A stretch of DNA of 64,000 nt from the NCBI GenBank assembly GCA_028284325.1, contig JANQRX010000002.1, positions 186,001-250,000 on the forward strand, written 5' to 3'. How positions within the stretch are numbered: position 1 is the first letter of the stretch; each line of letters starts with the position of its first letter. The notes beneath the pieces were generated by a model. That model was not told the origin of the DNA and made no database searches. It saw only the letters and a list, made by a program, of their open reading frames with translations. The DNA is from Bauldia sp. Lineage in GTDB: Bacteria; Pseudomonadota; Alphaproteobacteria; Rhizobiales; Kaistiaceae. The translations under genes were made by a program, and so were the position numbers. This document shows positions 1 through 64,000 of this stretch, piece after piece.

Positions 1-882
1 ATCGCCGCCCACCTGCCCGACGCGGATGTCGTTCTGGTGGTCGACGCCAGCGTTGCCTGGATCGCGGGGAGCGCGTCGCCGGCGCCCGACGCGGAGGTCA
101 TCCACCTCGGCCCCGATCCGCTCTTCGCGCGCATGCCGGTGCGCGGCTACAGGACCACACAGGCGATCCCGTGCAATGCCGTGGCCGGGCTGACGGCGCT
201 GCACGCGGCACTCCCCGGCAAACTGAATCCGGCGCGTCAGGCTGGAATCGCCGCCCGCCACGACGCCTTCCGGGCGCGGATCGCAGCCAAGGCCGAGGCT
301 GGTCGGTCCGGGCTCGCCAACAAGCCGTGGGTGGCGTCCTGCGTCTCCGATATCCTCGACGACGGCACCGTCTTCTCCGAGCGCGGGGGACCGCTGCCCC
401 TTTTCCACGTCGACGGTCCGAACCAGTGGTTCGGCAACACGCAGGCCGGCGGCCTTGGCTGGGCGCTGCCGGCCGCGCTCGGCTGTCAGCTCGCCGATCG
501 CGACAGGCTCACCGTGTGCGTGATCGGCGACGGCAGCTACATGTTCGCCAATCCGGTGGCGTGCCATCAGGTCGCCGCGGCGCAGGACTTGCCGGTGCTG
601 ATGGTGGTCCTCAACAATGGCGGCTACGACGCCGTTCGCCTGTCGACCCTCGAGGTCTATCCCGAAGGCGAGGCGGCGCGGGCCAATCACGTACCCATGG
701 CGCCGCTCACCCCGTCGCCGGAGTTCGCGCGCATCGCCGCGGCGGCGGGGTGCCGTGCCGAGACGGTCGAGAAGGCCGAGGACCTGCCAGCGGCGCTGGC
801 GCGTGCCCGTGACTACGTCCGCGATGAGCGCCAGCAGGTGCTCCTCGACGTCAGGATCGGCCCCGACGACGGCGAGAAGTAG
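1..882 (+). CDS. Thiamine-diphosphate-dependent enzyme, C-terminal part (acetolactate synthase / benzoylformate decarboxylase type), cut by window start
   Basis: The reading frame is open from base 1, so the 5' end lies outside the window and about 293 codons remain. The visible part covers the end of the central domain and the whole C-terminal ThDP-binding domain. The ThDP/Mg motif is clear: GDGSY at 526-540, followed by the partner NN at about 613-618 (VVLNNGGYDA), roughly the 25-30 residue spacing of the family. The segment GGLGWALPAALG before it is typical of acetolactate synthase-like and benzoylformate decarboxylase-like enzymes. The substrate cannot be told from this half: the family includes decarboxylases, carboligases and oxidases acting on 2-keto acids. 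No co-transcribed partner is visible because a tRNA on the other strand follows. The family call is firm; the substrate is unknown. Confidence 0.85.
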   Translation: MAAHLPDADVVLVVDASVAWIAGSASPAPDAEVIHLGPDPLFARMPVRGYRTTQAIPCNAVAGLTALHAALPGKLNPARQAGIAARHDAFRARIAAKAEAGRSGLANKPWVASCVSDILDDGTVFSERGGPLPLFHVDGPNQWFGNTQAGGLGWALPAALGCQLADRDRLTVCVIGDGSYMFANPVACHQVAAAQDLPVLMVVLNNGGYDAVRLSTLEVYPEGEAARANHVPMAPLTPSPEFARIAAAAGCRAETVEKAEDLPAALARARDYVRDERQQVLLDVRIGPDDGEK

Positions 883-926
883 CGCTCCCCGGAGGCTCGG
901 CGAAAGCGCTAAGTCCTTGAAAACAC

Positions 927-1002
927 TGGTACGCCCTAGGGGACTCGAACCCCTGTTTCCGCCGTGAAAGGGCGGCGTCCTAGACCACTAGACGAAGGGC
1001 GC
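927..1002 (-). tRNA. tRNA-Glu (anticodon UUC)
   Basis: On the minus strand the acceptor stem GCGCCCU pairs with AGGGCGU (a G-U closes the end, as usual in tRNA-Glu). The anticodon stem-loop reads CCGCCCUUUCACGGCGG with UUC at the anticodon, and the T-arm carries GGTTCGAGTCC. The discriminator base is A and CCA is encoded (plus-strand tgg at 927-929). Length is 76 nt. Confidence 0.97.
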
Positions 1003-1060
1003 AGGCGCGCGCCTTATATAAGGCTTGCCCCGCGGCGCAAAGACCCAATACGGGCCGGCG

Positions 1061-1480
1061 CTACCAGGAGCCGGTGTTCTCCATCGACGCCCACGGTTCC
1101 TGCGGCGGCAGGCGGTCGCCCTTCTGCAGGAGCTCGACCGAGATGCCGTCCGGCGACCGCACGAACGCCATGTTGCCGTCGCGCGGCGGCCGATTGATGG
1201 TCACGCCCGCGTCCATCAGCTTCTGGCAGAACGCATAGATGTCGTCGACCTCGTAGGCGAGGTGACCGAAGTTGCGTCCGCCCGTGTACTCCTCCGGATC
1301 CCAGTTGAACGTGAGTTCGATCGGCGCCTCGGGCTGGCCGGGGGGCGCGAGGAAGATCAGCGTGTAGCGACCGCCCTCGTTCTCGTGCCGCCGTAGCTCC
1401 TCGAGACCGAGAAGGTCGCGATAGAATCTCAGTGACGCGTCGACATCCGCGACGCGAACCATCGTGTGCAGGTACTTCAT
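1061..1480 (-). CDS. gloA: Lactoylglutathione lyase (glyoxalase I), Ni-type short form
   Basis: Encodes 139 aa. Glyoxalase I converts the hemithioacetal of methylglyoxal and glutathione to S-lactoylglutathione in the cytoplasm. Two beta-alpha-beta-beta-beta vicinal oxygen chelate modules are visible. The metal ligands line up with E. coli GloA: H5 (YLHTMVRV), E55 (PIELTFNW), H73 (FGHLAYEV) and E116 (DGISVELL). The short length without the extra loops of the Zn-dependent eukaryotic type suggests the Ni/Co-activated class. It begins with ATG at 1480 and stands alone, between tRNA-Glu and a divergent cold-shock gene. Very safe call. Confidence 0.95.
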
Positions 1481-1694
1481 TGTGTGTCACCGCCAATTGC
1501 AACCGGGGCGCCTAACCTAGCCCGTCACGGCGCGATGACAACCATAGGATCACTGTGACATGGGTCACACAGACATGTGCACCAAGCAGCCGGAGTGCTA
1601 TTTGGGGGTGGTCATGGACCTGCCGGGTGATATGCTTTTTTTCAAGAGAATCGGTGGGCTGACCGATCGATGCGGCGCGTGGGGCGTGTAGTTC

Positions 1695-2270
1695 ATGGGA
1701 GCCAAGCTCTCCACAGTTCAGGAAACCGACGAGCGTCTCGAAGAGACGCCAACCGACCTGATCGAAGTCTCCGGCACCATCAAATGGTTCGACGCATCAA
1801 AGGGCTACGGTTTCATCATCCCCGATGACGAGCTGCCCGACGTTCTTCTCCATGTGACCTGTCTCCGGCGCGGCGGTTTCCAGACCGCCTATGAAGGCGC
1901 GCGCGTGGTGTGCGAGGCCTTCGACCGGCCGAAGGGCCTGCAGGCGTTTCGCGTGCTCAGCATGGACGAGGCCACCGCCGTTCGGCCGCCGCAGGTCGCG
2001 ATTGCGCGCACGCACACCACGGTCGAGCCGACCAGCGATCTCGAAACCGCCGTGGTGAAGTGGTTCAACCGTGTTCGCGGCTATGGTTTCGTGACACGCG
2101 GCGACGACACCGAGGACATCTTCGTCCACATGGAGACGCTGCGCCAGTACGGCATGGCCGAGTTGCGGCCCGGACAGGATGTGCTGGTGCGCTACGGCCG
2201 CGGTCCCAAGGGGCTGATGGCGGCCGAGATCAGGCCCGTTGGCGGCGACAACACGCCGTCGTCGCACTGA
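1695..2270 (+). CDS. Two-domain cold-shock protein
   Basis: Encodes 191 aa with two cold-shock domains in tandem. The first is at about residues 24-92, with RNP1-like KGYGFI and RNP2-like VLLHV. The second is at about 117-183, with RGYGFV and IFVHM. Both begin with the family signature ([22 protein letters not shown]). Such proteins bind single-stranded nucleic acid and act as RNA chaperones or anti-terminators. Tandem CSD proteins of this size are common in Rhizobiales, whereas E. coli CspA has one domain of about 70 aa. The ATG at 1695 is the first start after a 190-base intergenic stretch that presumably holds the promoter and 5' UTR. Temperature induction cannot be judged from sequence, and many alphaproteobacterial Csps are not cold-induced. 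Confidence 0.92.
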
Positions 2271-2295
2271 ACTTTTCGTTTTTGCTTTCAGGTAG

Positions 2296-2976
2296 TTAAT
2301 CGCGGATCGGGGCCGGCGACACCAGGGCCGCGACAACCGAAACGACGCCCGAGGCGATCAGATAGATCGCGAAGCCGATGGTGATCGTACGCGTCCCCAT
2401 CGACGGGATCAGGAAGAACGTCGTCACCAGGATGCCGGTGATGTTGCCGAACGACGAGATGGCGAACAGGCCGCCGGAGATCTTGCCGGCGTCGGTGGGG
2501 TCGCCCAGCAACAGACGCACCGATAGCGGCGCGTACATGCCGAGCACGACCAGCGGCGGAAAGCACACGATGAAGCCGCTGACGAACAGCGCCGCGATCT
2601 CGCCGTCGACCGCGTCGATGATGGTTTCGAGCCCGCCGGCGGTGAGCACGAACACCGCGAGGAGATAAGCGGCGGCGACGAACTTGATGGCGGCGGCGAG
2701 ACCGAAGCCGGGCATGCGATCGGCGACGATGCCGCCGAGGAAGTAGCCGGCCATCAGCCCCGCGACGACGATCGAGATGATGGTCGCCCAAGTGTAGATG
2801 CCGCTGCCGAACAGCGGCGTGAGGATGCGGCTTGCGACCATCTCGAAGCCGAGGGTGACGAAGCCGAGCGTCACGACGTCGGTGACGACGAGCACGGCCG
2901 GCCCGATGCCGACGGCGAGACGGCGGTGCAGCGGAGCCGCTGGTGCGGTTGGTGTTCGCGTTGCCGTGGCGGTCAT
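2296..2976 (-). CDS. Polytopic membrane protein resembling the membrane half of fused spermidine-synthase-like proteins
   Basis: Encodes 226 aa with about six predicted membrane helices. Motifs match the N-terminal membrane domain of 'fused MFS/spermidine synthase' proteins: FEMVASRILTPLFGS near the start, then an acidic/basic turn (GGIVADR), MYAPLSVRL, and an ISSFGNITGILV...FLIPSMG block. Its ATG overlaps the stop codon of the upstream aminopropyltransferase-like gene by four bases (ATGA at 2976-2973), so the two are almost certainly translationally coupled. In the fused proteins the membrane domain comes first; here the gene order is reversed. The biochemical role is unknown; a membrane anchor or transport partner for the neighbouring enzyme is an inference. 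Confidence 0.75.
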   Translation of the reverse strand: MTATATRTPTAPAAPLHRRLAVGIGPAVLVVTDVVTLGFVTLGFEMVASRILTPLFGSGIYTWATIISIVVAGLMAGYFLGGIVADRMPGFGLAAAIKFVAAAYLLAVFVLTAGGLETIIDAVDGEIAALFVSGFIVCFPPLVVLGMYAPLSVRLLLGDPTDAGKISGGLFAISSFGNITGILVTTFFLIPSMGTRTITIGFAIYLIASGVVSVVAALVSPAPIRD

Positions 2977-3986
2977 GTCTGCTTTCGGTTGTGACGCTCG
3001 ACCGCCTTCAGGTATTCGACCGGCGCGAAGTCGTCGGTCAGTGGTTGGGTCTCCTCGTCCCAGTCGGGTTCGAAGGTGCGGTCGAGGATGGCGTTGAGGT
3101 CGTAGCGGAACCCGTGCTGCGCCTGCCGCGCGCGCGCCCGTTCGCGCAGCACATCGTCGGGCAGTTCGGGACCGTTGTAGGCGACGATGACGATGTTGCC
3201 GCGGCCCTCGTAGAAGGCGAGGTGGTCGAACGCCGCCCGGATCGTCGCCACCGCGCTGTCGAACAGCATGGTCGTGGGCTCGACGTTCTGGACGACCACA
3301 CCGCCCGGCCGCAGGCGCTCGCCGATGAGCTCGTAGAACTGGCGCGTCAGCAGATGAAACGGCACGAACGGCCCGCGATAGGCGTCGACGAGGATCAGGT
3401 CGTAAGTGTCGTCGTGGCTGGCGAGATGCACCCGGCCGTCGCGGATCTCCACGGCGAACTTGTCCTCGGCGCGCACACCGAAGTAGCGGTCGGCGATCCT
3501 GGCGACCTCGGGATCGAGCTCGATGGCGGTGAAATCGAGATCGGGGACCGACTTGTGCAGATACCAGGCGGTGCGCCCGCCGCCGAGCCCGACGATCGCG
3601 GCGCTGTCGAGCTTGTCGGCATAGGCGAGGCCGACGGTCATGGACTGGGTGTAGTAGACGGGGAGATCCAGCTCGTCGTCGGGATTGACCACCGATTCGA
3701 TGTAGCGCAGCCGCCGCGCGCCGAAGGAGAGCATGTAGTTGCCGTCCGGCTGGCGGTACAAATAGATGTCGTTGTAGAGCGACTCGACACGGGCGACGAG
3801 GCCGGGTTCGGCGCTCGCCTCCGCGGCCAGGGCCTCCTGCTCCGAGACCCTTTCCGGCGCGAAGAAGGCGAGGGCGGCGATCGCCGCCGCCGACAGTACG
3901 ACCACCGCCGGAATCGCCCAGATCAGCAGGCGCCGCCGCGGATCGGCCTCCGGCTTGCGGGTCTTGTTGCCGGCGCGGTTACCCAT
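2973..3986 (-). CDS. Spermidine-synthase-like (polyamine aminopropyltransferase fold) protein with N-terminal membrane anchor
   Basis: Encodes 337 aa from the ATG at 3986. The frame stays open upstream through the antisense of tRNA-Pro, but that extension is spurious. Residues about 20-45 form one hydrophobic helix after an Arg/Lys-rich start. The rest is a Rossmann methyltransferase-like fold: GLGGGRTAWYL as the nucleotide-binding loop, AIELDPEVARIA as the acidic strand that holds the ribose, YDLILVDAY as the catalytic-aspartate strand, and an LRPGGVVVQN strand. This is the fold of SpeE. With the basic residues inside, the catalytic domain would face the periplasm, which is odd for an enzyme that uses decarboxylated SAM. 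The substrate is therefore uncertain. The four-base overlap with the downstream membrane gene makes a two-component equivalent of the fused proteins likely. Confidence 0.8.
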   Translation of the reverse strand: MGNRAGNKTRKPEADPRRRLLIWAIPAVVVLSAAAIAALAFFAPERVSEQEALAAEASAEPGLVARVESLYNDIYLYRQPDGNYMLSFGARRLRYIESVVNPDDELDLPVYYTQSMTVGLAYADKLDSAAIVGLGGGRTAWYLHKSVPDLDFTAIELDPEVARIADRYFGVRAEDKFAVEIRDGRVHLASHDDTYDLILVDAYRGPFVPFHLLTRQFYELIGERLRPGGVVVQNVEPTTMLFDSAVATIRAAFDHLAFYEGRGNIVIVAYNGPELPDDVLRERARARQAQHGFRYDLNAILDRTFEPDWDEETQPLTDDFAPVEYLKAVERHNRKQT

Positions 3987-4145
3987 GGTCGGCGCTTCTG
4001 CGGGCCTCGTTGCGGCGGGATGGTGGGCGGTCAATATAGCGGGCGCGCAAGGGCTGACAATGCGCCCTTCGCGCCCCGACCGCCGCCGCGCCCGGTCGGT
4101 TGCCGGCCATGGGGCGAGCGTGTAAGGGACGGAGCGACAAGATGT

Positions 4146-4222
4146 CGGGGCATGGCGCAGCCTGGTAGCGCACCTGCTTTGGGAGCAGGGGGTCGCAGGT
4201 TCAAATCCTGCTGCCCCGACCA
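4146..4222 (+). tRNA. tRNA-Pro (anticodon UGG)
   Basis: Acceptor stem CGGGGCA pairs with TGCCCCG. The anticodon stem CCTGC/GCAGG encloses loop TTTGGGA with anticodon TGG. The T-arm has GGTTCAAATCC, the discriminator is A, and CCA is encoded at 4220-4222. Length is 77 nt. Divergent from the spermidine-synthase-like gene and 23 bases before the NDUFS4-like gene. Confidence 0.97.
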
Positions 4223-4245
4223 AGGATACCGATGACGCTGGACGG

Positions 4246-4554
4246 ATGATGCTGGCACGAATCTACAGACCAACCAAGACGGCGATGCAGTCGGGGCGCC
4301 GGGGTACGGATCGCTGGGTGCTGGAGTTTGCGCCCCGGGACCGGCCGGCGGCCGACCCGCTGATGGGCACCAACGCTTCGACGGACATGATGCGGCAGGT
4401 GCGGCTGACCTTCGAGACGCGCGAGGCGGCGGAAGCCTACGCCGCGCGTTCCGGTATCGCCTACCGGGTCGCGGCGGGCGACGAGCGGGTGGTCAAGCCG
4501 CAATCCTATGCCGACAACTTCCGCTCCACGCGGTATCAGCCGTGGACCCACTAG
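4246..4554 (+). CDS. NADH:ubiquinone oxidoreductase accessory subunit, NDUFS4 (ETC complex I) family
   Basis: Encodes 102 aa. The sequence starts with MLARIYRPTKTAMQSG and ends QPWTH, both hallmarks of the bacterial homologues of mitochondrial NDUFS4 (18 kDa). The LTFETREAAEAYA stretch and the YADNFR motif before the C-terminus also fit. In alphaproteobacteria this is a supernumerary subunit attached to the peripheral arm of complex I near the NADH-oxidising module. It is encoded about 54 kb from the nuo operon at the other end of this window. Two ATGs are possible (4246 and 4249). It sits between two tRNA genes, a common place for this gene in Rhizobiales. Confidence 0.92.
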   Translation: MMLARIYRPTKTAMQSGRRGTDRWVLEFAPRDRPAADPLMGTNASTDMMRQVRLTFETREAAEAYAARSGIAYRVAAGDERVVKPQSYADNFRSTRYQPWTH

Positions 4555-4564
4555 TGCGATCCAG

Positions 4565-4641
4565 GGCCCCGTAGCTCAGCTGGATAGAGCAGCGGCCTTC
4601 TAAGCCGCCGGTCGCAGGTTCGAGTCCTGCCGGGGTCGCCA
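4565..4641 (+). tRNA. tRNA-Arg (anticodon UCU)
   Basis: Acceptor GGCCCCG pairs with CGGGGTC (one G-U). The anticodon stem-loop GCGGCCTTCTAAGCCGC has TCT at the anticodon. The T-arm GGTTCGAGTCC, discriminator G and encoded CCA (4639-4641) complete a 77-nt tRNA. Confidence 0.97.
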
Positions 4642-4660
4642 TCGGAGGGAGGGCACGCCG

Positions 4661-5170
4661 CTAGCGCCGAAACTCCACATCGACCTGCTTCACCGGCAGG
4701 TCGGTCGTCGTCACGATCGTGACCGTCTGCTGGTTGTCGGTCATCGACATGGTCAGGTCGGCCGAATGTCCCAGCGCGCTCAGCGACCCGTCGAAACGTC
4801 CCGTGCCGACCGTGCCCGTCAGCTTGCCGGTGACGTTGAACAGCTTCTCCCACCAGCGGCCGCGAATGGCGCCATCCTTGTGAATGAACACCGCGTTGAT
4901 CTGATAGGTGTCGTCGCCGGTTGCGCAGCGCATGGCCTGCTGCAGGTTGTCGTCGTTGGGCTGGAAGTACTGGACCCGGCAACTCAACGATTCCTCGTTG
5001 CCGTCCTTGAAGACCACGGTACCGGTGCCTCCCCAGACACCGGAAAAGCCGTCGAAGGGGCCGGCGGTCGCGCCGGTGGACATGGCAAGGGGAAGGGCGA
5101 GAAACACGCCGGCCAGCAAGCCGGCCCTCGCCGTTCGGGACAACGATGTCACGGTGCCGTTTGGGCGCAT
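4661..5170 (-). CDS. Secreted protein of unknown function (Rhizobiales-type)
   Basis: Encodes 169 aa from the ATG at 5170, chosen because it gives a classical signal peptide (basic start, then AGLLAGVFLALPLAM, cleavage near ATA-GPF). The mature part begins with FSGVWGGTGTVVFKDG and contains a Cys pair (LSCRVQYF and MRCATGDD), consistent with one periplasmic disulfide. The rest looks beta-rich (RGRWWEKLFNVTGKLTGT, then DLTMSMTDN), suggesting a small beta-barrel or lipocalin-like fold. I recognise the pattern from unnamed Rhizobiales proteins but know of no assigned function. It lies downstream of and on the same strand as the FecR-domain gene (75-base gap) and may be co-transcribed with it. 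Confidence 0.75.
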   Translation of the reverse strand: MRPNGTVTSLSRTARAGLLAGVFLALPLAMSTGATAGPFDGFSGVWGGTGTVVFKDGNEESLSCRVQYFQPNDDNLQQAMRCATGDDTYQINAVFIHKDGAIRGRWWEKLFNVTGKLTGTVGTGRFDGSLSALGHSADLTMSMTDNQQTVTIVTTTDLPVKQVDVEFRR

Positions 5171-5245
5171 GCCTCGTCCGAATCGCCGCGCGCGTGACCG
5201 TAGGATAGATGCGTCGGCGTACGGGTGGAAGCGACAATGCAACCC

Positions 5246-5974
5246 CTACTCGCACGCCTCGCCTTCGCAGCCCTCCTCCACCGTCGGCGGCGGCACGATG
5301 TCGCCGATGCGGAGCGGGGATCCGTCCGGCACCTCGATCCGCCACGACTCCGTCGGTGGGAGGCCGCCGAACAGTGGCCACGTCGTGCCGAAGGAGGCGG
5401 CGTCGAACACCCCGTCGTGCTGATAGGGGCCGGTCACCGTCCCGCCATCGTCGACGGAGAAGGTATCGCCCGCCGTGAAGGTGCGCGGGACCCCGCCGAC
5501 CACGATGACGACGCTGCCCTGCTGCACGATGCAGGTCAGGCTGCCGATCGCGCAGTCGATGATGGTCCCGCGGACGCCGATCGTCGCTACCGGCGTTTCG
5601 ATGGTGTAGTTGAGCGGGTCCTGGCTGCCCGAGATGAACCGGAACGCGCCCTTGGTGGCGGACAGGACGACATTGCCGGTGCCGTTGGCCGGGTCGTAGA
5701 CGAACCGGTCGAGGATCACTTCCGACAACGGCCCGATCGACAGTGTGGTTTCGTCGAGAAACAGCAATTGCGCGACCGACTGCTCGCCGGTGCGGATCAG
5801 CTCCTGCTCGAAGACGCTGCTGCCGGTCGCCAGGCGTCGCGGCGCCCCGTTCTGGACGCCCTGGACGTTGTTCTGCACCGCCGCCGCCACGCCGACCTTG
5901 TCGGCTGCCAGGGACGGGGCCGAAGCGACGGCCAGGCCGGCCGCGACCACGCACATCAGGTACCTGCGGTTCAT
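5246..5974 (-). CDS. Periplasmic FecR-domain protein
   Basis: Encodes 242 aa from the ATG at 5974, which gives a signal peptide (YLMCVVAAGLAVASAPSLAA). Residues about 55-155 carry the FecR domain signature: an RTGEQSVAQLLFLDETTLSIG block, a KGAFRFISG segment, and TPVATIGVRGT, the motif that defines these proteins. It has no cytoplasmic or membrane segment, so it is not a FecR-type anti-sigma regulator. Stand-alone secreted FecR domains are often paired with outer-membrane beta-barrels. Here a divergent gene at 6167 encodes a TPR/beta-barrel protein, which supports a joint envelope role. The C-terminus is acidic with two Cys. The real function is unknown. Confidence 0.85.
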   Translation of the reverse strand: MNRRYLMCVVAAGLAVASAPSLAADKVGVAAAVQNNVQGVQNGAPRRLATGSSVFEQELIRTGEQSVAQLLFLDETTLSIGPLSEVILDRFVYDPANGTGNVVLSATKGAFRFISGSQDPLNYTIETPVATIGVRGTIIDCAIGSLTCIVQQGSVVIVVGGVPRTFTAGDTFSVDDGGTVTGPYQHDGVFDAASFGTTWPLFGGLPPTESWRIEVPDGSPLRIGDIVPPPTVEEGCEGEACE

Positions 5975-6166
5975 TGCGTGATGAACTCGGTTGTTGACGT
6001 CGCTCGCTTGCGCCGGATCGTAGCGGCGCGCCGGGGGCGAAACCAGTGAGCTTTTTGTGCAACAGCCGGGGCCTCGCGACGACGAGGCGGGTGGTCTCGC
6101 GTTGTCTGTGAGGGGCTTAGAACCTAACGTGGCTAAAAACCGGGGCGTTTGGCGAGGCAGGAACCG

Positions 6167-7273
6167 ATGAAGGCGGTGCATACCGCTTTGGCGATGGCCT
6201 TTGGGTTGTTGGTTGCGTCCGCCGCCGCCGCCAGCAGCGACCTCGCTTATCTCAACGCGCTGATCATCGACGATCCCGCCAACGTCGAGCTCAACCTCGA
6301 CTACGCGCTGGTTGCCGAAGGCCAGGGGAAGTACCGGCTGGCGCTTGCCGCCTACGAGCGCATTCTCCTCAACCACCCCGACAACGAGGCCGCGCGGAGG
6401 GGGCTTGTCAGGATTCGGCGCATCATCGAGCCGCCGTTCACGCGGTTCGTCTACGAGGCCGGCGGGAGCGCCCAGTCCAATCCCATGGGCCTCGGCGGCG
6501 GACCCGCAGGCCTGGCCGCATACGGGCGAATCGGCGTGACCGATGAAAGGCGCATCGGCACGGTTCGCTGGCGGTCCGAGGGGAACCTGCTCGGCGAAGT
6601 CCATACCGCCAGCAACAATCTCAACTACGGCCGCGCTTGGGGTTCCGTCGGACCGCTGATCGACCTCGGCGCGTCGCTGGCGACCTTCCGGCCGTCGGCC
6701 GGCGGCGCTCTCGCGTCCCTCGCCGGCGGCTTCTATTACGCCGAGGCCAACGCCAACGCCGATTTCGAGGCGCGCAACATGGCTGCCCGCTTCCGCGCCG
6801 GCTTTCGCACCTACGATTCATCGCTGACGGCGACCAGCGGCTTCTTTCTCAACGCCAGCGGGCAGTACACATTTCCGAACGTCATCCACCCGGGCGACGC
6901 GTTGTCCGTCGCGCCGCAACTCAGGTGGAACGGCATCAACGGCGTGTTCAACAACGGCGTCTCCGACTTCTCGCCGGGGCGTTACCTCGTCGGCAAGGTC
7001 AGGTTCGGCTACGACAAGGCGCTGTCGCGGGACATCAACGTCGGGGCGAGCCTGACGCTCGGCCACCGTCGGTTCCTTGTCGACGTGGCACCGGGCGGCG
7101 CCATGCGGTCGGACATCACCGTGACGCCGGGCGCCTCGGTTCTGTTCAAGGAACTCCTGGGCGTGCAGACTGACGTGCGCGCCGACTACCGGCTCGAGTG
7201 GCAGCGTTCCAACGATCCCACCAAGGAATTTGCCAACCACGTGTTGACGCTGGCCCTGATCCTGCGGCGGTGA
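6167..7273 (+). CDS. TPR-containing outer-membrane beta-barrel protein (Slam-like layout)
   Basis: Encodes 368 aa from the ATG at 6167, preceded by an AGGCAGGA ribosome site. An in-frame GTG/ATG-like extension upstream is less likely because only this start gives an intact signal peptide (HTALAMAFGLLVASAAAA). Residues about 25-85 form tetratricopeptide-like helices (LNLDYALVAEGQGKYRLALA, then AYERILLNHPDNEAARRGL). From about residue 90 to the end, alternating aromatic/polar strands (FGYDKALSRDINVGASLTLG, VRADYRLEW) end in VLTLALILRR, as expected for an outer-membrane barrel of about 14 strands. This N-terminal TPR plus barrel layout is like surface lipoprotein assembly modulators, but I see no sequence signature that proves that family. 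It is divergent from the FecR-domain gene and probably works with it. Confidence 0.72.
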   Translation: MKAVHTALAMAFGLLVASAAAASSDLAYLNALIIDDPANVELNLDYALVAEGQGKYRLALAAYERILLNHPDNEAARRGLVRIRRIIEPPFTRFVYEAGGSAQSNPMGLGGGPAGLAAYGRIGVTDERRIGTVRWRSEGNLLGEVHTASNNLNYGRAWGSVGPLIDLGASLATFRPSAGGALASLAGGFYYAEANANADFEARNMAARFRAGFRTYDSSLTATSGFFLNASGQYTFPNVIHPGDALSVAPQLRWNGINGVFNNGVSDFSPGRYLVGKVRFGYDKALSRDINVGASLTLGHRRFLVDVAPGGAMRSDITVTPGASVLFKELLGVQTDVRADYRLEWQRSNDPTKEFANHVLTLALILRR

Positions 7274-7314
7274 CGAGTTCGGCGCCCCCGCCGATCCGCC
7301 CTATATCCGCACCC

Positions 7315-7554
7315 ATGATCGTCGGTCTGCTGATGATCTTCGCTGGCGCGCTAACGCTGGTTATGGGGCTGCGGATCGCTAGCCAGGCCCCGGCCGTGCC
7401 GACAATGGTCTTCGATCTTGCGACCGAGACCGGGACGCTCATGATCGCGGCCGGCCTCGGCCTGATCGCGGCGGGAATCGCGCTTCGTGCGGTCCGCCGC
7501 GCCTGGCTCGGTCGGCGTCAGAAGCCCGCGGGTGCGAGCGCGGCGCCGAGATAG
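7315..7554 (+). CDS. Small two-helix membrane protein, unknown function
   Basis: Encodes 79 aa from the ATG at 7315. Two hydrophobic segments are visible, at about residues 1-20 (MIVGLLMIFAGALTLVMGL) and 40-58 (GTLMIAAGLGLIAAGIALRA), with a basic C-terminal tail (RRAWLGRRQK). I do not recognise a family. It begins 41 bases after the barrel gene and could be its operon partner. Its 3' end overlaps the convergent 54-aa gene at 7518-7682. The call as coding rests on frame preservation, the plausible helices and high third-position GC. Confidence 0.55.
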   Translation: MIVGLLMIFAGALTLVMGLRIASQAPAVPTMVFDLATETGTLMIAAGLGLIAAGIALRAVRRAWLGRRQKPAGASAAPR

Positions 7555-7682
7555 TAGGGCCAGATCAGGATGGCCAGAACGCCCTGCCAGAATCCGAGGC
7601 CGAGGTAGCCGATCGAGAACAGCCAGCCGGCCGCCCAGAGCATGCCGAGTGAGCTGTGCTGTTCGATCTTGATCCTTTCCAT
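7518..7682 (-). CDS. 54-residue membrane protein, unknown function
   Basis: Short gene read directly from the sequence: ATG at 7682, TGA at 7520-7518. The protein starts MERIKIEQHSSLGMLWAAGW and continues with a highly hydrophobic, Trp/Tyr/Gly-rich helix pair (LFSIGYLGLGFWQGVLAILI, then WPYYLGAALAPAGF). A strong ribosome site, GAGGAGA, lies nine bases or so upstream on the minus strand. It overlaps the end of the convergent gene at 7315-7554 by 37 bases. Small proteins with this IEQHSSLGxLWAAGW pattern seem familiar from other alphaproteobacteria, but I know of no assigned role. The fasciclin gene starts divergently to its right. Confidence 0.7.
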   Translation of the reverse strand: MERIKIEQHSSLGMLWAAGWLFSIGYLGLGFWQGVLAILIWPYYLGAALAPAGF

Positions 7683-7743
7683 CTCCGCTTCTCCTCTTCT
7701 CCGCCAAAAATCGTTGATCGATGGATCGCGCTTCCGCGCGCTG

Positions 7744-7770
7744 TGATCCGAATGTCGGGTGTCCGCGTAG
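7744..7770 (+). promoter_or_regulatory. ECF-sigma (RpoE/ChrR type) promoter of the fasciclin gene
   Basis: TGATCC at 7744-7749, a 16-base spacer, then CGTAG at 7766-7770. The same arrangement occurs before the sigma factor gene (8393), before the FAD oxidoreductase operon (13892, minus strand) and, with CGTTC, before the DUF2177 gene (13911). The 5' UTR to the ATG at 7850 would be about 73 bases. Confidence 0.75.
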
Positions 7771-7849
7771 ATGACGCAAGCATCGGCGCATGTGGTGTCG
7801 ATGCGGGCCTGCCGGACAGGCCCATCGTCAACAATGGGAGACAGACTCC

Positions 7850-8338
7850 ATGCGCAAGACCATCTTCGGTGCCGCGTTCGCCGTCATGTTCGCGGGCGCC
7901 TCGGGCGCCCAGGCCGCCAACATCGTCGAGACCGCCCAGTCGGCCGGCACGTTCAACACGCTGCTGGCGGCCGCGACCGCGGCCGGCCTCGCCGAGGCGC
8001 TGGCGACCGGCGAGAATCTCACGGTTTTCGCCCCGACCGACGAAGCCTTCGCCGCCCTGCCTGAGGGCACGGTCGACACACTGCTGAAGCCCGAGAACAA
8101 GGACCAGCTCATCGCCGTGCTGACTTACCACGTGCTGCCGCGTGAACTGGCCTCCAACATGCTTCCCGGCCGCACGATCCACGTGAAGACCATCAAGGGC
8201 GACGGCGATCGCCTCCTGGCCGTATCGAAGGACGGGCATGGCGTGACCGTCGACGAGGCCAACGTCGTCGCCGCCGACATCCGCGCCGACAACGGCATCA
8301 TCCACGTGATCGACAAGGTCCTGCTTCCCTCGGACTGA
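7850..8338 (+). CDS. Secreted fasciclin (FAS1) domain protein
   Basis: Encodes 162 aa: a signal peptide (FGAAFAVMFAGASGAQA) followed by a single FAS1 domain filling the rest. The H1 motif reads NLTVFAPTDEAFAALP (about residues 60-75), the YHVLP motif follows (TYHVLPRELAS), and the H2 motif is at the end (NGIIHVIDKVLLP). FAS1 proteins are extracytoplasmic and bind surfaces or other proteins. The start at 7850 follows GGGAG. The gene lies under the first copy of the TGATCC-N16-CGTAG promoter and directly upstream of the sigma-chrR operon. From memory, a fasciclin gene belongs to the singlet-oxygen RpoE regulon of Rhodobacter sphaeroides, which fits this location. Confidence 0.93.
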   Translation: MRKTIFGAAFAVMFAGASGAQAANIVETAQSAGTFNTLLAAATAAGLAEALATGENLTVFAPTDEAFAALPEGTVDTLLKPENKDQLIAVLTYHVLPRELASNMLPGRTIHVKTIKGDGDRLLAVSKDGHGVTVDEANVVAADIRADNGIIHVIDKVLLPSD

Positions 8339-8392
8339 TCACGCCACCGACGCCGGCGGGGCCGCCTCCGGGCGGGTCCCTGCCGGTGCCGG

Positions 8393-8419
8393 TGATCCGT
8401 TGCCGCGTCACGTCCGTAG
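8393..8419 (+). promoter_or_regulatory. Autoregulatory ECF-sigma promoter of the rpoE-chrR operon
   Basis: TGATCC at 8393-8398, 16 bases, then CGTAG at 8415-8419. It lies 28 bases before the sigma gene's ATG, which is preceded by AGGAGA. Identical spacing and elements occur at three other regulon promoters in this window, and ECF sigma genes usually read their own promoter. Confidence 0.78.
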
Positions 8420-8446
8420 CCAACGGGTAGGCAGGAGACCTGGGAC

Positions 8447-9049
8447 ATGCTAGCCGCATTGGCTGTGACAGACGTTCAGCCGGAGTCTCGACCGTTGGCG
8501 GACGCGGCCGAGGAACACAAGGCGATGATGGCGCGGATCGCCGAATTCGGCGACCGGACGGCCTTCAAGGCGCTTTTTCTCCACTTCGGTCCACGCCTGA
8601 AGTCGTTCATGATGAAATCCGGCGCCTCCGCGGCGCAGGCCGAGGATCTGGTCCAGGACGTCATGCTGACGGTGTGGCGCAAGGTGCACCTCTATTCGGC
8701 CGACCGCGGGTCGGTCAGCGGCTGGATCTTCACCATCGCCCGTAATCTGCGCATCGATCGGCTGCGCGCCGGGTCGTCGCAGCCCTATGAAGATCTGGAG
8801 ACGATCGAGATTGCGGGCGAGGAGCCGAGCGGCGAGGATGTGACGCTTGCCGGCCAGCGTGCGGAACGCGTCGCGGCGGCGCTCGCCGGCCTGCCGGACG
8901 AGCAACGCGAGGTCATCCACATGGCCTTCGTCGAAGACATCCCGCAAAGCGCGATCGCGGCCAGGCTCGACCTGCCGCTGGGGACCGTCAAGTCGCGGAT
9001 GCGGCTCGCCTATTCCAAACTGAAAGTCCAGCTTGAGGGACTGCAATGA
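8447..9049 (+). CDS. rpoE: ECF RNA polymerase sigma factor, RpoE/ChrR-associated group
   Basis: Encodes 200 aa. Region 2 (about residues 40-105) has the core-binding and -10 recognition helices: QAEDLVQDVMLTVWRK and SVSGWIFTIARNLRIDRLR. Region 4 (about 140-195) has the helix-turn-helix LDLPLGTVKSRMRLAYSKLK that reads the -35 element. It is followed, with a four-base ATGA overlap, by a ChrR-type zinc anti-sigma gene, the arrangement of the ECF11-like group. In Rhodobacter sphaeroides this sigma factor drives the response to singlet oxygen. The start at 8447 is supported by AGGAGA nine bases upstream. I infer that it reads the TGATCC-N16-CGT promoters found at 7744, 8393, 13892 and 13911. Confidence 0.93.
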   Translation: MLAALAVTDVQPESRPLADAAEEHKAMMARIAEFGDRTAFKALFLHFGPRLKSFMMKSGASAAQAEDLVQDVMLTVWRKVHLYSADRGSVSGWIFTIARNLRIDRLRAGSSQPYEDLETIEIAGEEPSGEDVTLAGQRAERVAAALAGLPDEQREVIHMAFVEDIPQSAIAARLDLPLGTVKSRMRLAYSKLKVQLEGLQ

Positions 9050-9693
9050 CAAGCGTCCATCACCACCTCGATCACGCGACCGTCCTGCGCTACGCGGCCG
9101 GCGATCTCGACGAGGCGTTCTCGGTCGTGGTCGCGTCCCATCTGGCGATGTGTCCGGTCTGCCGGCGCGCGGTCGCCGCAGCCGAGGATGTCGGCGGCCA
9201 GTTGCTGGAAGACGACGGCGAGGCGGACCTCGATCCCGGCCTCCTCGACCGGGTCATGGCTGGTCTCGACGATGTCGAGACGGCGGAGCCGACACCGGCG
9301 CCGCGCACCGACGGGGAGGTGCCGTACCCGTTGCAGCGCTTCGTCGGCGGCGAGCTCGACGCGATCTCGTGGCGGCCCGTGGCGCCCGGAATCAAGCGGC
9401 ATTCCATCAGGCTTGGCGGGTCGTCGTCGCTCTATCTTCTCAACATCGGTCCGGGCAAGGCGATGCCCGAGCACGGTCACGGCGGGCAGGAGATGACGCT
9501 GATCCTCTCCGGTGCCTATCGCGATGCCATCGGCCGGTTCGGACCGGGCGACATCGCCGATCTCGACGTGCATGTGGAGCACCAGCCGGTCGTCGAGCCG
9601 GACGAGGCGTGCATCTGTCTGGTGGCGACCGAGGCGCCGACGCGCTTCAAGGACGTCGTCAGCCGCCTGCTGCAGCCGATCGTCCGTATCTGA
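9046..9693 (+). CDS. chrR: ChrR-family zinc-binding anti-sigma factor with cupin domain
   Basis: Encodes 215 aa in two domains. The N-terminal anti-sigma domain (about residues 1-75) carries the zinc motif HxxxCxxC (H32, C36, C39) plus nearby N-terminal histidines (H5-H7). The C-terminal cupin (about 95-200) has H143, H145, E149 and H179, matching the metal ligands of R. sphaeroides ChrR with an offset of about two. Family knowledge: the N-terminal domain holds the sigma factor inactive, and the cupin domain is needed for release upon singlet oxygen or organic hydroperoxide stress. All ligands are present, so the switch should work. Coupled to the sigma gene by a four-base overlap. Confidence 0.94.
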   Translation: MTSVHHHLDHATVLRYAAGDLDEAFSVVVASHLAMCPVCRRAVAAAEDVGGQLLEDDGEADLDPGLLDRVMAGLDDVETAEPTPAPRTDGEVPYPLQRFVGGELDAISWRPVAPGIKRHSIRLGGSSSLYLLNIGPGKAMPEHGHGGQEMTLILSGAYRDAIGRFGPGDIADLDVHVEHQPVVEPDEACICLVATEAPTRFKDVVSRLLQPIVRI

Positions 9694-9714
9694 CGCGTTT
9701 TCCGTGAACCCCCC

Positions 9715-10476
9715 ATGAGTCTGCCCTGGTCCTGCGCCTGGATCATCGGTGCGAGCTCCGGCATGGGCCGCGAACTCGCCCGCCTCCTCGACGGGCGGGT
9801 GGCCTACGTCGCCGTCTCCGCCCGATCCGAGGGCGCCCTGACGAACCTCGCGAGGGAAAGCCGGACGATCCACGCCTATCCGCTCGACGTCACCGGGCCG
9901 GACGACGTCGCCACGGCCGCGCGGGCAATCGAAGCCACGGGCGGCCCGATCGACCTCGTCGTGCTCAGCGCCGGCGCGTGGACGCTGATGGACGCCGCCG
10001 ATCTCGATATCGACGCCGTCCGCCGCGGGGTCGAGGTGAACTACATGGGCACGATCCACGGCCTGGCTGCGGTGCTGCCGGGCATGCTCGCCCGCGGTCG
10101 CGGTCATATCGCGATCATGGCGTCGGTGGCCGGATATCGCGGGCTGCCGCGCTCGATCGCCTACGGCCCGACCAAGGCGGCGCTGATCAACCTCGCCGAG
10201 ACCCTGCGGGTCGAGTTAGCCGGCAAAGGCATCACCGTGTCGCTCATCAATCCCGGCTTTGTCGACACGCCGCTGACGCGCACCAACCCGTTCCCCATGC
10301 CGGGCCTGATGACGGCGGAGGCGGCGGCGCGCCGGATCCTGCGCGGTCTGGAGCGCCGGCGGTTCGAGATCGCCTTTCCGTTCGGTTTCACGATGGCCAT
10401 GAAGGCGCTGCGCACCATGCCGACCGTGGCCTATCTGTGGATCATGCGCCGCACGGTGATGCGCAACGCCGCGTGA
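9715..10476 (+). CDS. SDR-family short-chain dehydrogenase/reductase, stress-regulon member
   Basis: Encodes 253 aa. The NAD(P)-binding loop reads GASSGMGREL, the active-site segment has the catalytic Ser (MASVAGYRG) and the YxxxK pair (YGPTKAAL), and NPGFVDTPLT is the usual C-terminal SDR motif. A hydrophobic/basic C-terminus (FGFTMAMKALRTMPTVAYLW) suggests membrane association. It starts 21 bases after chrR with no intervening promoter, so it is probably the third gene of the sigma operon. An SDR of this kind also sits beside the homologous lipid genes in the R. sphaeroides RpoE regulon (from memory). The substrate is unknown; a keto- or hydroxy-lipid is an attractive guess given its neighbours. 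Confidence 0.9.
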   Translation: MSLPWSCAWIIGASSGMGRELARLLDGRVAYVAVSARSEGALTNLARESRTIHAYPLDVTGPDDVATAARAIEATGGPIDLVVLSAGAWTLMDAADLDIDAVRRGVEVNYMGTIHGLAAVLPGMLARGRGHIAIMASVAGYRGLPRSIAYGPTKAALINLAETLRVELAGKGITVSLINPGFVDTPLTRTNPFPMPGLMTAEAAARRILRGLERRRFEIAFPFGFTMAMKALRTMPTVAYLWIMRRTVMRNAA

Positions 10477-10489
10477 GGCATGCGCCGGG

Positions 10490-11719
10490 TCAAGGCCGGC
10501 GCAGCGTATAGACACCGACGTCGATGGCGCCTTCCAGGAATCCCGCCTCGCAATAGGCGAGGTAGTAGCGCCACATGCGGCGGAACCGTTCGTCGAAGCC
10601 GAGCGGCCGGATGGCCGGCCAGGCCGCCTCGAAGCGCTCCCGCCATAGGCGGAGCGTCCGCGCGTAACTCAAGCCGAACGTGCGCTGGCGCTCGAGAACG
10701 AGCCCGGCCGCGCGCGCTTCGTCGGCGATCGCTGTCTTCGTCGGCAGCATGCCGCCGGGGAAGATGTAGCGCTGGATGAAATCCGGGTTGCGCCGATAGG
10801 CGTCAAAGCGCGCTTCGTCGATGGTGATCGCTTGGATCACCGCCAGGCCGCCGGACTTCAGGCGGTCGTGGAGGGCGGCGAAATAGGTCGGCCAATAGAC
10901 CTCGCCGACCGCCTCAACCATCTCCACCGACACGATGCGGTCGTAGGTGCCGTCGGCGTCGCGGTAGTCGGTGAGCTCGAAACGGCACGTATCCAGCCCC
11001 TCGGCCGCGGTGGCGGCGACGGCATGGTCGTACTGCTCGCGCGAGAGCGTGATGCCGGTGACGTCGACGCCGCGACGGGCGGCCCGGCGGGCGAGCGCAC
11101 CCCAGCCGCAGCCGATTTCCAGGAGCCGCTGGCCCGGCGCGAGGTCGGCTTCGTCGAGGACGAGGTCGAGCTTGGCCTTCTGCGCATCGTCCAGGCTGTC
11201 GCCCGGGTCGCGGAAAAGCCCGCTGGAATAGACCATGTCGGCGTCGAGCCATTGCCGGAAGAAGTCGTTGCCGAGGTCGTAGTGGGCGGCAATGTTGCGG
11301 CGGCTGCCCCGGCGCGTGTTCCGCCGTCGGCGATGGGCGCGGCGGTCGCCATCGCGGACGCGGAAAACGGACGGTCCGGCCTCGCCCAGGCGGGCGCGGT
11401 TGCGCAGGAAGAACCGGAAGAGCGCGGCGAGGTCCGGCGAGTCGATCCCGCCGTCGAGATAGGCCTCGGCGAAGCCGAGCGCACCGCGCCTCAGCGCCCG
11501 CGCGAGGACCGCATAATCGTTGACGATCAGGCGGGCCTCGTCGTCGTCGGCGCGGCCGAAACGGACCGACTCGCCGGTCGGCAGATCGATGACGATCGCG
11601 CCGTCCGGCTCCCAGGCGAGGAAGGGGCGGGCGGCCGTCTTGATCAGCGCCGTCACCGCGCGCAGCGCGAAACCGGTGCGGGGCGGCGGCCCGGCGAGAA
11701 GGTGGTCGTTGGAACTCAC
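10490..11719 (-). CDS. Cyclopropane-fatty-acid-synthase-like SAM methyltransferase, altered active site (UfaM-like candidate)
   Basis: Encodes 409 aa with a GTG start at 11719 overlapping the DUF1365 stop (GTGA). The SAM loop is LLEIGCGWGALARRA (about 199-213), and the CFA-type lipid-binding segment HYDLGNDFFRQW precedes it. Compared from memory with E. coli Cfa, three of the five bicarbonate-contacting residues differ: the Cys of YSC is Ser (S166), the His of LLHTIG is Gln (Q296), and the Tyr of WYERF is Arg (R360). Glu269 and Ile298 are kept. True cyclopropane synthases need this bicarbonate. The protein may therefore methylate an unsaturated acyl chain without closing a ring, as UfaM does in furan fatty acid synthesis. 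It is last in a three-gene operon behind an ECF promoter. The family is certain; the product is an inference. Confidence 0.88.
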   Translation of the reverse strand: MSSNDHLLAGPPPRTGFALRAVTALIKTAARPFLAWEPDGAIVIDLPTGESVRFGRADDDEARLIVNDYAVLARALRRGALGFAEAYLDGGIDSPDLAALFRFFLRNRARLGEAGPSVFRVRDGDRRAHRRRRNTRRGSRRNIAAHYDLGNDFFRQWLDADMVYSSGLFRDPGDSLDDAQKAKLDLVLDEADLAPGQRLLEIGCGWGALARRAARRGVDVTGITLSREQYDHAVAATAAEGLDTCRFELTDYRDADGTYDRIVSVEMVEAVGEVYWPTYFAALHDRLKSGGLAVIQAITIDEARFDAYRRNPDFIQRYIFPGGMLPTKTAIADEARAAGLVLERQRTFGLSYARTLRLWRERFEAAWPAIRPLGFDERFRRMWRYYLAYCEAGFLEGAIDVGVYTLRRP

Positions 11720-12504
11720 GACGTGCCCTCGCGCGTGGCCGTGTCACCGGCAAGCGGTCGGGCTTGTGATTGGGCTCGGGGGCGACGGTAGACCTTGAGG
11801 CCCTTCATCCACAGGCGCGCCGCCTCGACATGGATGCCGACGATCACCTTCGCGGTCATCCAGCCGGTGCGTGCCAGCGCCGCGACCAGGGCGGCGTCGG
11901 TGAGCGGACGCCGCTCGGCGGCGAACGTCGCGTTCAGGACCGGTCCGGCCTCATCGCGCAGGGCGATGCCGACGGTCAGGCGCTGGCCCGGCTCGGTCAG
12001 GCGGAAGGTGTAACGGCCGGTCACATCGTTAAACGGCGAAACATGCATGCGTTTGGCGCAGGACTGCCGCACCGAGCCGTCATCGAGAGGCTCGGCCGGC
12101 AGGGTGTAGGTGGTGCGCTCGCCGAAGGTGTTGTTGACCTCGTAGATGGTCACGCGAAGCCGGTCGTCGGCGTCGGTGCCGTAATAAACGGTGAGCGGAT
12201 TGAACGCGTAACCGAGAATCCGCGGATAGCAGAGCATGCGGTAGCGGGTTACTGACGTGCCGGCCGGACCGGCGGCGCGATCGAGGTGGCGGCGAAGATC
12301 GCCGCTGCCGTCGCCGTGATCGCGGGTATGGAGGCTGATCAGGTTGGCGCGATTTACGGACAGGAGCCGGAGACGCCGGTCGAGTTGCTCCAGCCGGTCG
12401 ACGTCAACGAGCAGCGAGAAGACGCGGTAGCGGAGCCGGTGCGCCACCGGCCGCACCCGCCGGTGGACCACGAAACCCTCGTACAAAGCGCCGTCCAGCA
12501 TCAT
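11716..12504 (-). CDS. DUF1365 family protein of the CFA/furan-lipid cluster
   Basis: Encodes 262 aa from the ATG at 12504, one base after the stop of the FAD gene; a second ATG follows immediately. The family signature is clear: LYEGFVVHRRVRPVAHRLRY at the start, NRANLISLHTRDHGDGSG, CYPRILGYAFNPLTVYY, YEVNNTFGERTTY, MHVSPFNDVTGRYTF and GWMTAKVIVGIHVEAARLW near the end. DUF1365 genes almost always sit between an FAD amine-oxidase-like gene and a CFA-like methyltransferase gene, exactly as here. Its biochemical activity has not, to my knowledge, been assigned. The conserved His and Asn residues suggest an enzyme or a lipid-binding partner in the same pathway. Confidence 0.93.
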   Translation of the reverse strand: MMLDGALYEGFVVHRRVRPVAHRLRYRVFSLLVDVDRLEQLDRRLRLLSVNRANLISLHTRDHGDGSGDLRRHLDRAAGPAGTSVTRYRMLCYPRILGYAFNPLTVYYGTDADDRLRVTIYEVNNTFGERTTYTLPAEPLDDGSVRQSCAKRMHVSPFNDVTGRYTFRLTEPGQRLTVGIALRDEAGPVLNATFAAERRPLTDAALVAALARTGWMTAKVIVGIHVEAARLWMKGLKVYRRPRAQSQARPLAGDTATREGTS

Positions 12505-12505
12505 G

Positions 12506-13834
12506 CTACTCCGCCGCCTCGCGTATCGGAGGCTCCAGTGCCGTTGCAATCCGTCCCGATTCCTGCGGCACGGTCCAAGGGCGTTTGACGCCGCCCAGCC
12601 GTTCGGCCACCGCTAGGCCGGCCTGGAGGCCGTCCTCGTGGAAGCCGTAGCCGAAATAGCTGCCGCAGAACCAGGTCCGGTTCACGCCCTGCACCTCCGG
12701 CAGCCGGCTCTGTGCGGCGATGGCGCCGGCGTCGAGCACCGGGTGGTCGAAGTCGATCTCAAGGTCGATGAGGGCCGGGTCGATCGCGCGGTCGGGATTG
12801 AGCGTCACGAACAGGTCCGTGGACGTGGGGAGGTTCTGGAGGCGGTTGGTCCAGTAGGTGACACAGAGATCGCTGTCGGGGCCGGCGCCTTGTTTGAGAT
12901 AGTTCCAGCTCGACCACAGCCGGCGGCGCCGTGGCATCAGGTGTCGGTCGCGGTGGAGGACCACGCGGTTGGTCTGATAGCCGAAGCTGCTGAGAACCGA
13001 CCGTTCCGCCGGCGTCGGGGCGTCGAGCAGGGCGAGGGCGGTGCCTGCATGGGTGGCCATGACCACGTGATCGAACGGCCGGTCGACGCCGCGATCGTCG
13101 CGAATGACGGCATGGTTTTGCCGGCGAATGATCTTTCGGACCGGGTTGGCGGAGGAAATTTCCACTGAAACATCATCAAGAAGCCGGCTAACATAGGTCC
13201 GGCTGCCGCCGGCCACCGTGCGCCAGTCGGGGCGGTTGCGGAACCGCAGCATGCCGTGGTTGGCGTAGAACTCGACGAAGGTCCTGGCGGGGAAGTCCAG
13301 GAAACTCGCCATCGACGTCGACCAGATGGCCGCCCCCATCGGCAGGATGTGGTCGTGGACGAAGGCCTCGGAGTAGCCGCAGCGGGCCAGGAAGGCGCCC
13401 AGCGTCTCATCGGGGTGCCGGCGTGCCTCGTCTTCGGCCGTTCTGAAGAATCGAGCGACGTCGGCGAGCAGCCGCCAGTGGCGGGGGCTGGCGACATTGT
13501 GGGGCTGACCGAAGAATCCCGGGAACCCGGCGCTCGCATACTCGTAGCGGCCGCGATCGACCGAGACCGAAAAGCTCATCTCGGTCGGTTGCGTGGCGAC
13601 ACCGAGATGATCGAACATCGCCGTGAGATTCGGGTAATTGGCCTCGTTGTAGACGACGAAACCGGTGTCGACGGCGACCGTGCCGGACGGGGTCTCGACG
13701 TCGACGGTGTGGGCATGGCCGCCGGGCGTCGGCGCCTGCTCGAACAGCGTCACACGGTGTCGGCGTGCGAGCAGCCAGGCGGCGGACAGACCGGATATGC
13801 CGGACCCGATGACGGCGATGCTCAATGGTTTCAT
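12506..13834 (-). CDS. FAD-dependent oxidoreductase, flavin amine oxidase type (UfaD-like candidate)
   Basis: Encodes 442 aa. The N-terminus holds an FAD dinucleotide fold (IAVIGSGISGLSAAWLLARR, then LFEQAPTPGGHAHT). The next segment, DTGFVVYNEANYPNLTAMFD, is typical of the FAD protein that accompanies DUF1365 and CFA-like genes. The C-terminal FAD-closing motif is WFCGSYFGYGFHEDGLQAG. In Rhodobacter sphaeroides the equivalent gene (UfaD, as I recall RSP_1091) acts as a desaturase on methylated acyl chains in furan fatty acid synthesis. First gene of a minus-strand operon with DUF1365 and the methyltransferase (gaps of 1 base and -4 bases), with its own ECF-type promoter at 13892-13866. The fold is certain; the furan-lipid role is inferred from context. 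Confidence 0.92.
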   Translation of the reverse strand: MKPLSIAVIGSGISGLSAAWLLARRHRVTLFEQAPTPGGHAHTVDVETPSGTVAVDTGFVVYNEANYPNLTAMFDHLGVATQPTEMSFSVSVDRGRYEYASAGFPGFFGQPHNVASPRHWRLLADVARFFRTAEDEARRHPDETLGAFLARCGYSEAFVHDHILPMGAAIWSTSMASFLDFPARTFVEFYANHGMLRFRNRPDWRTVAGGSRTYVSRLLDDVSVEISSANPVRKIIRRQNHAVIRDDRGVDRPFDHVVMATHAGTALALLDAPTPAERSVLSSFGYQTNRVVLHRDRHLMPRRRRLWSSWNYLKQGAGPDSDLCVTYWTNRLQNLPTSTDLFVTLNPDRAIDPALIDLEIDFDHPVLDAGAIAAQSRLPEVQGVNRTWFCGSYFGYGFHEDGLQAGLAVAERLGGVKRPWTVPQESGRIATALEPPIREAAE

Positions 13835-13865
13835 GTCGGGGTGCGGGTTCGTTGCGACATGTTCA

Positions 13866-13892
13866 CTACGCGCCCGGGTGGCCGACGGATCA
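13866..13892 (-). promoter_or_regulatory. ECF-sigma promoter of the FAD/DUF1365/methyltransferase operon
   Basis: On the minus strand TGATCC occupies 13892-13887, followed by 16 bases and CGTAG at 13870-13866. It lies 31 bases before the ATG at 13834. Its -35 box is 18 bases from that of the divergent promoter at 13911, so both operons can be opened from one regulatory region. Confidence 0.78.
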
Positions 13893-13910
13893 CCCGCCGT
13901 CGAGGAGGAG

Positions 13911-13937
13911 TGATCCGCGAACGGCGCGGCGACGTTC
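13911..13937 (+). promoter_or_regulatory. ECF-sigma promoter of the DUF2177 gene
   Basis: TGATCC at 13911-13916, a 16-base spacer and CGTTC at 13933-13937; the -10 side matches less well than the other three copies (CGTAG). It lies 31 bases before the ATG at 13969, back to back with the promoter for the minus-strand operon. Confidence 0.65.
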
Positions 13938-13968
13938 TCAGAGCATATCCGTCGGGAAAGGGCCGGAA

Positions 13969-14376
13969 ATGTTGAGGTATATCGTTGCCTATCTGGCGAC
14001 CGCGGTCGTCTTTCTGGCGATCGACTATGTCTGGTTAACGCGTGTCGCCCTGCAATTCTACCGCGAGAATCTCGGCGACCTGCTGCTCGCCAATCCGCGG
14101 ATAGGCGCGGCCGCCGCGTTTTATGCCGTCTACGTCATCGGCATCGTGATCTTTGCCGTCGCGCCGGCCCTGCGTTCGGGAAGCGCCCTGACGGCGCTGG
14201 CGTTCGGGGCGCTGTTCGGGTTCTTCGCCTATGCCACCTACGACATGACCAACTACGCGACCCTGAAGAACTGGCCGCTGACGGTCTCGGTGGTCGACAT
14301 CATCTGGGGGACCGCCCTGACCGGTGTCTCGGCGTGGCTCGGGGCCTTGATCACACGGGCGATCCTGCCCGCCTGA
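13969..14376 (+). CDS. DUF2177 family membrane protein, stress-regulon member
   Basis: Encodes 135 aa with four predicted membrane helices. The DUF2177 signature is clear: a first helix with VFLAIDYVWLTRVALQFYR, then PRIGAAAAFYAVYVIGIVIF, GALFGFFAYATYDMTNYATL, and WPLTVSVVDIIWGTALTG. The charged and polar residues in the helices (D in IDY, the YDMTN motif, VDIIWG) are conserved in the family, whose function is unknown. It is divergent from the FAD oxidoreductase operon across a shared regulatory region with two ECF-type promoters. As I recall, a DUF2177 gene also sits among the RpoE-controlled genes of R. sphaeroides, so a role in singlet-oxygen or lipid stress is likely. Confidence 0.92.
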   Translation: MLRYIVAYLATAVVFLAIDYVWLTRVALQFYRENLGDLLLANPRIGAAAAFYAVYVIGIVIFAVAPALRSGSALTALAFGALFGFFAYATYDMTNYATLKNWPLTVSVVDIIWGTALTGVSAWLGALITRAILPA

Positions 14377-14472
14377 TCGCTGCCTCTGCGCGGCGGCAAA
14401 CCTTGCAAACCCCTTGCGGCGCGTTCACTACAGGCGCCGGGCCGTTGGGTCCGACAATGACAGCCTGGCGGT

Positions 14473-16146
14473 GTGTGGGTGGACGTTGCGGTTCGTTTGG
14501 AGCGGGGTCTGGACGCGGTGGCGCGCTCGCGCGCCGCGTCCCTGGCGACCATCCTGCTCGTCACGCTGCTGGCGACCGCCCCCGGTTTCCTGACCCTGCC
14601 GATCGTCGACGGTTCGGAGTCGGCCTTCGCCGTCGGCGCCCGGGCGATGGCCGACAGCGGCAACATGGTCGCCATCCAGCGCCCGACGGCGGCCGCAACC
14701 GACCAATGGGATGCGCGCGGCGGCTACTGGGTGCAGGCCCTGGTCGTGGCGGTCACCGGTGCTGCCGATACGATTGCGGCGTATCGCATGCCGTCCCTTG
14801 CCGCGGCCCTGGCTGTTCCCGTGGCCGCGTGGTGGGCGGCCCTGGGCCTCATCCGCGCCCGTGGCGCCGTCCTGGCGGCGCTGTTCGTCGCCGCGAGCGG
14901 CCTGTTCAATATGCAGGCGCGGCTGGCCACGCCGGACATGGCGGTGCTGCTGGCGTCGGTGCTGGCCGCGGGGTTCCTCGCCCGAGCATGGCGTCCTGGC
15001 CTCCCTGAGGACAAGCGGACGCGGTACGCGTTGGGGTTTTGGGGGTGCGTTGCGCTGGCGTTCGTCTTCGGTGGCGTGGCGGCAATCAGTCCGTTGCTGG
15101 TGACGGCCGGAGTCTTGTCGTTCCGCCGGTCCGTCCAACCGGGTTTCCTGCACTCGAAAGCCGGTCCGGCGGCGCTCGCGGCCGCGATTGCGCTGTGGGT
15201 CGCCGTGTCGCTGATCGCCACCGCCGGTAAGGGGGCCGGGCTGGAGCCGGCCGAGCTGATGCGGCTTGGCATCCCCTCGCGGATCGAGGCGCCACCGGGG
15301 ACCTATTTCCTCCTCGCCCCGCTCTTGGCAGGACCGGCATTGGCGTTCCTGTTCGCGGGGTTCATCTGGCTTCTGGAAAACGGTGGCCGGCCGCCGGTGT
15401 GGTTCGCAGCGGCGTGGGCGATCCCGCCGTGGCTGATGGCCGAATTCTCGCCCGACAAAGTCGCCGCGCTGTTCCTCGCGGCGGTGCCGGGTCTGTGCCT
15501 GCTGGCGGCCATCGCCACGGACCGGCGCGTGGCGCTGGTGTCCGGCTTCATTGCGTGGCTGTTCTCGCTGGGCCTGTTCGTCTGGCCACCGCTCATCGCC
15601 GTCGGCGCGCTCGCCGTGGTGATCCTTGCCGAAGGCGGCGTCCCGGTCCTTGCAGCGGTGTGGCTCATTGCCGGTGCGGTGGCCGGGTCGGTCGCCTGGT
15701 GGTGGCTGTTCCGCCGCTACGCCGTCGGCTCCGCGGTGCTGGCCGTCGCCATGTCCATGCTGATCATCTGGGGGCTGTTCGGGTCGCTCCTGCCCCACAT
15801 CGGCGGCCTGCGGGTGGCGGAGCGTCTGAACGCCGCGACCATGGCCACCACCGGCTGCGCGATGCCGGACGTCACCGTCGCCGGTTTCGCCGAAGAGAGC
15901 GTGACGTTCGCTTTCAACGGCGCGGTGCGGTTCGTCGACACCGAGGCAGCGGTCGCGTTTCTGGCCGCCGACGGCGCGTGCCGGGTCGCGGTCGTCGATC
16001 GCGGCCTCCTGGCGTCCTTCCGGCAGCGCGCGGACGATCTCGGCATCGTCGTCGTCGACAATGCGCGCGTCGCGGGGGTCAATCTGCGCAAGCTCGATCT
16101 CGTCGAACTCCACCTGTTCACGCGATCGGCGGGGGAGGGATCGTGA
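14473..16146 (+). CDS. ArnT-like (GT83/PMT) polytopic glycosyltransferase
   Basis: Encodes 557 aa from a GTG at 14473. After a first membrane helix the periplasmic loop has LTLPIVDGSESAFAVGARAM, corresponding to the acidic catalytic loop of ArnT-type enzymes. RLATPDMAVLL follows, matching the ARxALTDM region, and about ten to twelve helices fill residues 60-440. The C-terminal part (residues about 450-557) is a soluble periplasmic domain. Such enzymes move a sugar from undecaprenyl phosphate onto lipid A, core oligosaccharide or protein. Its stop overlaps the GTG start of a PAP2 phosphatase (GTGA), suggesting joint work on lipid A or undecaprenyl-linked substrates. In Rhizobiales the Rgt enzymes add galacturonic acid; which sugar is used here is unknown. 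Confidence 0.88.
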   Translation: MWVDVAVRLERGLDAVARSRAASLATILLVTLLATAPGFLTLPIVDGSESAFAVGARAMADSGNMVAIQRPTAAATDQWDARGGYWVQALVVAVTGAADTIAAYRMPSLAAALAVPVAAWWAALGLIRARGAVLAALFVAASGLFNMQARLATPDMAVLLASVLAAGFLARAWRPGLPEDKRTRYALGFWGCVALAFVFGGVAAISPLLVTAGVLSFRRSVQPGFLHSKAGPAALAAAIALWVAVSLIATAGKGAGLEPAELMRLGIPSRIEAPPGTYFLLAPLLAGPALAFLFAGFIWLLENGGRPPVWFAAAWAIPPWLMAEFSPDKVAALFLAAVPGLCLLAAIATDRRVALVSGFIAWLFSLGLFVWPPLIAVGALAVVILAEGGVPVLAAVWLIAGAVAGSVAWWWLFRRYAVGSAVLAVAMSMLIIWGLFGSLLPHIGGLRVAERLNAATMATTGCAMPDVTVAGFAEESVTFAFNGAVRFVDTEAAVAFLAADGACRVAVVDRGLLASFRQRADDLGIVVVDNARVAGVNLRKLDLVELHLFTRSAGEGS

Positions 16147-17039
16147 GCCCGGAGGTGATCGCCAGCCGGATCGTCGAGGTGCCGCGGCGGATGGCGACGA
16201 ACGCGCGGATGTTTTTCACGTGGCGTCGCGGACGCTCGCGCCCCCCGGCACTGCCGATGCGGTCAACGTTGCAGGCGGTTGGGTTGGTGCTGGTGGCGAC
16301 CGTCCTGATGATGGTCGCCTTCGACGCCCGGATCATGGCGGCGGTCGCCACGCAGCCCGACCGGATCGATGTCCTGTTCGGCGCCATTACCCGCTACGGC
16401 AAGTCCGACTGGATCCTGTTCCCCACTGCTGTGCTCGCCCTGATCGGCGGCGCCGCCGACTGGCGACGGTGCCGGCCGCGCTATGCCGCGGCGTGGTCGC
16501 AAATCCTGGCGTTTGCGGTCACGGTGTTCATCGTCGTCGCCGCCTCCGGCCTGCTGACGAACGTCCTCAAGCCGCTGTTCGGCCGCCTGCGCCCGATCTA
16601 TGCCGACCACGTCCTGCACTTCGCGCCGTTCACCTTCGGCGATTTCCGCTTCGCCAGTTTCCCCTCGGGCCATTCGACCGTGATGGGGGCGATGGCGGTG
16701 GTGATCGCGTTCGGGCCCCGCTGGCTGCGCGTTCCGGGGCTGATCGCGGCCGGGGTCGTGGCGATCAGCCGGGTCATGGTGTCGGCGCACTATCCGAGCG
16801 ACGTGGTGGCCGGGCTCGCGGTGGGCGCCGCGGTCACTTTCCTGATCATCCGGGCCTTCGCGTCCTTCGGCTTCGGCTTCGAGCGGCGGGACGGCGTCAT
16901 CCGGTGGCGTTTTGGGGCGCTCTGCCAAGTCGCGCGGCAGAGCGGGCCAATCCTCCACGTGGTGCTTCTGACGGCGCTGGTGCGGGCGCTTGGGTTCGAC
17001 CGGTCTCAGCCGTCCGACGACAAGCCGGCGAACGCCTGA
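16143..17039 (+). CDS. PAP2-superfamily membrane phosphatase
   Basis: Encodes 298 aa from the GTG at 16143, which overlaps the upstream stop by four bases; an apparent longer frame runs through the glycosyltransferase and is not real. The three phosphatase motifs are complete: KPLFGRLRP (motif 1), PSGH within FASFPSGHST (motif 2), and SRVMVSAHYPSD (motif 3, SRx5Hx3D). About six membrane helices surround them, placing the active site at the periplasmic face. Members dephosphorylate lipid A (LpxE/LpxF), undecaprenyl diphosphate or phosphatidylglycerol phosphate. The coupling with an ArnT-like transferase favours lipid A or polyprenyl-phosphate substrates. The 3' end overlaps the convergent metC by 34 bases. 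Confidence 0.9.
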   Translation: MSPEVIASRIVEVPRRMATNARMFFTWRRGRSRPPALPMRSTLQAVGLVLVATVLMMVAFDARIMAAVATQPDRIDVLFGAITRYGKSDWILFPTAVLALIGGAADWRRCRPRYAAAWSQILAFAVTVFIVVAASGLLTNVLKPLFGRLRPIYADHVLHFAPFTFGDFRFASFPSGHSTVMGAMAVVIAFGPRWLRVPGLIAAGVVAISRVMVSAHYPSDVVAGLAVGAAVTFLIIRAFASFGFGFERRDGVIRWRFGALCQVARQSGPILHVVLLTALVRALGFDRSQPSDDKPANA

Positions 17040-18178
17040 TCGAGGTCGGCGATCAGGTCGCCGGGATCTTCCAGACCGATCGACAGCCGCACGATCGGGC
17101 CTTCCTCGGTCGGCAGCGCCCGGTACCGGGCCGGTTCGGCGTAGGCGACGAGGCTTTCATACCCGCCCCACGACCAGCCGATCCCGAACAGGCGCAGGGC
17201 GTCGATGAAGCGCTGGGCGGCCTCGACACTGCGATCGCGGAGCCTGAATCCAAGCAGTCCCGCGGCGCCGGTCATGTCGCGCTTCCACAGCGCGTGGCCG
17301 GGATCGTCGGGCAGCGGTGGGTAGAGGACGCGCTCGATCTCGGATCGCCTTTGCAGCCAGCGCGCGACCTCCAGCCCCGAACTGGCGTGCCGATCGAGCC
17401 GCACGCCCAGCGTCCGCAGGCCGCGCAGCGTCAGGAAGACGTCGTCGGGGCCGACGTAGAGACCCATCTGGCGGTGCGTGTCCCTGAGCCGCGGCCACAG
17501 ATCGCTGTTGGCCGAAACCGTGCCGATGGAGGCATCCGAGTGGCCGGCGATGTACTTGGTCGCGGCTTCGACGACGATGTCGGCGCCGAGATCGAGCGGC
17601 CGGCACCCGAGCGGCGTCGCCCAGGTGTTGTCGCACAGGACGATGAGATCGCGGGCCTTGGCGACGCCGGCGATCGCCGGCAGATCCTGCATGTCCAGCG
17701 TGTAGGATCCCGGGCTCTCGAGATAGATCGCCCTGGTCGCCGGGGTCACGAGGTCGGCGATCTCCGCGCCGATCCCGGGGTCTACGTACCGGGTGGTCAC
17801 GCCGAACCGCCGGAACAGCTTCTCGGCCGCCCGACGCGTGGGGTAGTACACGCTGTCGACCATCAGCACCTCGTCGCCGGCGGACAGCGTGGCGAGCAGC
17901 GCGGTGGTGCAGGCCGACAGGCCCGAGGGACACGCCACCGTGCCTGCGGCGCCGTGCAGTTCGGAGATGGCCGTAGCCAGTGCCTCGGTCGTTGGCGTCC
18001 CGGCCCTGCCGTAGGTGTAGCGCTGGTTGTCGGCGGCGAGATCGGCGGCGGAGTCGAACAGCACGGTCGAGGCGCGGATCACCGGCGGATTGATGAACGG
18101 TCCGGTGAGGTCGCGGTCGCGGCCGGTGTTTGCCAGGCGCGTGGCGGGTTGCTGATCGCGGTCGGATTTGCCTGACAC
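17006..18178 (-). CDS. metC: Cystathionine beta-lyase (PLP-dependent Cys/Met metabolism family)
   Basis: Encodes 390 aa from a GTG at 18178, the usual length of MetC. Longer versions of the frame extend into the upstream regulatory region and are unlikely. Family features are visible: RYTYGRAGTPT near the substrate loop, ACPSGLSACTTALLA at the phosphate-binding turn, YLESPGSYTLDMQD, LCDNTWATPLGCRPLDLGAD with the ring-stacking partner, and EAATKYIAGHSDA containing the PLP lysine. The enzyme cleaves cystathionine to homocysteine, pyruvate and ammonia. It overlaps the convergent PAP2 gene by 34 bases and is divergent from an amino-acid binding-protein gene. A cystathionine gamma-lyase or synthase activity cannot be fully excluded from sequence, but the WSWGGYESLV motif at the C-terminus favours beta-lyase. 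Confidence 0.9.
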   Translation of the reverse strand: MSGKSDRDQQPATRLANTGRDRDLTGPFINPPVIRASTVLFDSAADLAADNQRYTYGRAGTPTTEALATAISELHGAAGTVACPSGLSACTTALLATLSAGDEVLMVDSVYYPTRRAAEKLFRRFGVTTRYVDPGIGAEIADLVTPATRAIYLESPGSYTLDMQDLPAIAGVAKARDLIVLCDNTWATPLGCRPLDLGADIVVEAATKYIAGHSDASIGTVSANSDLWPRLRDTHRQMGLYVGPDDVFLTLRGLRTLGVRLDRHASSGLEVARWLQRRSEIERVLYPPLPDDPGHALWKRDMTGAAGLLGFRLRDRSVEAAQRFIDALRLFGIGWSWGGYESLVAYAEPARYRALPTEEGPIVRLSIGLEDPGDLIADLDQAFAGLSSDG

Positions 18179-18323
18179 GGGGCAACGCCTTTCACGCTGT
18201 GAAGCAGACGGATTAGCGGGGTGGCCGGAGGCCGTCAAACGGCGCGTGTCCAGCTTGACGATTCGCCGCGCCCCGGCCACAACGACGGCGAACCCCGCGC
18301 GTTGTGCAGCGCAAAAGGACGCT

Positions 18324-19328
18324 ATGCTGCGGACAGTTACTCTGGCGATCGTGATGGTCTGGGCCACGGCGGCGAGCCCGTCGACGCTGGACTCGGTGAT
18401 CGATCGCGACGAACTGCTGTGCGGCGTGGCCGACGATGTGCCGGGATTCAGCGAAAACCCCGCGGTCGGTCCGTGGCGCGGCTTCCATGTCGACTATTGC
18501 CGGGCGGTGGCGGCGGCGGTCCTTGGCGACGGGAGCGCCGTGACGTTCGTGCCGCTCGCCGATCGCGATCGCTTCGACGCGCTGCTCAACGGCGATGTCG
18601 ATCTCCTGTCACGCCACACCGAATGGACGATGTCGCGCGAAACCTCGCTCGGCCTGTCGTTCGCGGCGATCACGTATTACGACGGGCAGGGGATCATGAC
18701 CCCGTTGGAGACGGGGGTCACCTCCGCGATCGAACTCTCCGGGTCGCCGATCTGCGTCGAGTCCGGCACGCTGGCCGAACTCGATCTCGGGCGCTTCTTC
18801 GCCCGCAACGACATGACCCTCGACGCGGTCGTCTTCGAAACGCTGGACGAGGCGGTCTCGGCCTATGCGAGCGGCCGTTGCCGAGCCCTCAGCGCCACCT
18901 ATGCGGCGCTGCACGCGATCCGCGCCGATCAAGAGCGCCCGCGCGAGCACGCGATCCTGCCGGATGTCCTGTCGCGCAAACCGGTGGGGCTGGTGGTGCG
19001 CGGCGACGACGATGCCTGGAAGACGATCGTGCGATGGGTCCATTTCGCGCTGGTGACGGCCGAAGCGCTCGACGTGACCTCGGCGACCGTCGGGGCCATG
19101 GCCGACGGTGACGACGAGGACGTCCGCCGGCTTCTGGGCGCCGACGGCGCACTGGCCGAAGGTCTGGGCCTCGCGCCGGACTGGGCGGCGCGCATGGTCG
19201 GCGAGGTCGGCAACTACGCCGAAATCTTCGAGCGCAACCTCGGTGCCGAGACGCGGCTGCGGATGGAGCGCGGGCTGAACGCCCTGTGGAACGCCGGCGG
19301 TCTCCAGTACGCGCCCCCGATCCGGTAG
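18324..19328 (+). CDS. Amino-acid ABC transporter substrate-binding protein (AapJ/family 3 type), orphan
   Basis: Encodes 334 aa from the ATG at 18324, preceded by AAAAGGA, with a signal peptide (VTLAIVMVWATAAS). The mature protein has the family pattern: LLCGVADDVPGFSE, WRGFHVDYCRAVAAAVLGD, LLNGDVDLLSRHTEWTMSRE (the polar-ligand region with the TxxR motif), then a second lobe ending ALNAGGLQYAPPIR-like as in AapJ/BztA. No permease or ATPase genes are next to it, so it may serve a transporter encoded elsewhere or act as a sensor. Two extra cysteines (FHVDYCRA, SGRCRA) differ from typical AapJ. It is divergent from metC, which may hint at sulfur amino acids, but that is weak. Confidence 0.86.
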   Translation: MLRTVTLAIVMVWATAASPSTLDSVIDRDELLCGVADDVPGFSENPAVGPWRGFHVDYCRAVAAAVLGDGSAVTFVPLADRDRFDALLNGDVDLLSRHTEWTMSRETSLGLSFAAITYYDGQGIMTPLETGVTSAIELSGSPICVESGTLAELDLGRFFARNDMTLDAVVFETLDEAVSAYASGRCRALSATYAALHAIRADQERPREHAILPDVLSRKPVGLVVRGDDDAWKTIVRWVHFALVTAEALDVTSATVGAMADGDDEDVRRLLGADGALAEGLGLAPDWAARMVGEVGNYAEIFERNLGAETRLRMERGLNALWNAGGLQYAPPIR

Positions 19329-19362
19329 CGCCGGCGGCCGGAACCGCCGACGCCCGCCTCGA

Positions 19363-20580
19363 TCAGAAGTCGCCGCCGTGCAGCAGGGGGGTGATCCGGC
19401 GCAAGGTCACCCTACGGTTCTGCCGCTCCGGCCCGGCGGTCGGAACCTTCAGGAAATGCTCGCCGTAGCCCTGGGTGATCAGGTTCTCCGGCGGCACGTT
19501 GAAGTAGGCGGTCAGCACATAGGCGACGCTTTCCGCGCGGCGATCCGACAGGGCCAGGTTGGCGAGATCGGTGCCCACGGCATCGGTGTGGCCCTCGACG
19601 AGGATGATCTCGTCGGGATCGCGCCGGAGGATGCGCTCCAGCGCCCAGCCGATGCGTTCCATGCGCCGGACCTGGTCGCGCGGGATATCGGCGCTGCCAA
19701 ACTCGAAGGTGACGGCATCGACGTCGATGCGGCGCAGCTTGTTGCGCAGGCGCCCGCTGCTGCGGATTTCCCGCAAGGAGTAGGCCCGCTCGACCTGCTC
19801 GACCGGAGGCGCCAGCAACGCCTGTTCGAGCTGGCGATCGGAGGCGCGTTCGCTCTCCACGATGTACTCCTGCTGCGGGATGCGAACCTCCAACCGGGGG
19901 AGGTCGACGCGCAGATCGAGGGCGGGGCCGGTCTGCTCGGCGGCCGTATCGATCAGGATCCGCGTCCGGCCGTTGCGACCCTGGCGCGTGCGCCGGATGA
20001 TCTCGCCGTCCGGGGCGCGCACGGTGACGATGCGGACGCCGTTGGGGCGCACCACCGTGGTCGTCGTGGTGCCGTCGTCGGCGACGCTGCGGGTGCGCTG
20101 GCCGCCATCGCCGGCCAGGCGCGCGGTGTCGTCGTGCTGGACCTCGAGCTGGCTGCCGCGGCGCACGATCACGCGGTCGTCGTCGGTTTCGACCACCTGC
20201 TCAGGCGGGGCTTTGAGCGGCAGTTCCTCTACCGGTGCCTCTTCCGGCGGGGCCTCCGTGATCTCGGTTTCGCCTGCCTCCGGCTCCAGCGGCGGCAGCG
20301 GCTGGTTCGGGTTGGCGCGGGCGAGTTCGAGGCGTCCCAGGGCGCGTCGCAGCGCGCGGCGGGCCTCCCGCACATTGCCGTTGCCGGCCATGGCCGAACG
20401 CAGGATCGCGCGTGCGTCGCGCACCTCCTGCTCGGCCTGCGCCACCGGGTCGATGGCCGGCCCGCTGGTCTCGGCCTGGGCCAGAATCCACAATCCGCGC
20501 TGTTCGGCGACCGCCGGTCCGCCGGCGGCGGTGATGAACCCGGCGGCCACGACCGCCGTCACGATGAGTCCGATCTTCAT
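19363..20580 (-). CDS. OmpA-family peptidoglycan-associated protein
   Basis: Encodes 405 aa. A signal peptide (MKIGLIVTAVVAAGFITAAG) is followed by an Arg/Ala-rich helical segment (about residues 45-90) and a Pro/Glu-rich linker (PLPPLEPEAGETEITEAPPE). A charged middle region includes GRNGRTRILID. The C-terminal OmpA domain covers about residues 280-400, with VTFEFGSADIPRDQVRRM and the peptidoglycan-binding motif EGHTDAVGTDLANLALSDRR. No N-terminal beta-barrel is seen, so this is a periplasmic, peptidoglycan-binding protein rather than a porin. This layout is common in Rhizobiales. The gene is alone on its strand, 88 bases downstream of sseA. Confidence 0.87.
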   Translation of the reverse strand: MKIGLIVTAVVAAGFITAAGGPAVAEQRGLWILAQAETSGPAIDPVAQAEQEVRDARAILRSAMAGNGNVREARRALRRALGRLELARANPNQPLPPLEPEAGETEITEAPPEEAPVEELPLKAPPEQVVETDDDRVIVRRGSQLEVQHDDTARLAGDGGQRTRSVADDGTTTTTVVRPNGVRIVTVRAPDGEIIRRTRQGRNGRTRILIDTAAEQTGPALDLRVDLPRLEVRIPQQEYIVESERASDRQLEQALLAPPVEQVERAYSLREIRSSGRLRNKLRRIDVDAVTFEFGSADIPRDQVRRMERIGWALERILRRDPDEIILVEGHTDAVGTDLANLALSDRRAESVAYVLTAYFNVPPENLITQGYGEHFLKVPTAGPERQNRRVTLRRITPLLHGGDF

Positions 20581-20668
20581 CTTCCGTCGTCCTTGGTCTC
20601 AAGCGGCGCTGTGCACCGCGAACATGCGGCTAAACAAGGACAATGCGGTTGAACGGGACCTGAACGGA

Positions 20669-21526
20669 TCAGGGCGATGTCGCGACCACGATTTCGGTGT
20701 CGTCGCGGCCCGCCCATTCCGTCCACGAACCGTCATAGAGGCGCGGTGGCGGCGCGCCGAGGCGATCGAGGGCGAGGCTCAGGATCGCGGCGGTGACGCC
20801 GGTGCCGCAGGTGGTGATGATGGCGCGATCGAGGTCGACTCCGGCCTCCGTGAAGGCCGCCCGGAGGTCGTCGGGCGTGCGCAAGCTGCCGTCGGTGATC
20901 AGGCGGTCGTAGGGAAGGTTGAGGCTGCCGGGCATGCTGCCGGAGGACAGGCCCGGCCGGGGTTCGGGCGCCTCGCCGCGAAACCGCCCCGCCGACCGCG
21001 CATCCACGATCTGCTGCGACGCAGCGCCGGCGGACGCCGCGCGTACCTCGTCGAAGGCGATGACCCGGTCGGCACGAAACGCAGGCTCGAACGTTGCCGG
21101 CGGGTGCGTCGTGGTGTCGCCCGTGACCGGACGGCCTTCCTCGCGCCAGCGCTTCAGCCCGCCGTCCAGCACCGCCACGCGTTCGGCCCCCATGACCTTG
21201 AAGGTCCACCAGACACGGGGGCCGGAAAACAGGCCCTCGCTGTCGTAGACCACGATCGCGTGATCGTGGGCGATTCCCATACGGCCGACGGCCGTCGCGA
21301 AGGCCGCCGGCGTGGGCAACATGTGGGGCAGGTCGGTCTCGTGGTCGGCGTGCTCGTCGAGGTCGAAGAAAACGGCGCCGGGAATACGGGCCTGACCGTA
21401 CTCGCCGTGCGGATCGCGTCCGGCGGTGGGCAGGAACCACGACCCGTCGACGATCCGCACCTCCGGATGGTCGAGATGCTGTGCCAGCCAGTCGGTGCCG
21501 ACGATCGGACCGCGCGGCCAATCCAT
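20669..21526 (-). CDS. sseA: 3-mercaptopyruvate sulfurtransferase (tandem rhodanese)
   Basis: Encodes 285 aa with two rhodanese domains: an inactive N-terminal one (about residues 10-130, PGAVFFDLDEHADHETDLPH) and an active C-terminal one (about 150-280). The active loop is CGTGVTA, the form typical of mercaptopyruvate sulfurtransferases rather than thiosulfate rhodaneses (CRKGVTA). WTFKVMGAERVAVLDGGLKR marks the end of domain one. The ATG at 21526 shares one base with the stop of alaX (TGATG), and cysK lies just upstream, forming a three-gene cysteine-related operon. The enzyme transfers sulfur from 3-mercaptopyruvate, a cysteine transamination product, to thiols or cyanide. Confidence 0.93.
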   Translation of the reverse strand: MDWPRGPIVGTDWLAQHLDHPEVRIVDGSWFLPTAGRDPHGEYGQARIPGAVFFDLDEHADHETDLPHMLPTPAAFATAVGRMGIAHDHAIVVYDSEGLFSGPRVWWTFKVMGAERVAVLDGGLKRWREEGRPVTGDTTTHPPATFEPAFRADRVIAFDEVRAASAGAASQQIVDARSAGRFRGEAPEPRPGLSSGSMPGSLNLPYDRLITDGSLRTPDDLRAAFTEAGVDLDRAIITTCGTGVTAAILSLALDRLGAPPPRLYDGSWTEWAGRDDTEIVVATSP

Positions 21527-22245
21527 CAGGGTCCGTCCGCGAAGCGGATGCGCACGCGGCGGTTCTGCCGGCCCTTGCTCTCGATCTTGCCGATCGCCAG
21601 CGTGCCGATCTCGCCCGTGCTCTTCACATGGGTGCCGCCGCAGGGCTGCAGATCGATGTCGCCGATCCGGATCAACCGCACGCGGCCCGCACCCATGGGC
21701 GGCATCACCTTCATGGTCTTCACCAGCGAAGGATTGGCGCGCAGTTCGTCGTCTATGATCCATTCCTCGGTGACCGGATGGTCGGCCGCGACCAGCTCGT
21801 TCAGGCGCGCGTTCAGTTCGTCCTTCGGCGGTATCTCGCCGTCGAGGTCGAAATCGAGCCGGCCCTGGTCGGCCTTGATCTGGCCGCCGGTGACCGGGAA
21901 CGGCAGGACCACCGACAGGAGATGAAGGCCGGTGTGGACGCGCATGTGGCGGTGGCGCCGCTCCCAGTCGAGGATGGCGGTCACGCGCTCGCCCGGCTCC
22001 GGCAGCGGCTCGCCCTCGTTCGGGACGTGGACGATGTCGGCCTTGTCGTCGCCGTACACGGCGGTGGCGACCCGGCTGGTGCCGGCCGGGGTGGTCAGGT
22101 GGCCGGCGTCGCCCGGCTGGCCGCCGCCCGTGGCGTAGAACACGGTGCGGTCGAGAACGATGCCGCCACGGTCGTTGATGGCGGTCACGGTCGCCTCAGT
22201 CTCGCGGCGATAGGGGTCGTCCCGGAACAGAAGCTCCGTGCCCAT
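21526..22245 (-). CDS. Alanyl-tRNA editing protein (AlaX-type)
   Basis: Encodes 239 aa from the ATG at 22245. This is a free-standing editing domain that hydrolyses mischarged Ser- or Gly-tRNA(Ala). The zinc-binding residues are present as HTGLHLL (HxxxH) and CGGTHV (CxxxH), and the GGGQPGD motif (YATGGGQPGDAGHL) is near the N-terminus. Size and the presence of that N-terminal OB-like part place it with the AlaX-M group. Located 13 bases after cysK and overlapping sseA by one base; the three are probably one operon. Its link with cysteine synthesis is regularly seen in Rhizobiales, but the reason is not obvious. Confidence 0.92.
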   Translation of the reverse strand: MGTELLFRDDPYRRETEATVTAINDRGGIVLDRTVFYATGGGQPGDAGHLTTPAGTSRVATAVYGDDKADIVHVPNEGEPLPEPGERVTAILDWERRHRHMRVHTGLHLLSVVLPFPVTGGQIKADQGRLDFDLDGEIPPKDELNARLNELVAADHPVTEEWIIDDELRANPSLVKTMKVMPPMGAGRVRLIRIGDIDLQPCGGTHVKSTGEIGTLAIGKIESKGRQNRRVRIRFADGP

Positions 22246-22258
22246 GGCGGTCCTCCGG

Positions 22259-23302
22259 TCAGTCGGGTGTCGGCTCGAAGGGGATGTCGATCGCAGGGCC
22301 ATCGCCCATCCAGGGCGGCACCGGCAGGTCGCGCTCCTTCAGGAAGGCCGGGTTGAACAGCTTGGACTGGTAGCGGGTGCCGTAGTCGCAGAGCATGGTC
22401 ACGATGGTGTGCCCCGGCCCCATGTCGCGGGCAAGGTGCATCGCCCCGGCGATATTGATCCCCGACGAGCTGCCGAGGACCAGGCCCTCGTGCTCCACCA
22501 GGTCGAAGACCACATCCAGCGCCTCGCGGTCGTCGATGCGGTAGGCCTTGTCGACCGGCGCGTCCTCGAGATTGGCGGTGACCCGGCCCTGACCGATGCC
22601 CTCGGTGATCGAATTGCCTTCGGCCTTCAGTTCGCCGGCGGTGTAGTGGCCGTAGATCGCTGACCCGTGGGGGTCGGCAAGCGCGATCGTCACGTCCGAC
22701 CTGCGCTTCTTGAGCGCCATCCCCACCCCGGCGAGCGTGCCACCGGTGCCGACGGCGCTCACGAAGCCGTCGACGCGGCCGTCGGTCTGGCGCCAGATCT
22801 CTGGCCCGGTGGTGTCGATATGGGCCTGGCGATTGGCGGTGTTGTCGAACTGGTTGGCCCAGATCGCGCCGTTGGGTTCGGCGGCCGCCAGCTGCTCGGC
22901 GAGACGGCCGGATACCTTCACGTAGTTGTTGGGATTGCGGTACGGGACCGGGGGAACCTGGATCAGTTCCGCGCCGGCGGCGACCAGGGCGTCCTTCTTC
23001 TCCCGGCTCTGGCTGTCCGGGATCACGATCACCGCCCGATATCCCAGAGCGCGGCCGATGACGGCCAGGCCGATGCCGGTGTTGCCGGCGGTCCCCTCGA
23101 CGATGACCCCGCCGGGGCGGAGGGTGCCGCGTGCCTCGGCGTCGCGAATGATGGAGAGCGCGGCGCGGTCCTTCACCGACTGCCCGGGATTCAGGAACTC
23201 GGCCTTGCCGAGAATGTCGCAGCCGGTGGCTTCCGACGCGCGGCGCAAACGCACCAGCGGCGTGTTGCCGACGAGGCCGACAACGCTCGTGTTCACGTCC
23301 AT
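22259..23302 (-). CDS. cysK: Cysteine synthase A (O-acetylserine sulfhydrylase)
   Basis: Encodes 347 aa from the ATG at 23302; an in-frame upstream start is less conserved. PLP lysine lies in NPGQSVKDRAALS. The substrate-binding loop reads EGTAGNTGIGLAVI, the glycine-rich phosphate-binding loop VGTGGTLAGVG, and GSSSGINIAGAM follows near the C-terminus. It catalyses O-acetylserine + sulfide to cysteine. It is longer than the E. coli enzyme (323 aa) and has a C-terminal tail (PVPPWMGDGPAIDIPFEP) typical of a Rhizobiales subgroup. EGTAGNTGIG replaces the common EPTSGNTGIG, which may reflect a different sulfur donor or a CBS-like preference, but the operon with sseA suits cysteine metabolism. Confidence 0.92.
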   Translation of the reverse strand: MDVNTSVVGLVGNTPLVRLRRASEATGCDILGKAEFLNPGQSVKDRAALSIIRDAEARGTLRPGGVIVEGTAGNTGIGLAVIGRALGYRAVIVIPDSQSREKKDALVAAGAELIQVPPVPYRNPNNYVKVSGRLAEQLAAAEPNGAIWANQFDNTANRQAHIDTTGPEIWRQTDGRVDGFVSAVGTGGTLAGVGMALKKRRSDVTIALADPHGSAIYGHYTAGELKAEGNSITEGIGQGRVTANLEDAPVDKAYRIDDREALDVVFDLVEHEGLVLGSSSGINIAGAMHLARDMGPGHTIVTMLCDYGTRYQSKLFNPAFLKERDLPVPPWMGDGPAIDIPFEPTPD

Positions 23303-23401
23303 GGGCGCCGGATCCGCTTTCTGCAGCAATTCGAGGGCGCGAACCTATGTCGTGGTGCGCCGTCCATCAAGGATGCAGATAGCGGCAGGGGCGTGGGCGG
23401 A

Positions 23402-23427
23402 GAAAACCATCCCGGCCGTAGGCCGGG
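23402..23427 (-). terminator. Probable rho-independent terminator after the acyltransferase gene
   Basis: On the minus strand CCCGGCC-TAC-GGCCGGG forms a seven-pair GC hairpin (23427-23411), followed after three bases by GGTTTTC. It lies 12 bases beyond the acyltransferase stop and before cysK, so it separates the two units. Confidence 0.5.
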
Positions 23428-23438
23428 CCACGATAGTT

Positions 23439-24458
23439 TTATTGGGCCGGGGCGAGATCGGTGCGGCGGGGCCGCAGGCGCGCCCATTCCGGCCGGACGA
23501 ACAGGAAACGGATCGGTGTCGCCTGGACCAGCCAGTTGAGCACCAGCGGCGCGGCCACCGCACCCATGGTGACGATCAACGCGACCGCGCCGAGGTCGGG
23601 GATGAGATCGAGCTCCAGGAGCACCACTCGACCGACGGCCATGGGCAGGAAGAAGGCGAGGTAGATCACCAGCGAATGCTCGCCGGCATAGCGGAGGAGG
23701 TCCGTCACCGGCAGGCGCAACAGGAGGACCGACATGGCGATGACGGCGCCGGCGCCCGCAAGACCGAGCGCGAGGCTGACGATCGGGGCTCCGGCGATGC
23801 CGAACCAGACCGCCGCCGCGTTCACGACGGCCCAGCCGACGAGCCCGGCGAGCGCCGCGCGCGGTCGGTCGGCGACACGTTCGGCGAAGGCGAATGCTGC
23901 CGGGGCGAACGCGTAGCCGGTGAAGAAGTAGACATATTTGTCGGCGAACTCGTCGATGATCAGCCAGCCGGTGGTGAGATCGGACATCTCAAGCGCCGCT
24001 GCGACCAACCACACGAGCCACACCGGAACGTTGCGGACCAGCTTGGTCACCACGAAGAAGATCGGCAGGGCGTAGATGAACCACATGGTGCCGAAGGGCT
24101 CGATGAAGGACAGCGCAAAGAGCTGGAACGTTGCCGCGGTCCCGGACTCCACGACCATGCCCGGCGCCTTGAACGCGAACTGGATCAGCAGCCAGAGCAC
24201 GTAGAAGTACGCGAAATGGAGGACCTTGCGGTCGACGTAGGTCGGCCATGGCCGGTCGACGGTTCGCGCGAGAAAGAGGCCGGCGAGAAGGAAGAAATCG
24301 GGCATCCGGAACGGGCCGGCGAAGGCCACGAATCCGTGCATCCAGCTTTCGCCGCCGGCGGCCGCCTCGACGCCCAGCGTCGAATGCATCATCACCACGA
24401 GGACGATGCAGATTCCCTTGGCGTAATCGACCCAGGCGATACGTGCCGGCGTGCTCAT
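23439..24458 (-). CDS. Acyltransferase-3 family membrane protein (OafA/OpgC type)
   Basis: Encodes 339 aa from the ATG at 24458. The family signature is at the start: WVDYAKGICIVLVVMMHS (R/D-Y-x-K-G plus the membrane His), followed by FRMPDFFLLAGLFLART. About ten membrane helices follow, and WFIYALPIFFVVTKL is a typical middle segment. Members transfer acetyl or succinyl groups to sugars of surface polysaccharides or osmoregulated glucans. The acceptor cannot be predicted: there is no polysaccharide cluster nearby. A hairpin terminator follows it. Monocistronic as far as visible. Confidence 0.88.
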   Translation of the reverse strand: MSTPARIAWVDYAKGICIVLVVMMHSTLGVEAAAGGESWMHGFVAFAGPFRMPDFFLLAGLFLARTVDRPWPTYVDRKVLHFAYFYVLWLLIQFAFKAPGMVVESGTAATFQLFALSFIEPFGTMWFIYALPIFFVVTKLVRNVPVWLVWLVAAALEMSDLTTGWLIIDEFADKYVYFFTGYAFAPAAFAFAERVADRPRAALAGLVGWAVVNAAAVWFGIAGAPIVSLALGLAGAGAVIAMSVLLLRLPVTDLLRYAGEHSLVIYLAFFLPMAVGRVVLLELDLIPDLGAVALIVTMGAVAAPLVLNWLVQATPIRFLFVRPEWARLRPRRTDLAPAQ

Positions 24459-24550
24459 CCGCGGTTCACCGTCGGTGGAAGTTGACGGCAAACCTAACGC
24501 GCAAGCGCGCGCATTCCGTGAACGCGTCTCCAATTTTTGGCATTAACGTA

Positions 24551-24582
24551 AACGGGCCGGCGCGAACGGCTGCCGGCCCGTT
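24551..24582 (-). terminator. Strong hairpin, probable terminator of the small acidic membrane protein gene
   Basis: A perfect 11-base inverted repeat, AACGGGCCGGC / GCCGGCCCGTT, encloses a 10-base loop, 18 bases after the stop at 24600. The sequence beyond it on the minus strand (TACGTTAATG) is only moderately T-rich, so termination strength is uncertain. Confidence 0.5.
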
Positions 24583-24599
24583 GATTGTGGCGTGTCAGC

Positions 24600-24986
24600 C
24601 TATTGCGACGGCAAAGCGTCCCGGATCGCCTCGGCCGCACCTTCAGCCGCTTCGGCTGCAGCCTCGCCTGCGCTTTCGACGGCTTCACCGACGGCTTCTT
24701 CGGCGGCCTCGCCGGCTGCCTCGATCGCCTCGCCGATCTGGTCGGCCGCCTCCTGGACCTCCTCGACGACGGTTTCCTCCGGCGTCGCCTCGGTCTCGGC
24801 GGTGTCGACCACCTCCTCGGTTTCCATCACCTCTTCGGTTTCGGTGCCCTGCACCACGGTGGGCTCCTCGTCGCCGGCCGTGAAGAATCCGACCGCGAAG
24901 TAGAGGATGATCAGGACGGCGGCCGCGACGACGATGTAGATGAGTGTGCGGTTGGGGCCGCCGGCGCCTTGCGCGTTATCCGACAT
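24600..24986 (-). CDS. Single-pass membrane protein with acidic, alanine-rich amphipathic tail
   Basis: Encodes 128 aa from the ATG at 24986. A short polar N-terminus is followed by one membrane helix (IYIVVAAAVLIILYFAVGFF, about residues 16-35). Residues 40-75 are Thr/Glu-rich (ETEEVMETEEVVDTAETEA). The last 55 residues are nearly all Ala, Glu and Gly in repeats resembling AAGEAAEEAVGEA, which would form a long amphipathic helix of apolipoprotein or LEA-like character. Cytoplasmic N-terminus and periplasmic tail is my topology guess. Function unknown; low sequence complexity makes homology weak evidence here. It is transcribed away from tRNA-Asn and followed by a hairpin. Confidence 0.7.
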   Translation of the reverse strand: MSDNAQGAGGPNRTLIYIVVAAAVLIILYFAVGFFTAGDEEPTVVQGTETEEVMETEEVVDTAETEATPEETVVEEVQEAADQIGEAIEAAGEAAEEAVGEAVESAGEAAAEAAEGAAEAIRDALPSQ

Positions 24987-25082
24987 GACAACAGTCTCCA
25001 GTGGTTGGTCCGGTCGATGCCGGCAATCCGGCATGCCGAGGGCGAAAAGGGGCCAGCCGACGGGCTAACCCCTTTTCGTTGT

Positions 25083-25158
25083 TGGCTCCCCGGGCCGGAC
25101 TCGAACCAGCGACCCAGCGGTTAACAGCCGCTTGCTCTACCAACTGAGCTACCGGGGA
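25083..25158 (-). tRNA. tRNA-Asn (anticodon GUU)
   Basis: On the minus strand acceptor UCCCCGG pairs with CCGGGGA. The anticodon stem AGCGG/CCGCU encloses CUGUUAA with GUU. The T-arm is GGTTCGAGTCC, the discriminator is G and CCA is encoded (plus tgg at 25083-25085). Length 76 nt. Confidence 0.97.
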
Positions 25159-25291
25159 TCAGGTGGCGCCCGCTATAGCAAGGCGGTCCGGACTTGCAAA
25201 GTCGATTTCGGCGCTGGTTTTCGCGCCCGTAGCTTGCGCGCGCCGGCCACGGTCCCCATCCTAGTTGAGGTCCACGGAGGAGCGCCCCGCC

Positions 25292-25591
25292 ATGCAGGTG
25301 CGGATCGGAAGCCGAACCATCAAACTGCCGCGCAACCGGCTGGCGCGCATGGCGCTGGGGTTCGGGCTGATCCTCGGCGGGATGCTGTGGTTCCTGCCCG
25401 TCGTCGGTCTGTGGATGCTGCCGCTCGGTTTCATCGTGCTCGCCACGGACCTGCCGCCACTCCGGCGCTTCAACCGCCGCGTGACCGTGGCCGTCGCGGG
25501 ATGGTGGAAGCGGCGGAGGTCGAAACGGAACGGATCGGCTGCCGATCCCGCGCAGGCCGATCCGAAACAGCGCTTGGAACCCAACCGCTGA
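25292..25591 (+). CDS. Small membrane protein, PGPGW-like
   Basis: Encodes 99 aa from the ATG at 25292, with GGAGGAG eight or so bases upstream; a TTG further up is less likely. A basic N-terminus (SRTIKLPRNRLAR) precedes two helices, LGFGLILGGMLWFLPVVGLW and MLPLGFIVLATDLP, and a strongly basic tail (RRRSKRNG). The WFLPVVGLWMLPLGFIVLA segment is like the helical hairpin of PGPGW-type transmembrane proteins common in Rhizobiales. No function is known. It lies just before the cobalamin riboswitch but should be independent of it. Confidence 0.68.
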   Translation: MQVRIGSRTIKLPRNRLARMALGFGLILGGMLWFLPVVGLWMLPLGFIVLATDLPPLRRFNRRVTVAVAGWWKRRRSKRNGSAADPAQADPKQRLEPNR

Positions 25592-25607
25592 CGGCGTAGG
25601 CTGCCGC

Positions 25608-25780
25608 CTGTCGGTGCCCCGAATCCTCGGGGTGAAACGGGAACACGGGAAGCCCTCGCGGGCCGAGCCGTGGCTGCCCCCGCAACTGTAGTCGGCAAGG
25701 GACGACGGCACGCCACCGGTCATCAACCGGGAAGGAGCCGCCGCACCGCCAGAGCCGAAAGCCAGGAGACCGGCCGACAC
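25608..25780 (+). promoter_or_regulatory. Cobalamin (adenosylcobalamin) riboswitch
   Basis: All conserved blocks are visible in order: GTCGG closing strand (25610-25614), GGTGAAACGGGAA, the GGCTGCCCCCGCAACTGTA core, a GGGAAGGAGCC block, and the B12 box AGCCAGGAGACCGGCC (25760-25775) followed by the partner CCGAC. It precedes cobU-cobN-cobO-cobQ. The next ribosome site, GGAAGGGGAGG at 25807-25817, belongs to a short leader ORF, so the switch probably controls translation by hiding that site. High adenosylcobalamin should repress the synthesis operon. Confidence 0.96.
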
Positions 25781-25819
25781 CCGTTAACGACCGCCGTCGG
25801 TGGGACGGAAGGGGAGGCC

Positions 25820-25879
25820 ATGCTCTATCCGAATTCTATCGTCGCGTTGCGGCCGTCGCTGTCCGGCAGGCCGGCGTGA
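25820..25879 (+). CDS. 19-residue leader ORF coupled to cobU
   Basis: ATG at 25820 opens a frame reading MLYPNSIVALRPSLSGRPA and stops with TGA at 25877-25879. That stop overlaps the GTG start of cobU (GTGA at 25876-25879). It has the strongest ribosome site in the region (GGAAGGGGAGG, 25807-25817), whereas no Shine-Dalgarno sequence lies before the cobU GTG itself. The peptide is probably not functional: the act of translating it would deliver ribosomes to cobU and let the riboswitch control cobU through one site. It could also be a remnant of a longer N-terminus, but the frames do not join. Confidence 0.6.
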   Translation: MLYPNSIVALRPSLSGRPA

Positions 25880-26409
25880 CCGACCGCCACGTTCTCGTCC
25901 TCGGCGGCCAGCGGTCCGGCAAATCCCGGTTCGCCGAAACGCTGGTGGAATCGTCCGGGCTCGACCGTGTTTACGTCGCGACGGCCACGGCCGGCGACGG
26001 GGAAATGGCCGCGCGGATCGCGGCCCACAAGGCCCGCCGGGGTGACGGCTGGACCACGATCGAAGAACCGCTCGATCTCGCGGGCGTGATTCAGGCGCAT
26101 GCGGGACCGGACAGGGCGGTGCTGGTCGACTGCCTGACGCTATGGCTGAGCAATCTTGCCGGCCGACGATCCGTTGATGACGCGACCGCCGAGTTGGTCG
26201 CGGCGATCGCGGCCGCGCCCGGGGCGCTGGTCATCGTGTCGGGCGAGGTCGGCTCCGGCATCATCCCCACCAATGCCGCGGCGCGGACCTATGCGGATGA
26301 CCTCGGCCGGCTCAACCAGGCGGTCGCCGAGGCGGTGGGGCGCGTGGTGCTGGTCGTCGCCGGTCAGCCGGTGACGCTGAAGCCCGCGTCCGGCCAGGTG
26401 GTGCTGTAA
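25876..26409 (+). CDS. cobU: Adenosylcobinamide kinase / adenosylcobinamide-phosphate guanylyltransferase
   Basis: Encodes 177 aa from a GTG at 25876. Walker A reads GGQRSGKSRFAE at the very N-terminus; VATATAGDGEMAARIAAHKARR contains the family's guanylylation-site histidine; VLVDCLTLWLSNL and SGEVGSGIIPTN complete the signature. Known in P. denitrificans as CobP. The enzyme phosphorylates adenosylcobinamide and transfers GMP to give adenosyl-GDP-cobinamide in nucleotide loop assembly. First full-length gene behind the cobalamin riboswitch, translationally coupled to a leader ORF, and followed five bases later by cobN. Confidence 0.95.
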   Translation: MTDRHVLVLGGQRSGKSRFAETLVESSGLDRVYVATATAGDGEMAARIAAHKARRGDGWTTIEEPLDLAGVIQAHAGPDRAVLVDCLTLWLSNLAGRRSVDDATAELVAAIAAAPGALVIVSGEVGSGIIPTNAAARTYADDLGRLNQAVAEAVGRVVLVVAGQPVTLKPASGQVVL

Positions 26410-26414
26410 CGCCG

Positions 26415-29400
26415 ATGCATTTGCAGCAGCCCCACGTCCACGATCACGCCCATGGTGCGGGCGACCATGCCGAGGCCATCCCGCCCTGCGACATTCTCGT
26501 CCTGTCGGCGGCCGATTCCGACCTTGCCAGCCTCGCCGAGGCGGCCGCCGCGCGCGGGGACGGGGCGCTGACGCTGGGTCTCGTCAATCCGCTCGGTCTG
26601 GCCGACGCCCACGACCTCGACCATTTCCTCCACGATACCGCCGCCCACGCCCGCATCGTCCTTTTGCGGCAGTTGGGCGGTCCCGGCTACTGGCGCGACG
26701 GTGTCGAAGGTCTCCGGAGCCTCGCCCGCGGCGGCGGTCCGTTTCTCGCCACGGTGCCGGGGGAGACCACCTGGAATCCGGACCTCGAAGCCTACGCCAC
26801 CGTCGACGCCGAAGACGGCCGGCGGCTGTGGCGCTATCTCGTGGAGGGCGGCGCCGAGAATGCCGGCCTTTGCCTCGCCTATCTCGATCACCTGATCGGC
26901 CACGGCGAACGCCCGGCGGAGCCGGTTCTGGTGCCGCCGGCCGGCTTCTACCTGCCGCGCCGGGGGATCGTGGACGCCGACGCCGTGGCCGATGTCCTCG
27001 ACCCGGCGACGCCGGTCGCCGCCCTGATCTTCTACAAGTCGGTGCTGACCGGGGGCTCGCTCGCCGCCATCGATGCCCTGGCGGACGCGCTGGACGAGAA
27101 GGGCCTCGCAGCAGTCCCGATCTTTGTCGACAGCCTCAAATCGCCGGCCTCGGCCGCCTTCACGGAGGCCGCGTTGACGCGCTTCGCGCCGCAGGTGGTG
27201 GTGAACACGACCGCGTTCGCGCTGTCGAAGACCGGCGGGAACGGCGCAGGCACCGTGCTCGACCGGCCCGACCGTCCGGTGCTGCAGGCGGTGCTCGCCG
27301 GTTCGCGGCGCGAGGTCTGGGAAGACAGCGCGCGGGGGCTGCTGCCGCGCGATCTGGTGATGCATGTGGTGCTGCCCGAACTCGACGGGCGGCTGATCAC
27401 CCGCGCCGTCGCCTTCAAGGAACCCGACCGCGACGCGCCGGCGGGCCTGCGCATCGCGCGCTACCACGCCGACCGAGAACGGTGCGGGTTCGTGGCCGCG
27501 CAGGCCGCGGCCTGGGTGCGGCTCGGGGCCACGGCGCCGGACGAACGCAACGTCGCCATCGTGCTCTCCAACTATCCCGACCGCGACGGCCGGATCGCCA
27601 ACGGTGTCGGGCTCGACAGCCCGGCCAGCGCCGTCGACGTCATGGGGGCCATGGCCGCCGCCGGCTACGGGGTCGAGGACCCGCCGACGGACAGCGATGC
27701 GCTGATGACGCGCCTGCTTGCCGGCCGCACCAATGCCGGTGGGACCGGCGGCGTGGCCTACGACCTCGACGCCTACGGGCAGGCCTTCGCGTGCTTGCCG
27801 ACCGCCTGTCGCGAGGCGGTGATCGAGCGCTGGGGCGAAGCGACCGACGATCCCGCCGTCCAGAACGGCGCGTTCCAACTGGCCGTGCAGCGCTTCGGCC
27901 GCGTGATCGTGGCGATCCAGCCGCCGCGCGGCTACGGCGTCGACCCCAAATCCGCCTATCATGATCCGGCGCTGGTGCCACCGCACAGCTATCTGGCGTT
28001 CTATCTGTGGCTGCGGGAGGCGTTCGGGGCCCATGCCGTCGTCCATCTCGGCAAGCACGGCAATCTCGAATGGCTGCCGGGCAAGGCGGCGGGCCTCTCG
28101 GCGACATGCTGGCCGGAGGTGGCGCTGGGGCCGGTGCCGCTGGTCTATCCGTTCATCGTCAACGATCCCGGCGAGGGCAGCCAGGCCAAGCGCCGCTCGA
28201 GCGCGGTGATCATCGATCACCTGATGCCGCCGATGACACGGGCCGAGGTCCATGGCGGGCTGGCGCGGCTGGAGACCCTGGTCGACGAGTTCTACGTCGC
28301 CGACGGGATCGATATACGGCGGCGGGACTATCTCGCGGAGCAGATCCTCGAGACCGCGCGGGGCGAGCGGCTCGACGGCGATCTCGACCTCCGGCCGGAC
28401 GACATGGAGGGCTCGCTCCAGGCGATCGACGCCCATCTTTGCGACCTCAAGGAGATGCAGATCCGCGACGGCCTGCACGTCTTCGGCGCTTCGCCCACAG
28501 GCCGCCAGCGGCGCGACACGCTGGTCGCCATCGCCCGGGTGCCGCGTTCCGGCACCGCCGGCCACACCGCCTCGCTCCACCGGGCGATCGCCGACGACCT
28601 CGATCTCGGCTTCGATCCGCTGGCCAACGAGCCCGCGGAGCCATGGGAAGGACCACGGCCAGAGATGCTTTCGGCGGTGTCGGACATGCCGTGGCGGACC
28701 ACGGGGGACACCGTAGAACGGATCGAGCTCCTCGCCGCGCAGCTCATCGAGACGCCGGACAACGCCACAGCCATGTCCGAGACGGCCAGGGTGCTCGGCT
28801 GGATCGAAGCGGCGCTGGCGCCGTCGCTGGACACCAGCGGTGCGCGCGAGATCGACGGCCTGCTCGCGGCGCTCGACGGCCGGTTCGTGGCGCCGGGTCC
28901 GGCCGGCGCGCCGACCCGTGGCCGCGCCGACGTGCTGCCGAGCGGGCGCAACTTCTACTCCGTCGACATCCGCGGCATTCCCACCGAGGCCGCCTGGGCG
29001 CTGGGACAGGCGGCGGCCGAGGCGCTGGTGCGCCGCTACCGCGACGATCACGGCGCCTGGCCGCGGGTGATCGCCATGACCGCCTGGGGCACCTCCAACA
29101 TGCGTACCGGCGGCGACGACATCGCCCATGCGCTGGCGCTGATGGGCGCGCGGCCGGTATGGGAGGCGGGAACCGGGCGCATCACCGGCGTCGCGGTCAC
29201 GCCGCTTGCCGAGCTCGGCCGCCCGCGCGTGGACGTGACGCTGCGCATCTCGGGCATGTTCCGCGACGCGTTTCCCGAGCAGGTCGAGCTTCTCGACGCA
29301 GCGGTGGCCGCCGTCGCGGCGCGCGACGAGGACGCCGACGCCAATCCGTTGGCCGCCAACGTCGCCGAACTGTCGTGTCGTTTGCAGGGCAGCGGGCTCG

Positions 29401-30140
29401 CCCCCGACGCTGCACGCCGGCTTGCGCAGTCGCGCATCTACGGCGCCAAGCCGGGCGCCTATGGGGCCGGGCTCCAGGCCCTGATCGACCATGGCGGGTG
29501 GACCGACCGGCGGGACTTCGCCGAGGCCTTTCTCGCCTGGGGCGGGTTTGCCTATGGCGACGGCCGCGAGGGCACGGACGCGGCCGACCTCCTCAGCGAA
29601 CGTTTGGCGGCGGCCGAGGCCGTCTACCAGGCGCAGGACAACCGCGAGCACGATATTCTGGATTCCGACGACTACTACCAGTTCCAGGGCGGCCTCGCCG
29701 CAACTGTCGAGGTGCTGTCGGGCCGGCCGCCGCCGGTCTATCACGGCGACACCTCGCGCCCGGAGCACCCGAAGGTACGCTCGCTCGACGAGGAGATCGC
29801 GCGGGTCGTGCGCGGGCGCGCTACCAATCCGAAATGGATCGCGGGCGCCATGCGCCACGGCTACAAGGGCGCCTTCGAGATGGCGGCGACCGTCGACTAT
29901 CTCTTCGCCTTCGCCGCAACCACCGAAGCGGTGGGTGACCACCATTTCGATATGCTCCACGCCGCCTACCTCGACGACGAGCGGGTGCGGAGCTTCATCG
30001 AGCGCGCCAATCCGGCGGCGCTCGCCGAGATGGCGGCGCGGTTCCGCGAGGCAATCGACCGGCAGATCTGGTCACCGCGCTCCAACAGCGCCTACGATCG
30101 CCTCACCGGACTGATGGAACAATTCGGACAACGGACATGA
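26415..30140 (+). CDS. cobN: Cobaltochelatase subunit CobN
   Basis: Encodes 1241 aa, the usual length. CobN is the large, corrin-binding subunit of the ATP-dependent aerobic cobaltochelatase (with CobS and CobT), inserting cobalt into hydrogenobyrinic acid a,c-diamide. Recognisable blocks: GGGPFLATVPGETTWNPDLE, YKSVLTGGSLAAIDAL, LSNYPDRDGRIANGVGLDSP, HSYLAFYLWLREAFGAHAVV with HLGKHGNLEWLPGKAAGLS, YPFIVNDPGEGSQAKRRSSA, and SNMRTGGDDIAHALALMGA. A His-rich N-terminus (QQPHVHDHAHGAGDHAE) may help metal binding. The last four bases overlap cobO. A large opposite-strand open frame in this gene is a by-product of the high GC content. CobS/CobT lie outside the window. Confidence 0.97.
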   Translation: MHLQQPHVHDHAHGAGDHAEAIPPCDILVLSAADSDLASLAEAAAARGDGALTLGLVNPLGLADAHDLDHFLHDTAAHARIVLLRQLGGPGYWRDGVEGLRSLARGGGPFLATVPGETTWNPDLEAYATVDAEDGRRLWRYLVEGGAENAGLCLAYLDHLIGHGERPAEPVLVPPAGFYLPRRGIVDADAVADVLDPATPVAALIFYKSVLTGGSLAAIDALADALDEKGLAAVPIFVDSLKSPASAAFTEAALTRFAPQVVVNTTAFALSKTGGNGAGTVLDRPDRPVLQAVLAGSRREVWEDSARGLLPRDLVMHVVLPELDGRLITRAVAFKEPDRDAPAGLRIARYHADRERCGFVAAQAAAWVRLGATAPDERNVAIVLSNYPDRDGRIANGVGLDSPASAVDVMGAMAAAGYGVEDPPTDSDALMTRLLAGRTNAGGTGGVAYDLDAYGQAFACLPTACREAVIERWGEATDDPAVQNGAFQLAVQRFGRVIVAIQPPRGYGVDPKSAYHDPALVPPHSYLAFYLWLREAFGAHAVVHLGKHGNLEWLPGKAAGLSATCWPEVALGPVPLVYPFIVNDPGEGSQAKRRSSAVIIDHLMPPMTRAEVHGGLARLETLVDEFYVADGIDIRRRDYLAEQILETARGERLDGDLDLRPDDMEGSLQAIDAHLCDLKEMQIRDGLHVFGASPTGRQRRDTLVAIARVPRSGTAGHTASLHRAIADDLDLGFDPLANEPAEPWEGPRPEMLSAVSDMPWRTTGDTVERIELLAAQLIETPDNATAMSETARVLGWIEAALAPSLDTSGAREIDGLLAALDGRFVAPGPAGAPTRGRADVLPSGRNFYSVDIRGIPTEAAWALGQAAAEALVRRYRDDHGAWPRVIAMTAWGTSNMRTGGDDIAHALALMGARPVWEAGTGRITGVAVTPLAELGRPRVDVTLRISGMFRDAFPEQVELLDAAVAAVAARDEDADANPLAANVAELSCRLQGSGLAPDAARRLAQSRIYGAKPGAYGAGLQALIDHGGWTDRRDFAEAFLAWGGFAYGDGREGTDAADLLSERLAAAEAVYQAQDNREHDILDSDDYYQFQGGLAATVEVLSGRPPPVYHGDTSRPEHPKVRSLDEEIARVVRGRATNPKWIAGAMRHGYKGAFEMAATVDYLFAFAATTEAVGDHHFDMLHAAYLDDERVRSFIERANPAALAEMAARFREAIDRQIWSPRSNSAYDRLTGLMEQFGQRT

Positions 30141-30757
30141 CCGAGCGAAGCGAAGCCGAACTCGACGCACGCCACGCCGAGAAGATGCGCAAGAAGAAGG
30201 CCGCCCGCGACAAGATCGTCGCCACCAAGACGATCGAGAAGGGGCTGCTGATCGTCCACACCGGCAAGGGCAAGGGCAAGTCGACCGCCGCCTTCGGGCT
30301 GGTCCTGCGCATGCTCGGCCACGGGCAGCGGGTGGCGGTGGTCCAGTTCGTCAAGGGCGCCTGGCAGACCGGCGAGCGCACCGCGCTGGAGCGGTTCGGC
30401 GACCAGGTCGACATCCACACCATGGGTGAGGGCTTCACCTGGGAGACGCAGGACCGCCAGCGCGATCTCGCGGCTGCGCGCGCCGCCTGGGACAAGGCGA
30501 AGGACCTGATCGCCGCCGGCAAGCACAAGCTCGTCCTGCTCGACGAACTCAACATCGTGCTGCGCTACGACTACCTGCCCATCGCCGACATCGTCGCCTT
30601 CCTGCGCGAAGGCCGTCCCGACGACGTGCATGTGGTGGTGACAGGGCGCAACGCCCGCGACGAACTGATCGATGCCGCCGATCTCGTCACGAGCATGGAG
30701 ATGGTCAAGCATCCCTTCCGCTCGGGCGTGAAGGCGCAGGAGGGGATCGAATTCTGA
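30137..30757 (+). CDS. cobO: Cob(I)yrinic acid a,c-diamide adenosyltransferase
   Basis: Encodes 206 aa. P-loop [20 protein letters not shown] is the CobO/BtuR/CobA signature; [15 protein letters not shown] and the Walker B-like [17 protein letters not shown] follow. A basic N-terminal helix ([17 protein letters not shown]) is typical of CobO. The enzyme adds the 5'-deoxyadenosyl group from ATP to the cobalt. It overlaps cobN by four bases (ATGA) and its TGA overlaps a likely CTG start of cobQ. Confidence 0.96.
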
Positions 30758-30774
30758 GCCGCACCCCGGCCCTG

Positions 30775-32196
30775 ATGATCCAGGGCACCGGCAGCCATGT
30801 GGGCAAGTCGCTGCTGGTGGCCGGCCTCTGCCGCACGTTGGCGCGCCGTGGCCTGGCGGTGGCGCCATTCAAGCCGCAGAACATGTCGAACAACGCCGCG
30901 GTCGCCGTGGACGGCGGCGAGATCGGCCGCGCCCAGACGCTGCAGGCGCGTGCCGCCTGCCGCGATCCCTCGGTTCACATGAATCCGGTGCTCCTGAAGC
31001 CGGAGGCAGAGGCCGGCGCGCAGGTGGTGGTGCAGGGTCGCGTCGAAGGCCGCGTGACCGCCGCGGAGTATTTTGCCGGCAAAGCCGATCTGCTGCCGCG
31101 GGTCATGGACTCGTTCGCCAAGGTCGCCGCGACCGCCGAGATCGTGCTGGTGGAAGGGGCAGGGAGCCCGGCCGAGACCAATCTCCGCGCCGGCGACATC
31201 GCCAACATGGGCTTCGCCGCCGCGGCTGAGGTGCCGGTGGTGCTTGCCGCCGACATCGACCGGGGCGGGGTCATCGCGGCGCTGGTGGGCACCCACGCCG
31301 TGCTCGCGCCCGACGACACGGCGCGCATTCGAGGCTTCGTCATCAACAAGTTCCGTGGCGACGCCGGGCTGTTCGACACCGCGCTTGCGGATATCGCCGG
31401 CCGCACCGGTTGGCGTTCCTACGGCGTGGTGCCGTGGTTCGCGGAAGCGCATCTTCTGCCGGCGGAGGATACGCTGGGGCTTGGCGGTTCGGAGAGCGGC
31501 GGCGGGCTCCGTATCGCCGTCCCGCGCCTGCCGCGGATCGCCAACTTCGACGATCTCGATCCGCTCCGCGCCGAACCGGGCGTCGATGTGGTCGTCGTCG
31601 AGTCCGGAGAGCCGGTGCCGGCCGACACCGACCTGGTGCTGTTGCCGGGATCGAAGTCGACGGTCGACGATCTCAACGTTCTCCGTGCCGAGGGATGGGA
31701 CGTGGATATCGCCGCCCACCACCGGCGCGGCGGCACGGTGCTCGGATTATGCGCCGGCTATCAGATGTTGGGACGCACCGTCTCCGATCCGCTAAGCGGC
31801 TCGGCCGACGGCCTCGGCCTGCTCGACGTGACCACGGTGATGGAGCCGGACAAGACCACGCGGTCGGTCACCGGGCGTTGTCTTTCCCTTGATGCATCAT
31901 TTGCCGGCTATGAAATCCATATGGGCGCCACCGACGGCCCCGATTGCGTGCGCCCGTTCGCTCGTATCGACGGGCGCGACGACGGCGCCGTATCCGCCGA
32001 CGGACGCGTCATGGGAACCTATGTCCACGGGCTCTTTGCGTCGGACGAGCTGCGTGCCGCTCTGCTTGGATGGTTCGGCCGAGAAACCTCGGATCTGCGC
32101 TTCGAAGCGATGGTCGACGCGACCCTCGACCGGCTCGCGGACCATCTCGAAGCCACGCTCGACATCGACGGGCTGCTCGACCTGGCGCGTGGTTAG
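30775..32196 (+). CDS. cobQ: Cobyric acid synthase (glutamine-dependent amidotransferase); likely real start CTG at 30754
   Basis: At least 473 aa. The N-terminal dethiobiotin-synthetase-like domain starts [20 protein letters not shown] with a P-loop, followed by [12 protein letters not shown]. The C-terminal class I glutaminase-like domain has [11 protein letters not shown], the nucleophile Cys in [12 protein letters not shown], and the His in YEIHMG and the MGTYVHGLF segment. It amidates four side chains of adenosylcobyrinic a,c-diamide. The first ATG (30775) lacks a ribosome site. In contrast GGAGGGG (30739-30745) sits eight bases before CTG at 30754, which overlaps the cobO stop as CTGA and adds LSRTPAL, matching the longer N-terminus usual in this family. 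The 3' end shares three bases of stop codon with convergent cobD. Confidence 0.95.
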
Positions 32197-33158
32197 GCCG
32201 ACAGAACGAGTGCCAGCGCCACGACCAGGACAGCGAGCAGGGCGCCGGCGGCGATCAGGACCGTGAGCGCCCGGCCGATATCGGCCGGGGTGGCGGCGCG
32301 GCCCGCGGCGTTGACGTACGGGTCGTCGACCCGCCGGCCGTCATAGACGCGCGGTCCGGCGAGCGCGACCTTGAGACCGCCGGCCATGGCCGCCTCGGGC
32401 CAGCCGGCGTTAGGCGAGGCGTGGAGCCGGGCGTCGGTCCGCACCACCGCCCATGCCGCGCCGGTCGATCCGCCGACGACGGGTGCGGCCAAGGCGATCA
32501 GCGCGGCGGTGAGGCGGCTCGGGATCAGGTTCACGAGGTCGTCGAGCCGGGCGGTCGCGCGGCCGAAGTCCAGATAACGGTCAGTGCGATGGCCGATCAT
32601 GGAATCGGCCGTGTTGACCACCTTGTAGGCCAGCAGCCCCGGCAGGCCGAGAATCGCGAACCAGAAGGCGGGCGCGACCAGGCCGTCGGAAGCGTTTTCC
32701 GCCGCACTTTCGATGGCCGCGCGGCACACGCCTGCCTCGTCGAGCGTCTGCGGGTCGCGGCCGACGATGGCGGCGACCTCGCGCCGCGCCTCGTCGAGGC
32801 CGCGGTCGAAGGCGCGGGCCACGCGCCGGACATGGTCGTGGAGCGACCGGCCGGCGAGGAAGACCGAGGCGATGACCGCCATCGCCACGCCGCCATAGGG
32901 CAGGCGTGCCAGCGCTGCCGACACCAGCCAGCCGACGACGACGGCGCCGGCGACCAGCAGGGCAATCGCGATTCCACCGCGCTGCCGTCGTGCGGCCGCA
33001 CCCGCGCTCGCGTCGTTGAGTCGCCGGTCCAGCGCCTCGACCGCGCGTCCCATCCACACCACGGGGTGCGGCCATCGCCGCCAGAGGGCCGGCGGATCGC
33101 CGACCACGGCGTCGATCACCAGCGCCGCGGCAAGAATCCACAGGTTGTTGGCGATCAT
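32193..33158 (-). CDS. cobD: Adenosylcobinamide-phosphate synthase (CbiB/CobD)
   Basis: Encodes 321 aa from the ATG at 33158, which overlaps the btuF stop (ATGA). A longer frame upstream runs out of phase through btuF and is not real. Signature motifs: [22 protein letters not shown] at the start, [55 protein letters not shown] and [20 protein letters not shown]. About five membrane helices. The enzyme joins cobyric acid to aminopropanol (phosphate) at the membrane. Its stop overlaps that of convergent cobQ. Transcribed with btuF, not with the riboswitch operon. Confidence 0.95.
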
Positions 33159-34027
33159 CGCCCGGTCGCGTCGGTAATCTGGGCGATCTGCGCTTTCAGC
33201 CAGTCGATCGCTGCCGGCAGCGACGGGCCGCCGCACACGGTGAGGCGCTGCGGCAGGACGATCCTGCGCTCCGGTGGAAACAGGCGCTGGAGGGCGGGAT
33301 GGGCGAGGAGGGCGCTGCCCTGGTCTTCGGGCGCGGCGTCGCGTTCGCTCACGACCAGCACGTCCGGCGGTCGGGCGATCAGCCGTTCCAGCGGCACGAA
33401 TCCGCCGATCTCGCCGGAAAGCTCGCCGCCGTGGTTGGCGAGGCCGACGATCCGCATCAGGTCCTCCGACAACGTACCCCCGCCGGTCACGTAGCCGCGG
33501 CGCTGATAGATGGCCGCCGACGGCGCGGCACCGTCTGTGGCGGCCGCATCGGCCCGCGCCCGGTCGATCTCGGCGACCAAGGCCTCGCCGCGCACCTCCC
33601 GGTCCAGCAGCCCGGCCACCAGGCGAATCTGGGCGATGGAGTCCTCGACGCTGCGCGCGGGATTGATGAGAATCACCTCGTAGCCGAGGCGCGCCAGCAT
33701 GTCGCGGGTAGCGCGACGGGTGAAGCGGCCGGCAAGCACCACGTCGGGATCGATGGCGACCACGCGCTCGGCCGAACCCGCGTCGTGGCGGTAGGCCTTC
33801 GCTTCGTCCGCAAGGAAGGACAGTGTCGGGTCGACCGCCACCGGCGACAGCGCGGCGATCTGGTCGGGATCGGCGAGCGCCATCAACAGCGCGTCGGCGC
33901 AAAGGTTGATGGACACGAACCGCTTCGCGGTCGCCGATTCGGATGCCGCCGCGCCGCCGCCAGCGCCCATCGCCGCGGCGATGACGAGCGAAGCTGTGAA
34001 CCAGCGGAACAATCCGTTGCGGGCCAT
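33155..34027 (-). CDS. btuF: Vitamin B12 ABC transporter substrate-binding protein (BtuF-like)
   Basis: Encodes 290 aa with a signal peptide (FRWFTASLVIAAAMGAGG) and a helical-backbone binding fold of the siderophore/B12 type: RFVSINLCADALLMALADPD, HDAGSAERVVAIDPDVVLAG, then a long helix and ERLIARPPDVLVVSERDA. Such proteins deliver cobalamin, heme or ferric siderophores to a BtuC/FecCD permease. The identity as BtuF follows from context: translational coupling with cobD and a divergent btuB-btuC-btuD block. No lipobox is seen, so it should be a soluble periplasmic protein. Confidence 0.85.
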   Translation of the reverse strand: MARNGLFRWFTASLVIAAAMGAGGGAAASESATAKRFVSINLCADALLMALADPDQIAALSPVAVDPTLSFLADEAKAYRHDAGSAERVVAIDPDVVLAGRFTRRATRDMLARLGYEVILINPARSVEDSIAQIRLVAGLLDREVRGEALVAEIDRARADAAATDGAAPSAAIYQRRGYVTGGGTLSEDLMRIVGLANHGGELSGEIGGFVPLERLIARPPDVLVVSERDAAPEDQGSALLAHPALQRLFPPERRIVLPQRLTVCGGPSLPAAIDWLKAQIAQITDATGR

Positions 34028-34122
34028 GCCTCGATCCTTTAACCGTGATCACGCTGGCGGCAAAGCCGGCGCCCCGGGACACATACCGTGACGGGGCAGG
34101 ATCGATCCCGACAGGAGATCCC

Positions 34123-35952
34123 ATGGTTGCCCTTCGGCGCGGCCTGTCCGCGCTTCTTCTCGCCCTCGTGCTTCCCGTCACGTCCCGTGCCGACGACGTC
34201 CCGGTGATCGTCGTCTCGCCCTATGTCGTGGCGACCCCGATCGCGCGCGCTGGATCGACGGTCTCGGTGATCGACCGCGCCGCCATCGAACGCACTTCCG
34301 CGGGTACCGTCGCCGAACTCCTGCGCACGGTGCCGGGCGTCACGGTCACCGAGCGCGGCGGGGCCGGGGGGCAGGCACAGGTTAGCCTGCGCGGGGCCGA
34401 GGCGCAGCACACGCTGGTGCTGATCGACGGCCTGCGCGTCAACGATCCGTCGAGCGCGCGGGCGGATTTCGACTTCGCGCAGTTCTCGCTGACCGATGTG
34501 GAGCGCATCGAAATCCTGCGCGGACCGCAGAGCGCCGTCTACGGCTCCGACGCCATGGGCGGCGTCATCAACATCATCACCCGGCGGCCCGCGACCGCCG
34601 CGCGCGCCTCCGCCACGGTCGAAGGCGGCAGCTACGGCACCCGCCGCGCGTCAGCCTCGGTCGGTGGTGGGGCGAACGGCATCAGCGCGCTGTTCAGCGG
34701 CACCTACTTCGCCTCCAACGGGTTCTCGCGCGTGGGCGATCGCGATTCCGGCGAGGCCGACGGTACCGAGAAGATGGCCGGAACCGCCCGTGTGACCATC
34801 GCCGGCAAGGACGGTACGGCCGTCGATGTCGGCGTCGATGCCCACCACCAGATGTCGGAAATCGACGCCTCGTCGACCACGGACGCGGCCGGCTACACCT
34901 CCGAACGCAACCTCGTGAACGGCTTCGGCCGGGTGCGCTTCGGTGGCGGCAACGTTGCCAACACGGTGACGATCTTCACCACGCGCTCCACCCGCGCCTT
35001 CGTCGAGCCGACCCGGACGACCTTCTATCGCGGCGGCACCACCGGTGCGGAGTATCAGGGCCACGTCCGCAAGCTCGGGCCCGGCGACCTGCTGGTCGGC
35101 CTGCGCGGCGAGCACGAAACGGCGTATCGCAAGCGCACCACCTCGTCGTCGCCGAGCTACGACTCCGGGCGCAGCCTGCTGGCGGCCTATGCCGTCTATC
35201 AGGTGCCGCTGGAGAACCTGCACCTGTCCTTCGCCGCGCGCCAGGATGTGGAGATCGGCGGCAAGAGCTTCACCACCGGCCGGGCGACGGCGGTCTACGA
35301 CGTGCCGGAGATGGAGACGCGTGTCCGCGGCAGTGTCGGCACCGGCGCCAAGCGGCCGACGGCGTTCCAGTTGTCCTACAACGCGGCGCTGAAGCCGGAA
35401 TTCAGCATCGGCGTGGATGTCGGGGTCGAGAAGACCCTGTTCGACGGCAAGGCAACCGTCTCGGTGACGGGCTTCTGGAACCGTTTCACCGACATGATCG
35501 ACTGGGAGGGGAGCTTCCTGACCGGCACCTACAAGAACATTTCGGCCGCCGAGACCGCCGGTATCGAGGTTGCGGCAAGGAAACGGATCATTTCGGGGAA
35601 ACTCGCGGCGGAAGCCGCCTACACCTACCTCCACACACGCGATCTCGGCACCGGCCTGCCGCTCCAGCGCCGGCCGATGCACAGCGGCAAGCTGACTCTG
35701 ACCTATACAGGGATAGACCGCCTCACGGCGTCGATGACCGCGACAGCGGTGGGTCCGCGGTTCAACGACGATGCCGCCACGGTCAAACTGCCGGCCTACG
35801 TCCGGGTGGACGCGCATGCGCGCTTTCGGCTCAACGACCAGACCGAGCTGTTCGGCCGGATCGAGAACCTGTTCAATGCCACCTATCAGGAAGCGACGGG
35901 GTACAACGCGCCCGGCCTGTCGGCCTATGCCGGGCTGATCTGGCGCAACTGA
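34123..35952 (+). CDS. btuB: TonB-dependent vitamin B12 outer-membrane receptor
   Basis: Encodes 609 aa from the ATG at 34123 (AGGAGA upstream; signal peptide LSALLLALVLPVTSRA). The length suits BtuB (about 614). Plug domain: LLRTVPGVTVTERGGAGGQA, SLRGAEAQHTLVLIDGLRVN, and EILRGPQSAVYGSDAMGGVI; the barrel ends with RIENLFNATYQEATGYNAPG and a terminal Asn (LIWRN) rather than the usual Phe. It precedes btuC by four bases and btuD, and is divergent from btuF, so vitamin B12 or cobinamide is the likely ligand. No cobalamin riboswitch is visible in the 95 bases upstream. Confidence 0.92.
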   Translation: MVALRRGLSALLLALVLPVTSRADDVPVIVVSPYVVATPIARAGSTVSVIDRAAIERTSAGTVAELLRTVPGVTVTERGGAGGQAQVSLRGAEAQHTLVLIDGLRVNDPSSARADFDFAQFSLTDVERIEILRGPQSAVYGSDAMGGVINIITRRPATAARASATVEGGSYGTRRASASVGGGANGISALFSGTYFASNGFSRVGDRDSGEADGTEKMAGTARVTIAGKDGTAVDVGVDAHHQMSEIDASSTTDAAGYTSERNLVNGFGRVRFGGGNVANTVTIFTTRSTRAFVEPTRTTFYRGGTTGAEYQGHVRKLGPGDLLVGLRGEHETAYRKRTTSSSPSYDSGRSLLAAYAVYQVPLENLHLSFAARQDVEIGGKSFTTGRATAVYDVPEMETRVRGSVGTGAKRPTAFQLSYNAALKPEFSIGVDVGVEKTLFDGKATVSVTGFWNRFTDMIDWEGSFLTGTYKNISAAETAGIEVAARKRIISGKLAAEAAYTYLHTRDLGTGLPLQRRPMHSGKLTLTYTGIDRLTASMTATAVGPRFNDDAATVKLPAYVRVDAHARFRLNDQTELFGRIENLFNATYQEATGYNAPGLSAYAGLIWRN

Positions 35953-35956
35953 GCGA

Positions 35957-36964
35957 GTGGATGTGAGGATGCCGCTGACCGCCGGTCTCGCCGTGCTTGT
36001 GGCGATCGCCTTCGCTGGGTCGCTCGCGGTCGGGCCGGTGGTCCTGCCGCCGGGCGAGGTGGTGGCGGTGCTGTTCGGCGGCGGCGATCTCGCCGCCCGG
36101 ATCATCGTGATCGAAATCCGGCTCCCCCGCGCCCTCCTGGCGGTGCTGATCGGCGGCTCGCTCGCCCTGTCGGGCGCGGCGCTGCAGGGCCTCCTGCGCA
36201 ATCCGCTGGCGGCGCCGTCGCTGTTCGGCGCGCCGGCCTCGGCCGCCTTCGGGGCGGTGACGGCGATCACGCTGGGCCTGGCCGGGACGTTGTCGTGGCA
36301 ACTGCCGGTCGCGGCGATTGCGGGTGCCTTCGCCTCCGTTGCGCTGCTCCTGCTGGTCGCCGGACCGCGGGCGAGCCTTCTCGTGCTCATCCTGGCCGGG
36401 TTGGCGATCTCGAGCCTGGCCGGTGCCGGCACCGCGCTGGCGCTCAATCTCGCCCCCAACCCCTTCGCGGCGCTGGAAATCGCGTTCTGGCTTCTCGGCT
36501 CGCTGGAAGATCGCAGCTTTCGCCACGTCCTGATCGCCGTGCCCTTCGTTGTCGCTGGCACAGTTGTACTGGCATGGGACCGGCGTGCCTTTCGCGCGCT
36601 CACATTGGGCGAGGAGGCCGCCGCGACGCTGGGTTTCGATCTCGGCGCCATTCGGCTTCGGGTCGTCGCCGGTGTGGCCCTGGCCGTCGGAGCCGGTGTG
36701 GCGGTCGCGGGCTCGATCGGCTTCGTCGGGCTGATGGCGCCCCACGCCGTGCGGCCGTTCGTGCGCCACGATCCCGAGCGGGTGCTCGTGCCGGCAGCGC
36801 TCGCCGGCGCTCTCCTGCTGCTGGTCGCCGACATCGCCGTGCGGCTCATCCCGAGCCAGAGCGAGATCAAGGTCGGGGTGCTCACCGCGCTGATCGGCGC
36901 GCCGTTCTTCGTGCTCCTGGTGATGCGCCGCCGGGCCGAACTTTCGGGCGGGCGCCATGACTGA
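35957..36964 (+). CDS. btuC: Vitamin B12 ABC transporter permease (FecCD/BtuC family)
   Basis: Encodes 335 aa from a GTG at 35957 (an ATG at 35969 is possible). About nine to ten helices. Family motifs: IEIRLPRALLAVLIGGSLAL near the N-terminus, GAALQGLLRNPLAAPSLFGA, the cytoplasmic ATPase-coupling loop LGEEAAATLGFDL, and GSIGFVGLMAPHAVRPFVRH. In E. coli the SGAxxQ motif is followed by NPLAxPxLLG; the same pattern appears here. It overlaps btuD by eight bases. Role in B12 import comes from context. Confidence 0.92.
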   Translation: MDVRMPLTAGLAVLVAIAFAGSLAVGPVVLPPGEVVAVLFGGGDLAARIIVIEIRLPRALLAVLIGGSLALSGAALQGLLRNPLAAPSLFGAPASAAFGAVTAITLGLAGTLSWQLPVAAIAGAFASVALLLLVAGPRASLLVLILAGLAISSLAGAGTALALNLAPNPFAALEIAFWLLGSLEDRSFRHVLIAVPFVVAGTVVLAWDRRAFRALTLGEEAAATLGFDLGAIRLRVVAGVALAVGAGVAVAGSIGFVGLMAPHAVRPFVRHDPERVLVPAALAGALLLLVADIAVRLIPSQSEIKVGVLTALIGAPFFVLLVMRRRAELSGGRHD

Positions 36965-37739
36965 CGGCCTCCGCCTCGACAACGCCACCTGCCGTCTTGG
37001 CGGCGCCACGATCCTCGATCGGGTCAGCCTGGCCTGTGCTCCGGGCGAGCTCGTGGCGCTGGTCGGCCCCAACGGCGCCGGCAAGACGACGCTTCTGCGC
37101 TGTCTGGTCGGTCTGCAAACGTTCGAGGGCGAAGCCTGCCTGGGCGAACGGCGCATGGATGACCTCCGGCGCACCGAGATCGCGCGGCAGGTCGCCTATC
37201 TCCCGCAGGGCCATGTGTTCCACTGGCCCATGAGTGTGCGCGACGTGGTGGCGATTGGCCGCATCCCTCATCTGGGCGGCGCCGATCTCGGCGAATCCGA
37301 TTCCGCCGCGGTCGATCGGGCCATGGTTGCCGCGGGCGTTGATGCGTTCGCGGGCCGTCCGGTGACGACCCTCTCCGGCGGCGAGCGGGCCCGGGTGGCG
37401 CTGGCGCGGGCGCTGGCGGGCGAAGCGCCGATCCTCCTTGCCGACGAGCCCACCGCGTCGCTCGATCTGCGTTACCAGCTCGTCGTGTCGGAGCTTCTCC
37501 GCGACAAGGCGAACGCGGGTGGGGCGGTGCTGGCGGTGATGCACGACCTCGGGCTGGCCGCCCGATACGCCGACCGGATCGCGGTACTTCACCAAGGACG
37601 CATCGTTGCCGACGGACCGCCCGGCGACATCCTGACGGAATCGCTGATCGGGGAGGTGTTCGGAATCGCCGCCCGCATTATCGAGGTCGCCGGCACGCCC
37701 ATCGCCGTGCCGGTGGCGGCCGATCCCGATGGGGCATGA
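36957..37739 (+). CDS. btuD: Vitamin B12 ABC transporter ATP-binding protein
   Basis: Encodes 260 aa. Walker A GPNGAGKTT, Q-loop AYLPQGHVFHWP, signature LSGGERARVALARALAG, Walker B ILLADEPTASLD and the switch His (AVMHDLGLAARYAD) are all intact, so this is an active ATPase of the FecE/BtuD class. It overlaps btuC by eight bases. The transport system is completed by btuF and btuB. The gene ends just before convergent tRNA-Cys. Confidence 0.93.
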   Translation: MTDGLRLDNATCRLGGATILDRVSLACAPGELVALVGPNGAGKTTLLRCLVGLQTFEGEACLGERRMDDLRRTEIARQVAYLPQGHVFHWPMSVRDVVAIGRIPHLGGADLGESDSAAVDRAMVAAGVDAFAGRPVTTLSGGERARVALARALAGEAPILLADEPTASLDLRYQLVVSELLRDKANAGGAVLAVMHDLGLAARYADRIAVLHQGRIVADGPPGDILTESLIGEVFGIAARIIEVAGTPIAVPVAADPDGA

Positions 37740-37745
37740 CGAAGT

Positions 37746-37819
37746 TGGAGGCCTCGCCCGGAGTCGAACCGGGGTAGCGGGTTTTGCAGACCCGTGCATG
37801 GCCGCTCTGCCACGAGGCC
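37746..37819 (-). tRNA. tRNA-Cys (anticodon GCA)
   Basis: On the minus strand acceptor GGCCUCG pairs with CGAGGCC. The anticodon loop CUGCAAA lies between CGGGU and ACCCG, anticodon GCA. The T-arm is GGTTCGACTCC, the discriminator is U as in other tRNA-Cys, and CCA is encoded (37746-37748). Length 74 nt. Confidence 0.97.
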
Positions 37820-37939
37820 GGGGGTGCTGCCGGTATAAATGGTTGCTCCGGCCCCGCAAAGGGAAATCCCGCGGCACGTCTTGTCAGCGTAAACTGGCGT
37901 GCTAAGCAGCGGTCCGGCAGGCGCAAGCGGGAGCCGCTG

Positions 37940-38605
37940 ATGAGAGATTATGCCGATGCGCGGCAACGCATGGTCGATTCGCAACTGCGCACGGAAGGCG
38001 TCACCGATCGGCAGGTCCTGGCGGCGATGGGCGATGTCGAACGGGAGGCCTTCGTGCCCTCGGCGCAGCGCGACCTTGCCTATCTCGACCGCGATATCGA
38101 CGTCGGGCCCGTTGCCGGTGCGCCGCGCTACCTCATGGAGCCGGCGCCCTTCGCCCGTCTGCTGCAGCTTGCCGACCTGACCGGAACCGAGGTGGTGCTC
38201 GATGTCGGCTGTGGCACCGGCTACTCGACGGCCGTGATCGCCCGGCTTGCGGCGTCGGTCGTGGGGCTGGAGGCCGACGAGGACATGGTGGCCCGCGCCT
38301 CCGAAACCCTGAGCGCGCTCGAGGTCGACAACGCCGCTGTGGTCACCGGTCCGCTGGACGCCGGGTGCCCCGACGAGGCGCCCTTCGACGCCATCGTCGT
38401 CCAGGGCGCGGTCGAGGCGGTGCCGAACGCGCTGCTCGGCCAGTTGCGCGATGGCGGCAGGCTGGTTGCCGTGGTCGGGGCCGGCCGGACCGGAAAGGCC
38501 ACGCTCTACACGCGCTCGGGATCCGACATCGGCGTGCGGGTCTCGTTCGACGCCGACGTACGATCATTGGTGGAGTTTGCTCGCCCGCCGAGCTTCGTCT
38601 TCTGA
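37940..38605 (+). CDS. pcm: Protein-L-isoaspartate O-methyltransferase family protein
   Basis: Encodes 221 aa from the ATG at 37940; frames upstream run through the tRNA-Cys region. The N-terminal helix ARQRMVDSQLRTEGVTDRQV and FVPSAQRDLAYLDRDIDV fit the alphaproteobacterial Pcm-like group. The SAM loop is VLDVGCGTGYSTAVIARLA. The group differs from classical Pcm: the substrate-binding segment around PRYLMEPAPFARLLQ replaces the usual TISQPYIVA-like motif. Real isoaspartyl repair activity is therefore not assured. It is consistently upstream of tolC in Rhizobiales, as here. Confidence 0.85.
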   Translation: MRDYADARQRMVDSQLRTEGVTDRQVLAAMGDVEREAFVPSAQRDLAYLDRDIDVGPVAGAPRYLMEPAPFARLLQLADLTGTEVVLDVGCGTGYSTAVIARLAASVVGLEADEDMVARASETLSALEVDNAAVVTGPLDAGCPDEAPFDAIVVQGAVEAVPNALLGQLRDGGRLVAVVGAGRTGKATLYTRSGSDIGVRVSFDADVRSLVEFARPPSFVF

Positions 38606-38760
38606 GGCGTGGTTCATTCACCAGGTGTTGTAGCGCTGCCGCAAATTGCGGGAATCGTTGCCCGGCGCGCGGACAGCGTTTGTAGGGCGCCGTCAGGGCG
38701 GCTATGGTGCCCGAAAGGTTAGGCTGCGGCGCAACATAGGCGGCGCGAACGGGGTGGTTT

Positions 38761-40116
38761 GTGGTGTTGCTGGGGCGTAGTACGCGTATCGCGGCCGTGG
38801 TCGCGGGGGCGCTGACGGTTTGGGGGACGGCGGCTCAGGCCGAGACGCTGGCGGCGGCGCTGGCGGCGGCCTACGCCAACAATCCCACGTTGAACGCCCA
38901 ACGCGCGGCGCTCAGGGCCACCGACGAGGGCGTGCCCCAGGCGCTGGCCGGCTACCGTCCGACGATCACCGCCGCGGCCGACGCCGGCGTCGCTCGCACC
39001 AACGGCGTCAATACGACCCCGGCCGGGGTGTCCATCACCATCGAGCAGCCGATCTACGCCGGCAACCGCACCACCAACGGCGTCCTGCTCGCCGAGACCG
39101 CGGTCCTTGCTGGGCGCGAGGCGTTGCGCGTGGTCGAGCAGCAGGTCCTGCTCGGCGGCGTCCAGGCCTTCATGGGGCTGGTGCGCGCCCAGGCGATCCT
39201 CAACCTTCGGGTCCAGAACGTCGATTTCCAGCGGGAGCAGGTGCGCGCTGCCGAGGATCGGCTCAACGTGGGCGAGGGCACGCGCACCGACGTCGCCCAG
39301 ACCCGTGCCCGGCTCGCTGCCGGACAGTCCGAACTCAATGCGGCGCGCGCGGCGCTGAACACCGCCATCGCGGTCTACGAGAACGTGATCGGCCATCGGC
39401 CATCGAGCCTGGGCGCGGCCAAGGCGGTCGACCCCTATCTGCCGAAGTCGCTGCAGCAAAGCCTCGACATGGCCGCCAAGTACAATCCCTCGGTGCTGGC
39501 AAGCCACTACAACGTCGACATCGCGTCCTACAATGTGAGCGTGCTCGAAGGTGCGCTGCTACCCACCGTGTCGGTGTCCGGGACGGCTTCGCACCGGATC
39601 GATGCCACCGGGCCGGGGACCCACACCAACTCCGCCTCGGTTGTCGGACGGGTCAGCGTGCCGATCTACGGCGCCGGCCTGCCGTCGTCGCGGGTGCGTG
39701 CGGCCAAGCAGACGCTGGGCCAGCGGCGGCTGGAGTACGACGCGGCGATGGCGCAATCGCGTCAGGACGTCATCTCGGCCTGGGGTGGGCTCGACGCGTC
39801 CCGTGCGCAAATCCGCGCGGCGGATGCCCAGGTGGCGGCCGAGCGCCTTGTCCTGTCCGGCGTGACCGAGGAACGCAAGGTGGGCCAGCGGACCACCCTG
39901 GATGTCCTCAACGCGCAGCAGGACCTGCTCAACGCCCGGGTCGGCCAGGTCAGCGCCCAGCACGACCGGGTGGTGGCGTCCTACACGCTGCTCTCCGCGG
40001 TCGGGAAGCTCGGCGCCGAGAACCTCGGCCTCTCAGTCCAGCGTTACGACGAGACCGAGCACTACCAGCAGGTGCGCGACCGGTGGTTCGGCCTGCGGAC
40101 TCCGGACGGCCGCTAG
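38761..40116 (+). CDS. tolC: TolC-family outer-membrane efflux/secretion channel
   Basis: Encodes 451 aa from a GTG at 38761, giving a signal peptide that ends GTAAQA-ETLAAAL. Two OEP repeats are present (about residues 25-220 and 230-435). Landmarks: AAYANNPTLNAQRAALRATD, the DVAQTRARLAAGQSELNAAR coiled coil, and RTTLDVLNAQQDLLNARVGQ, the well-known repeat-two motif of TolC proteins. It forms the trimeric outer-membrane exit duct for type I secretion and RND pumps. It follows pcm and precedes popZ and valS, a conserved Rhizobiales order. The 155 bases before it contain no further gene I can support. Confidence 0.94.
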   Translation: MVLLGRSTRIAAVVAGALTVWGTAAQAETLAAALAAAYANNPTLNAQRAALRATDEGVPQALAGYRPTITAAADAGVARTNGVNTTPAGVSITIEQPIYAGNRTTNGVLLAETAVLAGREALRVVEQQVLLGGVQAFMGLVRAQAILNLRVQNVDFQREQVRAAEDRLNVGEGTRTDVAQTRARLAAGQSELNAARAALNTAIAVYENVIGHRPSSLGAAKAVDPYLPKSLQQSLDMAAKYNPSVLASHYNVDIASYNVSVLEGALLPTVSVSGTASHRIDATGPGTHTNSASVVGRVSVPIYGAGLPSSRVRAAKQTLGQRRLEYDAAMAQSRQDVISAWGGLDASRAQIRAADAQVAAERLVLSGVTEERKVGQRTTLDVLNAQQDLLNARVGQVSAQHDRVVASYTLLSAVGKLGAENLGLSVQRYDETEHYQQVRDRWFGLRTPDGR

Positions 40117-40203
40117 GCCGCTCTCATCTTACATTTCCCGCACTGAGCGAGTCAGGTAACGTTTGACGTTGATTCGTCCGTTGCCTGTGCTCGGAGATGG
40201 GCC

Positions 40204-40863
40204 ATGACCGCCAACGCCGCTGCCAAGCCCGAGGCTGCCACAGCCGCTCCCGCGAAGAAGCCGGCGGCGCCGTCCGCCAAGCCCGGCGATCCAGACGAAC
40301 GCGATCGGTCGATGGTCGAACAGGCGATCGAACAGGCGCTTGAGGGCGTTCGCGTCGAGCTCGAAGCCGTAGCCGATGCCGAAATGGAGGCGGCGGCCAA
40401 GGCAGCCGACGACCAGGCGGAACCGAAGACCGTCAGTAGTGCCGGCGCGCCCGAGTCCGATCCGTCGGCCGGCAAGACGCCGTCGGCGAAGACGGCGGCG
40501 CCACGGCCCGACCCAAAGGGCACCGCGACCGCCGAGGACGAGGTCATCATGGCCGGCGCGCCTCCGCCCATGGACGCGATCGCGCCGCCCACGGAGACCT
40601 CCGGGCAGGACCCCGCCGGCAACGCGCCGCAAGGCGAGGGCAAGCCGCTCGGGCAGATCCTGGCCCGCATGACCCCGCCCGCCTCGCTGGAGGACATCAG
40701 CCGAGCGGTCGATGCGTCCGGCGGACGCACCATGGACGAGATCGTCGAAGGCATCATGCGCCCGATCATTCGCGATTGGCTCGCCGACAATCTGCCGGGC
40801 ATGGCGGAGCGGATCGTGCGGGAGGAAATCGAGCGCGTTTCGCGTCGGCGCGACGGAAGCTGA
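40204..40863 (+). CDS. popZ: PopZ (DUF2497) polar organizing protein, lacking the usual N-terminal helix
   Basis: Encodes 219 aa. The C-terminal 45 residues are a clear match to the PopZ oligomerisation domain: GRTMDEIVEGIMRPIIRDWL, then ADNLPGMAERIVREEIERVS. The middle is Pro/Ala/Asp-rich and disordered, as in PopZ. What is missing is the family's N-terminal client-binding helix (EPTMEEILASIRRII in Caulobacter). Instead there is MTANAAAKPEAATAAPAKKP, and a different helix appears at residues about 35-65 (MVEQAIEQALEGVRVELEAV). PopZ builds polar microdomains that capture ParB and signalling proteins. Its place between tolC and valS is the conserved one. Confidence 0.82.
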   Translation: MTANAAAKPEAATAAPAKKPAAPSAKPGDPDERDRSMVEQAIEQALEGVRVELEAVADAEMEAAAKAADDQAEPKTVSSAGAPESDPSAGKTPSAKTAAPRPDPKGTATAEDEVIMAGAPPPMDAIAPPTETSGQDPAGNAPQGEGKPLGQILARMTPPASLEDISRAVDASGGRTMDEIVEGIMRPIIRDWLADNLPGMAERIVREEIERVSRRRDGS

Positions 40864-40942
40864 TCGCCGGCGCCTTCGTCGGTTGACTTGCGCTGACGCA
40901 TCCGATTTACAGCGGGCCGACTGACGACCGCCGGACGATCAA

Positions 40943-43657
40943 ATGCTTGAGAAAACCCACGATTCCACGGCCACCGAGCCGCGGATCTACGCCGCTTGGG
41001 AAGCCGCGGGCGCGTTTCGCGCCGGGGCGGCGGCGCGCGATGGCGCGGAGACGTTCACGATCGTCATTCCGCCACCCAACGTCACCGGGTCGCTCCACAT
41101 CGGTCACGCGCTCAACAACACGCTGCAGGACATCCTGATCCGCTTCGAACGGATGCGCGGGCGCGACGTGTTGTGGCAGCCGGGCATGGACCACGCCGGC
41201 ATCGCCACGCAGATGGTGGTCGAGCGTCAGATGATGGAGCGGCAGGAGCCGGGTCGGCGCGAGATCGGTCGCGCGGCCTTCGTCGACAAGGTGTGGGCGT
41301 GGCAGGCGGAATCCGGCGGGGACATCCTGAACCAGCTCAAGCGGCTCGGCTGTTCATGCGACTGGGACCGCGAGCGCTTCACCCTCGACGAGGGCCTGTC
41401 GAAGGCGGTCCTCAAGGTCTTCGTCGACCTCTATCGCGACGACTTGATCTACCGCGACAAGCGGCTGGTGAACTGGGACCCGAAGCTGCAGACGGCCGTC
41501 TCCGATCTCGAGGTCGAGAACGTCGAGATTCCCGGCCATCTCTGGCACTTCAAGTACCCGATCGAGGAGCAGGAGGGCCGCTTCATCGTCGTCGCCACGA
41601 CGCGGCCGGAGACGATGCTGGGCGACACCGGCGTCGCCGTCCACCCGGACGACGAGCGCTATCGGGACCTGGTCGGCAAGAACGCGATCCTACCGCTGGT
41701 CGGCCGCCGCATGCGGATCGTGGCCGACGAGCACGCCGATCCGGAACTCGGGTCCGGCGCCGTGAAGATCACGCCGGCGCACGACTTCAACGACTTCGAG
41801 GTCGGCAAGCGCCACGACCTGCCGATGGTCAACGTGTTCGACGCGGAGGCTAACGTCGTCCTCAAAGACAACGAGGACTTCCTCGCCGGCGTGCCGCAGT
41901 CGGACGACCTGGCGGCGACGATCGCGGCGCTCGACGGGCTCGACCGGTTCGCCGCGCGCAAGCGTGTCGTGGCGCTGATGGAGGAGCGTGGGCTGATCGC
42001 GACCGTCGAGGACAAGCCGGTCATGGTGCCCCATGACGAGAAGTCGAAGACGACGGTGATCGAGCCGTATCTCACTGACCAATGGTTCGCGGACGCCAAG
42101 ACGCTTGCCAAACCGGCGATCGCGTCGGTGCGCGAGGGCCGCACGCGGTTCGTGCCGAAGACCTGGGAGAAGACCTATTTCGAGTGGATGGAGAACATCC
42201 AGCCGTGGTGCATCTCGCGGCAGCTCTGGTGGGGCCACCAGATCCCGGCCTGGTACGGGCCGGACGGCACCGTGTTCGTCGCGCACAGCGAGGAAGAGGC
42301 GCAGGCCGACGCCGAGGCCCATTACGGCCGCGCGGAGCCACTGACCCGCGACCCGGACGTGCTCGACACCTGGTTCTCGTCGGCGCTGTGGCCGTTCTCG
42401 ACGCTCGGCTGGCCGGAGGAAACGCCGGAGCTTGCCCGCTACTACCCCACGACCACGCTGGTCACCGCTTTTGACATCATCTTCTTCTGGGTCGCACGCA
42501 TGATGATGATGGGGCTCCACTTCACCGGCAAGGAGCCGTTCCGCGACGTCTATTTGCACGCGCTGGTGCGCGACGAGACCGGCGCCAAGATGTCGAAGTC
42601 CAAGGGCAACGTCATCGATCCGCTGGACCTGGTCGACCAGTACGGGGCCGATGCGCTGCGCTTCACGCTCGCTTCGATCACTGCGCAGGGGCGCGACATC
42701 AAGCTCGCGACCTCCCGGGTCGAGGGCTACCGCAACTTCGCCACCAAGCTCTGGAATGCGGCCCGGTTCGCCGAGCACCACGACTGCCGGGTGGTGGACG
42801 GGTTTGACCCGGCCGAGGCGAAGGAAACCCTGAACCGCTGGATCGCCACCGAGACCACCCGTGCGGCACGGTCGGTGACGACGGCGATCGAGGGCTACAG
42901 GTTCAACGAAGCCGCCTCGGCGCTCTACCGGTTCGTCTGGCACCAGTTCTGCGACTGGTATGTGGAGTTCGCCAAGCCGATCCTGACCGGCGATGACGAA
43001 GGTGCGCGCGACGAGACCCGGGCGACCGTCGCCTGGGGGCTGCGCCGCATCGTCGAACTGCTCCATCCGCTGATGCCGTTCATCACCGAGGACCTGGCGG
43101 CGAAGCTGCCCGGCGCGACGGCCGCGGATGGCGCGCCGCTGATGCTGAGCCGGTGGCCGGAGCTCGACTTCGAGGACACCGCCGCCGCCGACGAGATCAA
43201 CTGGATGATCGACCTGATCGCTGCGATCCGTTCGGTGCGGGCGGACGTGAACGTGCCGGCCGGCGCCCGGATCCCGGTCACCGTGTCGGGCGCGAACGAC
43301 GTCACCCGGGCGCGGCTTGCGACCCACGCGACGCTGATCAAGCGGCTGGCGCGGCTCGAATCGCTCGATCTTGCCGACGGGCCGACGCCGCGTTCCGCCC
43401 AGATCGTGATCGGCGAGGCGACGGTCTGCATGCCGCTTTCCGGCGTGGTCGACATCGAGGCGGAACGGTCGCGGCTCTCCAACGAACTCGCCAAGGTCGG
43501 CAAGGAAATCGCCAAGCTGGACGCCAAGCTCGCCAACGAGCAGTTCCTGGCCAAGGCGCCGGACGAGGTGATCGCGGTCCAGCGGGCGCGGCTGGAGGAA
43601 GCCTCCACGCTGCGCACCAAGACCGAGGCGGCGCTCGCCCGGCTCGGCAGCGGCTAA
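40943..43657 (+). CDS. valS: Valyl-tRNA synthetase
   Basis: Encodes 904 aa. Class I signatures: HIGH at residues 52-55 (GSLHIGHAL) and KMSKSKGN from residue 549. The CP1 editing domain (about 190-340) contains the conserved TTRPETMLGDTGVAVHP. ENIQPWCISRQLWWGHQIPA is the catalytic-domain block typical of ValRS. A tRNA-binding C-terminal coiled coil covers about 835-900. It charges tRNA-Val. The gene lies 79 bases after popZ, probably in the same unit. Confidence 0.98.
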   Translation: MLEKTHDSTATEPRIYAAWEAAGAFRAGAAARDGAETFTIVIPPPNVTGSLHIGHALNNTLQDILIRFERMRGRDVLWQPGMDHAGIATQMVVERQMMERQEPGRREIGRAAFVDKVWAWQAESGGDILNQLKRLGCSCDWDRERFTLDEGLSKAVLKVFVDLYRDDLIYRDKRLVNWDPKLQTAVSDLEVENVEIPGHLWHFKYPIEEQEGRFIVVATTRPETMLGDTGVAVHPDDERYRDLVGKNAILPLVGRRMRIVADEHADPELGSGAVKITPAHDFNDFEVGKRHDLPMVNVFDAEANVVLKDNEDFLAGVPQSDDLAATIAALDGLDRFAARKRVVALMEERGLIATVEDKPVMVPHDEKSKTTVIEPYLTDQWFADAKTLAKPAIASVREGRTRFVPKTWEKTYFEWMENIQPWCISRQLWWGHQIPAWYGPDGTVFVAHSEEEAQADAEAHYGRAEPLTRDPDVLDTWFSSALWPFSTLGWPEETPELARYYPTTTLVTAFDIIFFWVARMMMMGLHFTGKEPFRDVYLHALVRDETGAKMSKSKGNVIDPLDLVDQYGADALRFTLASITAQGRDIKLATSRVEGYRNFATKLWNAARFAEHHDCRVVDGFDPAEAKETLNRWIATETTRAARSVTTAIEGYRFNEAASALYRFVWHQFCDWYVEFAKPILTGDDEGARDETRATVAWGLRRIVELLHPLMPFITEDLAAKLPGATAADGAPLMLSRWPELDFEDTAAADEINWMIDLIAAIRSVRADVNVPAGARIPVTVSGANDVTRARLATHATLIKRLARLESLDLADGPTPRSAQIVIGEATVCMPLSGVVDIEAERSRLSNELAKVGKEIAKLDAKLANEQFLAKAPDEVIAVQRARLEEASTLRTKTEAALARLGSG

Positions 43658-43778
43658 TCCACCAGGCCGCCGATCGGGCATTGGCGCTGCCCCGGTTTGG
43701 CGGTATGTTCGGGCTAAGAATCCGTCGTCAGGCGGAACCGGCCGGCAGTGACCGGCTCAACAAGATGGGGCGTTCATC

Positions 43779-44510
43779 ATGCGGACATTGATTGCGGCGA
43801 TCGCCGCTGGCGTTCTTACGGCTGGCGTTGCGGCAGGCAGTGCCCAGGCCGGCGACCTTTATTATCCGGCGCCGCCTCCGGCCGGCGACCCGATCTACGG
43901 ACAGCAGTCGGTGGTCGGCGATCTGTCGCTTGCGGCCGGCGTGGCTAATTCGAACTTTGCGCTGGCCGGCGCGGGTCGGCTGGCCTTCGATCTCGGGTCC
44001 GGCTGGCGCGCCATGGGCGAGATCGCCGGCATTACCCACGGCAGCACAAACGCGGCCGGCTACGGCCACATCTACACCCACATGGCCGGCGCGGTCGTCG
44101 GTGTGTTCGCCGGCGCCGGCTCGATCGGCGGGACCGGCAGGGCCATCATCGGTATCGAGGGCGCTATCGAGAGCAACGAGTTCGTGCTCGGCGGCAATCT
44201 CGCCTACTACACCGGTGCCGGTGGTTTTGCGGCGGCCGATCTGTGGGTGGCCTACTATCTGACGCCGGACACCAAGCTGCGCGGCGATTTCGTGTTCTCG
44301 GGCGCTTCGGGTTCCGGCGCCGGTATCGTCGGCGGCATCTATCACCGGTTCGCGGGAACACCGGTCGTCGGCTTTGGCCGCGCGGGCGTGTTCAATTCCA
44401 ATGCCTACGCGCTGGTCGGCGGGACGATTCTGTTCAACGATCCCGGCACGACGCTTCGCGGCCACTATCGGGAGGCCCCCTTCAGGGCCAGCCTGCCGCT
44501 CCACTTCTGA
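43779..44510 (+). CDS. Outer-membrane or secreted beta-rich protein, unknown function
   Basis: Encodes 243 aa. The signal peptide is MRTLIAAIAAGVLTAGVAAG with cleavage at SAQA-GDLYYPAPP. The mature protein is Gly/Ala-rich with alternating short strands (NSNFALAGAGRLAFDLGSGW, AYALVGGTILF) and ends ASLPLHF with a terminal Phe, which is usual for outer-membrane beta-barrels assembled by BAM. Size suggests an eight-strand barrel. The start (GDLYYPAPPPAGDPIYG) resembles Rhizobiales Omp25/Omp31-type proteins, though the rest does not match them clearly. A strong terminator follows. Confidence 0.7.
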   Translation: MRTLIAAIAAGVLTAGVAAGSAQAGDLYYPAPPPAGDPIYGQQSVVGDLSLAAGVANSNFALAGAGRLAFDLGSGWRAMGEIAGITHGSTNAAGYGHIYTHMAGAVVGVFAGAGSIGGTGRAIIGIEGAIESNEFVLGGNLAYYTGAGGFAAADLWVAYYLTPDTKLRGDFVFSGASGSGAGIVGGIYHRFAGTPVVGFGRAGVFNSNAYALVGGTILFNDPGTTLRGHYREAPFRASLPLHF

Positions 44511-44530
44511 GCCTGATTGCAGGCGAAAAC

Positions 44531-44558
44531 AAAGGGCGCCCCGCGGGGCGCCCTTTTT
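44531..44558. terminator. Bidirectional rho-independent terminator between the outer-membrane protein gene and glnA
   Basis: A perfect GC-rich palindrome, GGGCGCCCCGCGGGGCGCCC, is flanked by AAA on the left and TTTTT on the right, so it works clearly for the plus strand. On the minus strand it is followed by TTTGTTTTC. It lies between two convergent genes and probably serves both. Confidence 0.85.
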
Positions 44559-44584
44559 CGTTGTCCGTTGTCCGCCGACCTTGG

Positions 44585-45994
44585 TCAGATCGAGTAGTAC
44601 AGGTCGAACTCGACGGGATGCGGCGTCTGCTCGAAGCGGACGACCTCCTCCATCTTGAGTTCGATGTAGGCATCGATCATGTCGTCGTTGAAGACGTCGC
44701 CGGTCTTGAGGAAGGCACGATCCTTGTCGAGGTTCTCCAGCGCCTCGCGGAGCGACGCACTGACCGTCGGAATCCTCTTCAGTTCCTTCGGCGGCAGATC
44801 GTAGAGGTTCTTGTCGATCGGATCGCCGGGATCGATCTTGTTGCGGATGCCGTCGAGGCCGGCCATCAGCATCGCCGCGTAGGCGAGGTACGGATTGGCG
44901 CCCGGATCCGGGAAGCGGACCTCGACGCGCTTGGCCTTCGGTGAGCTCGCCACCGGAATGCGGCACGAGGCCGAGCGGTTGCGCGACGAGTAGGCCAGAA
45001 GCACCGGCGCCTCGTAGCCCGGGACCAGACGCTTGTACGAGTTGGTCGTCGGGTTGGTGAAGGCGTTGATGGCGCGGGCGTGCTTGATCAGGCCGCCGAT
45101 GTAGTACAGGCACTCCTGCGACAGGTCGCTGTAGAGCTTGCCGGCGAACAGCGGCTTGTTGCCCTTCCAGATCGACTGGTGGACGTGCATGCCCGAGCCG
45201 TTGTCGCCATAGACCGGCTTCGGCATGAAGGTCGCGGTCTTGCCGTACGCGTTGGCGACGTTGTGGATGCAGTACTTGTAGATCTGCAACTGGTCGGCGC
45301 TGGTGAGCAGGCTGGCGAACTTCACGCCCAGCTCGTGCTGCGCGGCACCCACCTCGTGGTGGTGCTTCTCGGTCTGGACGCCCATGGCCGCCATCGCCGA
45401 GAGCATCTCGGAGCGCATGTCCTGCATGGAATCCTGCGGCGGAACCGGAAAGTAGCCGCCCTTGGTGCGCATCCGGTGGCCGAGATTGCCCATCTCGTAC
45501 TCGGTGTCGGCGTTGGTCGGGATCTCGACATCGTCGAGGCGGAACCCGGTGTTGTACGGGTCGGCGGAGAACCGGACGTCCTCGAAGACGAAGAATTCGG
45601 CTTCCGGGCCGAACATGACGTCCGAGCCGATCTTGGTCTGCTTGAGATAGGCCAGCGCCTTGCGCGCGATCGACCGCGGATCGCGGCCGTAGGGCTCGTC
45701 GGTCAGGGGCTCCAGAACGTCACAGACGATCGACAGGGTGGTCTGCGCGAAGAACGGATCGATCGTCGCCGTGTTGGGATCCGGCTTCAGCTTCATGTCG
45801 GATTCGTTGATGACCTTCCAGCCGGCCACCGACGATCCGTCGAACATGACGCCGTCGCTCAGCATGTCCTCGTCGGTGATGCCGACGTCGAAGGTGACGT
45901 GCTGCCACTTGCCGCGCGGATCGGTGAAACGGAAATCGACGTATTTCACGTCCTTTTCCTTGATCATTTTCATGACGTCTTTGACGGTCGCCAT
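44585..45994 (-). CDS. glnA: Glutamine synthetase type I
   Basis: Encodes 469 aa, the length of GSI-beta. Metal and substrate motifs: [11 protein letters not shown] (residues 50-60), [14 protein letters not shown] (glutamate ligands), [26 protein letters not shown] and [20 protein letters not shown]. The adenylylation site is Tyr398 in KNLYDLPP, so activity should be controlled by GlnE through PII. It makes glutamine from glutamate, ammonia and ATP. Located 77 bases after glnB on the same strand and ending at a strong terminator; AGAAAGGGA precedes the ATG. Confidence 0.98.
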
Positions 45995-46071
45995 CGAGAG
46001 TTCCCTTTCTGTTGCCCGGCGGGCCTTCTGGAGTGCTGGTTCTGAATGCGTTCGGATGGATGCGGCGGGCG

Positions 46072-46431
<360 letters not shown>

Positions 46432-46462
46432 TCAGACGGCGTGAGGTAGGTCACAGGCCCCT

Positions 46463-46478
46463 AGCAGGCTTTGTGCCA
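46463..46478 (-). promoter_or_regulatory. Sigma-54 (-24/-12) promoter of glnB-glnA
   Basis: On the minus strand the sequence is TGGCACAAAGCCTGCT, against the consensus TGGCAC-N5-TTGCW: the -24 GG and -12 GC are both present with correct spacing and one mismatch. It lies about 50 bases before the glnB ATG. Known glnBA operons in Rhizobiales use an NtrC-dependent sigma-54 promoter at this place. I did not find a convincing NtrC site by eye. Confidence 0.75.
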
Positions 46479-46580
46479 AAACACAGGTGCGGCGGAAGGT
46501 CCGCCAAATGCGCGAACCGGCCGGATTACCAGGGACGGACGGCCCGGTGCCGACCCTCCTAGCGATTAACAGATGTGCAA

Positions 46581-48170
46581 ATGACCAAAGATTCATCAAT
46601 TGACCGGGCCTGGGCGGCGCAGTTCGAGACCCTGATCGAGGAGCAGGGCACCGAAGCCATCCTGGACGACGTCGCGCCGTTCAGCATTCCGCTCGGCCAG
46701 CAGCCGGAATTGCTGACGCCCGAGGAGATGGGCCGCGCCGACACCATGACCATCGAGGGCGGCACGCCGGGGATCGCGCTGATGGAGGCCGCCGGGCTTG
46801 CCGTCGCCGATGCCGTCCGTGCCATCCGGCCGGCAGGCGGACGCGTCGCGGTCCTGACCGGGCCGGGCAACAATGGCGGCGACGGCTTCGTGGCCGCGCG
46901 GCTCCTGCAGGAGGCCGGCTACACCACCAACGTGTGGATGCAGTCTTCGCGGGAGAAGCTGAGCGGCGACGCCGCCTTTGCCGCCGCCTCGTGGACGGGA
47001 ACCGCCAAGGGCCTGTCGACGGCCGTGGTGGCCGATGCCGACGTGATCGTCGACGCCATCTTCGGCGCCGGCCTTTCCAAACCGATCACCGGCATGACGA
47101 CGCGGGTCTTCGATGCCATCAACGAATCCGGCGTGCCGGTGGTCGCCGTCGATCTGCCCAGCGGTGTCGACGGCGCCAGCGGTCAGGTTCTGGGCAGCGC
47201 CCTGAAGGCCCGCGAAACGGTGACCTTCTTCCGCAAGAAGCCGGGGCACATCCTGTTTCCGGGCCGCCGGCTGTGCGGCCGGGTGAGCATCGCCGATATC
47301 GGCATCGCCGACACGGTGCTCGCGACGATCAAGCCGAAGACGCGTCTCAACCAACCCGACTTCTGGGGATTGCCGGCGCTCACCGCCGACGGCCACAAGT
47401 ATGATCGCGGCCACGCCGTTGCCGTTGCCGGACCGGCGACCGCGACCGGTGCGGCGCGCCTTGCGGCGCGGGGGGCGCTTCGATGCGGCGCGGGACTGGT
47501 GACGGTCGCCGCCTCGGCGCCGGCCGCCCAGGTGGTCGCCGCGCATGTGACGGCCATCATGGTGCGCGAGGTCGCCGGCGCCTCGGGGCTCACCGAGATG
47601 CTGGCCGATGCCCGTCTCAACGCGGTGGTGATGGGCCCGGGGCTCGGCGTCGGGGCGCCGACGCGCAACCTCGTCGAGGCGGCGCTCGACAGCAAGGCGG
47701 CGCTGGTCCTGGACGCGGATGCGCTGACGAGTTTCGTCGATGCCGGCGACGCCCTGTTCGGCAAGATCGCCGGCCGTGCCTCGCCCGTCGTCCTGACGCC
47801 GCACGAGGGCGAGTTCGGCAAGCTCTTCGGCGATCTTGCGGCGCTGCCCTCCAAACTCGACCGGGCACGGCAGGCGGCGGCGCGATCGGGCGCCGTTGTG
47901 GTTCTCAAAGGCCCCGACACGGTGATCGCCTCGCCGGACGGCTACGGCGTCATCAACGACAACGCGCCGCCGCAACTCGCGACCGCCGGCAGCGGCGACG
48001 TGTTGGCCGGGATGATCTGCGGACTCCTGGCGCAGCGCATGGGGGCGTTCCAGGCGGCCGCGGCGGGCGTGTGGCTCCACGGCGCCGCCGGCCAGCGCTT
48101 CGAACGCGGCCTGATCGCGGAGGACCTGCCGGAATCGCTGCCGGGCGTGTTCACGTCGCTGGGACTCTAG
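46581..48170 (+). CDS. nnr: Bifunctional NAD(P)H-hydrate epimerase / ADP-dependent dehydratase
   Basis: Encodes 529 aa from the ATG at 46581 (a GTG at 46575 is also in frame). The N-terminal YjeF epimerase domain (about residues 45-250) has VLTGPGNNGGDGFVAARLL and VAVDLPSGVDG. The C-terminal ribokinase-like dehydratase domain (about 265-525) has VVMGPGLGVG, LDADALTSF, LTPHEGEFGKLFGDL and NDNAPPQLATAGSGDVLAGM. Together they repair hydrated NAD(P)H. About 43 residues precede the usual LLTPEEMGRAD start; this stretch has strong coding bias, so it may be real, but a TTG at 46710 would give the canonical start. Divergent from glnB, as commonly seen in Rhizobiales. Confidence 0.94.
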   Translation: MTKDSSIDRAWAAQFETLIEEQGTEAILDDVAPFSIPLGQQPELLTPEEMGRADTMTIEGGTPGIALMEAAGLAVADAVRAIRPAGGRVAVLTGPGNNGGDGFVAARLLQEAGYTTNVWMQSSREKLSGDAAFAAASWTGTAKGLSTAVVADADVIVDAIFGAGLSKPITGMTTRVFDAINESGVPVVAVDLPSGVDGASGQVLGSALKARETVTFFRKKPGHILFPGRRLCGRVSIADIGIADTVLATIKPKTRLNQPDFWGLPALTADGHKYDRGHAVAVAGPATATGAARLAARGALRCGAGLVTVAASAPAAQVVAAHVTAIMVREVAGASGLTEMLADARLNAVVMGPGLGVGAPTRNLVEAALDSKAALVLDADALTSFVDAGDALFGKIAGRASPVVLTPHEGEFGKLFGDLAALPSKLDRARQAAARSGAVVVLKGPDTVIASPDGYGVINDNAPPQLATAGSGDVLAGMICGLLAQRMGAFQAAAAGVWLHGAAGQRFERGLIAEDLPESLPGVFTSLGL

Positions 48171-48257
48171 ACGGCTCAAGGGTTTTCCCTTTGACCCGGT
48201 TGGCGCCGGTGATATAGGAGGCCGCTTTCCGCGTGAGCCCCATGCCCGCGGGCCAGG

Positions 48258-48342
48258 GCGGGCGTGGCGGAACTGGTAGACGCGCGGGATTTAGGTTCCC
48301 GTGACGAAAGTCGTGGGGGTTCGAGTCCCTCCGCCCGCACCA
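48258..48342 (+). tRNA. tRNA-Leu (anticodon UAG)
   Basis: Acceptor GCGGGCG pairs with CGCCCGC. The anticodon loop TTTAGGT carries TAG. A variable arm (GTGACGAAAGTCGTG) makes it a class II tRNA. The T-arm is GGTTCGAGTCC, the discriminator is A and CCA is encoded (48340-48342). Length 85 nt. Confidence 0.97.
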
Positions 48343-48388
48343 CACGCGAAGACCGGTTTTTCAGCCTGAGCCAGATGACGGACGCGAC

Positions 48389-49747
48389 ATGCAGGTAACG
48401 GAAGTATCGACGGAAGGTTTGCGGCGCGAGTTCAAGGTCGTCGTTCCGGCGGAGGAACTGGACAAGCGTCTGGTCGAGCGTCTGACGGCCATGAAATCGG
48501 AGGTGCGGCTCAAGGGCTTCCGTCCGGGCAAGGTGCCGGTGAGCCATCTGCGCCGCCTGTTCGGTCGTTCCGCGATGGCCGAGATCGTCCAGTCGGTGCT
48601 GACCGAGGTCGCGCGCGACACGTTGGAAGAGCGTGGCGAGAAGGCGGCGATGTCGCCGGACTTCAAGCTTCCTGAAGACCAGGCCGAGACGAACCAGGTG
48701 CTGCTCGGCAAGTCCGACCTGACCTACACCATGTCGCTCGATGTCCTGCCGGAGATCAAGCTGGTCGACTTCAAGACGATCGACGTCGTGCGCCAGACGG
48801 CCGAGGTCGGTGACGGCGACATCGACAAGCGCCTCAACGACCTGGCCGAGAGCACCCGCGGCTACACCACCAAGTCCGGCAAGGCCGCCGACGGCGACCA
48901 GTTGACGATCTCCTACGCCGGGACGATCGACGGCGAGGCCTTTGAAGGCGGCACCGACGACAACGCCGTGGTCCGCATCGGTGACGGCCGGTTCATTCCG
49001 GGGTTTGCGGAGCAGCTCGTCGGCCTCGAAACCGGCGATACCAAGACGATCGACGTGACCTTCCCGGACGACTACGGTGCGAAGCATCTCGCCGGCAAGG
49101 CCGCCCAGTTTGCGATCGAGGTGAAGGCGGTGGCCGCGCCTGAGGATCTGGTGATCGACGATGCGCTGGCCGAACGCCTGGGCATGGAATCGCTCGAGGC
49201 CCTCAAGAAGGCGCTCGGCGACCAGATCAAGTCCGAATACACCCAGGCGGCGCGGCAGAAGGTGAAGCGGCAGCTTCTCGACAAGCTCGATTCGGCCCAC
49301 GCCTTCGACCTGCCGATCGGTCTGGTCGACCAGGAGTTCGACACGATCTGGCGGCAGGTCAGCGAGGAAATGGCCTCCTCGGGCACGACCTTCGAGAACG
49401 AGGACACGACCGAAGACGCCGCGCGCGACGACTATCGCAAGATCGCAGAGCGTCGCGTCCGGCTTGGACTGGTGATGTCGGAGATCGGCGAGACCAACAA
49501 GATCGAGGTGACCGAGGAAGAGGTGCAGCGCGCGCTCGCCGCCCAGTTGCGGCAGTTCCCCGGTCAGGAGCAGCAACTGATCGATTACTACCGCAACAAT
49601 CCTGACGCCCTGGCGAGCCTGCGGGCACCGGTCTTCGAGGAGAAGGTCGTCGACTACCTGCTTGAGCTCGTCCAGGTCGAGGATCAGCCGGTCTCGGCCG
49701 AGGACCTGCTCCGCGACGACGAAGACGACGACGACGACGCGAAGTAA
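48389..49747 (+). CDS. tig: Trigger factor, ribosome-associated chaperone and peptidyl-prolyl isomerase
   Basis: Encodes 452 aa. The N-terminal ribosome-binding domain has the signature loop [17 protein letters not shown] (about residues 45-62). The PPIase FKBP domain is at about 150-240 ([35 protein letters not shown]). The C-terminal helical arms follow and end in a run of Asp residues (DDDDDAK). It binds nascent chains at the exit tunnel. Located between tRNA-Leu and clpP, the conserved Rhizobiales order. Confidence 0.97.
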
Positions 49748-49874
49748 CCCTGATCCGGACCGGCACGGGCCGGGGCTTCCGGCCGGCCCGTCCATGACCT
49801 ATCTATGGTGCCCAGCCGCCGCGACACCGCACGATTCGCGGATTGCGTGCGCCATTCCAAGCTTGAGGCCTGCC

Positions 49875-50510
49875 ATGACCGATCCCGTCCGAACCGCCAT
49901 GAATCTCGTCCCGATGGTGGTCGAGCAGACCAATCGCGGCGAGCGCGCCTTCGATATCTATTCGCGGTTGCTCAAGGAGCGTGTGATCTTCGTGACCGGG
50001 CCGATCGAGGACCACATGGCGACGCTGGTGACGGCGCAACTGCTCTACCTCGAGGCGGACAATCCGAAGAAAGAGATTGCCATGTACATCAATTCGCCCG
50101 GCGGCGTGGTGACGTCGGGCATGGCGATCTACGACACCATGCAGTTCATCCGCCCGGCAGTCTCGACGCTCTGCATCGGACTGGCGGCGTCGATGGGCTC
50201 CCTGCTGCTTGCCGGAGGCGAGAAGGGCATGCGCTACGCTTTGCCGCACGCCCGCATCCTGGTGCACCAGCCCTCGGGCGGCTTCCAGGGACAGGCGTCT
50301 GATATCGAGCGGCACGCCGAGGACATCATCAAGATGAAGCGGCGCCTGAACGAAGTGTACGTGAAGCACACCGGACAGGACTACGACACGATCGAGACGA
50401 CGCTCGACCGCGACTACTTCATGAACGCCGACGAGGCCAAGGAGTTCGGACTGATCGATGCGGTGATGATCGACCGGGAGGCGATGGATGCGGCCACCGA
50501 CGGCGACTGA
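49875..50510 (+). CDS. clpP: ATP-dependent Clp protease proteolytic subunit
   Basis: Encodes 211 aa from the ATG at 49875. The catalytic triad is complete: Ser106 ([11 protein letters not shown]), His131 ([10 protein letters not shown]) and Asp180 (TTLDRDYFM), each nine more than in E. coli mature numbering. [16 protein letters not shown] is the oxyanion-hole loop. It forms the tetradecameric chamber used by ClpX and ClpA. The 127 bases between tig and clpP contain no other gene I can support. Confidence 0.98.
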
Positions 50511-50535
50511 CCGCGACCGCCTCCGTTAAGTATCT

Positions 50536-50561
50536 CTTGAACAAATCGCCGATACCATGAT
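50536..50561 (+). promoter_or_regulatory. Candidate heat-shock (sigma-32) promoter before clpX
   Basis: CTTGAAC at 50536-50542 and CCATGAT at 50555-50561 with 12 bases between them resemble the heat-shock consensus CTTGAAA and CCCATNT. It lies about 90 bases before the clpX ATG. The match is partial, so this is only a candidate. Confidence 0.35.
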
Positions 50562-50651
50562 TGAGTCGCATCGATGCGCTAGCATCGGCCGGATGTCGGC
50601 AGGTACAGTTGGCCACGCCCGGCGCGGCCGGAACCCCGGATAGGAAGACGC

Positions 50652-51926
<1,275 letters not shown>

Positions 51927-51991
51927 CAAGCGCGGTTTTCTGCGATTTTCGTGAGGCCGAGTGGACGGTCGAGGGCTGAGCCTCCCGCGGC

Positions 51992-52020
51992 CTTGAAAGC
52001 GCGTTGATACGTCGCCAACT
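51992..52020 (+). promoter_or_regulatory. Candidate heat-shock promoter before lon
   Basis: CTTGAAA at 51992-51998 is a perfect sigma-32 -35 element. The matching -10 side (around CGCCAACT, 52013-52020) is a poor fit to CCCATNT. lon is heat-induced in most proteobacteria, which supports the idea, but the -10 makes it uncertain. Confidence 0.35.
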
Positions 52021-52066
52021 AATGGCGTGCGAAGCCGTTTCGGGCGCAGAACATTCCCGCTACTGT

Positions 52067-52095
52067 TGATCCGTTCGGTACGTTCTCGCCGTAAG
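52067..52095 (+). promoter_or_regulatory. Weak candidate ECF-sigma promoter before lon
   Basis: TGATCC at 52067-52072 and CGTAAG at 52090-52095 with 17 bases between them. Compared with the four regulon promoters at 7.7-14 kb the spacer is one base longer. It lies 46 bases before the lon ATG. Confidence 0.3.
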
Positions 52096-52141
52096 GCCGG
52101 ATAACGGAACCCCCCGTGCCGGTCCCGAAAGGAAATCTGAC

Positions 52142-54571
52142 ATGAGCGCCGATACGCCAAAGACGATCGAAGTGTCCGCCGGCGATGGCACGTTCCCCGT
52201 GCTGCCGCTGCGCGACATCGTCGTGTTCCCGCACATCATCGTCCCGCTGTTCGTGGGGCGGGAGAAGTCCATCAAGGCGCTCGAAGAGGTGATGCGGGCC
52301 GACAAGCAGATTCTGCTTGCGACCCAGCAGAACGCGAACGAAGACGAGCCGACGCCCGAGACCATCTATGACGTGGGCACGCTCGCCTCCGTCCTCCAGC
52401 TCCTGAAGCTGCCCGACGGCACGGTGAAGGTGCTGGTGGAGGGCGGCAGCCGCGCGCGGGTGCTGCGCTACACCGACAACGAGGTCTATTACGAGGCGGT
52501 CGTCGAAGCGATCGCCGAGGAGATGGGCGACGAGGTCGAGGCCGAGGCGCTGTCCCGCTCGGTCGTGAGCGAGTTCGAGAACTACATCAAGCTCAACAAG
52601 AAGATTTCGCCGGAGGTCGTCGGCGCGGTCAATCAGCTCGACGACTTCGCCAAGATCGCCGACACAGTGGCGTCGCATCTGGCGATCAAGCTGCCCGAGA
52701 AGCAGGCGATCCTGGCGTTGCCGACCGTGGTCGAGCGGCTGGAGCGCGTGCTCGAACTGATGGAAAGCGAAATCTCCGTCCTCCAGGTGGAGAAGCGCAT
52801 CCGCTCTCGCGTCAAGCGCCAGATGGAGAAGACGCAGCGCGAGTACTATCTCAACGAGCAGATGAAGGCGATCCAGAAGGAACTGGGTGACGCCGAGGAC
52901 GGCCGCGACGAACTGCAGGAACTCGAAACCAAGATCGAGAAGACGCGCCTGTCGAAGGAAGCCCGCGAGAAGGCGCGCAACGAGTTCAAGAAGCTCAAGC
53001 AGATGAGTCCGATGTCGGCGGAGGCGACGGTCATCCGCAACTATCTGGACTGGCTGCTCGGCATTCCGTGGGGCAAGAAGTCACGCATCAAGAACGATCT
53101 CGACTACGCACAGCAGGTGCTCGACGCCGACCACTACGGGCTTGAGAAGGTCAAGGACCGGATCGTCGAATATCTCGCGGTCCAGAGCCGTTCCAGCAAG
53201 CTGCGTGGACCGATCCTCTGCCTGGTCGGCCCGCCCGGCGTCGGCAAGACGTCCCTCGGCAAGTCGATCGCCAAGGCGACCGGCCGCGAATTCGTACGCA
53301 TGTCGCTGGGCGGCGTGCGCGACGAGGCCGAGATCAGGGGCCACCGGCGGACCTATATCGGCTCCATGCCGGGCAAGGTCGTGCAGTCCATGCGCAAGGC
53401 GAAGAAGGTCAACCCGCTGCTCCTGCTCGACGAGGTCGACAAGATCGGCATGGACTTCCGCGGCGATCCGTCGTCGGCGCTCCTGGAGGTGCTCGATCCC
53501 GAGCAGAACTCGACCTTCGCGGACCACTATCTGGAGGTCGAGTACGACCTGTCGAAGGTGCTGTTCATCACCACGGCCAACACGCTGAACATCCCGCCGG
53601 CGCTGATGGACCGGATGGAGATCATTCGCATCGCCGGCTACACCGAGGATGAGAAGGTCGAGATCGCCCGGCGCCATCTGATTCCGAAGACGCTGCGCGA
53701 GCACGCGCTGGACGCGAAGGAGTTCAGCGTCGACGAGGAGGCGTTGCTCACCGTCATCCGCCGCTACACGCGGGAGGCCGGCGTGCGCAATCTCGAGCGT
53801 GAGCTGGCGACGCTGGCGCGCAAGGGGGTCAAGGACCTCATGATGTCGCGCAAGAAGTCGATCAAGATCACGCCCAAGACCATCGAGACCTATCTCGGCG
53901 TGCCCAAGTATCGCTACGGCGCGGCGGAGCACGAGGATCTGGTGGGCGTGGTCACCGGGCTTGCCTGGACCGAGGTCGGCGGCGAACTCCTGACCATCGA
54001 GGGCGTGATGATGCCGGGCAAGGGCAAGATGACCGTCACCGGGAATCTGCGCGACGTGATGAAGGAATCGATCTCCGCGGCGGCGTCCTACGTCCGCAGC
54101 AGGGCCGTCGATTTCGGCATCGAGCCGCCCCTGTTCGACAAGCGGGACATCCACGTCCACGTGCCCGAAGGCGCAACGCCGAAGGACGGACCGTCTGCCG
54201 GCGTGGCGATGGTGACGGCCATCATCTCGGTGATGACCGGCATTCCGGTGCGCAGGGATGTCGCCATGACTGGCGAGATCACGCTCCGCGGCCGCGTCCT
54301 GCCGATCGGCGGGCTGAAGGAGAAGATGCTGGCGGCGCTACGCGGCGGCATCAAGACCGTTCTGATCCCGCAGGAGAACGCCAAGGACCTGACGGAGATC
54401 CCGGACAACGTGAAAAACGCGCTCGACATCATTCCGGTCGACCGCATGGACGAGGTCCTTAAAGTGGCTCTTGTCGAGGTTCCGGAGGCGATTGAGTGGG
54501 ATGAGGCCCGGGCCGCTGAAACGGCGGTTGTTGGCGAAGACACCGGTGCGGCCGCGCAGATCGCCCACTAA
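52142..54571 (+). CDS. lon: ATP-dependent Lon protease
   Basis: Encodes 809 aa. N-terminal substrate-binding LON domain (about residues 15-210), coiled coil, AAA+ domain with Walker [16 protein letters not shown] and Walker [12 protein letters not shown], and protease domain with the Ser-Lys dyad: Ser685 in [10 protein letters not shown] and Lys728 in [20 protein letters not shown] is the usual post-Walker motif. The C-terminal tail after residue 770 is acidic. In alphaproteobacteria Lon degrades DnaA, CcrM and SciP as well as misfolded proteins. It is followed by a terminator and then hupB. Confidence 0.98.
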
Positions 54572-54590
54572 GCGTCTGTAATCATTCAAG

Positions 54591-54624
54591 AAAAGGCGTC
54601 GGACCCCGCGTCCGGCGCCTTTTC
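54591..54624 (+). terminator. Rho-independent terminator after lon
   Basis: GGCGTCGGAC and GTCCGGCGCC form a ten-base stem with one internal mismatch around a short CCCGC-type loop, flanked by AAAA and followed by TTTTCC, 20 bases after the lon stop. Confidence 0.8.
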
Positions 54625-54756
54625 CTTGCCGTCTGGCGTCCTCAACGAAAATCGCTGAATTCCGCCGTTTTCCCTTGCTTCGGGCACGTTTAGGGATGAG
54701 GCTCGCCGAAGCATGGCGAAGCGATTCGCCCTGCATGTTCACGGAAAGGAAGTTTC

Positions 54757-55032
54757 ATGAACAAGAATGATCTGATCGCTGATGTTGCCGAACGGACGGG
54801 TATGTCGAAAGCCAGCGCTTCGCAGGCTGTCGAGGCCGTCATTGACGCCATCACCAACTCCCTCAAGTCGGGGCAGGAGGTGAAGATCATCGGCTTTGGC
54901 AATTTTGCCGTTACGCAACGCCAGGCCAGCAAGGGGCGCAATCCCCGCACCGGCGAGGAAATCGACATCCCGGCGTCGAAGTCGCCGAAGTTCCGCGCGG
55001 GCAAGGGGCTGCGCGACGCGGTCAACCGCTAA
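54757..55032 (+). CDS. hupB: HU-family DNA-binding protein
   Basis: Encodes 91 aa. MNKNDLIADVAERTGMSKAS and the dimerisation core VIDAITNSLKSGQEVKIIGF lead to the DNA-binding arm signature GFGNFAVTQRQASKGRNPRTG with the conserved NP tip, then FRAGKGLRDAVN. It bends and packages DNA as a dimer. GGAAAGGAAG precedes the ATG. Placement directly after lon is conserved across many proteobacteria. Confidence 0.97.
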   Translation: MNKNDLIADVAERTGMSKASASQAVEAVIDAITNSLKSGQEVKIIGFGNFAVTQRQASKGRNPRTGEEIDIPASKSPKFRAGKGLRDAVNR

Positions 55033-55167
55033 GCGGGCGAGGCGGCGGTCTTTCCCGGATCGCCGTCGCCCGAACCCGGCGCGCTTCGACGGCGCTGAGG
55101 TGCGGGACCGGACAAGCGGTCGAGCGGTTGCGCGCGATCCCCGATCCGCCTACATGCGGGTGCGCAT

Positions 55168-55243
55168 GGGCGGTTAGCTCAGCTGGTAGAGCGCCACGTT
55201 TACACCGTGGATGTCGGGAGTTCGAGCCTCTCACCGCCCACCA
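55168..55243 (+). tRNA. tRNA-Val (anticodon UAC)
   Basis: Acceptor GGGCGGT pairs with ACCGCCC. The anticodon arm CCACG/CGTGG encloses TTTACAC with TAC. The T-arm is AGTTCGAGCCT, the discriminator is A and CCA is encoded (55241-55243). Length 76 nt. Confidence 0.96.
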
Positions 55244-55331
55244 TAAGCGAGCATCGGGCGCCGCCGCGCGCGATGCTTGACTTGCCTTCGGCCGCCTCTT
55301 ATTTGCTTGCGGTCTCCCGAACGGGTTTCTC

Positions 55332-55408
55332 GGGGGTGTAGCTCAGTTGGTTAGAGCGCTGGCCTGTCACGCCAGAGGTCGCGAGTTCGAGTCTCGTCAC
55401 TCCCGCCA
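55332..55408 (+). tRNA. tRNA-Asp (anticodon GUC)
   Basis: Acceptor GGGGGTG pairs with CACTCCC (one G-U). The anticodon arm CTGGC/GCCAG encloses CTGTCAC with GTC. The T-arm is AGTTCGAGTCT, the discriminator is G and CCA is encoded (55406-55408). Length 77 nt. Confidence 0.97.
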
Positions 55409-55464
55409 CGTCCCTGCAGACCACGTCTGAACCGGCGTCGTTCTCCGCCCCGCGGCGGAACCGC

Positions 55465-55698
55465 TCAGAATGCGTCAGCACAGAAGCGGGCGTCGTCGAC
55501 GTTCGCGACCGACCAGAGGCAGGCCGCGACGCGGTGCCGGTAGGCATCGACGGCATCCTGCTCGGCCCAGTGAATACGATCGTCGCAATCGCGCTGGAAA
55601 CTGATGTCCTGGTCGAAGAGATCGAACGCCCGGGGTCCGATCGTCGCGGTCAGCACGATGGCCGCGGCCAACAGGGTGGTCGTAGCAGGTCGCTTCAT
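55465..55698 (-). CDS. Small secreted protein, unknown function
   Basis: Encodes 77 aa from the ATG at 55698. A signal peptide (MKRPATTTLLAAAIVLTATI) is followed by a short mature part of about 50 residues with three Cys (QRDCDDRI, AACLWS, ARFCADAF). No family is recognised. It lies 28 bases downstream of dinB on the same strand and may be read through from it. It could be a chance frame, but the signal peptide and AGGAG-type site (GAGAGGAG) before the ATG favour a real gene. Confidence 0.5.
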   Translation of the reverse strand: MKRPATTTLLAAAIVLTATIGPRAFDLFDQDISFQRDCDDRIHWAEQDAVDAYRHRVAACLWSVANVDDARFCADAF

Positions 55699-55726
55699 CG
55701 TCGATACTCCTCTCTTGTGACAGGCC

Positions 55727-56974
55727 TCACAGCTCACGCTCGGCCAGTTCGCGGAAATCGTCGGGAATGCGGCCGCGGGCGCTGAGCGCCACGGAGCCGT
55801 AGCTCACCGCTTCGCGGCCGAACCGTTCGCGGATCGCGTCCATGGCACGGTCGGCCCGCCAGCGGGCGTGGCCCGTGTTGCTGCCCGGGCGCCGCCGGTC
55901 GCCGGCCATGCGCATGGGCAGTTCAAGCTGGAGCGGCTTGTCGCCGACGAGGTGGGCGACGGCGACCGCCAGCAGGGAAATGTCCTTCTCGGCCGGATGG
56001 TCGCGAAGCGCCTGACGGACCAGTTCTTCGGCGACCTCGGCGACGATCGCCGTCGCGGAGACGGCGGCCGGAAGGGTGACGGAGCGGGTCACGGCCCTCA
56101 GATCGGCGAAGCGCACGCGGGCGGTGATGGTGAAGCCGGCGCGGTCCTTGGCGCGCAGGCGGGCGGCGACACGGTCGGCCAAATGGCGGAGGACCGGGCG
56201 GATCACCGCGGTCGTGGCCGCGCGGCGTCCCAGCGCCGACTGCGCGCTCACCGATCGGGCGCGCGGGCCGGTGACGAGCCGTCTTGGGTCGCGGTTGCGG
56301 GCGAGCGCGCCGAGCTTGTCGCCGGCGGCGACGCCGACTAGGCCGCGCAACGAGGATCCCGGGCGGGCGGCGAGCTGGCCGATGGTGTGGATGCCGGCCT
56401 CGGCGAGCTGCGTGCGGGTGACCGGCCCGACCCCCCACATCAGGCCGACCGGCAGGTCCTGCAGGAAGTCCATCTCCTGGCCGGCCGCAACGGTGACGAG
56501 CCCGTCCGGTTTGGCAACCTGCGAGGCGATCTTGGCGAGGTGCTTCGTGCTCGCGACGCCGACGGAGATCGGGAGTCCGAGTTCGTCCCGGACGCGTCGC
56601 CGGATTTCTCCGGCGATCTGGCCCGGTGGGCCGAACAGATGTTTGGTACCGGCCACATCGGCGAAGGCCTCGTCGATCGAGATGCGCTCGACCACCGGCG
56701 TGAAGTCGCCGAGCACGGCGATCGCAGCGTCGCCGAGGCGCTGGTACTGGTCGAAATGGCCGCTGACGAACTGAAGATCGGGGCACAGTTCGCGCGCCCG
56801 CCGCCCGGGCATGCCGCCGTAGACGCCGAACGCCTTGGCCTCGTACGAACAGGCGAGCACGACCCCGCCGCCGACCGCGATCGGACGCCCCATCAAGGAC
56901 GGGTCGAGCAGTTGCTCCACCGACGCGTAGAACGAGTCGAGGTCGGCATGAAGGATGGTCGCAGCGGCGCCCAT
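55727..56974 (-). CDS. dinB: DNA polymerase IV (Y-family translesion polymerase)
   Basis: Encodes 415 aa from the ATG at 56974. The open frame continues far upstream, but that part is not homologous and an overlapping LexA box lies at 57004-57018. Catalytic motifs: ILHADLDSFYASVEQLLDP (first Asp) and ERISIDEAFADVAG (the SIDE motif). The helix-hairpin-helix GVGPVTRTQLAEAGIHTIGQ and the little-finger domain follow. The C-terminus is longer than E. coli DinB (351 aa), with a basic/polar tail; whether it holds a beta-clamp motif is unclear. It should be an SOS gene. It sits in an otherwise conserved stretch between tRNA-Asp and nuoA. Confidence 0.95.
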   Translation of the reverse strand: MGAAATILHADLDSFYASVEQLLDPSLMGRPIAVGGGVVLACSYEAKAFGVYGGMPGRRARELCPDLQFVSGHFDQYQRLGDAAIAVLGDFTPVVERISIDEAFADVAGTKHLFGPPGQIAGEIRRRVRDELGLPISVGVASTKHLAKIASQVAKPDGLVTVAAGQEMDFLQDLPVGLMWGVGPVTRTQLAEAGIHTIGQLAARPGSSLRGLVGVAAGDKLGALARNRDPRRLVTGPRARSVSAQSALGRRAATTAVIRPVLRHLADRVAARLRAKDRAGFTITARVRFADLRAVTRSVTLPAAVSATAIVAEVAEELVRQALRDHPAEKDISLLAVAVAHLVGDKPLQLELPMRMAGDRRRPGSNTGHARWRADRAMDAIRERFGREAVSYGSVALSARGRIPDDFRELAEREL

Positions 56975-57003
56975 AGTGCTTCCGTCCCCACTCTGCAGCA
57001 TGA

Positions 57004-57018
57004 GAACATAACATGAAC
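57004..57018 (-). promoter_or_regulatory. LexA (SOS) box of dinB
   Basis: On the minus strand GTTC-N7-GTTC (57018-57015 and 57007-57004) is an exact match to the alphaproteobacterial LexA operator. It lies 30 bases before the dinB ATG, where it would block transcription until DNA damage. Confidence 0.88.
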
Positions 57019-57184
57019 ATTTGTGGTGATTGTCAAGCGAGCGGAGCCTCGTGGGGCGTGACGCGCCGGGTTGGGGAGGTTGTCTCCATACGGAAACAGC
57101 GGATAGTGAGGTCACCGGAGCCGGTGGGGTGTTCCCGCGGGAGATCAACCGAATGATGTCGATGCTGCGCCTTACGTGTGCCGA

Positions 57185-57871
57185 ATGAGCGACGACCCGA
57201 CTTATCAGCCGCTGCCGCTGCCGTTCCGCCACGACATGAGCGACGAGGAGATGCTGGCCTCGGCCAGGGTCTTCCGCGACACGATGGCGACGCGCCACAC
57301 CGTGCGCGACTACGACACCCGCGCAGTGCCGGTGGAGGTCATCGCCGCCTGTGTGGAGGCGGCCGGACTGGCGCCCAGCGGCGCCAACCAGCAGCCGTGG
57401 CGGTTCGTCGCCGTGGCCGAAGCGGATGCCAAGCGCCGCATCCGCCGGGCGGCGGAGGACGAGGAGTGGCGCTTCTACGACGGTGGTGGCGGCGAGGCCT
57501 GGCTCGCGGCCCTCGAACCGATCGGGACGGACGCCGACAAGCCGCACCTGGAACTTGCGCCGTGGCTGATCGTCATCTTCGCCGAACGTTATGGCGTCGG
57601 CGACGACGGCCGGCGGATCAAGCACTACTATGTCGGCGAGAGCGTCGGCATCGCCACCGGCGTGCTGATCACTGCCCTCCATCACGCGGGACTGGTGAGC
57701 CTGACCCACACCCCGAATCCCATGAAATTCCTCAACGAGCTGTGCGGTCTGCCGGAGCGGTTCAAGCCGGTGATGATCCTGGCGGTCGGCCATCCGGCAG
57801 CCGGCGCCACGGTTCCCGCCGCCGCGAAACGGAAGAAACCTCTGGATGCGATCCTGACGGTCCTTCCCTGA
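57185..57871 (+). CDS. Nitroreductase-family flavoprotein
   Basis: Encodes 228 aa from the ATG at 57185 (a GTG at 57176 is possible). FMN-binding features: [19 protein letters not shown] (R-S/T-x-R-x-F/Y type), [39 protein letters not shown], and near the end [18 protein letters not shown]. The pattern is closest to iodotyrosine-deiodinase-like nitroreductases, which act on halogenated or nitro aromatic compounds, but the substrate is unknown. It stands alone between divergent dinB and nuoA, with a 146-base gap to nuoA that presumably carries the nuo promoter. Confidence 0.88.
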
Positions 57872-58017
57872 GGTTGCTGCGACCCCGATATGGCTTGCCA
57901 CCCGGCACGGTGTCGGCTAAGCCTCGCGCGTTCCGTTCAAGCGGATGGCGGCCCTGCCGGTCGGCGGCGGGCGCTGGCGAATCCGGGTCGCAAGACCCGC
58001 CTCACCGGACCGGTGAC

Positions 58018-58383
58018 ATGAACGACTTACTGAGCGAATACCTGCCGATCATCATCTTCATGGGCATTGCCGCGGTGATCGGTCTGGCGCTCCTGATTGC
58101 GCCGTTCGTGGTGGCGTTCAAGAATCCCGATCCGGAGAAACTGTCGGCCTATGAGTGCGGGTTTGACGCCTTTGACGACGCCCGGATGCAGTTCGACGTC
58201 CGGTTCTATCTGGTCGCCATCCTCTTCATCATTTTCGACCTCGAGGTCGCCTTCCTCTTCCCCTGGGCGGTCGCCTTCGGCGATCTCGGTTGGGCCGGCT
58301 TCTGGTCGATGATGATCTTCCTTGGCGTCCTGACCGTCGGCTTTATTTACGAATGGCGGAAGGGAGCACTGGAATGGGATTAA
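58018..58383 (+). CDS. nuoA: NADH-quinone oxidoreductase subunit A
   Basis: Encodes 121 aa from the ATG at 58018; frames upstream are continuations without homology. Three membrane helices. Signature: [20 protein letters not shown] and [20 protein letters not shown] (the ND3 cysteine loop region and the acidic helix), ending [11 protein letters not shown]. First gene of the nuo operon, overlapping nuoB by ten bases. Complex I membrane arm close to the quinone site. Confidence 0.97.
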
Positions 58384-58967
58384 CCGACTCCGCCGCCACA
58401 CCTCCGGCCACCACACCTCCGGCCGCCACGCCGCCGGCCGATGCCCCGCTGGTCGCCACGCCCGGCCATGCCCGCGACCATCAGCTTGTCGAGATCAACA
58501 ACGAGCTCGCCGACAAGGGCTTCCTCGTCACCACCACCGACGACCTGATCAACTGGGCGCGCACCGGCTCGCTGATGTGGATGACGTTCGGCCTCGCCTG
58601 CTGCGCCGTGGAGATGATGCAGGCGTCGATGCCGCGTTACGATCTGGAGCGCTTCGGCTTCGCGCCGCGGGCCTCGCCGCGCCAGTCCGACGTGATGATC
58701 GTCGCCGGCACGCTCACCAACAAGATGGCGCCGGTGCTGCGCAAGGTCTACGACCAGATGCCCGAGCCCCGCTACGTGATTTCCATGGGCTCGTGCGCCA
58801 ATGGCGGCGGCTACTACCACTATTCCTACGCGGTGGTGCGCGGCTGCGACCGCGTGGTGCCGGTCGACATCTACGTGCCGGGCTGTCCGCCCACGGCCGA
58901 GGCGCTGGTCTACGGTGTTCTTCTCCTGCAGAAGAAGATCCGGCGCACGGGCACGATCGAGCGCTAA
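58374..58967 (+). CDS. nuoB: NADH-quinone oxidoreductase subunit B (cluster N2)
   Basis: Encodes 197 aa. The four N2 ligands are present: the adjacent Cys pair in [11 protein letters not shown], Cys in [13 protein letters not shown] and Cys in [12 protein letters not shown]. The first 28 residues are an unusual Thr/Ala/Pro tract ([18 protein letters not shown]) encoded by near-repeats of CCACACCTCCGGCC. The rest is canonical. It overlaps nuoA by ten bases, in the same operon. Confidence 0.97.
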
Positions 58968-58989
58968 GGCGACGGAGCGGAGCTGAGGC

Positions 58990-59604
58990 GTGGACGAGGC
59001 GCTGGTCGAAATCGGCGAGTTCATCCAGGCGAGGTTCGGTGAGGACCTCGGCGGCTGGGAGATCGCGCACGGCGAACTGACCGTCGAGGCGCCGGCGACC
59101 CACATCATCGAGGTGCTGCGGTTCCTGCGCGACGATCCGCGCCTGTCCTTCGTCAGCCTGATCGATATCTGCGGGGTCGACTGGCCCGGCCGCAACCGGC
59201 GCTTCGACGTGGTCTACCACCTGATGAGCCCGCGGCAGAACATCCGCGTGCGGGTCAAGGTGCGGACCGACGAAGCCTCGCCGGTGCCGTCGGCGACCCG
59301 GATCTTCCCCGGTGCCGACTGGTTCGAGCGCGAGGCGTACGACCTCTACGGCATCCTGTTTTCCGATCACCCCGATCTGCGCCGCCTCCTCACCGATTAC
59401 GGCTTCGCCGGGCATCCGCTCAGGAAGGATTTCCCGCTGACCGGGTTCGTCGAGGTGCGCTACGACGACGAGCGGAAGCGCGTCGTCTACGAGCCGGTCA
59501 AGCTCGCGCAACAGTTCCGCGATTTCGACTTCGAATCGCCGTGGGAAGGGACCGACTATCCCTTGCCCGGCGACGAGAAGGCGAGCGGCAACGGAGCCGG
59601 ATGA
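58990..59604 (+). CDS. nuoC: NADH-quinone oxidoreductase subunit C
   Basis: Encodes 204 aa from a GTG at 58990. Complex I 30 kDa family: [20 protein letters not shown], the ERE-type motif [20 protein letters not shown], then [20 protein letters not shown] and [18 protein letters not shown]. It is part of the quinone-binding module in the peripheral arm. Its stop overlaps the nuoD start (ATGA). Confidence 0.97.
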
Positions 59605-60794
59605 TGGCGGAAACCGACGTCCGCACCTTCACCCTCAACTTCGGGCCGCAGCACCCGGCGGCCCACGGCGTGCTGCGCCTGGTGCTGGAACTCGACGGCG
59701 AGGTGGTCGAGCGGGTCGACCCCCATGTCGGCTTCCTCCATCGCGGCACCGAAAAGCTGATCGAGCACAAGACCTATCTCCAGGCCGTGCCGTATTTCGA
59801 CCGGCTCGACTATGTCGCGCCGATGAATCAGGAGCACGCATTCGCGCTAGCGGTCGAGAAGCTGCTCGGCATCACCGTGCCGCGGCGCGGACAGTTGATC
59901 CGGGTGCTTTATTCGGAAATCGGCCGCATCCTGAACCATCTTATAAATGTTACGACGCAAGCCCTTGATGTTGGTGCGCTAACCCCGCCACTGTGGGGCT
60001 TCGAGCAACGTGAAAAGCTCCTGGTCTTCTATGAGCGCGCCAGTGGCAGCCGCATGCACGCGGCCTTCGTCCGGCCGGGCGGTGTCCATCAGGACCTGCC
60101 GCAGGCGCTGATCGACGACATCGAGGCGTTCTGCGATCCGTTTCTCAAGGCCGTCGACGACATCGACGGCCTGCTGACCGGCAACCGCATCTTCAAGCAG
60201 CGCAATGTCGACATCGGCGTGGTGGACCTCGACGAGGCCTGGGGCATGGGGTTCTCTGGCGTCATGGTGCGAGGTTCGGGTGCCGCCTGGGACCTGCGCA
60301 AGTCCCAACCCTATGAGTGCTACGACGAGCTGGAGTTCGATATCCCCGTCGGCAAGAACGGCGACTGCTATGACCGCTATCTGATCCGCATGGAGGAGAT
60401 GCGCCAGTCGGTGCGGATCATGCGCCAGTGCATTGCGCTGATGAACAAGCCGGATGGCAAGGGCCCGGTGGCCACGACCGACGGCAAGATCGTGCCGCCC
60501 AAGCGCACCGAGATGAAGCGCTCCATGGAGGCGCTGATCCATCACTTCAAGCTCTACACTGAGGGCTACCACGTGCCCGAGGGCGAGGTGTACGCGGCCG
60601 TCGAGGCGCCCAAGGGTGAGTTCGGCGTCTACCTGGTGTCCGACGGCAGCAACAAGCCATACCGGTGCAAGATCCGCGCGCCCGGGTTCCCGCATCTTGC
60701 GGCCATGCATCCGATCTGCCGCGGCCACCTGCTTGCCGACGTGTCGGCGGTGCTGGGCTCCCTCGACATCGTGTTCGGCGAGGTGGACCGCTGA
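59601..60794 (+). CDS. nuoD: NADH-quinone oxidoreductase subunit D
   Basis: Encodes 397 aa from the ATG at 59601 (a second ATG follows at once). Complex I 49 kDa family: [40 protein letters not shown] (with the quinone-site His), [20 protein letters not shown], and the C-terminal IVFGEVDR. It forms the quinone-reducing site together with NuoB. It shares one base with the nuoE start (TGATG). Confidence 0.98.
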
Positions 60795-61723
60795 TGGCCG
60801 TTCGCAGGCTCGCCGCCGACCAGCCGACGACGTTTGCCTTCAGCGCCGACAACAGGGCGTGGGCCGGGCGCGAGATCGCCAAGTATCCGGAAGGGCGGGC
60901 GGCCTCGGCGGTGATCGCCCTTCTGTGGCGGGTGCAGGAACAGGAAGGTTGGGTCAGCGAGCCGGCGATCCGGGTCGTGGCCGAGATGCTCGACATGCCG
61001 CGCATCCGCGTGCTCGAGGTGGCGACCTTCTACACCATGTTCCAGCTCCAGCCGGTCGGTCGCGTGGCCCATGTCCAGGTCTGCGGCACGACGCCGTGCT
61101 GGCTGCGCGGGGCGAACGACCTCAAGGACGTCTGCCGGCAGCGCATCCATGGCGACCAGCACGCTCTCAGCGAGGACGGGCGGTTTTCGTGGGAGGAGGT
61201 CGAGTGCCTGGGCGCGTGCGTCAACGCGCCGATGATCCAGATCGGCGCCGACACGTTCGAGGATCTCGACCGGGGATCGTTCGAGGCGATCCTCGACGCC
61301 CTGGCGGACGGACGCCCGGTGACACCCGGACCCCAAACGGAGCGCATGCGCGCGGCGCCGGCCGGCGGGCTGACGAGCTTGCTGGAGGTGCCCGAGGCGG
61401 ACACAGCCACCGAGGAATTACCGCCGACGGGCAGCGGTGACAGGCCGGCGGGGGCGCTGGATGCGCCGCGCGGCGACGCCGACGATCTCAAGAAGATCTC
61501 CGGCGTCGGCCCCAAGCTCGAAGGCATCCTCAACGATCTCGGCATCTTCCACTACGACCAGATTGCGGGCTGGAGCCCCGACACCGTCGCCTGGGTCGAC
61601 GAGCACCTGAAGTTCAAAGGTCGCATTGACCGGGAAGACTGGATCGGGCAGGCGAAGGTGCTCGCCGCTGGTGGCGAGACGGACTTCTCCCGCCGCGCAT
61701 CCGCCGACTCGGAGACGGACTAG
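60794..61723 (+). CDS. nuoE: NADH-quinone oxidoreductase subunit E with C-terminal helix-hairpin-helix extension
   Basis: Encodes 309 aa, against 160-240 for most NuoE. The thioredoxin-like domain (about residues 20-180) holds the [2Fe-2S] cluster N1a: Cys in QVCGTTPCWLRGA and Cys in ECLGACVNAPM. The extra part (about 195-309) has a Pro/Asp-rich linker and a domain with LKKISGVGPKLEGILNDLGI, then FHYDQIAGWSPDTVAWVDEH and RIDREDWIGQAKVLA. This is a helix-hairpin-helix-like fold also found attached to other Rhizobiales proteins. Its role in complex I is unknown; it carries no extra Cys. Confidence 0.96.
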   Translation: MAVRRLAADQPTTFAFSADNRAWAGREIAKYPEGRAASAVIALLWRVQEQEGWVSEPAIRVVAEMLDMPRIRVLEVATFYTMFQLQPVGRVAHVQVCGTTPCWLRGANDLKDVCRQRIHGDQHALSEDGRFSWEEVECLGACVNAPMIQIGADTFEDLDRGSFEAILDALADGRPVTPGPQTERMRAAPAGGLTSLLEVPEADTATEELPPTGSGDRPAGALDAPRGDADDLKKISGVGPKLEGILNDLGIFHYDQIAGWSPDTVAWVDEHLKFKGRIDREDWIGQAKVLAAGGETDFSRRASADSETD

Positions 61724-61726
61724 AGC

Positions 61727-63019
61727 ATGCTCTCCGATCGCGATCGCATCTTCACCAACCTCTACGGCCAGGGCGACTGGGGCCTCGAAGGGGCCATGGC
61801 GCGAGGCGCCTGGGACGACACCAAGGCCCTGATCGACAAGGGCGGCGACTGGATCATCGAGCAGATGAAGGCGTCGGGCCTGCGCGGTCGGGGCGGCGCC
61901 GGCTTCCCGACCGGGCTCAAATGGTCGTTCATGCCCAAGGAGTCGGATGGGCGGCCGCATTATCTGGTCGTCAACGCCGACGAATCCGAGCCCGGTACCT
62001 GCAAGGACCGGGAGATCATGCGCCACGACCCGCATCTCCTGATCGAGGGATGCGTGGTCGCCGGTTTCGCCATGGGCGCCCACACCGCCTTCATCTATGT
62101 GCGCGGCGAGTTCATCCGCGAGCGCGAAAATCTCCAGGCCGCGGTCGACCAGGCCTATGAGGCGGGCCTCCTCGGCAAGAACACCAAATATGGCTGGGAC
62201 TTCGACGTCATCGTCCACCACGGCGCGGGCGCGTATATCTGCGGCGAGGAGACGGCGCTGCTCGAATCGCTCGAGGGCAAGAAGGGCATGCCGCGCATGA
62301 AGCCGCCGTTCCCGGCGAGCGTCGGCGTCTACGGCTGCCCGACCACCGTCAACAACGTCGAATCGATCGCCGTCGCGCCGACCATCCTGCGCCGGGGGGC
62401 CGCTTGGTTCGCCGGGCTCGGTCGGGAGAACAACACCGGCACCAAGCTCTTCTGTGTTTCCGGACACGTGGAACAGCCGTGCACGGTCGAGGAGGAGATG
62501 GGGATCACGCTGCGCGAGCTGATCGACCGGCATTGCGGCGGTGTGCGCGGCGGCTGGGACAATCTGCTCGCCGTTATCCCCGGCGGCGCCTCGGTGCCGC
62601 TCATTCCCGCGTCCCAGTGCAACGATCTGAACATGGACTTCGATTCCCTGAAGGAGCTGAAGTCCGGCCTCGGCACGGCGGCCGTGATCGTGATGGACAA
62701 GTCCACCGACATCGTGCGTGCCATCTCGCGGCTGTCGTACTTCTACAAGCACGAGAGCTGCGGGCAGTGCACGCCTTGCCGCGAGGGCACGGGCTGGATG
62801 TGGCGGGTGCTGGAACGCATGGCCGACGGTCGCGCGGAGAAGCACGAGATCGACATGCTTCTCAACGTCACCTATCAGGTCGAGGGCCACACCATCTGTG
62901 CGCTGGGCGACGCGGCGGCGTGGCCGGTGCAGGGCCTCATCCGCCACTTCCGCGGCGAGATCGAACGGCGCATCGACGCCCGGCTCCTGGGCGAGCCGGT
63001 GATGGAGGCCGCGGAATGA
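61727..63019 (+). CDS. nuoF: NADH-quinone oxidoreductase subunit F (NADH and FMN site)
   Basis: Encodes 430 aa. FMN/NADH region: [20 protein letters not shown] and [40 protein letters not shown] is the FMN-binding segment. Cluster N3 ligands lie in [16 protein letters not shown] with a further Cys in [12 protein letters not shown]. It accepts electrons from NADH. It begins three bases after nuoE and overlaps nuoG by four bases. Confidence 0.98.
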
Positions 63020-64000
63020 GCGAGCTTCGCACCGTGAAGGTCGACGGCGCCGAGATCGACGTGCCGCAGGACTACACGCTCCTGCAGGCGTGCGAGGCAG
63101 CGGGCGCAGAGATTCCGCGCTTCTGCTTCCACGAGCGCTTGTCGATCGCCGGCAATTGCCGCATGTGCCTGATTGAGGTGAAGGGCGGACCGCCGAAGCC
63201 GGTCGCCTCGTGCGCAATGAACGTCCGCGACCTGCGCCCCGGCCCCGAGGGCGCACCGCCCGAAATGCTCACCCGCTCGCCCATGGTCAGGAAGGCGCGC
63301 GAAGGGGTGATGGAGTTCCTGCTCATCAACCATCCGCTCGATTGCCCGATCTGCGACCAGGGTGGCGAGTGCGACTTGCAGGATCAGGCCATGGCCTACG
63401 GCGTCGACGGCAGCCGCTTCCACGAGAACAAGCGCGCCGTCGAGGACAAGTACATCGGCCCGCTGGTGAAGACGACGATGACGCGCTGCATTCACTGCAC
63501 GCGCTGCATCCGCTTTGCGGCGGAGGTGGCCGGCGCCCCCGATCTCGGCGCGACCGGCCGCGGCGAGGACATGGAGATCACCACCTATCTCGAAGCGGCG
63601 ATGGGCTCCGAACTCCAGGGCAACGTCATCGATCTCTGCCCGGTGGGCGCGCTGACCTCGCGGCCCTACGAATTCCATGCCCGGCCGTGGGAGCTCACCA
63701 AGACGGAATCTGTGGACGCCATGGATGCTGTCGGGTCGGCGATCCGGGTCGATACGCGCGGCCGGGAGGTGATGCGCATCCTGCCGCGCACCAACGAGGA
63801 CGTGAACGAGGAGTGGATCTCCGACAAGACCCGTTTCATCTGGGACGGGCTCCGGACCCAGCGCCTCGACCGGCCCTATGTGCGCCGCGACGGGCGTCTG
63901 GTGGCGGCCACCTGGGGCGAGGCCTTCATGAATGTCGCCGAGGCGGTTGGTCGGTCGTCGGGCGAGAAGATCGCCGCGCTGGCCGGGCCGCTCGCCGGTG
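63016..64000 (+). CDS. nuoG: NADH-quinone oxidoreductase subunit G, N-terminal part (cut by window end)
   Basis: Starts at ATG 63016 (overlapping the nuoF stop as ATGA) and remains open to the last base, about 328 codons. The [2Fe-2S] N1b ligands appear in [20 protein letters not shown] and VASCAMNV. The His-coordinated N5 site with its Cys follows in the [20 protein letters not shown] segment, and the N4 motif is [12 protein letters not shown] with a further Cys in [12 protein letters not shown]. After that the molybdopterin-oxidoreductase-like domain begins ([20 protein letters not shown]). Remaining nuo genes are expected beyond the window. Confidence 0.97.

Follow-up and report, generated by a model that had tools for sequence, protein, structure and literature searches.

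In this study, we conclude with high confidence that a block of genes in the window, which is the whole 64,000-nucleotide stretch of Bauldia sp. DNA analysed, forms a furan fatty acid island responsive to singlet oxygen, like those known from Rhodobacter (Cereibacter) sphaeroides and from Rhodopseudomonas palustris. Furan fatty acids are membrane lipids that scavenge singlet oxygen. The gene content, the gene order, the placement of the methyltransferase, its active-site signature, the promoter motifs and the conservation across genomes are all observed here, and together they define a complete, already described gene set for furan fatty acids located beside its sensor-regulator pair. The earlier note had suggested such an island under singlet-oxygen control, and the gene content, the promoters and the ChrR ligands support it, with an ECF11 sigma-E factor and ChrR as the predicted regulators. 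Furan fatty acid synthesis coupled to a singlet-oxygen response is thereby predicted for another lineage.

Gene organization

All of the named genes were found by profile search at the predicted place with strong Pfam or NCBIfam matches. One operon on the forward strand comprises rpoE (8447-9046), an ECF11-like RpoE-type ECF sigma factor gene whose best match among solved structures is R. sphaeroides RpoE (2Q1Z), chrR (9046-9690), encoding the anti-sigma factor (TIGR02451, 198 bits against a cut-off of 124.5), and, as its third gene, a short-chain dehydrogenase gene, SDR (9715-10473; PF00106, 137 bits). There is a 4-bp overlap between rpoE and chrR, and the SDR begins 21 bp downstream of chrR. 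On the reverse strand, one tight operon contains ufaD (12509-13834), ufaO (11719-12504; DUF1365, PF07103, 259 bits) and ufaM (10493-11719), encoding an FAD oxidoreductase, a DUF1365 protein and a CMAS-family, SAM-dependent methyltransferase; ufaO begins one base after the end of ufaD, and its stop shares 4 bases with the beginning of ufaM. Divergent from ufaD is the gene for a DUF2177 membrane protein (13969-14373, forward strand; PF09945, 157 bits). The island also includes a gene to the left of rpoE for a fasciclin (FAS1) domain protein (7790-8335, forward strand; PF02469, 116 bits), since it has the same promoter motif as the other island genes. The fasciclin protein is probably exported, and its true start is probably near 7850, at the methionine of MRKTIFGAAF. 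In R. sphaeroides, singlet oxygen strongly induces the fasciclin gene RSP_1409 (PMC7074977).

This grouping of genes is not due to chance, because there are four exact promoter sites and the gene set recurs in dozens of genomes. The suggestion that so compact a block is unusual did not hold: DUF1365 occurs in 36 of 61 related genomes, mostly in such blocks.

Predicted regulation by RpoE and ChrR

Four exact TGATCC-N16-CGTW sites, predicted sigma-E (ECF11) promoters, are located 46-106 bp upstream of fas1, rpoE, ufaD and DUF2177, the distance varying with the choice of start codon. Those ending in CGTA precede the fasciclin gene (7744-7769, forward), rpoE (8393-8418, forward; predicted autoregulation) and the ufaD-ufaO-ufaM operon (13867-13892, reverse), and the one ending in CGTT precedes DUF2177 (13911-13936, forward). 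The predicted ECF11 elements are thus present on rpoE itself as well as on the target genes, and the same -35 and -10 elements have been reported from Shewanella and Vibrio (PMC4336711, PMC5241685). Across genomes, the motif was present upstream of rpoE at 33 of the 34 rpoE loci scanned. Thirteen further sites elsewhere in the genome are probably chance occurrences; genome-wide motif matches were rejected as a description of the regulon because most of them fall inside open reading frames. In ChrR, alignment to 2Z2S and 2Q1Z showed that all eight zinc ligands of the R. sphaeroides protein (listed in PMC6852236) are conserved, four in the anti-sigma domain (ASD) and four in the cupin-like domain.

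By analogy with published homologues, from which the inducer, the chemistry and the product are all taken, RpoE would be kept inactive by ChrR until singlet oxygen leads to the loss of ChrR. The freed RpoE would then transcribe rpoE-chrR-SDR, ufaD-ufaO-ufaM, DUF2177 and the fasciclin gene from the TGATCC-N16-CGTW promoters. Methylation of phospholipid-bound cis-vaccenoyl chains by UfaM would give 11Me-12t-18:1, which UfaD would desaturate to 11Me-10t,12t-18:2; UfaO would then insert O2-derived oxygen to form 9M5-FuFA, the singlet-oxygen scavenger. The predicted product should be this monomethyl furan and not a dimethyl one, because no FufM homologue was found in the Bauldia genome with a FufM-like relative (not RPA0924 itself) as query; the best matches were UfaM and Cfa, at 31% identity. 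DUF1295 was also not found in a search of this genome.

UfaD and UfaO

In place of R. sphaeroides, the data include its relatives Cereibacter johrii and C. azotoformans. The putative UfaD, a predicted FAD-dependent methyl-fatty-acyl desaturase, is the sole homologue in its own genome and has a single match in each Cereibacter genome, to which it is 41-42% identical across about 408 residues (311-315 bits), and UfaO is 33-34% identical to its Cereibacter counterpart. The DUF1365 gene adjoins ufaD in the window, and the proposed grouping of the FAD gene with UfaD is borne out by sequence and gene order, on which the identity of UfaO rests as well. By genetics and biochemistry, RSP2144 has been identified as UfaM, RSP1091 as UfaD and the DUF1365 protein RSP1090 as UfaO; desaturation of 11Me-12t-18:1 has been demonstrated for RSP1091, and insertion of O2-derived oxygen into 11Me-10t,12t-18:2 for RSP1090, the latter in vivo and in vitro (PMC7380195). 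DUF1365, which the earlier note had left without a step, is therefore UfaO, the furan-ring oxygenase (Lemke 2020; PMC7380195), and we assign the Bauldia protein this putative role in oxygen insertion by homology with RSP1090.

A search of PDB sequences was negative for DUF1365. Foldseek with a UfaO AlphaFold model (pLDDT 69, from 7 sequences) gave no significant match (best E 0.0037), the hits being weak lipocalin- or nitrobindin-like barrels with low TM-scores. The DUF2177 model (pLDDT 73, from 2 sequences) predicts four long helices; it had no significant Foldseek match, and no credible relative was found by PDB sequence search. Since the models are mediocre and neither protein has a significant match, no mechanism was taken from their folds.

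The methyltransferase groups with UfaM rather than Cfa

C. johrii and C. azotoformans each have a single full-length CMAS, which serves as the UfaM reference in place of RSP2144; the window CMAS is 48-49% identical to it. In the CMAS tree the window enzyme lies within a 37-row clade (support 98/95) together with the Cereibacter UfaM and other island enzymes, and the Cfa of its own genome and E. coli Cfa fall in a separate clade (97/91). All 37 rows of the UfaM clade have E236, A240, Q266 and either S or A at 139 (E. coli Cfa numbering), a signature derived in this analysis and not a published criterion; the seven Cfa rows uniformly carry C139, G236, H240 and H266. We take C139 and H266 of Cfa to be bicarbonate ligands. 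Mycobacterium tuberculosis MmaA1, whose product is a trans olefin adjoining a newly added methyl branch, likewise carries E and A at 236 and 240; at these positions the cyclopropane-forming enzymes CmaA1, PcaA and MmaA2 carry G and H.

It could be argued that this is an ordinary cyclopropane island in which the CMAS gene is a Cfa and the FAD and DUF1365 proteins modify cyclopropane lipids, for example to cyclopropenes. RSP1090 and RSP1091 were formerly annotated as cyclopropane/cyclopropene synthesis proteins, Halomonas UfaM yielded some cyclopropane fatty acids too in E. coli (PMC12089945), and the top NCBIfam model for the window CMAS is the cyclopropane synthase PRK11705. However, the score for that model, 269 bits, is below the curated cut-off of 400, the enzyme has S in place of C139 and Q in place of H266, the tree sets it apart from Cfa, and a true Cfa is encoded separately (contig C11), which makes a cyclopropane island very improbable. 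The tree clade and the residue signature agree with the earlier assignment of the methyltransferase to UfaM.

The SDR and DUF2177

The SDR and DUF2177 are accessory and outside the assigned steps. That the SDR lacks an assigned step is true, and the claim stands for the small membrane protein DUF2177 as well. One may consider a longer, partly new pathway in which both proteins have the furan or a precursor of it as substrate and the pathway ends in a compound other than 9M5-FuFA. The SDR is found in the block or behind rpoE-chrR in many genomes and retains N109, S137, Y150 and K154, and DUF2177 has the sigma-E motif in the window and at 10 of the 34 DUF2177 loci scanned. In R. sphaeroides, however, deletion of RSP1087 (the SDR), RSP1088 or RSP1089 left the fatty acid profile unchanged, that of RSP1087 did not alter FuFA, and 9M5-FuFA needs three genes only (PMC7380195). 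The check on co-occurrence went both ways: DUF2177 presence is nested within DUF1365 presence, but in the class sample DUF2177 is missing from 82 of the 100 genomes with DUF1365. We consider such a longer pathway unlikely.

DUF2177 is a good candidate for an accessory factor of the furan fatty acid system: it occurs nested within DUF1365, shares the promoter motif, and has an algal relative that singlet-oxygen stress induces along with DUF1365 and CFA genes. Its dependence on FufM or DUF1295 was rejected, because the Bauldia genome carries DUF2177 without either. We tentatively propose, while leaning slightly towards doubt, that DUF2177 is a hitherto unrecognised membrane partner in furan fatty acid metabolism, under the control of sigma-E, and that G236E/H240A/H266Q in UfaM is a product switch. 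DUF2177 may, for example, anchor UfaD or UfaO, serve either enzyme as an electron partner, or transport the products of furan-lipid breakdown. If the proposal is true, the conservation of this partner would range from alphaproteobacteria to green algae, in many cases with a DUF1295-FufM pair added, and the exchanges, partly common with MmaA1, would turn cyclopropanation into methyl-trans-olefin formation. Both the role of DUF2177 and whether the exchanged residues explain methyl-trans-olefin formation by UfaM versus cyclopropane formation by Cfa are testable.

Comparison with known systems

In Chlamydomonas, the SAK1-dependent genes co-induced by singlet oxygen listed in Table 5 of PMC4067076 include CFA1, CFA2, DUF1365, DUF2177, DUF1295 and fasciclin, although this is a eukaryote whose regulator differs from RpoE-ChrR. 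The gammaproteobacterium Halomonas sp. YLGW01 has consecutive ufaM, ufaD and ufaO like the window, and the activity of its UfaM was demonstrated in E. coli (PMC12089945). R. palustris is alike in having three consecutive genes with the same functions and order, RPA2571-2570-2569 (ufaD-ufaO-ufaM), which are necessary and sufficient in that organism (PMC7380195); it differs in having FufM (RPA0924) and making a dimethyl furan.

R. sphaeroides shares with the window ufaD and ufaO beside rpoE-chrR (RSP1092-1093), sigma-E control, a UfaM of the same clade, and a regulon that includes SDR and fasciclin genes. Its counterparts are not scattered, as had been supposed: RSP1087-1091 adjoin rpoE-chrR (PMC7074977), and only ufaM (RSP2144) is elsewhere. 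The C. johrii operon likewise directly adjoins rpoE-chrR, and its gene lengths of 738, 561, 1206 and 750 bp equal those of RSP1087-1090 to the base. In contrast, the window island lacks RSP1089 (MFS) and RSP1088 (DUF3833), its SDR follows chrR whereas RSP1087 lies in the ufa operon, and its DUF2177 is linked whereas that of both Cereibacter genomes is not. Moreover, ufaM is part of the operon in the window; this compact arrangement is the usual one in related genomes, and the split of ufaM in R. sphaeroides is a variant.

Results and Discussion

The conclusion that the island is an ordinary member of the known furan fatty acid system is well founded. The main interpretation of the earlier note, a furan fatty acid island under singlet-oxygen control, was right, and reading frames and family scans placed every gene it named where it had put them; its statements on layout and on DUF1365 were wrong. 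On the plus strand, a fasciclin gene (fas1, 7790-8335) is followed by rpoE (8447-9046), chrR (9046-9690) and an SDR gene (9715-10473). The minus strand carries the FAD oxidoreductase (12509-13834), DUF1365 (11719-12504) and CMAS (10493-11719) genes, so tightly packed that the ATG of DUF1365 lies 1 base past the FAD stop codon and the GTG of CMAS overlaps the DUF1365 stop by 4 bases. The DUF2177 gene (13969-14373, plus strand) is divergent from the FAD gene, and next after it a PMT-type membrane protein gene, starting at 14473, has no evident link to the island. Elsewhere in the window there is a cobalamin riboswitch (25595-25792, 87 bits).

The furan fatty acid pathway comprises UfaM (RSP2144), UfaD (RSP1091) and UfaO (RSP1090), and deletion of RSP1087, 1088 or 1089 leaves furan and intermediates unaffected (PMC7380195). 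DUF1365 had been described as lacking an assigned step, which is incorrect because UfaO is a DUF1365 protein (PMC7380195). The order of RPA2571-2570-2569 in R. palustris, ufaD-ufaO-ufaM, matches that of the window (PMC7380195). Residues H14, R16, E122, K151 and H225 of UfaO (11719-12504), among those kept in nearly all of 42 rows, could be part of a metal or cofactor site; no solved structure was found among UfaO relatives.

A named-genome scan with the solved R. sphaeroides ChrR joined to the window ChrR recovered Cereibacter johrii and C. azotoformans, members of the current genus of R. sphaeroides. The C. johrii operon adjoining rpoE encodes proteins of 430, 249, 401, 186 and 245 residues; its last four genes (Pfam DUF1365, MFS, DUF3833 and SDR) measure 750, 1206, 561 and 738 bp including the stop codon, and RSP1090, 1089, 1088 and 1087 have been published with precisely these lengths. 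RSP_1090/91 lie immediately upstream of rpoE-chrR, a placement kept across many Rhodobacteraceae (PMC7074977), and the sole unlinked furan gene is ufaM; therefore, contrary to what had been claimed, the R. sphaeroides counterparts are not scattered. Nor was the layout found to be unusual: DUF1365 is present in 36 of the 61 relatives (and in 100/192 genomes across the class), and in the fetched loci ufaD and ufaO are adjacent, usually with the CMAS gene, and in most with rpoE and/or chrR alongside. In this lineage the compact arrangement is the norm.

The window ChrR keeps all eight zinc ligands (matching H6, H31, C35, C38, H141, H143, E147 and H177), and TGATCC-N16-CGTW sites stand upstream of fas1, rpoE, ufaD and DUF2177. 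With spacers of 15-18 the window held 7 matches against 0.85 expected; the four N16-spaced ones all fall within the island. The wider motif TGATC(C/T)-N16-CGT(A/T) was present upstream of rpoE in 33/34, ufaD in 16/44 and DUF2177 in 10/34 fetched loci, a few of them fetched twice. Identical promoter elements are reported for Shewanella and Vibrio (PMC4336711, PMC5241685). A second fasciclin gene in the same genome (contig C12, 44142) has TGATCC-N16-CGTA 87 bp upstream, a site that also falls within another long open frame.

In a maximum-likelihood tree of 46 proteins the methyltransferase groups with Cereibacter UfaM, apart from Cfa: its 37-row clade (98/95) takes in the UfaM of Cereibacter, whose gene is unlinked there, together with the enzymes from relatives' islands, and a separate clade (97/91) holds E. 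coli Cfa and the second CMAS of the same genome (contig C11). In E. coli Cfa numbering, the UfaM clade has S or A139, E236, A240, Q266 and usually T269, and Cfa has C139, G236, H240, H266 and mostly G269. The catalytic bicarbonate of Cfa is bound by C139, E239, H266, I268 and Y317; UfaM therefore lacks two of these ligands (C139 and H266) and has acquired a carboxylate at position 236. The M. tuberculosis enzyme MmaA1 starts from a cis olefin and produces a trans one, with a methyl branch next to it. It aligns with E and A at 236 and 240, and CmaA1, PcaA and MmaA2 with G and H at those positions; E236/A240 could plausibly be a convergent switch in UfaM and MmaA1.

DUF2177 was found in 29 of 61 relatives, 28 of them also with DUF1365 (Fisher p 3.5e-9); DUF1365 accompanies it in 9/9 when a single genome is taken from each family other than the own one (p 6e-4) and in 18/20 DUF2177 genomes of the class sample (p 2e-4), all three values being uncorrected for shared ancestry. 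The two Cereibacter DUF2177 loci are unlinked to the ufa operon, and the fetched stretches hold no TGATC(C/T)-N16-CGT(A/T) site. A close FufM-like methyltransferase occurs in eight relatives, all of which also have a DUF1295 gene and DUF2177, in most cases next to each other; the three stand together beside the rpoE-chrR/ufa block at L080:11222-13548, a relative's locus, and similarly at L085, L086, L088, L089, L097 and L077. The SAK1-dependent singlet-oxygen genes of Chlamydomonas include CFA1, CFA2 (given at another place in that paper as coclaurine N-methyltransferase), FAS2 (fasciclin), DUF1365, DUF2177, which figures there just as a table entry, and DUF1295 (PMC4067076). Together, the relatives' sets and this list of the same families suggest a conserved dimethyl-furan extension, and the Chlamydomonas parallel for DUF2177 is the most interesting remainder of the finding.

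Follow-up and report, generated by a model that had tools for sequence, protein, structure and literature searches.

A probable ufaM orthologue in a ufaD-ufaO-ufaM operon of Bauldia sp. and the Ser/Gln pattern of its bicarbonate site

The gene at positions 10490..11719 (minus strand) of the window, i.e., the whole 64-kb stretch of Bauldia sp. DNA analyzed here, is very probably an orthologue of ufaM located in a ufaD-ufaO-ufaM operon, which would be transcribed by RpoE (sigmaE, ECF11) once singlet-oxygen or peroxide stress leads to removal of ChrR, and its product would catalyze the first step of furan fatty acid synthesis. The computed basis of this assignment comprises homology, operon order, the regulator, promoter motifs and the residue pattern, and the reaction product was inferred from these. 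A UfaM-type function appears probable because the gene agrees with ufaM in its operon, regulator, promoter and clade, and not on account of residue loss. The first-pass annotation had named UfaM-like methylation of an alkene as an alternative to cyclopropanation, for which the content and gene order of the operon, the regulator, the promoter and the clade now provide good support. Judged from its sequence, the locus is probably a known bacterial system and not a new one, namely a ufaDOM operon that adjoins rpoE-chrR and is probably controlled by RpoE-ChrR.

The methyltransferase and its bicarbonate site

The open reading frame starts with GTG, encodes 409 amino acids and is a genuine gene for a SAM-dependent lipid methyltransferase of family PF02353, for which the profile search gave a match of 285 bits; the frame is intact and the SAM motif LEIGCGWG is retained. 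The AlphaFold2 model of the protein was confident (pLDDT 86.6), and the structures closest to it (VIA-align) were those of Cfa from Lactobacillus, Aquifex and E. coli with Z scores of 37-38, the value for E. coli Cfa (6BQC) being 37. N-methyltransferases reached Z scores of 28-31, below those of Cfa, and their likeness was ascribed to the common methyltransferase fold only. Open reading frame, strand, coordinates, fold and SAM loop had thus all been read correctly in the first-pass annotation. The PF02353 fold and the SAM motif of canonical Cfa are both present in the protein, which scored 269 against the NCBIfam Cfa equivalog with its cut-off of 400.

Cfa of E. coli MG1655, taken from the genome record, served as reference and was aligned with the Bauldia protein and its 109 nearest relatives. 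The five bicarbonate contacts Cys139, Glu239, His266, Ile268 and Tyr317 align with Ser166, Glu269, Gln296, Ile298 and Tyr352, respectively, i.e., two contacts are altered (Cys to Ser and His to Gln) and three are retained. Counting only the side-chain ligands of Cfa, which are Glu239, His266 and Tyr317 (PMC11387697), one of three is substituted, namely His. The alignment with E. coli Cfa therefore upheld the replacement of Cys by Ser166 and of His by Gln296 as well as the retention of Glu269 and Ile298, as previously noted from the sequence, but not the proposed replacement of Tyr by Arg360. The latter arose from an alignment error: the Tyr of WYERF is Tyr325 in E. coli Cfa and no bicarbonate ligand, whereas the true ligand Tyr317 lies in DYDTTL and is matched by Tyr352 in S-Y-A-R-T-L of the Bauldia protein. 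Hence, the statements that most bicarbonate-binding residues had been lost and that only Glu269 and Ile298 of the five were left do not hold.

A separate full CMAS protein, whose gene lies on contig C11 of this genome, carries all five canonical residues (C-E-H-I-Y) and presumably makes any cyclopropane lipids of Bauldia sp. The protein studied here shares with this Cfa and with that of E. coli the two-domain fold, the SAM site and the Glu, Ile and Tyr contacts, but differs from both in Ser and Gln at the positions of Cys139 and His266 and in its operon and regulation.

Operon, regulator and predicted promoters

The ufaM-like gene is the third of three genes that run in the same direction with overlapping ends. 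It is preceded by a ufaO-like gene (11716..12549, minus strand), the only DUF1365 (PF07103) gene found in the genome, with 4 nt shared between its stop and the start of ufaM, and the first gene of the operon is ufaD-like (12506..13834, minus strand) and encodes an FAD-dependent protein of the amine oxidase family (PF01593). The combination known from furan operons, a PF02353 methylase with a UfaD-like FAD protein and a DUF1365/UfaO protein, is therefore present. The order FAD protein, DUF1365 protein and methyltransferase is identical in Rhodopseudomonas pseudopalustris (L109), the congener of R. palustris CGA009 from which the Rhodopseudomonas sequences compared here were taken; amino acid identities amount to 44% for ufaD, 44% for ufaO and 49% for ufaM, and the Rhodopseudomonas methyltransferase has Ser and Gln as well. 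In R. palustris CGA009 itself, ufaD-ufaO-ufaM correspond to RPA2571-2570-2569, a run homologous to the window operon with the same three-gene order, and its expression in a triple mutant of R. sphaeroides led to formation of 11Me-12t-18:1, 11Me-10t,12t-18:2 and 9M5-FuFA (PMC7380195). Like UfaM from R. sphaeroides (RSP_2144, UniProt Q3J4I7) and R. palustris (RPA2569), the Bauldia protein is a PF02353 methylase, and it falls into the clade of the Rhodopseudomonas protein. The locus resembles that of R. sphaeroides in its linkage to RpoE-ChrR, but in R. sphaeroides ufaM lies at a site not linked to ufaD and ufaO, while the three genes overlap in Bauldia sp. Of 80 named relative loci, 62 contain a ufaD-like frame and 64 contain a DUF1365 frame.

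Beside the operon lie genes for an RpoE-like ECF sigma factor (8447..9049, plus strand) and for the anti-sigma factor ChrR (9046..9693, plus strand; TIGR02451 with 198.2 bits at a cut-off of 124.5, and ChrR cupin PF12973), followed downstream of chrR by a short-chain dehydrogenase gene (9715..10476, plus strand). The furan genes belong, together with rpoE-chrR, to a core regulon that is conserved in R. sphaeroides and its relatives (PMC6852236; PMC5507510), and the core sigmaE regulon of R. sphaeroides includes a short-chain dehydrogenase (RSP_1087) that is dispensable there for furan fatty acid synthesis (PMC7380195, PMC5507510). In gene content, the neighborhood in the window matches much of the core sigmaE-ChrR regulon.

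The ECF11 consensus TGATCC-N16-CGTA, as published for P. syringae (PMC5507510), predicts sigmaE promoters at 13867..13892 (minus strand), 32 nt 5' of the ufaD start codon, and at 8393..8418 (plus strand) upstream of rpoE. Three exact matches were observed in the 64-kb window compared to 0.03 expected, located before rpoE, ufaD and a gene for a fasciclin-domain protein, whereas the pattern TGATC-N16..22-TAAG had no match near the operon. Beyond the window, where the genome was sampled by pattern search, exact matches did not coincide with convincing gene starts. The 80 relative loci contained 69 matches to the motif with spacers of 15-17 nt and none to the reversed control. Of the 62 ufaD-like frames, 15 had the motif at their 5' end, as did 19 of 29 rpoE frames; it was absent there from all short-chain dehydrogenase, DUF1365 and ufaM frames, which would be expected of a motif that marks operon heads. 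Motif match and linkage point to control by RpoE-ChrR as the probable mode of regulation.

Two further genes were observed in connection with this motif. An exact ECF11 motif at 7744-7769 lies upstream of the fasciclin-domain (PF02469) gene 7790-8338, just before rpoE, so that the sigmaE-ChrR regulon of Bauldia sp. may extend to this gene. Moreover, a near-match with a single mismatch, TGATCC-N16-CGTT (13911..13936, plus strand), faces a DUF2177 membrane-protein gene that is divergent from ufaD (13825..14376, plus strand, as the longest frame, with the true start likely at about 13969). As the exact motif occurs at the 5' end of six of 15 DUF2177 frames in the relative loci (L039, L044, L047, L051, L054 and L063), DUF2177 genes seem to recur as part of the regulon.

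Conservation of the Ser/Gln pattern

Both substitutions are fixed features and did not arise by chance, since Gln, Glu, Ile and Tyr occupy the positions of Gln296, Glu269, Ile298 and Tyr352 in all 109 nearest relatives and the position of Ser166 is held by Ser in 100 and by Ala in nine of them; accordingly, the five-contact pattern is S-E-Q-I-Y, as in Bauldia sp., in 100 relatives and A-E-Q-I-Y in nine. All five residues were invariant in an alignment of 16 sequences. A broader, less biased sample covered the class with roughly one genome per family; 80 stretches around CMAS-family places were retrieved from it, in most cases including 5 kb of flanking sequence on each side. Here, the position of His266 was occupied by His in 41 proteins and by Gln in 40. 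Both a ufaD-like and a DUF1365 gene were nearby for 25 of the 40 Gln-type proteins compared to two of the 41 His-type proteins, each of which lies beside a Gln-type operon; the association is pronounced (Fisher p = 1.6e-8), with the p value serving as a guide only since related genes are not independent. The remaining 15 Gln-type genes lacked ufaD and ufaO as a pair alongside. When ten unlinked S-E-Q-I-Y cases were searched, no DUF1365 gene was found in three of the genomes. These three carry Gln-type ufaM-like genes (L188, L222 and L224 in G097, G114 and G108, respectively), where the pathway might end with the methylated alkene or be a different one. In another genome, a Gln-type ufaM (L171, 8567-9817) and a canonical His-type cfa (4944-6395) were located on the same strand about 2 kb apart.

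In the maximum-likelihood analysis, a quick tree calculated without bootstrap, the Bauldia protein grouped with Rhodopseudomonas UfaM separately from canonical Cfa. One clade of 47 rows (97% SH-aLRT) united both proteins with nearly all Gln-type proteins; 46 of its members have Gln and one has Ala, while three Gln proteins fall outside. The member with Ala at the position of His266 (L232, 4464-5801; S-E-A-I-Y) indicates that this position is not absolutely fixed. The clade-wide exchange of His for Gln in the UfaM lineage, which is common to the cotton synthases, may be a new point, as no description of it for UfaM was found in the literature searched.

Ring closure or an open-chain product

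Bicarbonate residues alone cannot separate cyclopropane synthases from other fatty acid methylases: GhCPS1 from cotton, in which Ser and Gln are likewise substituted, forms cyclopropane acids (17:0 and 19:0) when expressed in yeast (PMC3132707), C139S E. coli Cfa retains 31% of its catalytic efficiency (PMC3132707), and BfaB enzymes form methylene and not ring products despite a conserved bicarbonate site (PMC7791843). The residue argument against cyclopropanation put forward in the first-pass annotation therefore fails, as an active cotton enzyme has the same Ser/Gln pair and Tyr352 is present, and the pattern was discarded as proof against ring formation. The cotton enzyme and the active C139S mutant would also speak for a second genuine, stress-controlled cyclopropane fatty acid synthase that still holds bicarbonate through the three retained contacts Glu269, Ile298 and Tyr352 in a fold that matches E. 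coli Cfa at Z 37. Nevertheless, we consider this reading unlikely, given that the gene is embedded in a ufaD-ufaO operon, that a canonical Cfa is already encoded in the genome and that bacterial enzymes of the same kind from R. sphaeroides and R. palustris (PMC7380195) and from Halomonas (PMC12089945) form the 11-methyl-12-ene.

It is still less probable that the protein is a methylene-forming enzyme of the BfaB/TmpB type for 10-methyl branched fatty acids with the FAD protein as reductase. In both systems, a Cfa-like methylase is indeed encoded next to a flavoprotein gene (PMC7791843), but BfaB was chosen for its conserved Cfa bicarbonate site (PMC7791843), from which the Bauldia protein departs with Ser and Gln, the bfa operon comprises two genes and leads to a reduced methyl-branched product, and here a DUF1365 gene lies in between in a three-gene operon linked to RpoE-ChrR. 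The two active-site substitutions could also be taken as signs of a catalytically dead or decaying paralogue; this is hardly credible, since both are fixed in the clade, many alignment columns are invariant, and neither the reading frame nor the motif LEIGCGWG is disrupted.

For the preferred UfaM-type reading, we propose that RpoE, freed by removal of ChrR under singlet-oxygen or peroxide stress, would transcribe ufaD-ufaO-ufaM, and that UfaM would methylate an unsaturated fatty acid of membrane phospholipids, presumably cis-vaccenate, leaving a cation at C12. This cation would lose a proton from C13 and not from the new methyl group, which would yield 11-methyl-12-trans-18:1 without a ring; UfaD would then desaturate this compound to the 10,12-diene, and UfaO would add O2, whereupon the furan ring would close. 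The replacements of Cys139 by Ser166 and of His266 by Gln296 characterize the clade; speculatively, they may retune the base site and could help to place the base for proton loss at C13, a role for which no test was found in the literature searched. Glu269, Ile298 and Tyr352 could still hold bicarbonate or water.

The plant synthases (GhCPS1/2 of cotton and AT3G23510, i.e., AtUFAMD1, of Arabidopsis) resemble the Bauldia protein in the Ser/Gln pair, as seen in GhCPS1 (PMC3132707), but carry the UfaD-like FAD domain fused to the methylase instead of having it encoded by a separate gene of the operon, and GhCPS1 makes cyclopropanes whereas a methylated alkene would be the product in Bauldia sp. 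We tentatively suggest that the exchange of His266 for Gln, together with that of Cys139 for Ser or Ala, might be the ancestral signature of the whole UfaM lineage, also present in plant cyclopropane synthases. It would mark a base site that has been remodeled, with other residues directing proton loss either to C13, which gives a methylated alkene with an open chain, or to the methyl group, which gives a ring. Databases label such genes as cyclopropane synthases, while Gln at E. coli position 266 and Ser or Ala at position 139, with DUF1365 and FAD neighbors, set the methylases of the furan pathway apart from ordinary bacterial Cfa. Missing canonical bicarbonate ligands by themselves do not exclude cyclopropanation, and the signature makes the determinant of ring or no ring addressable by residue swaps.
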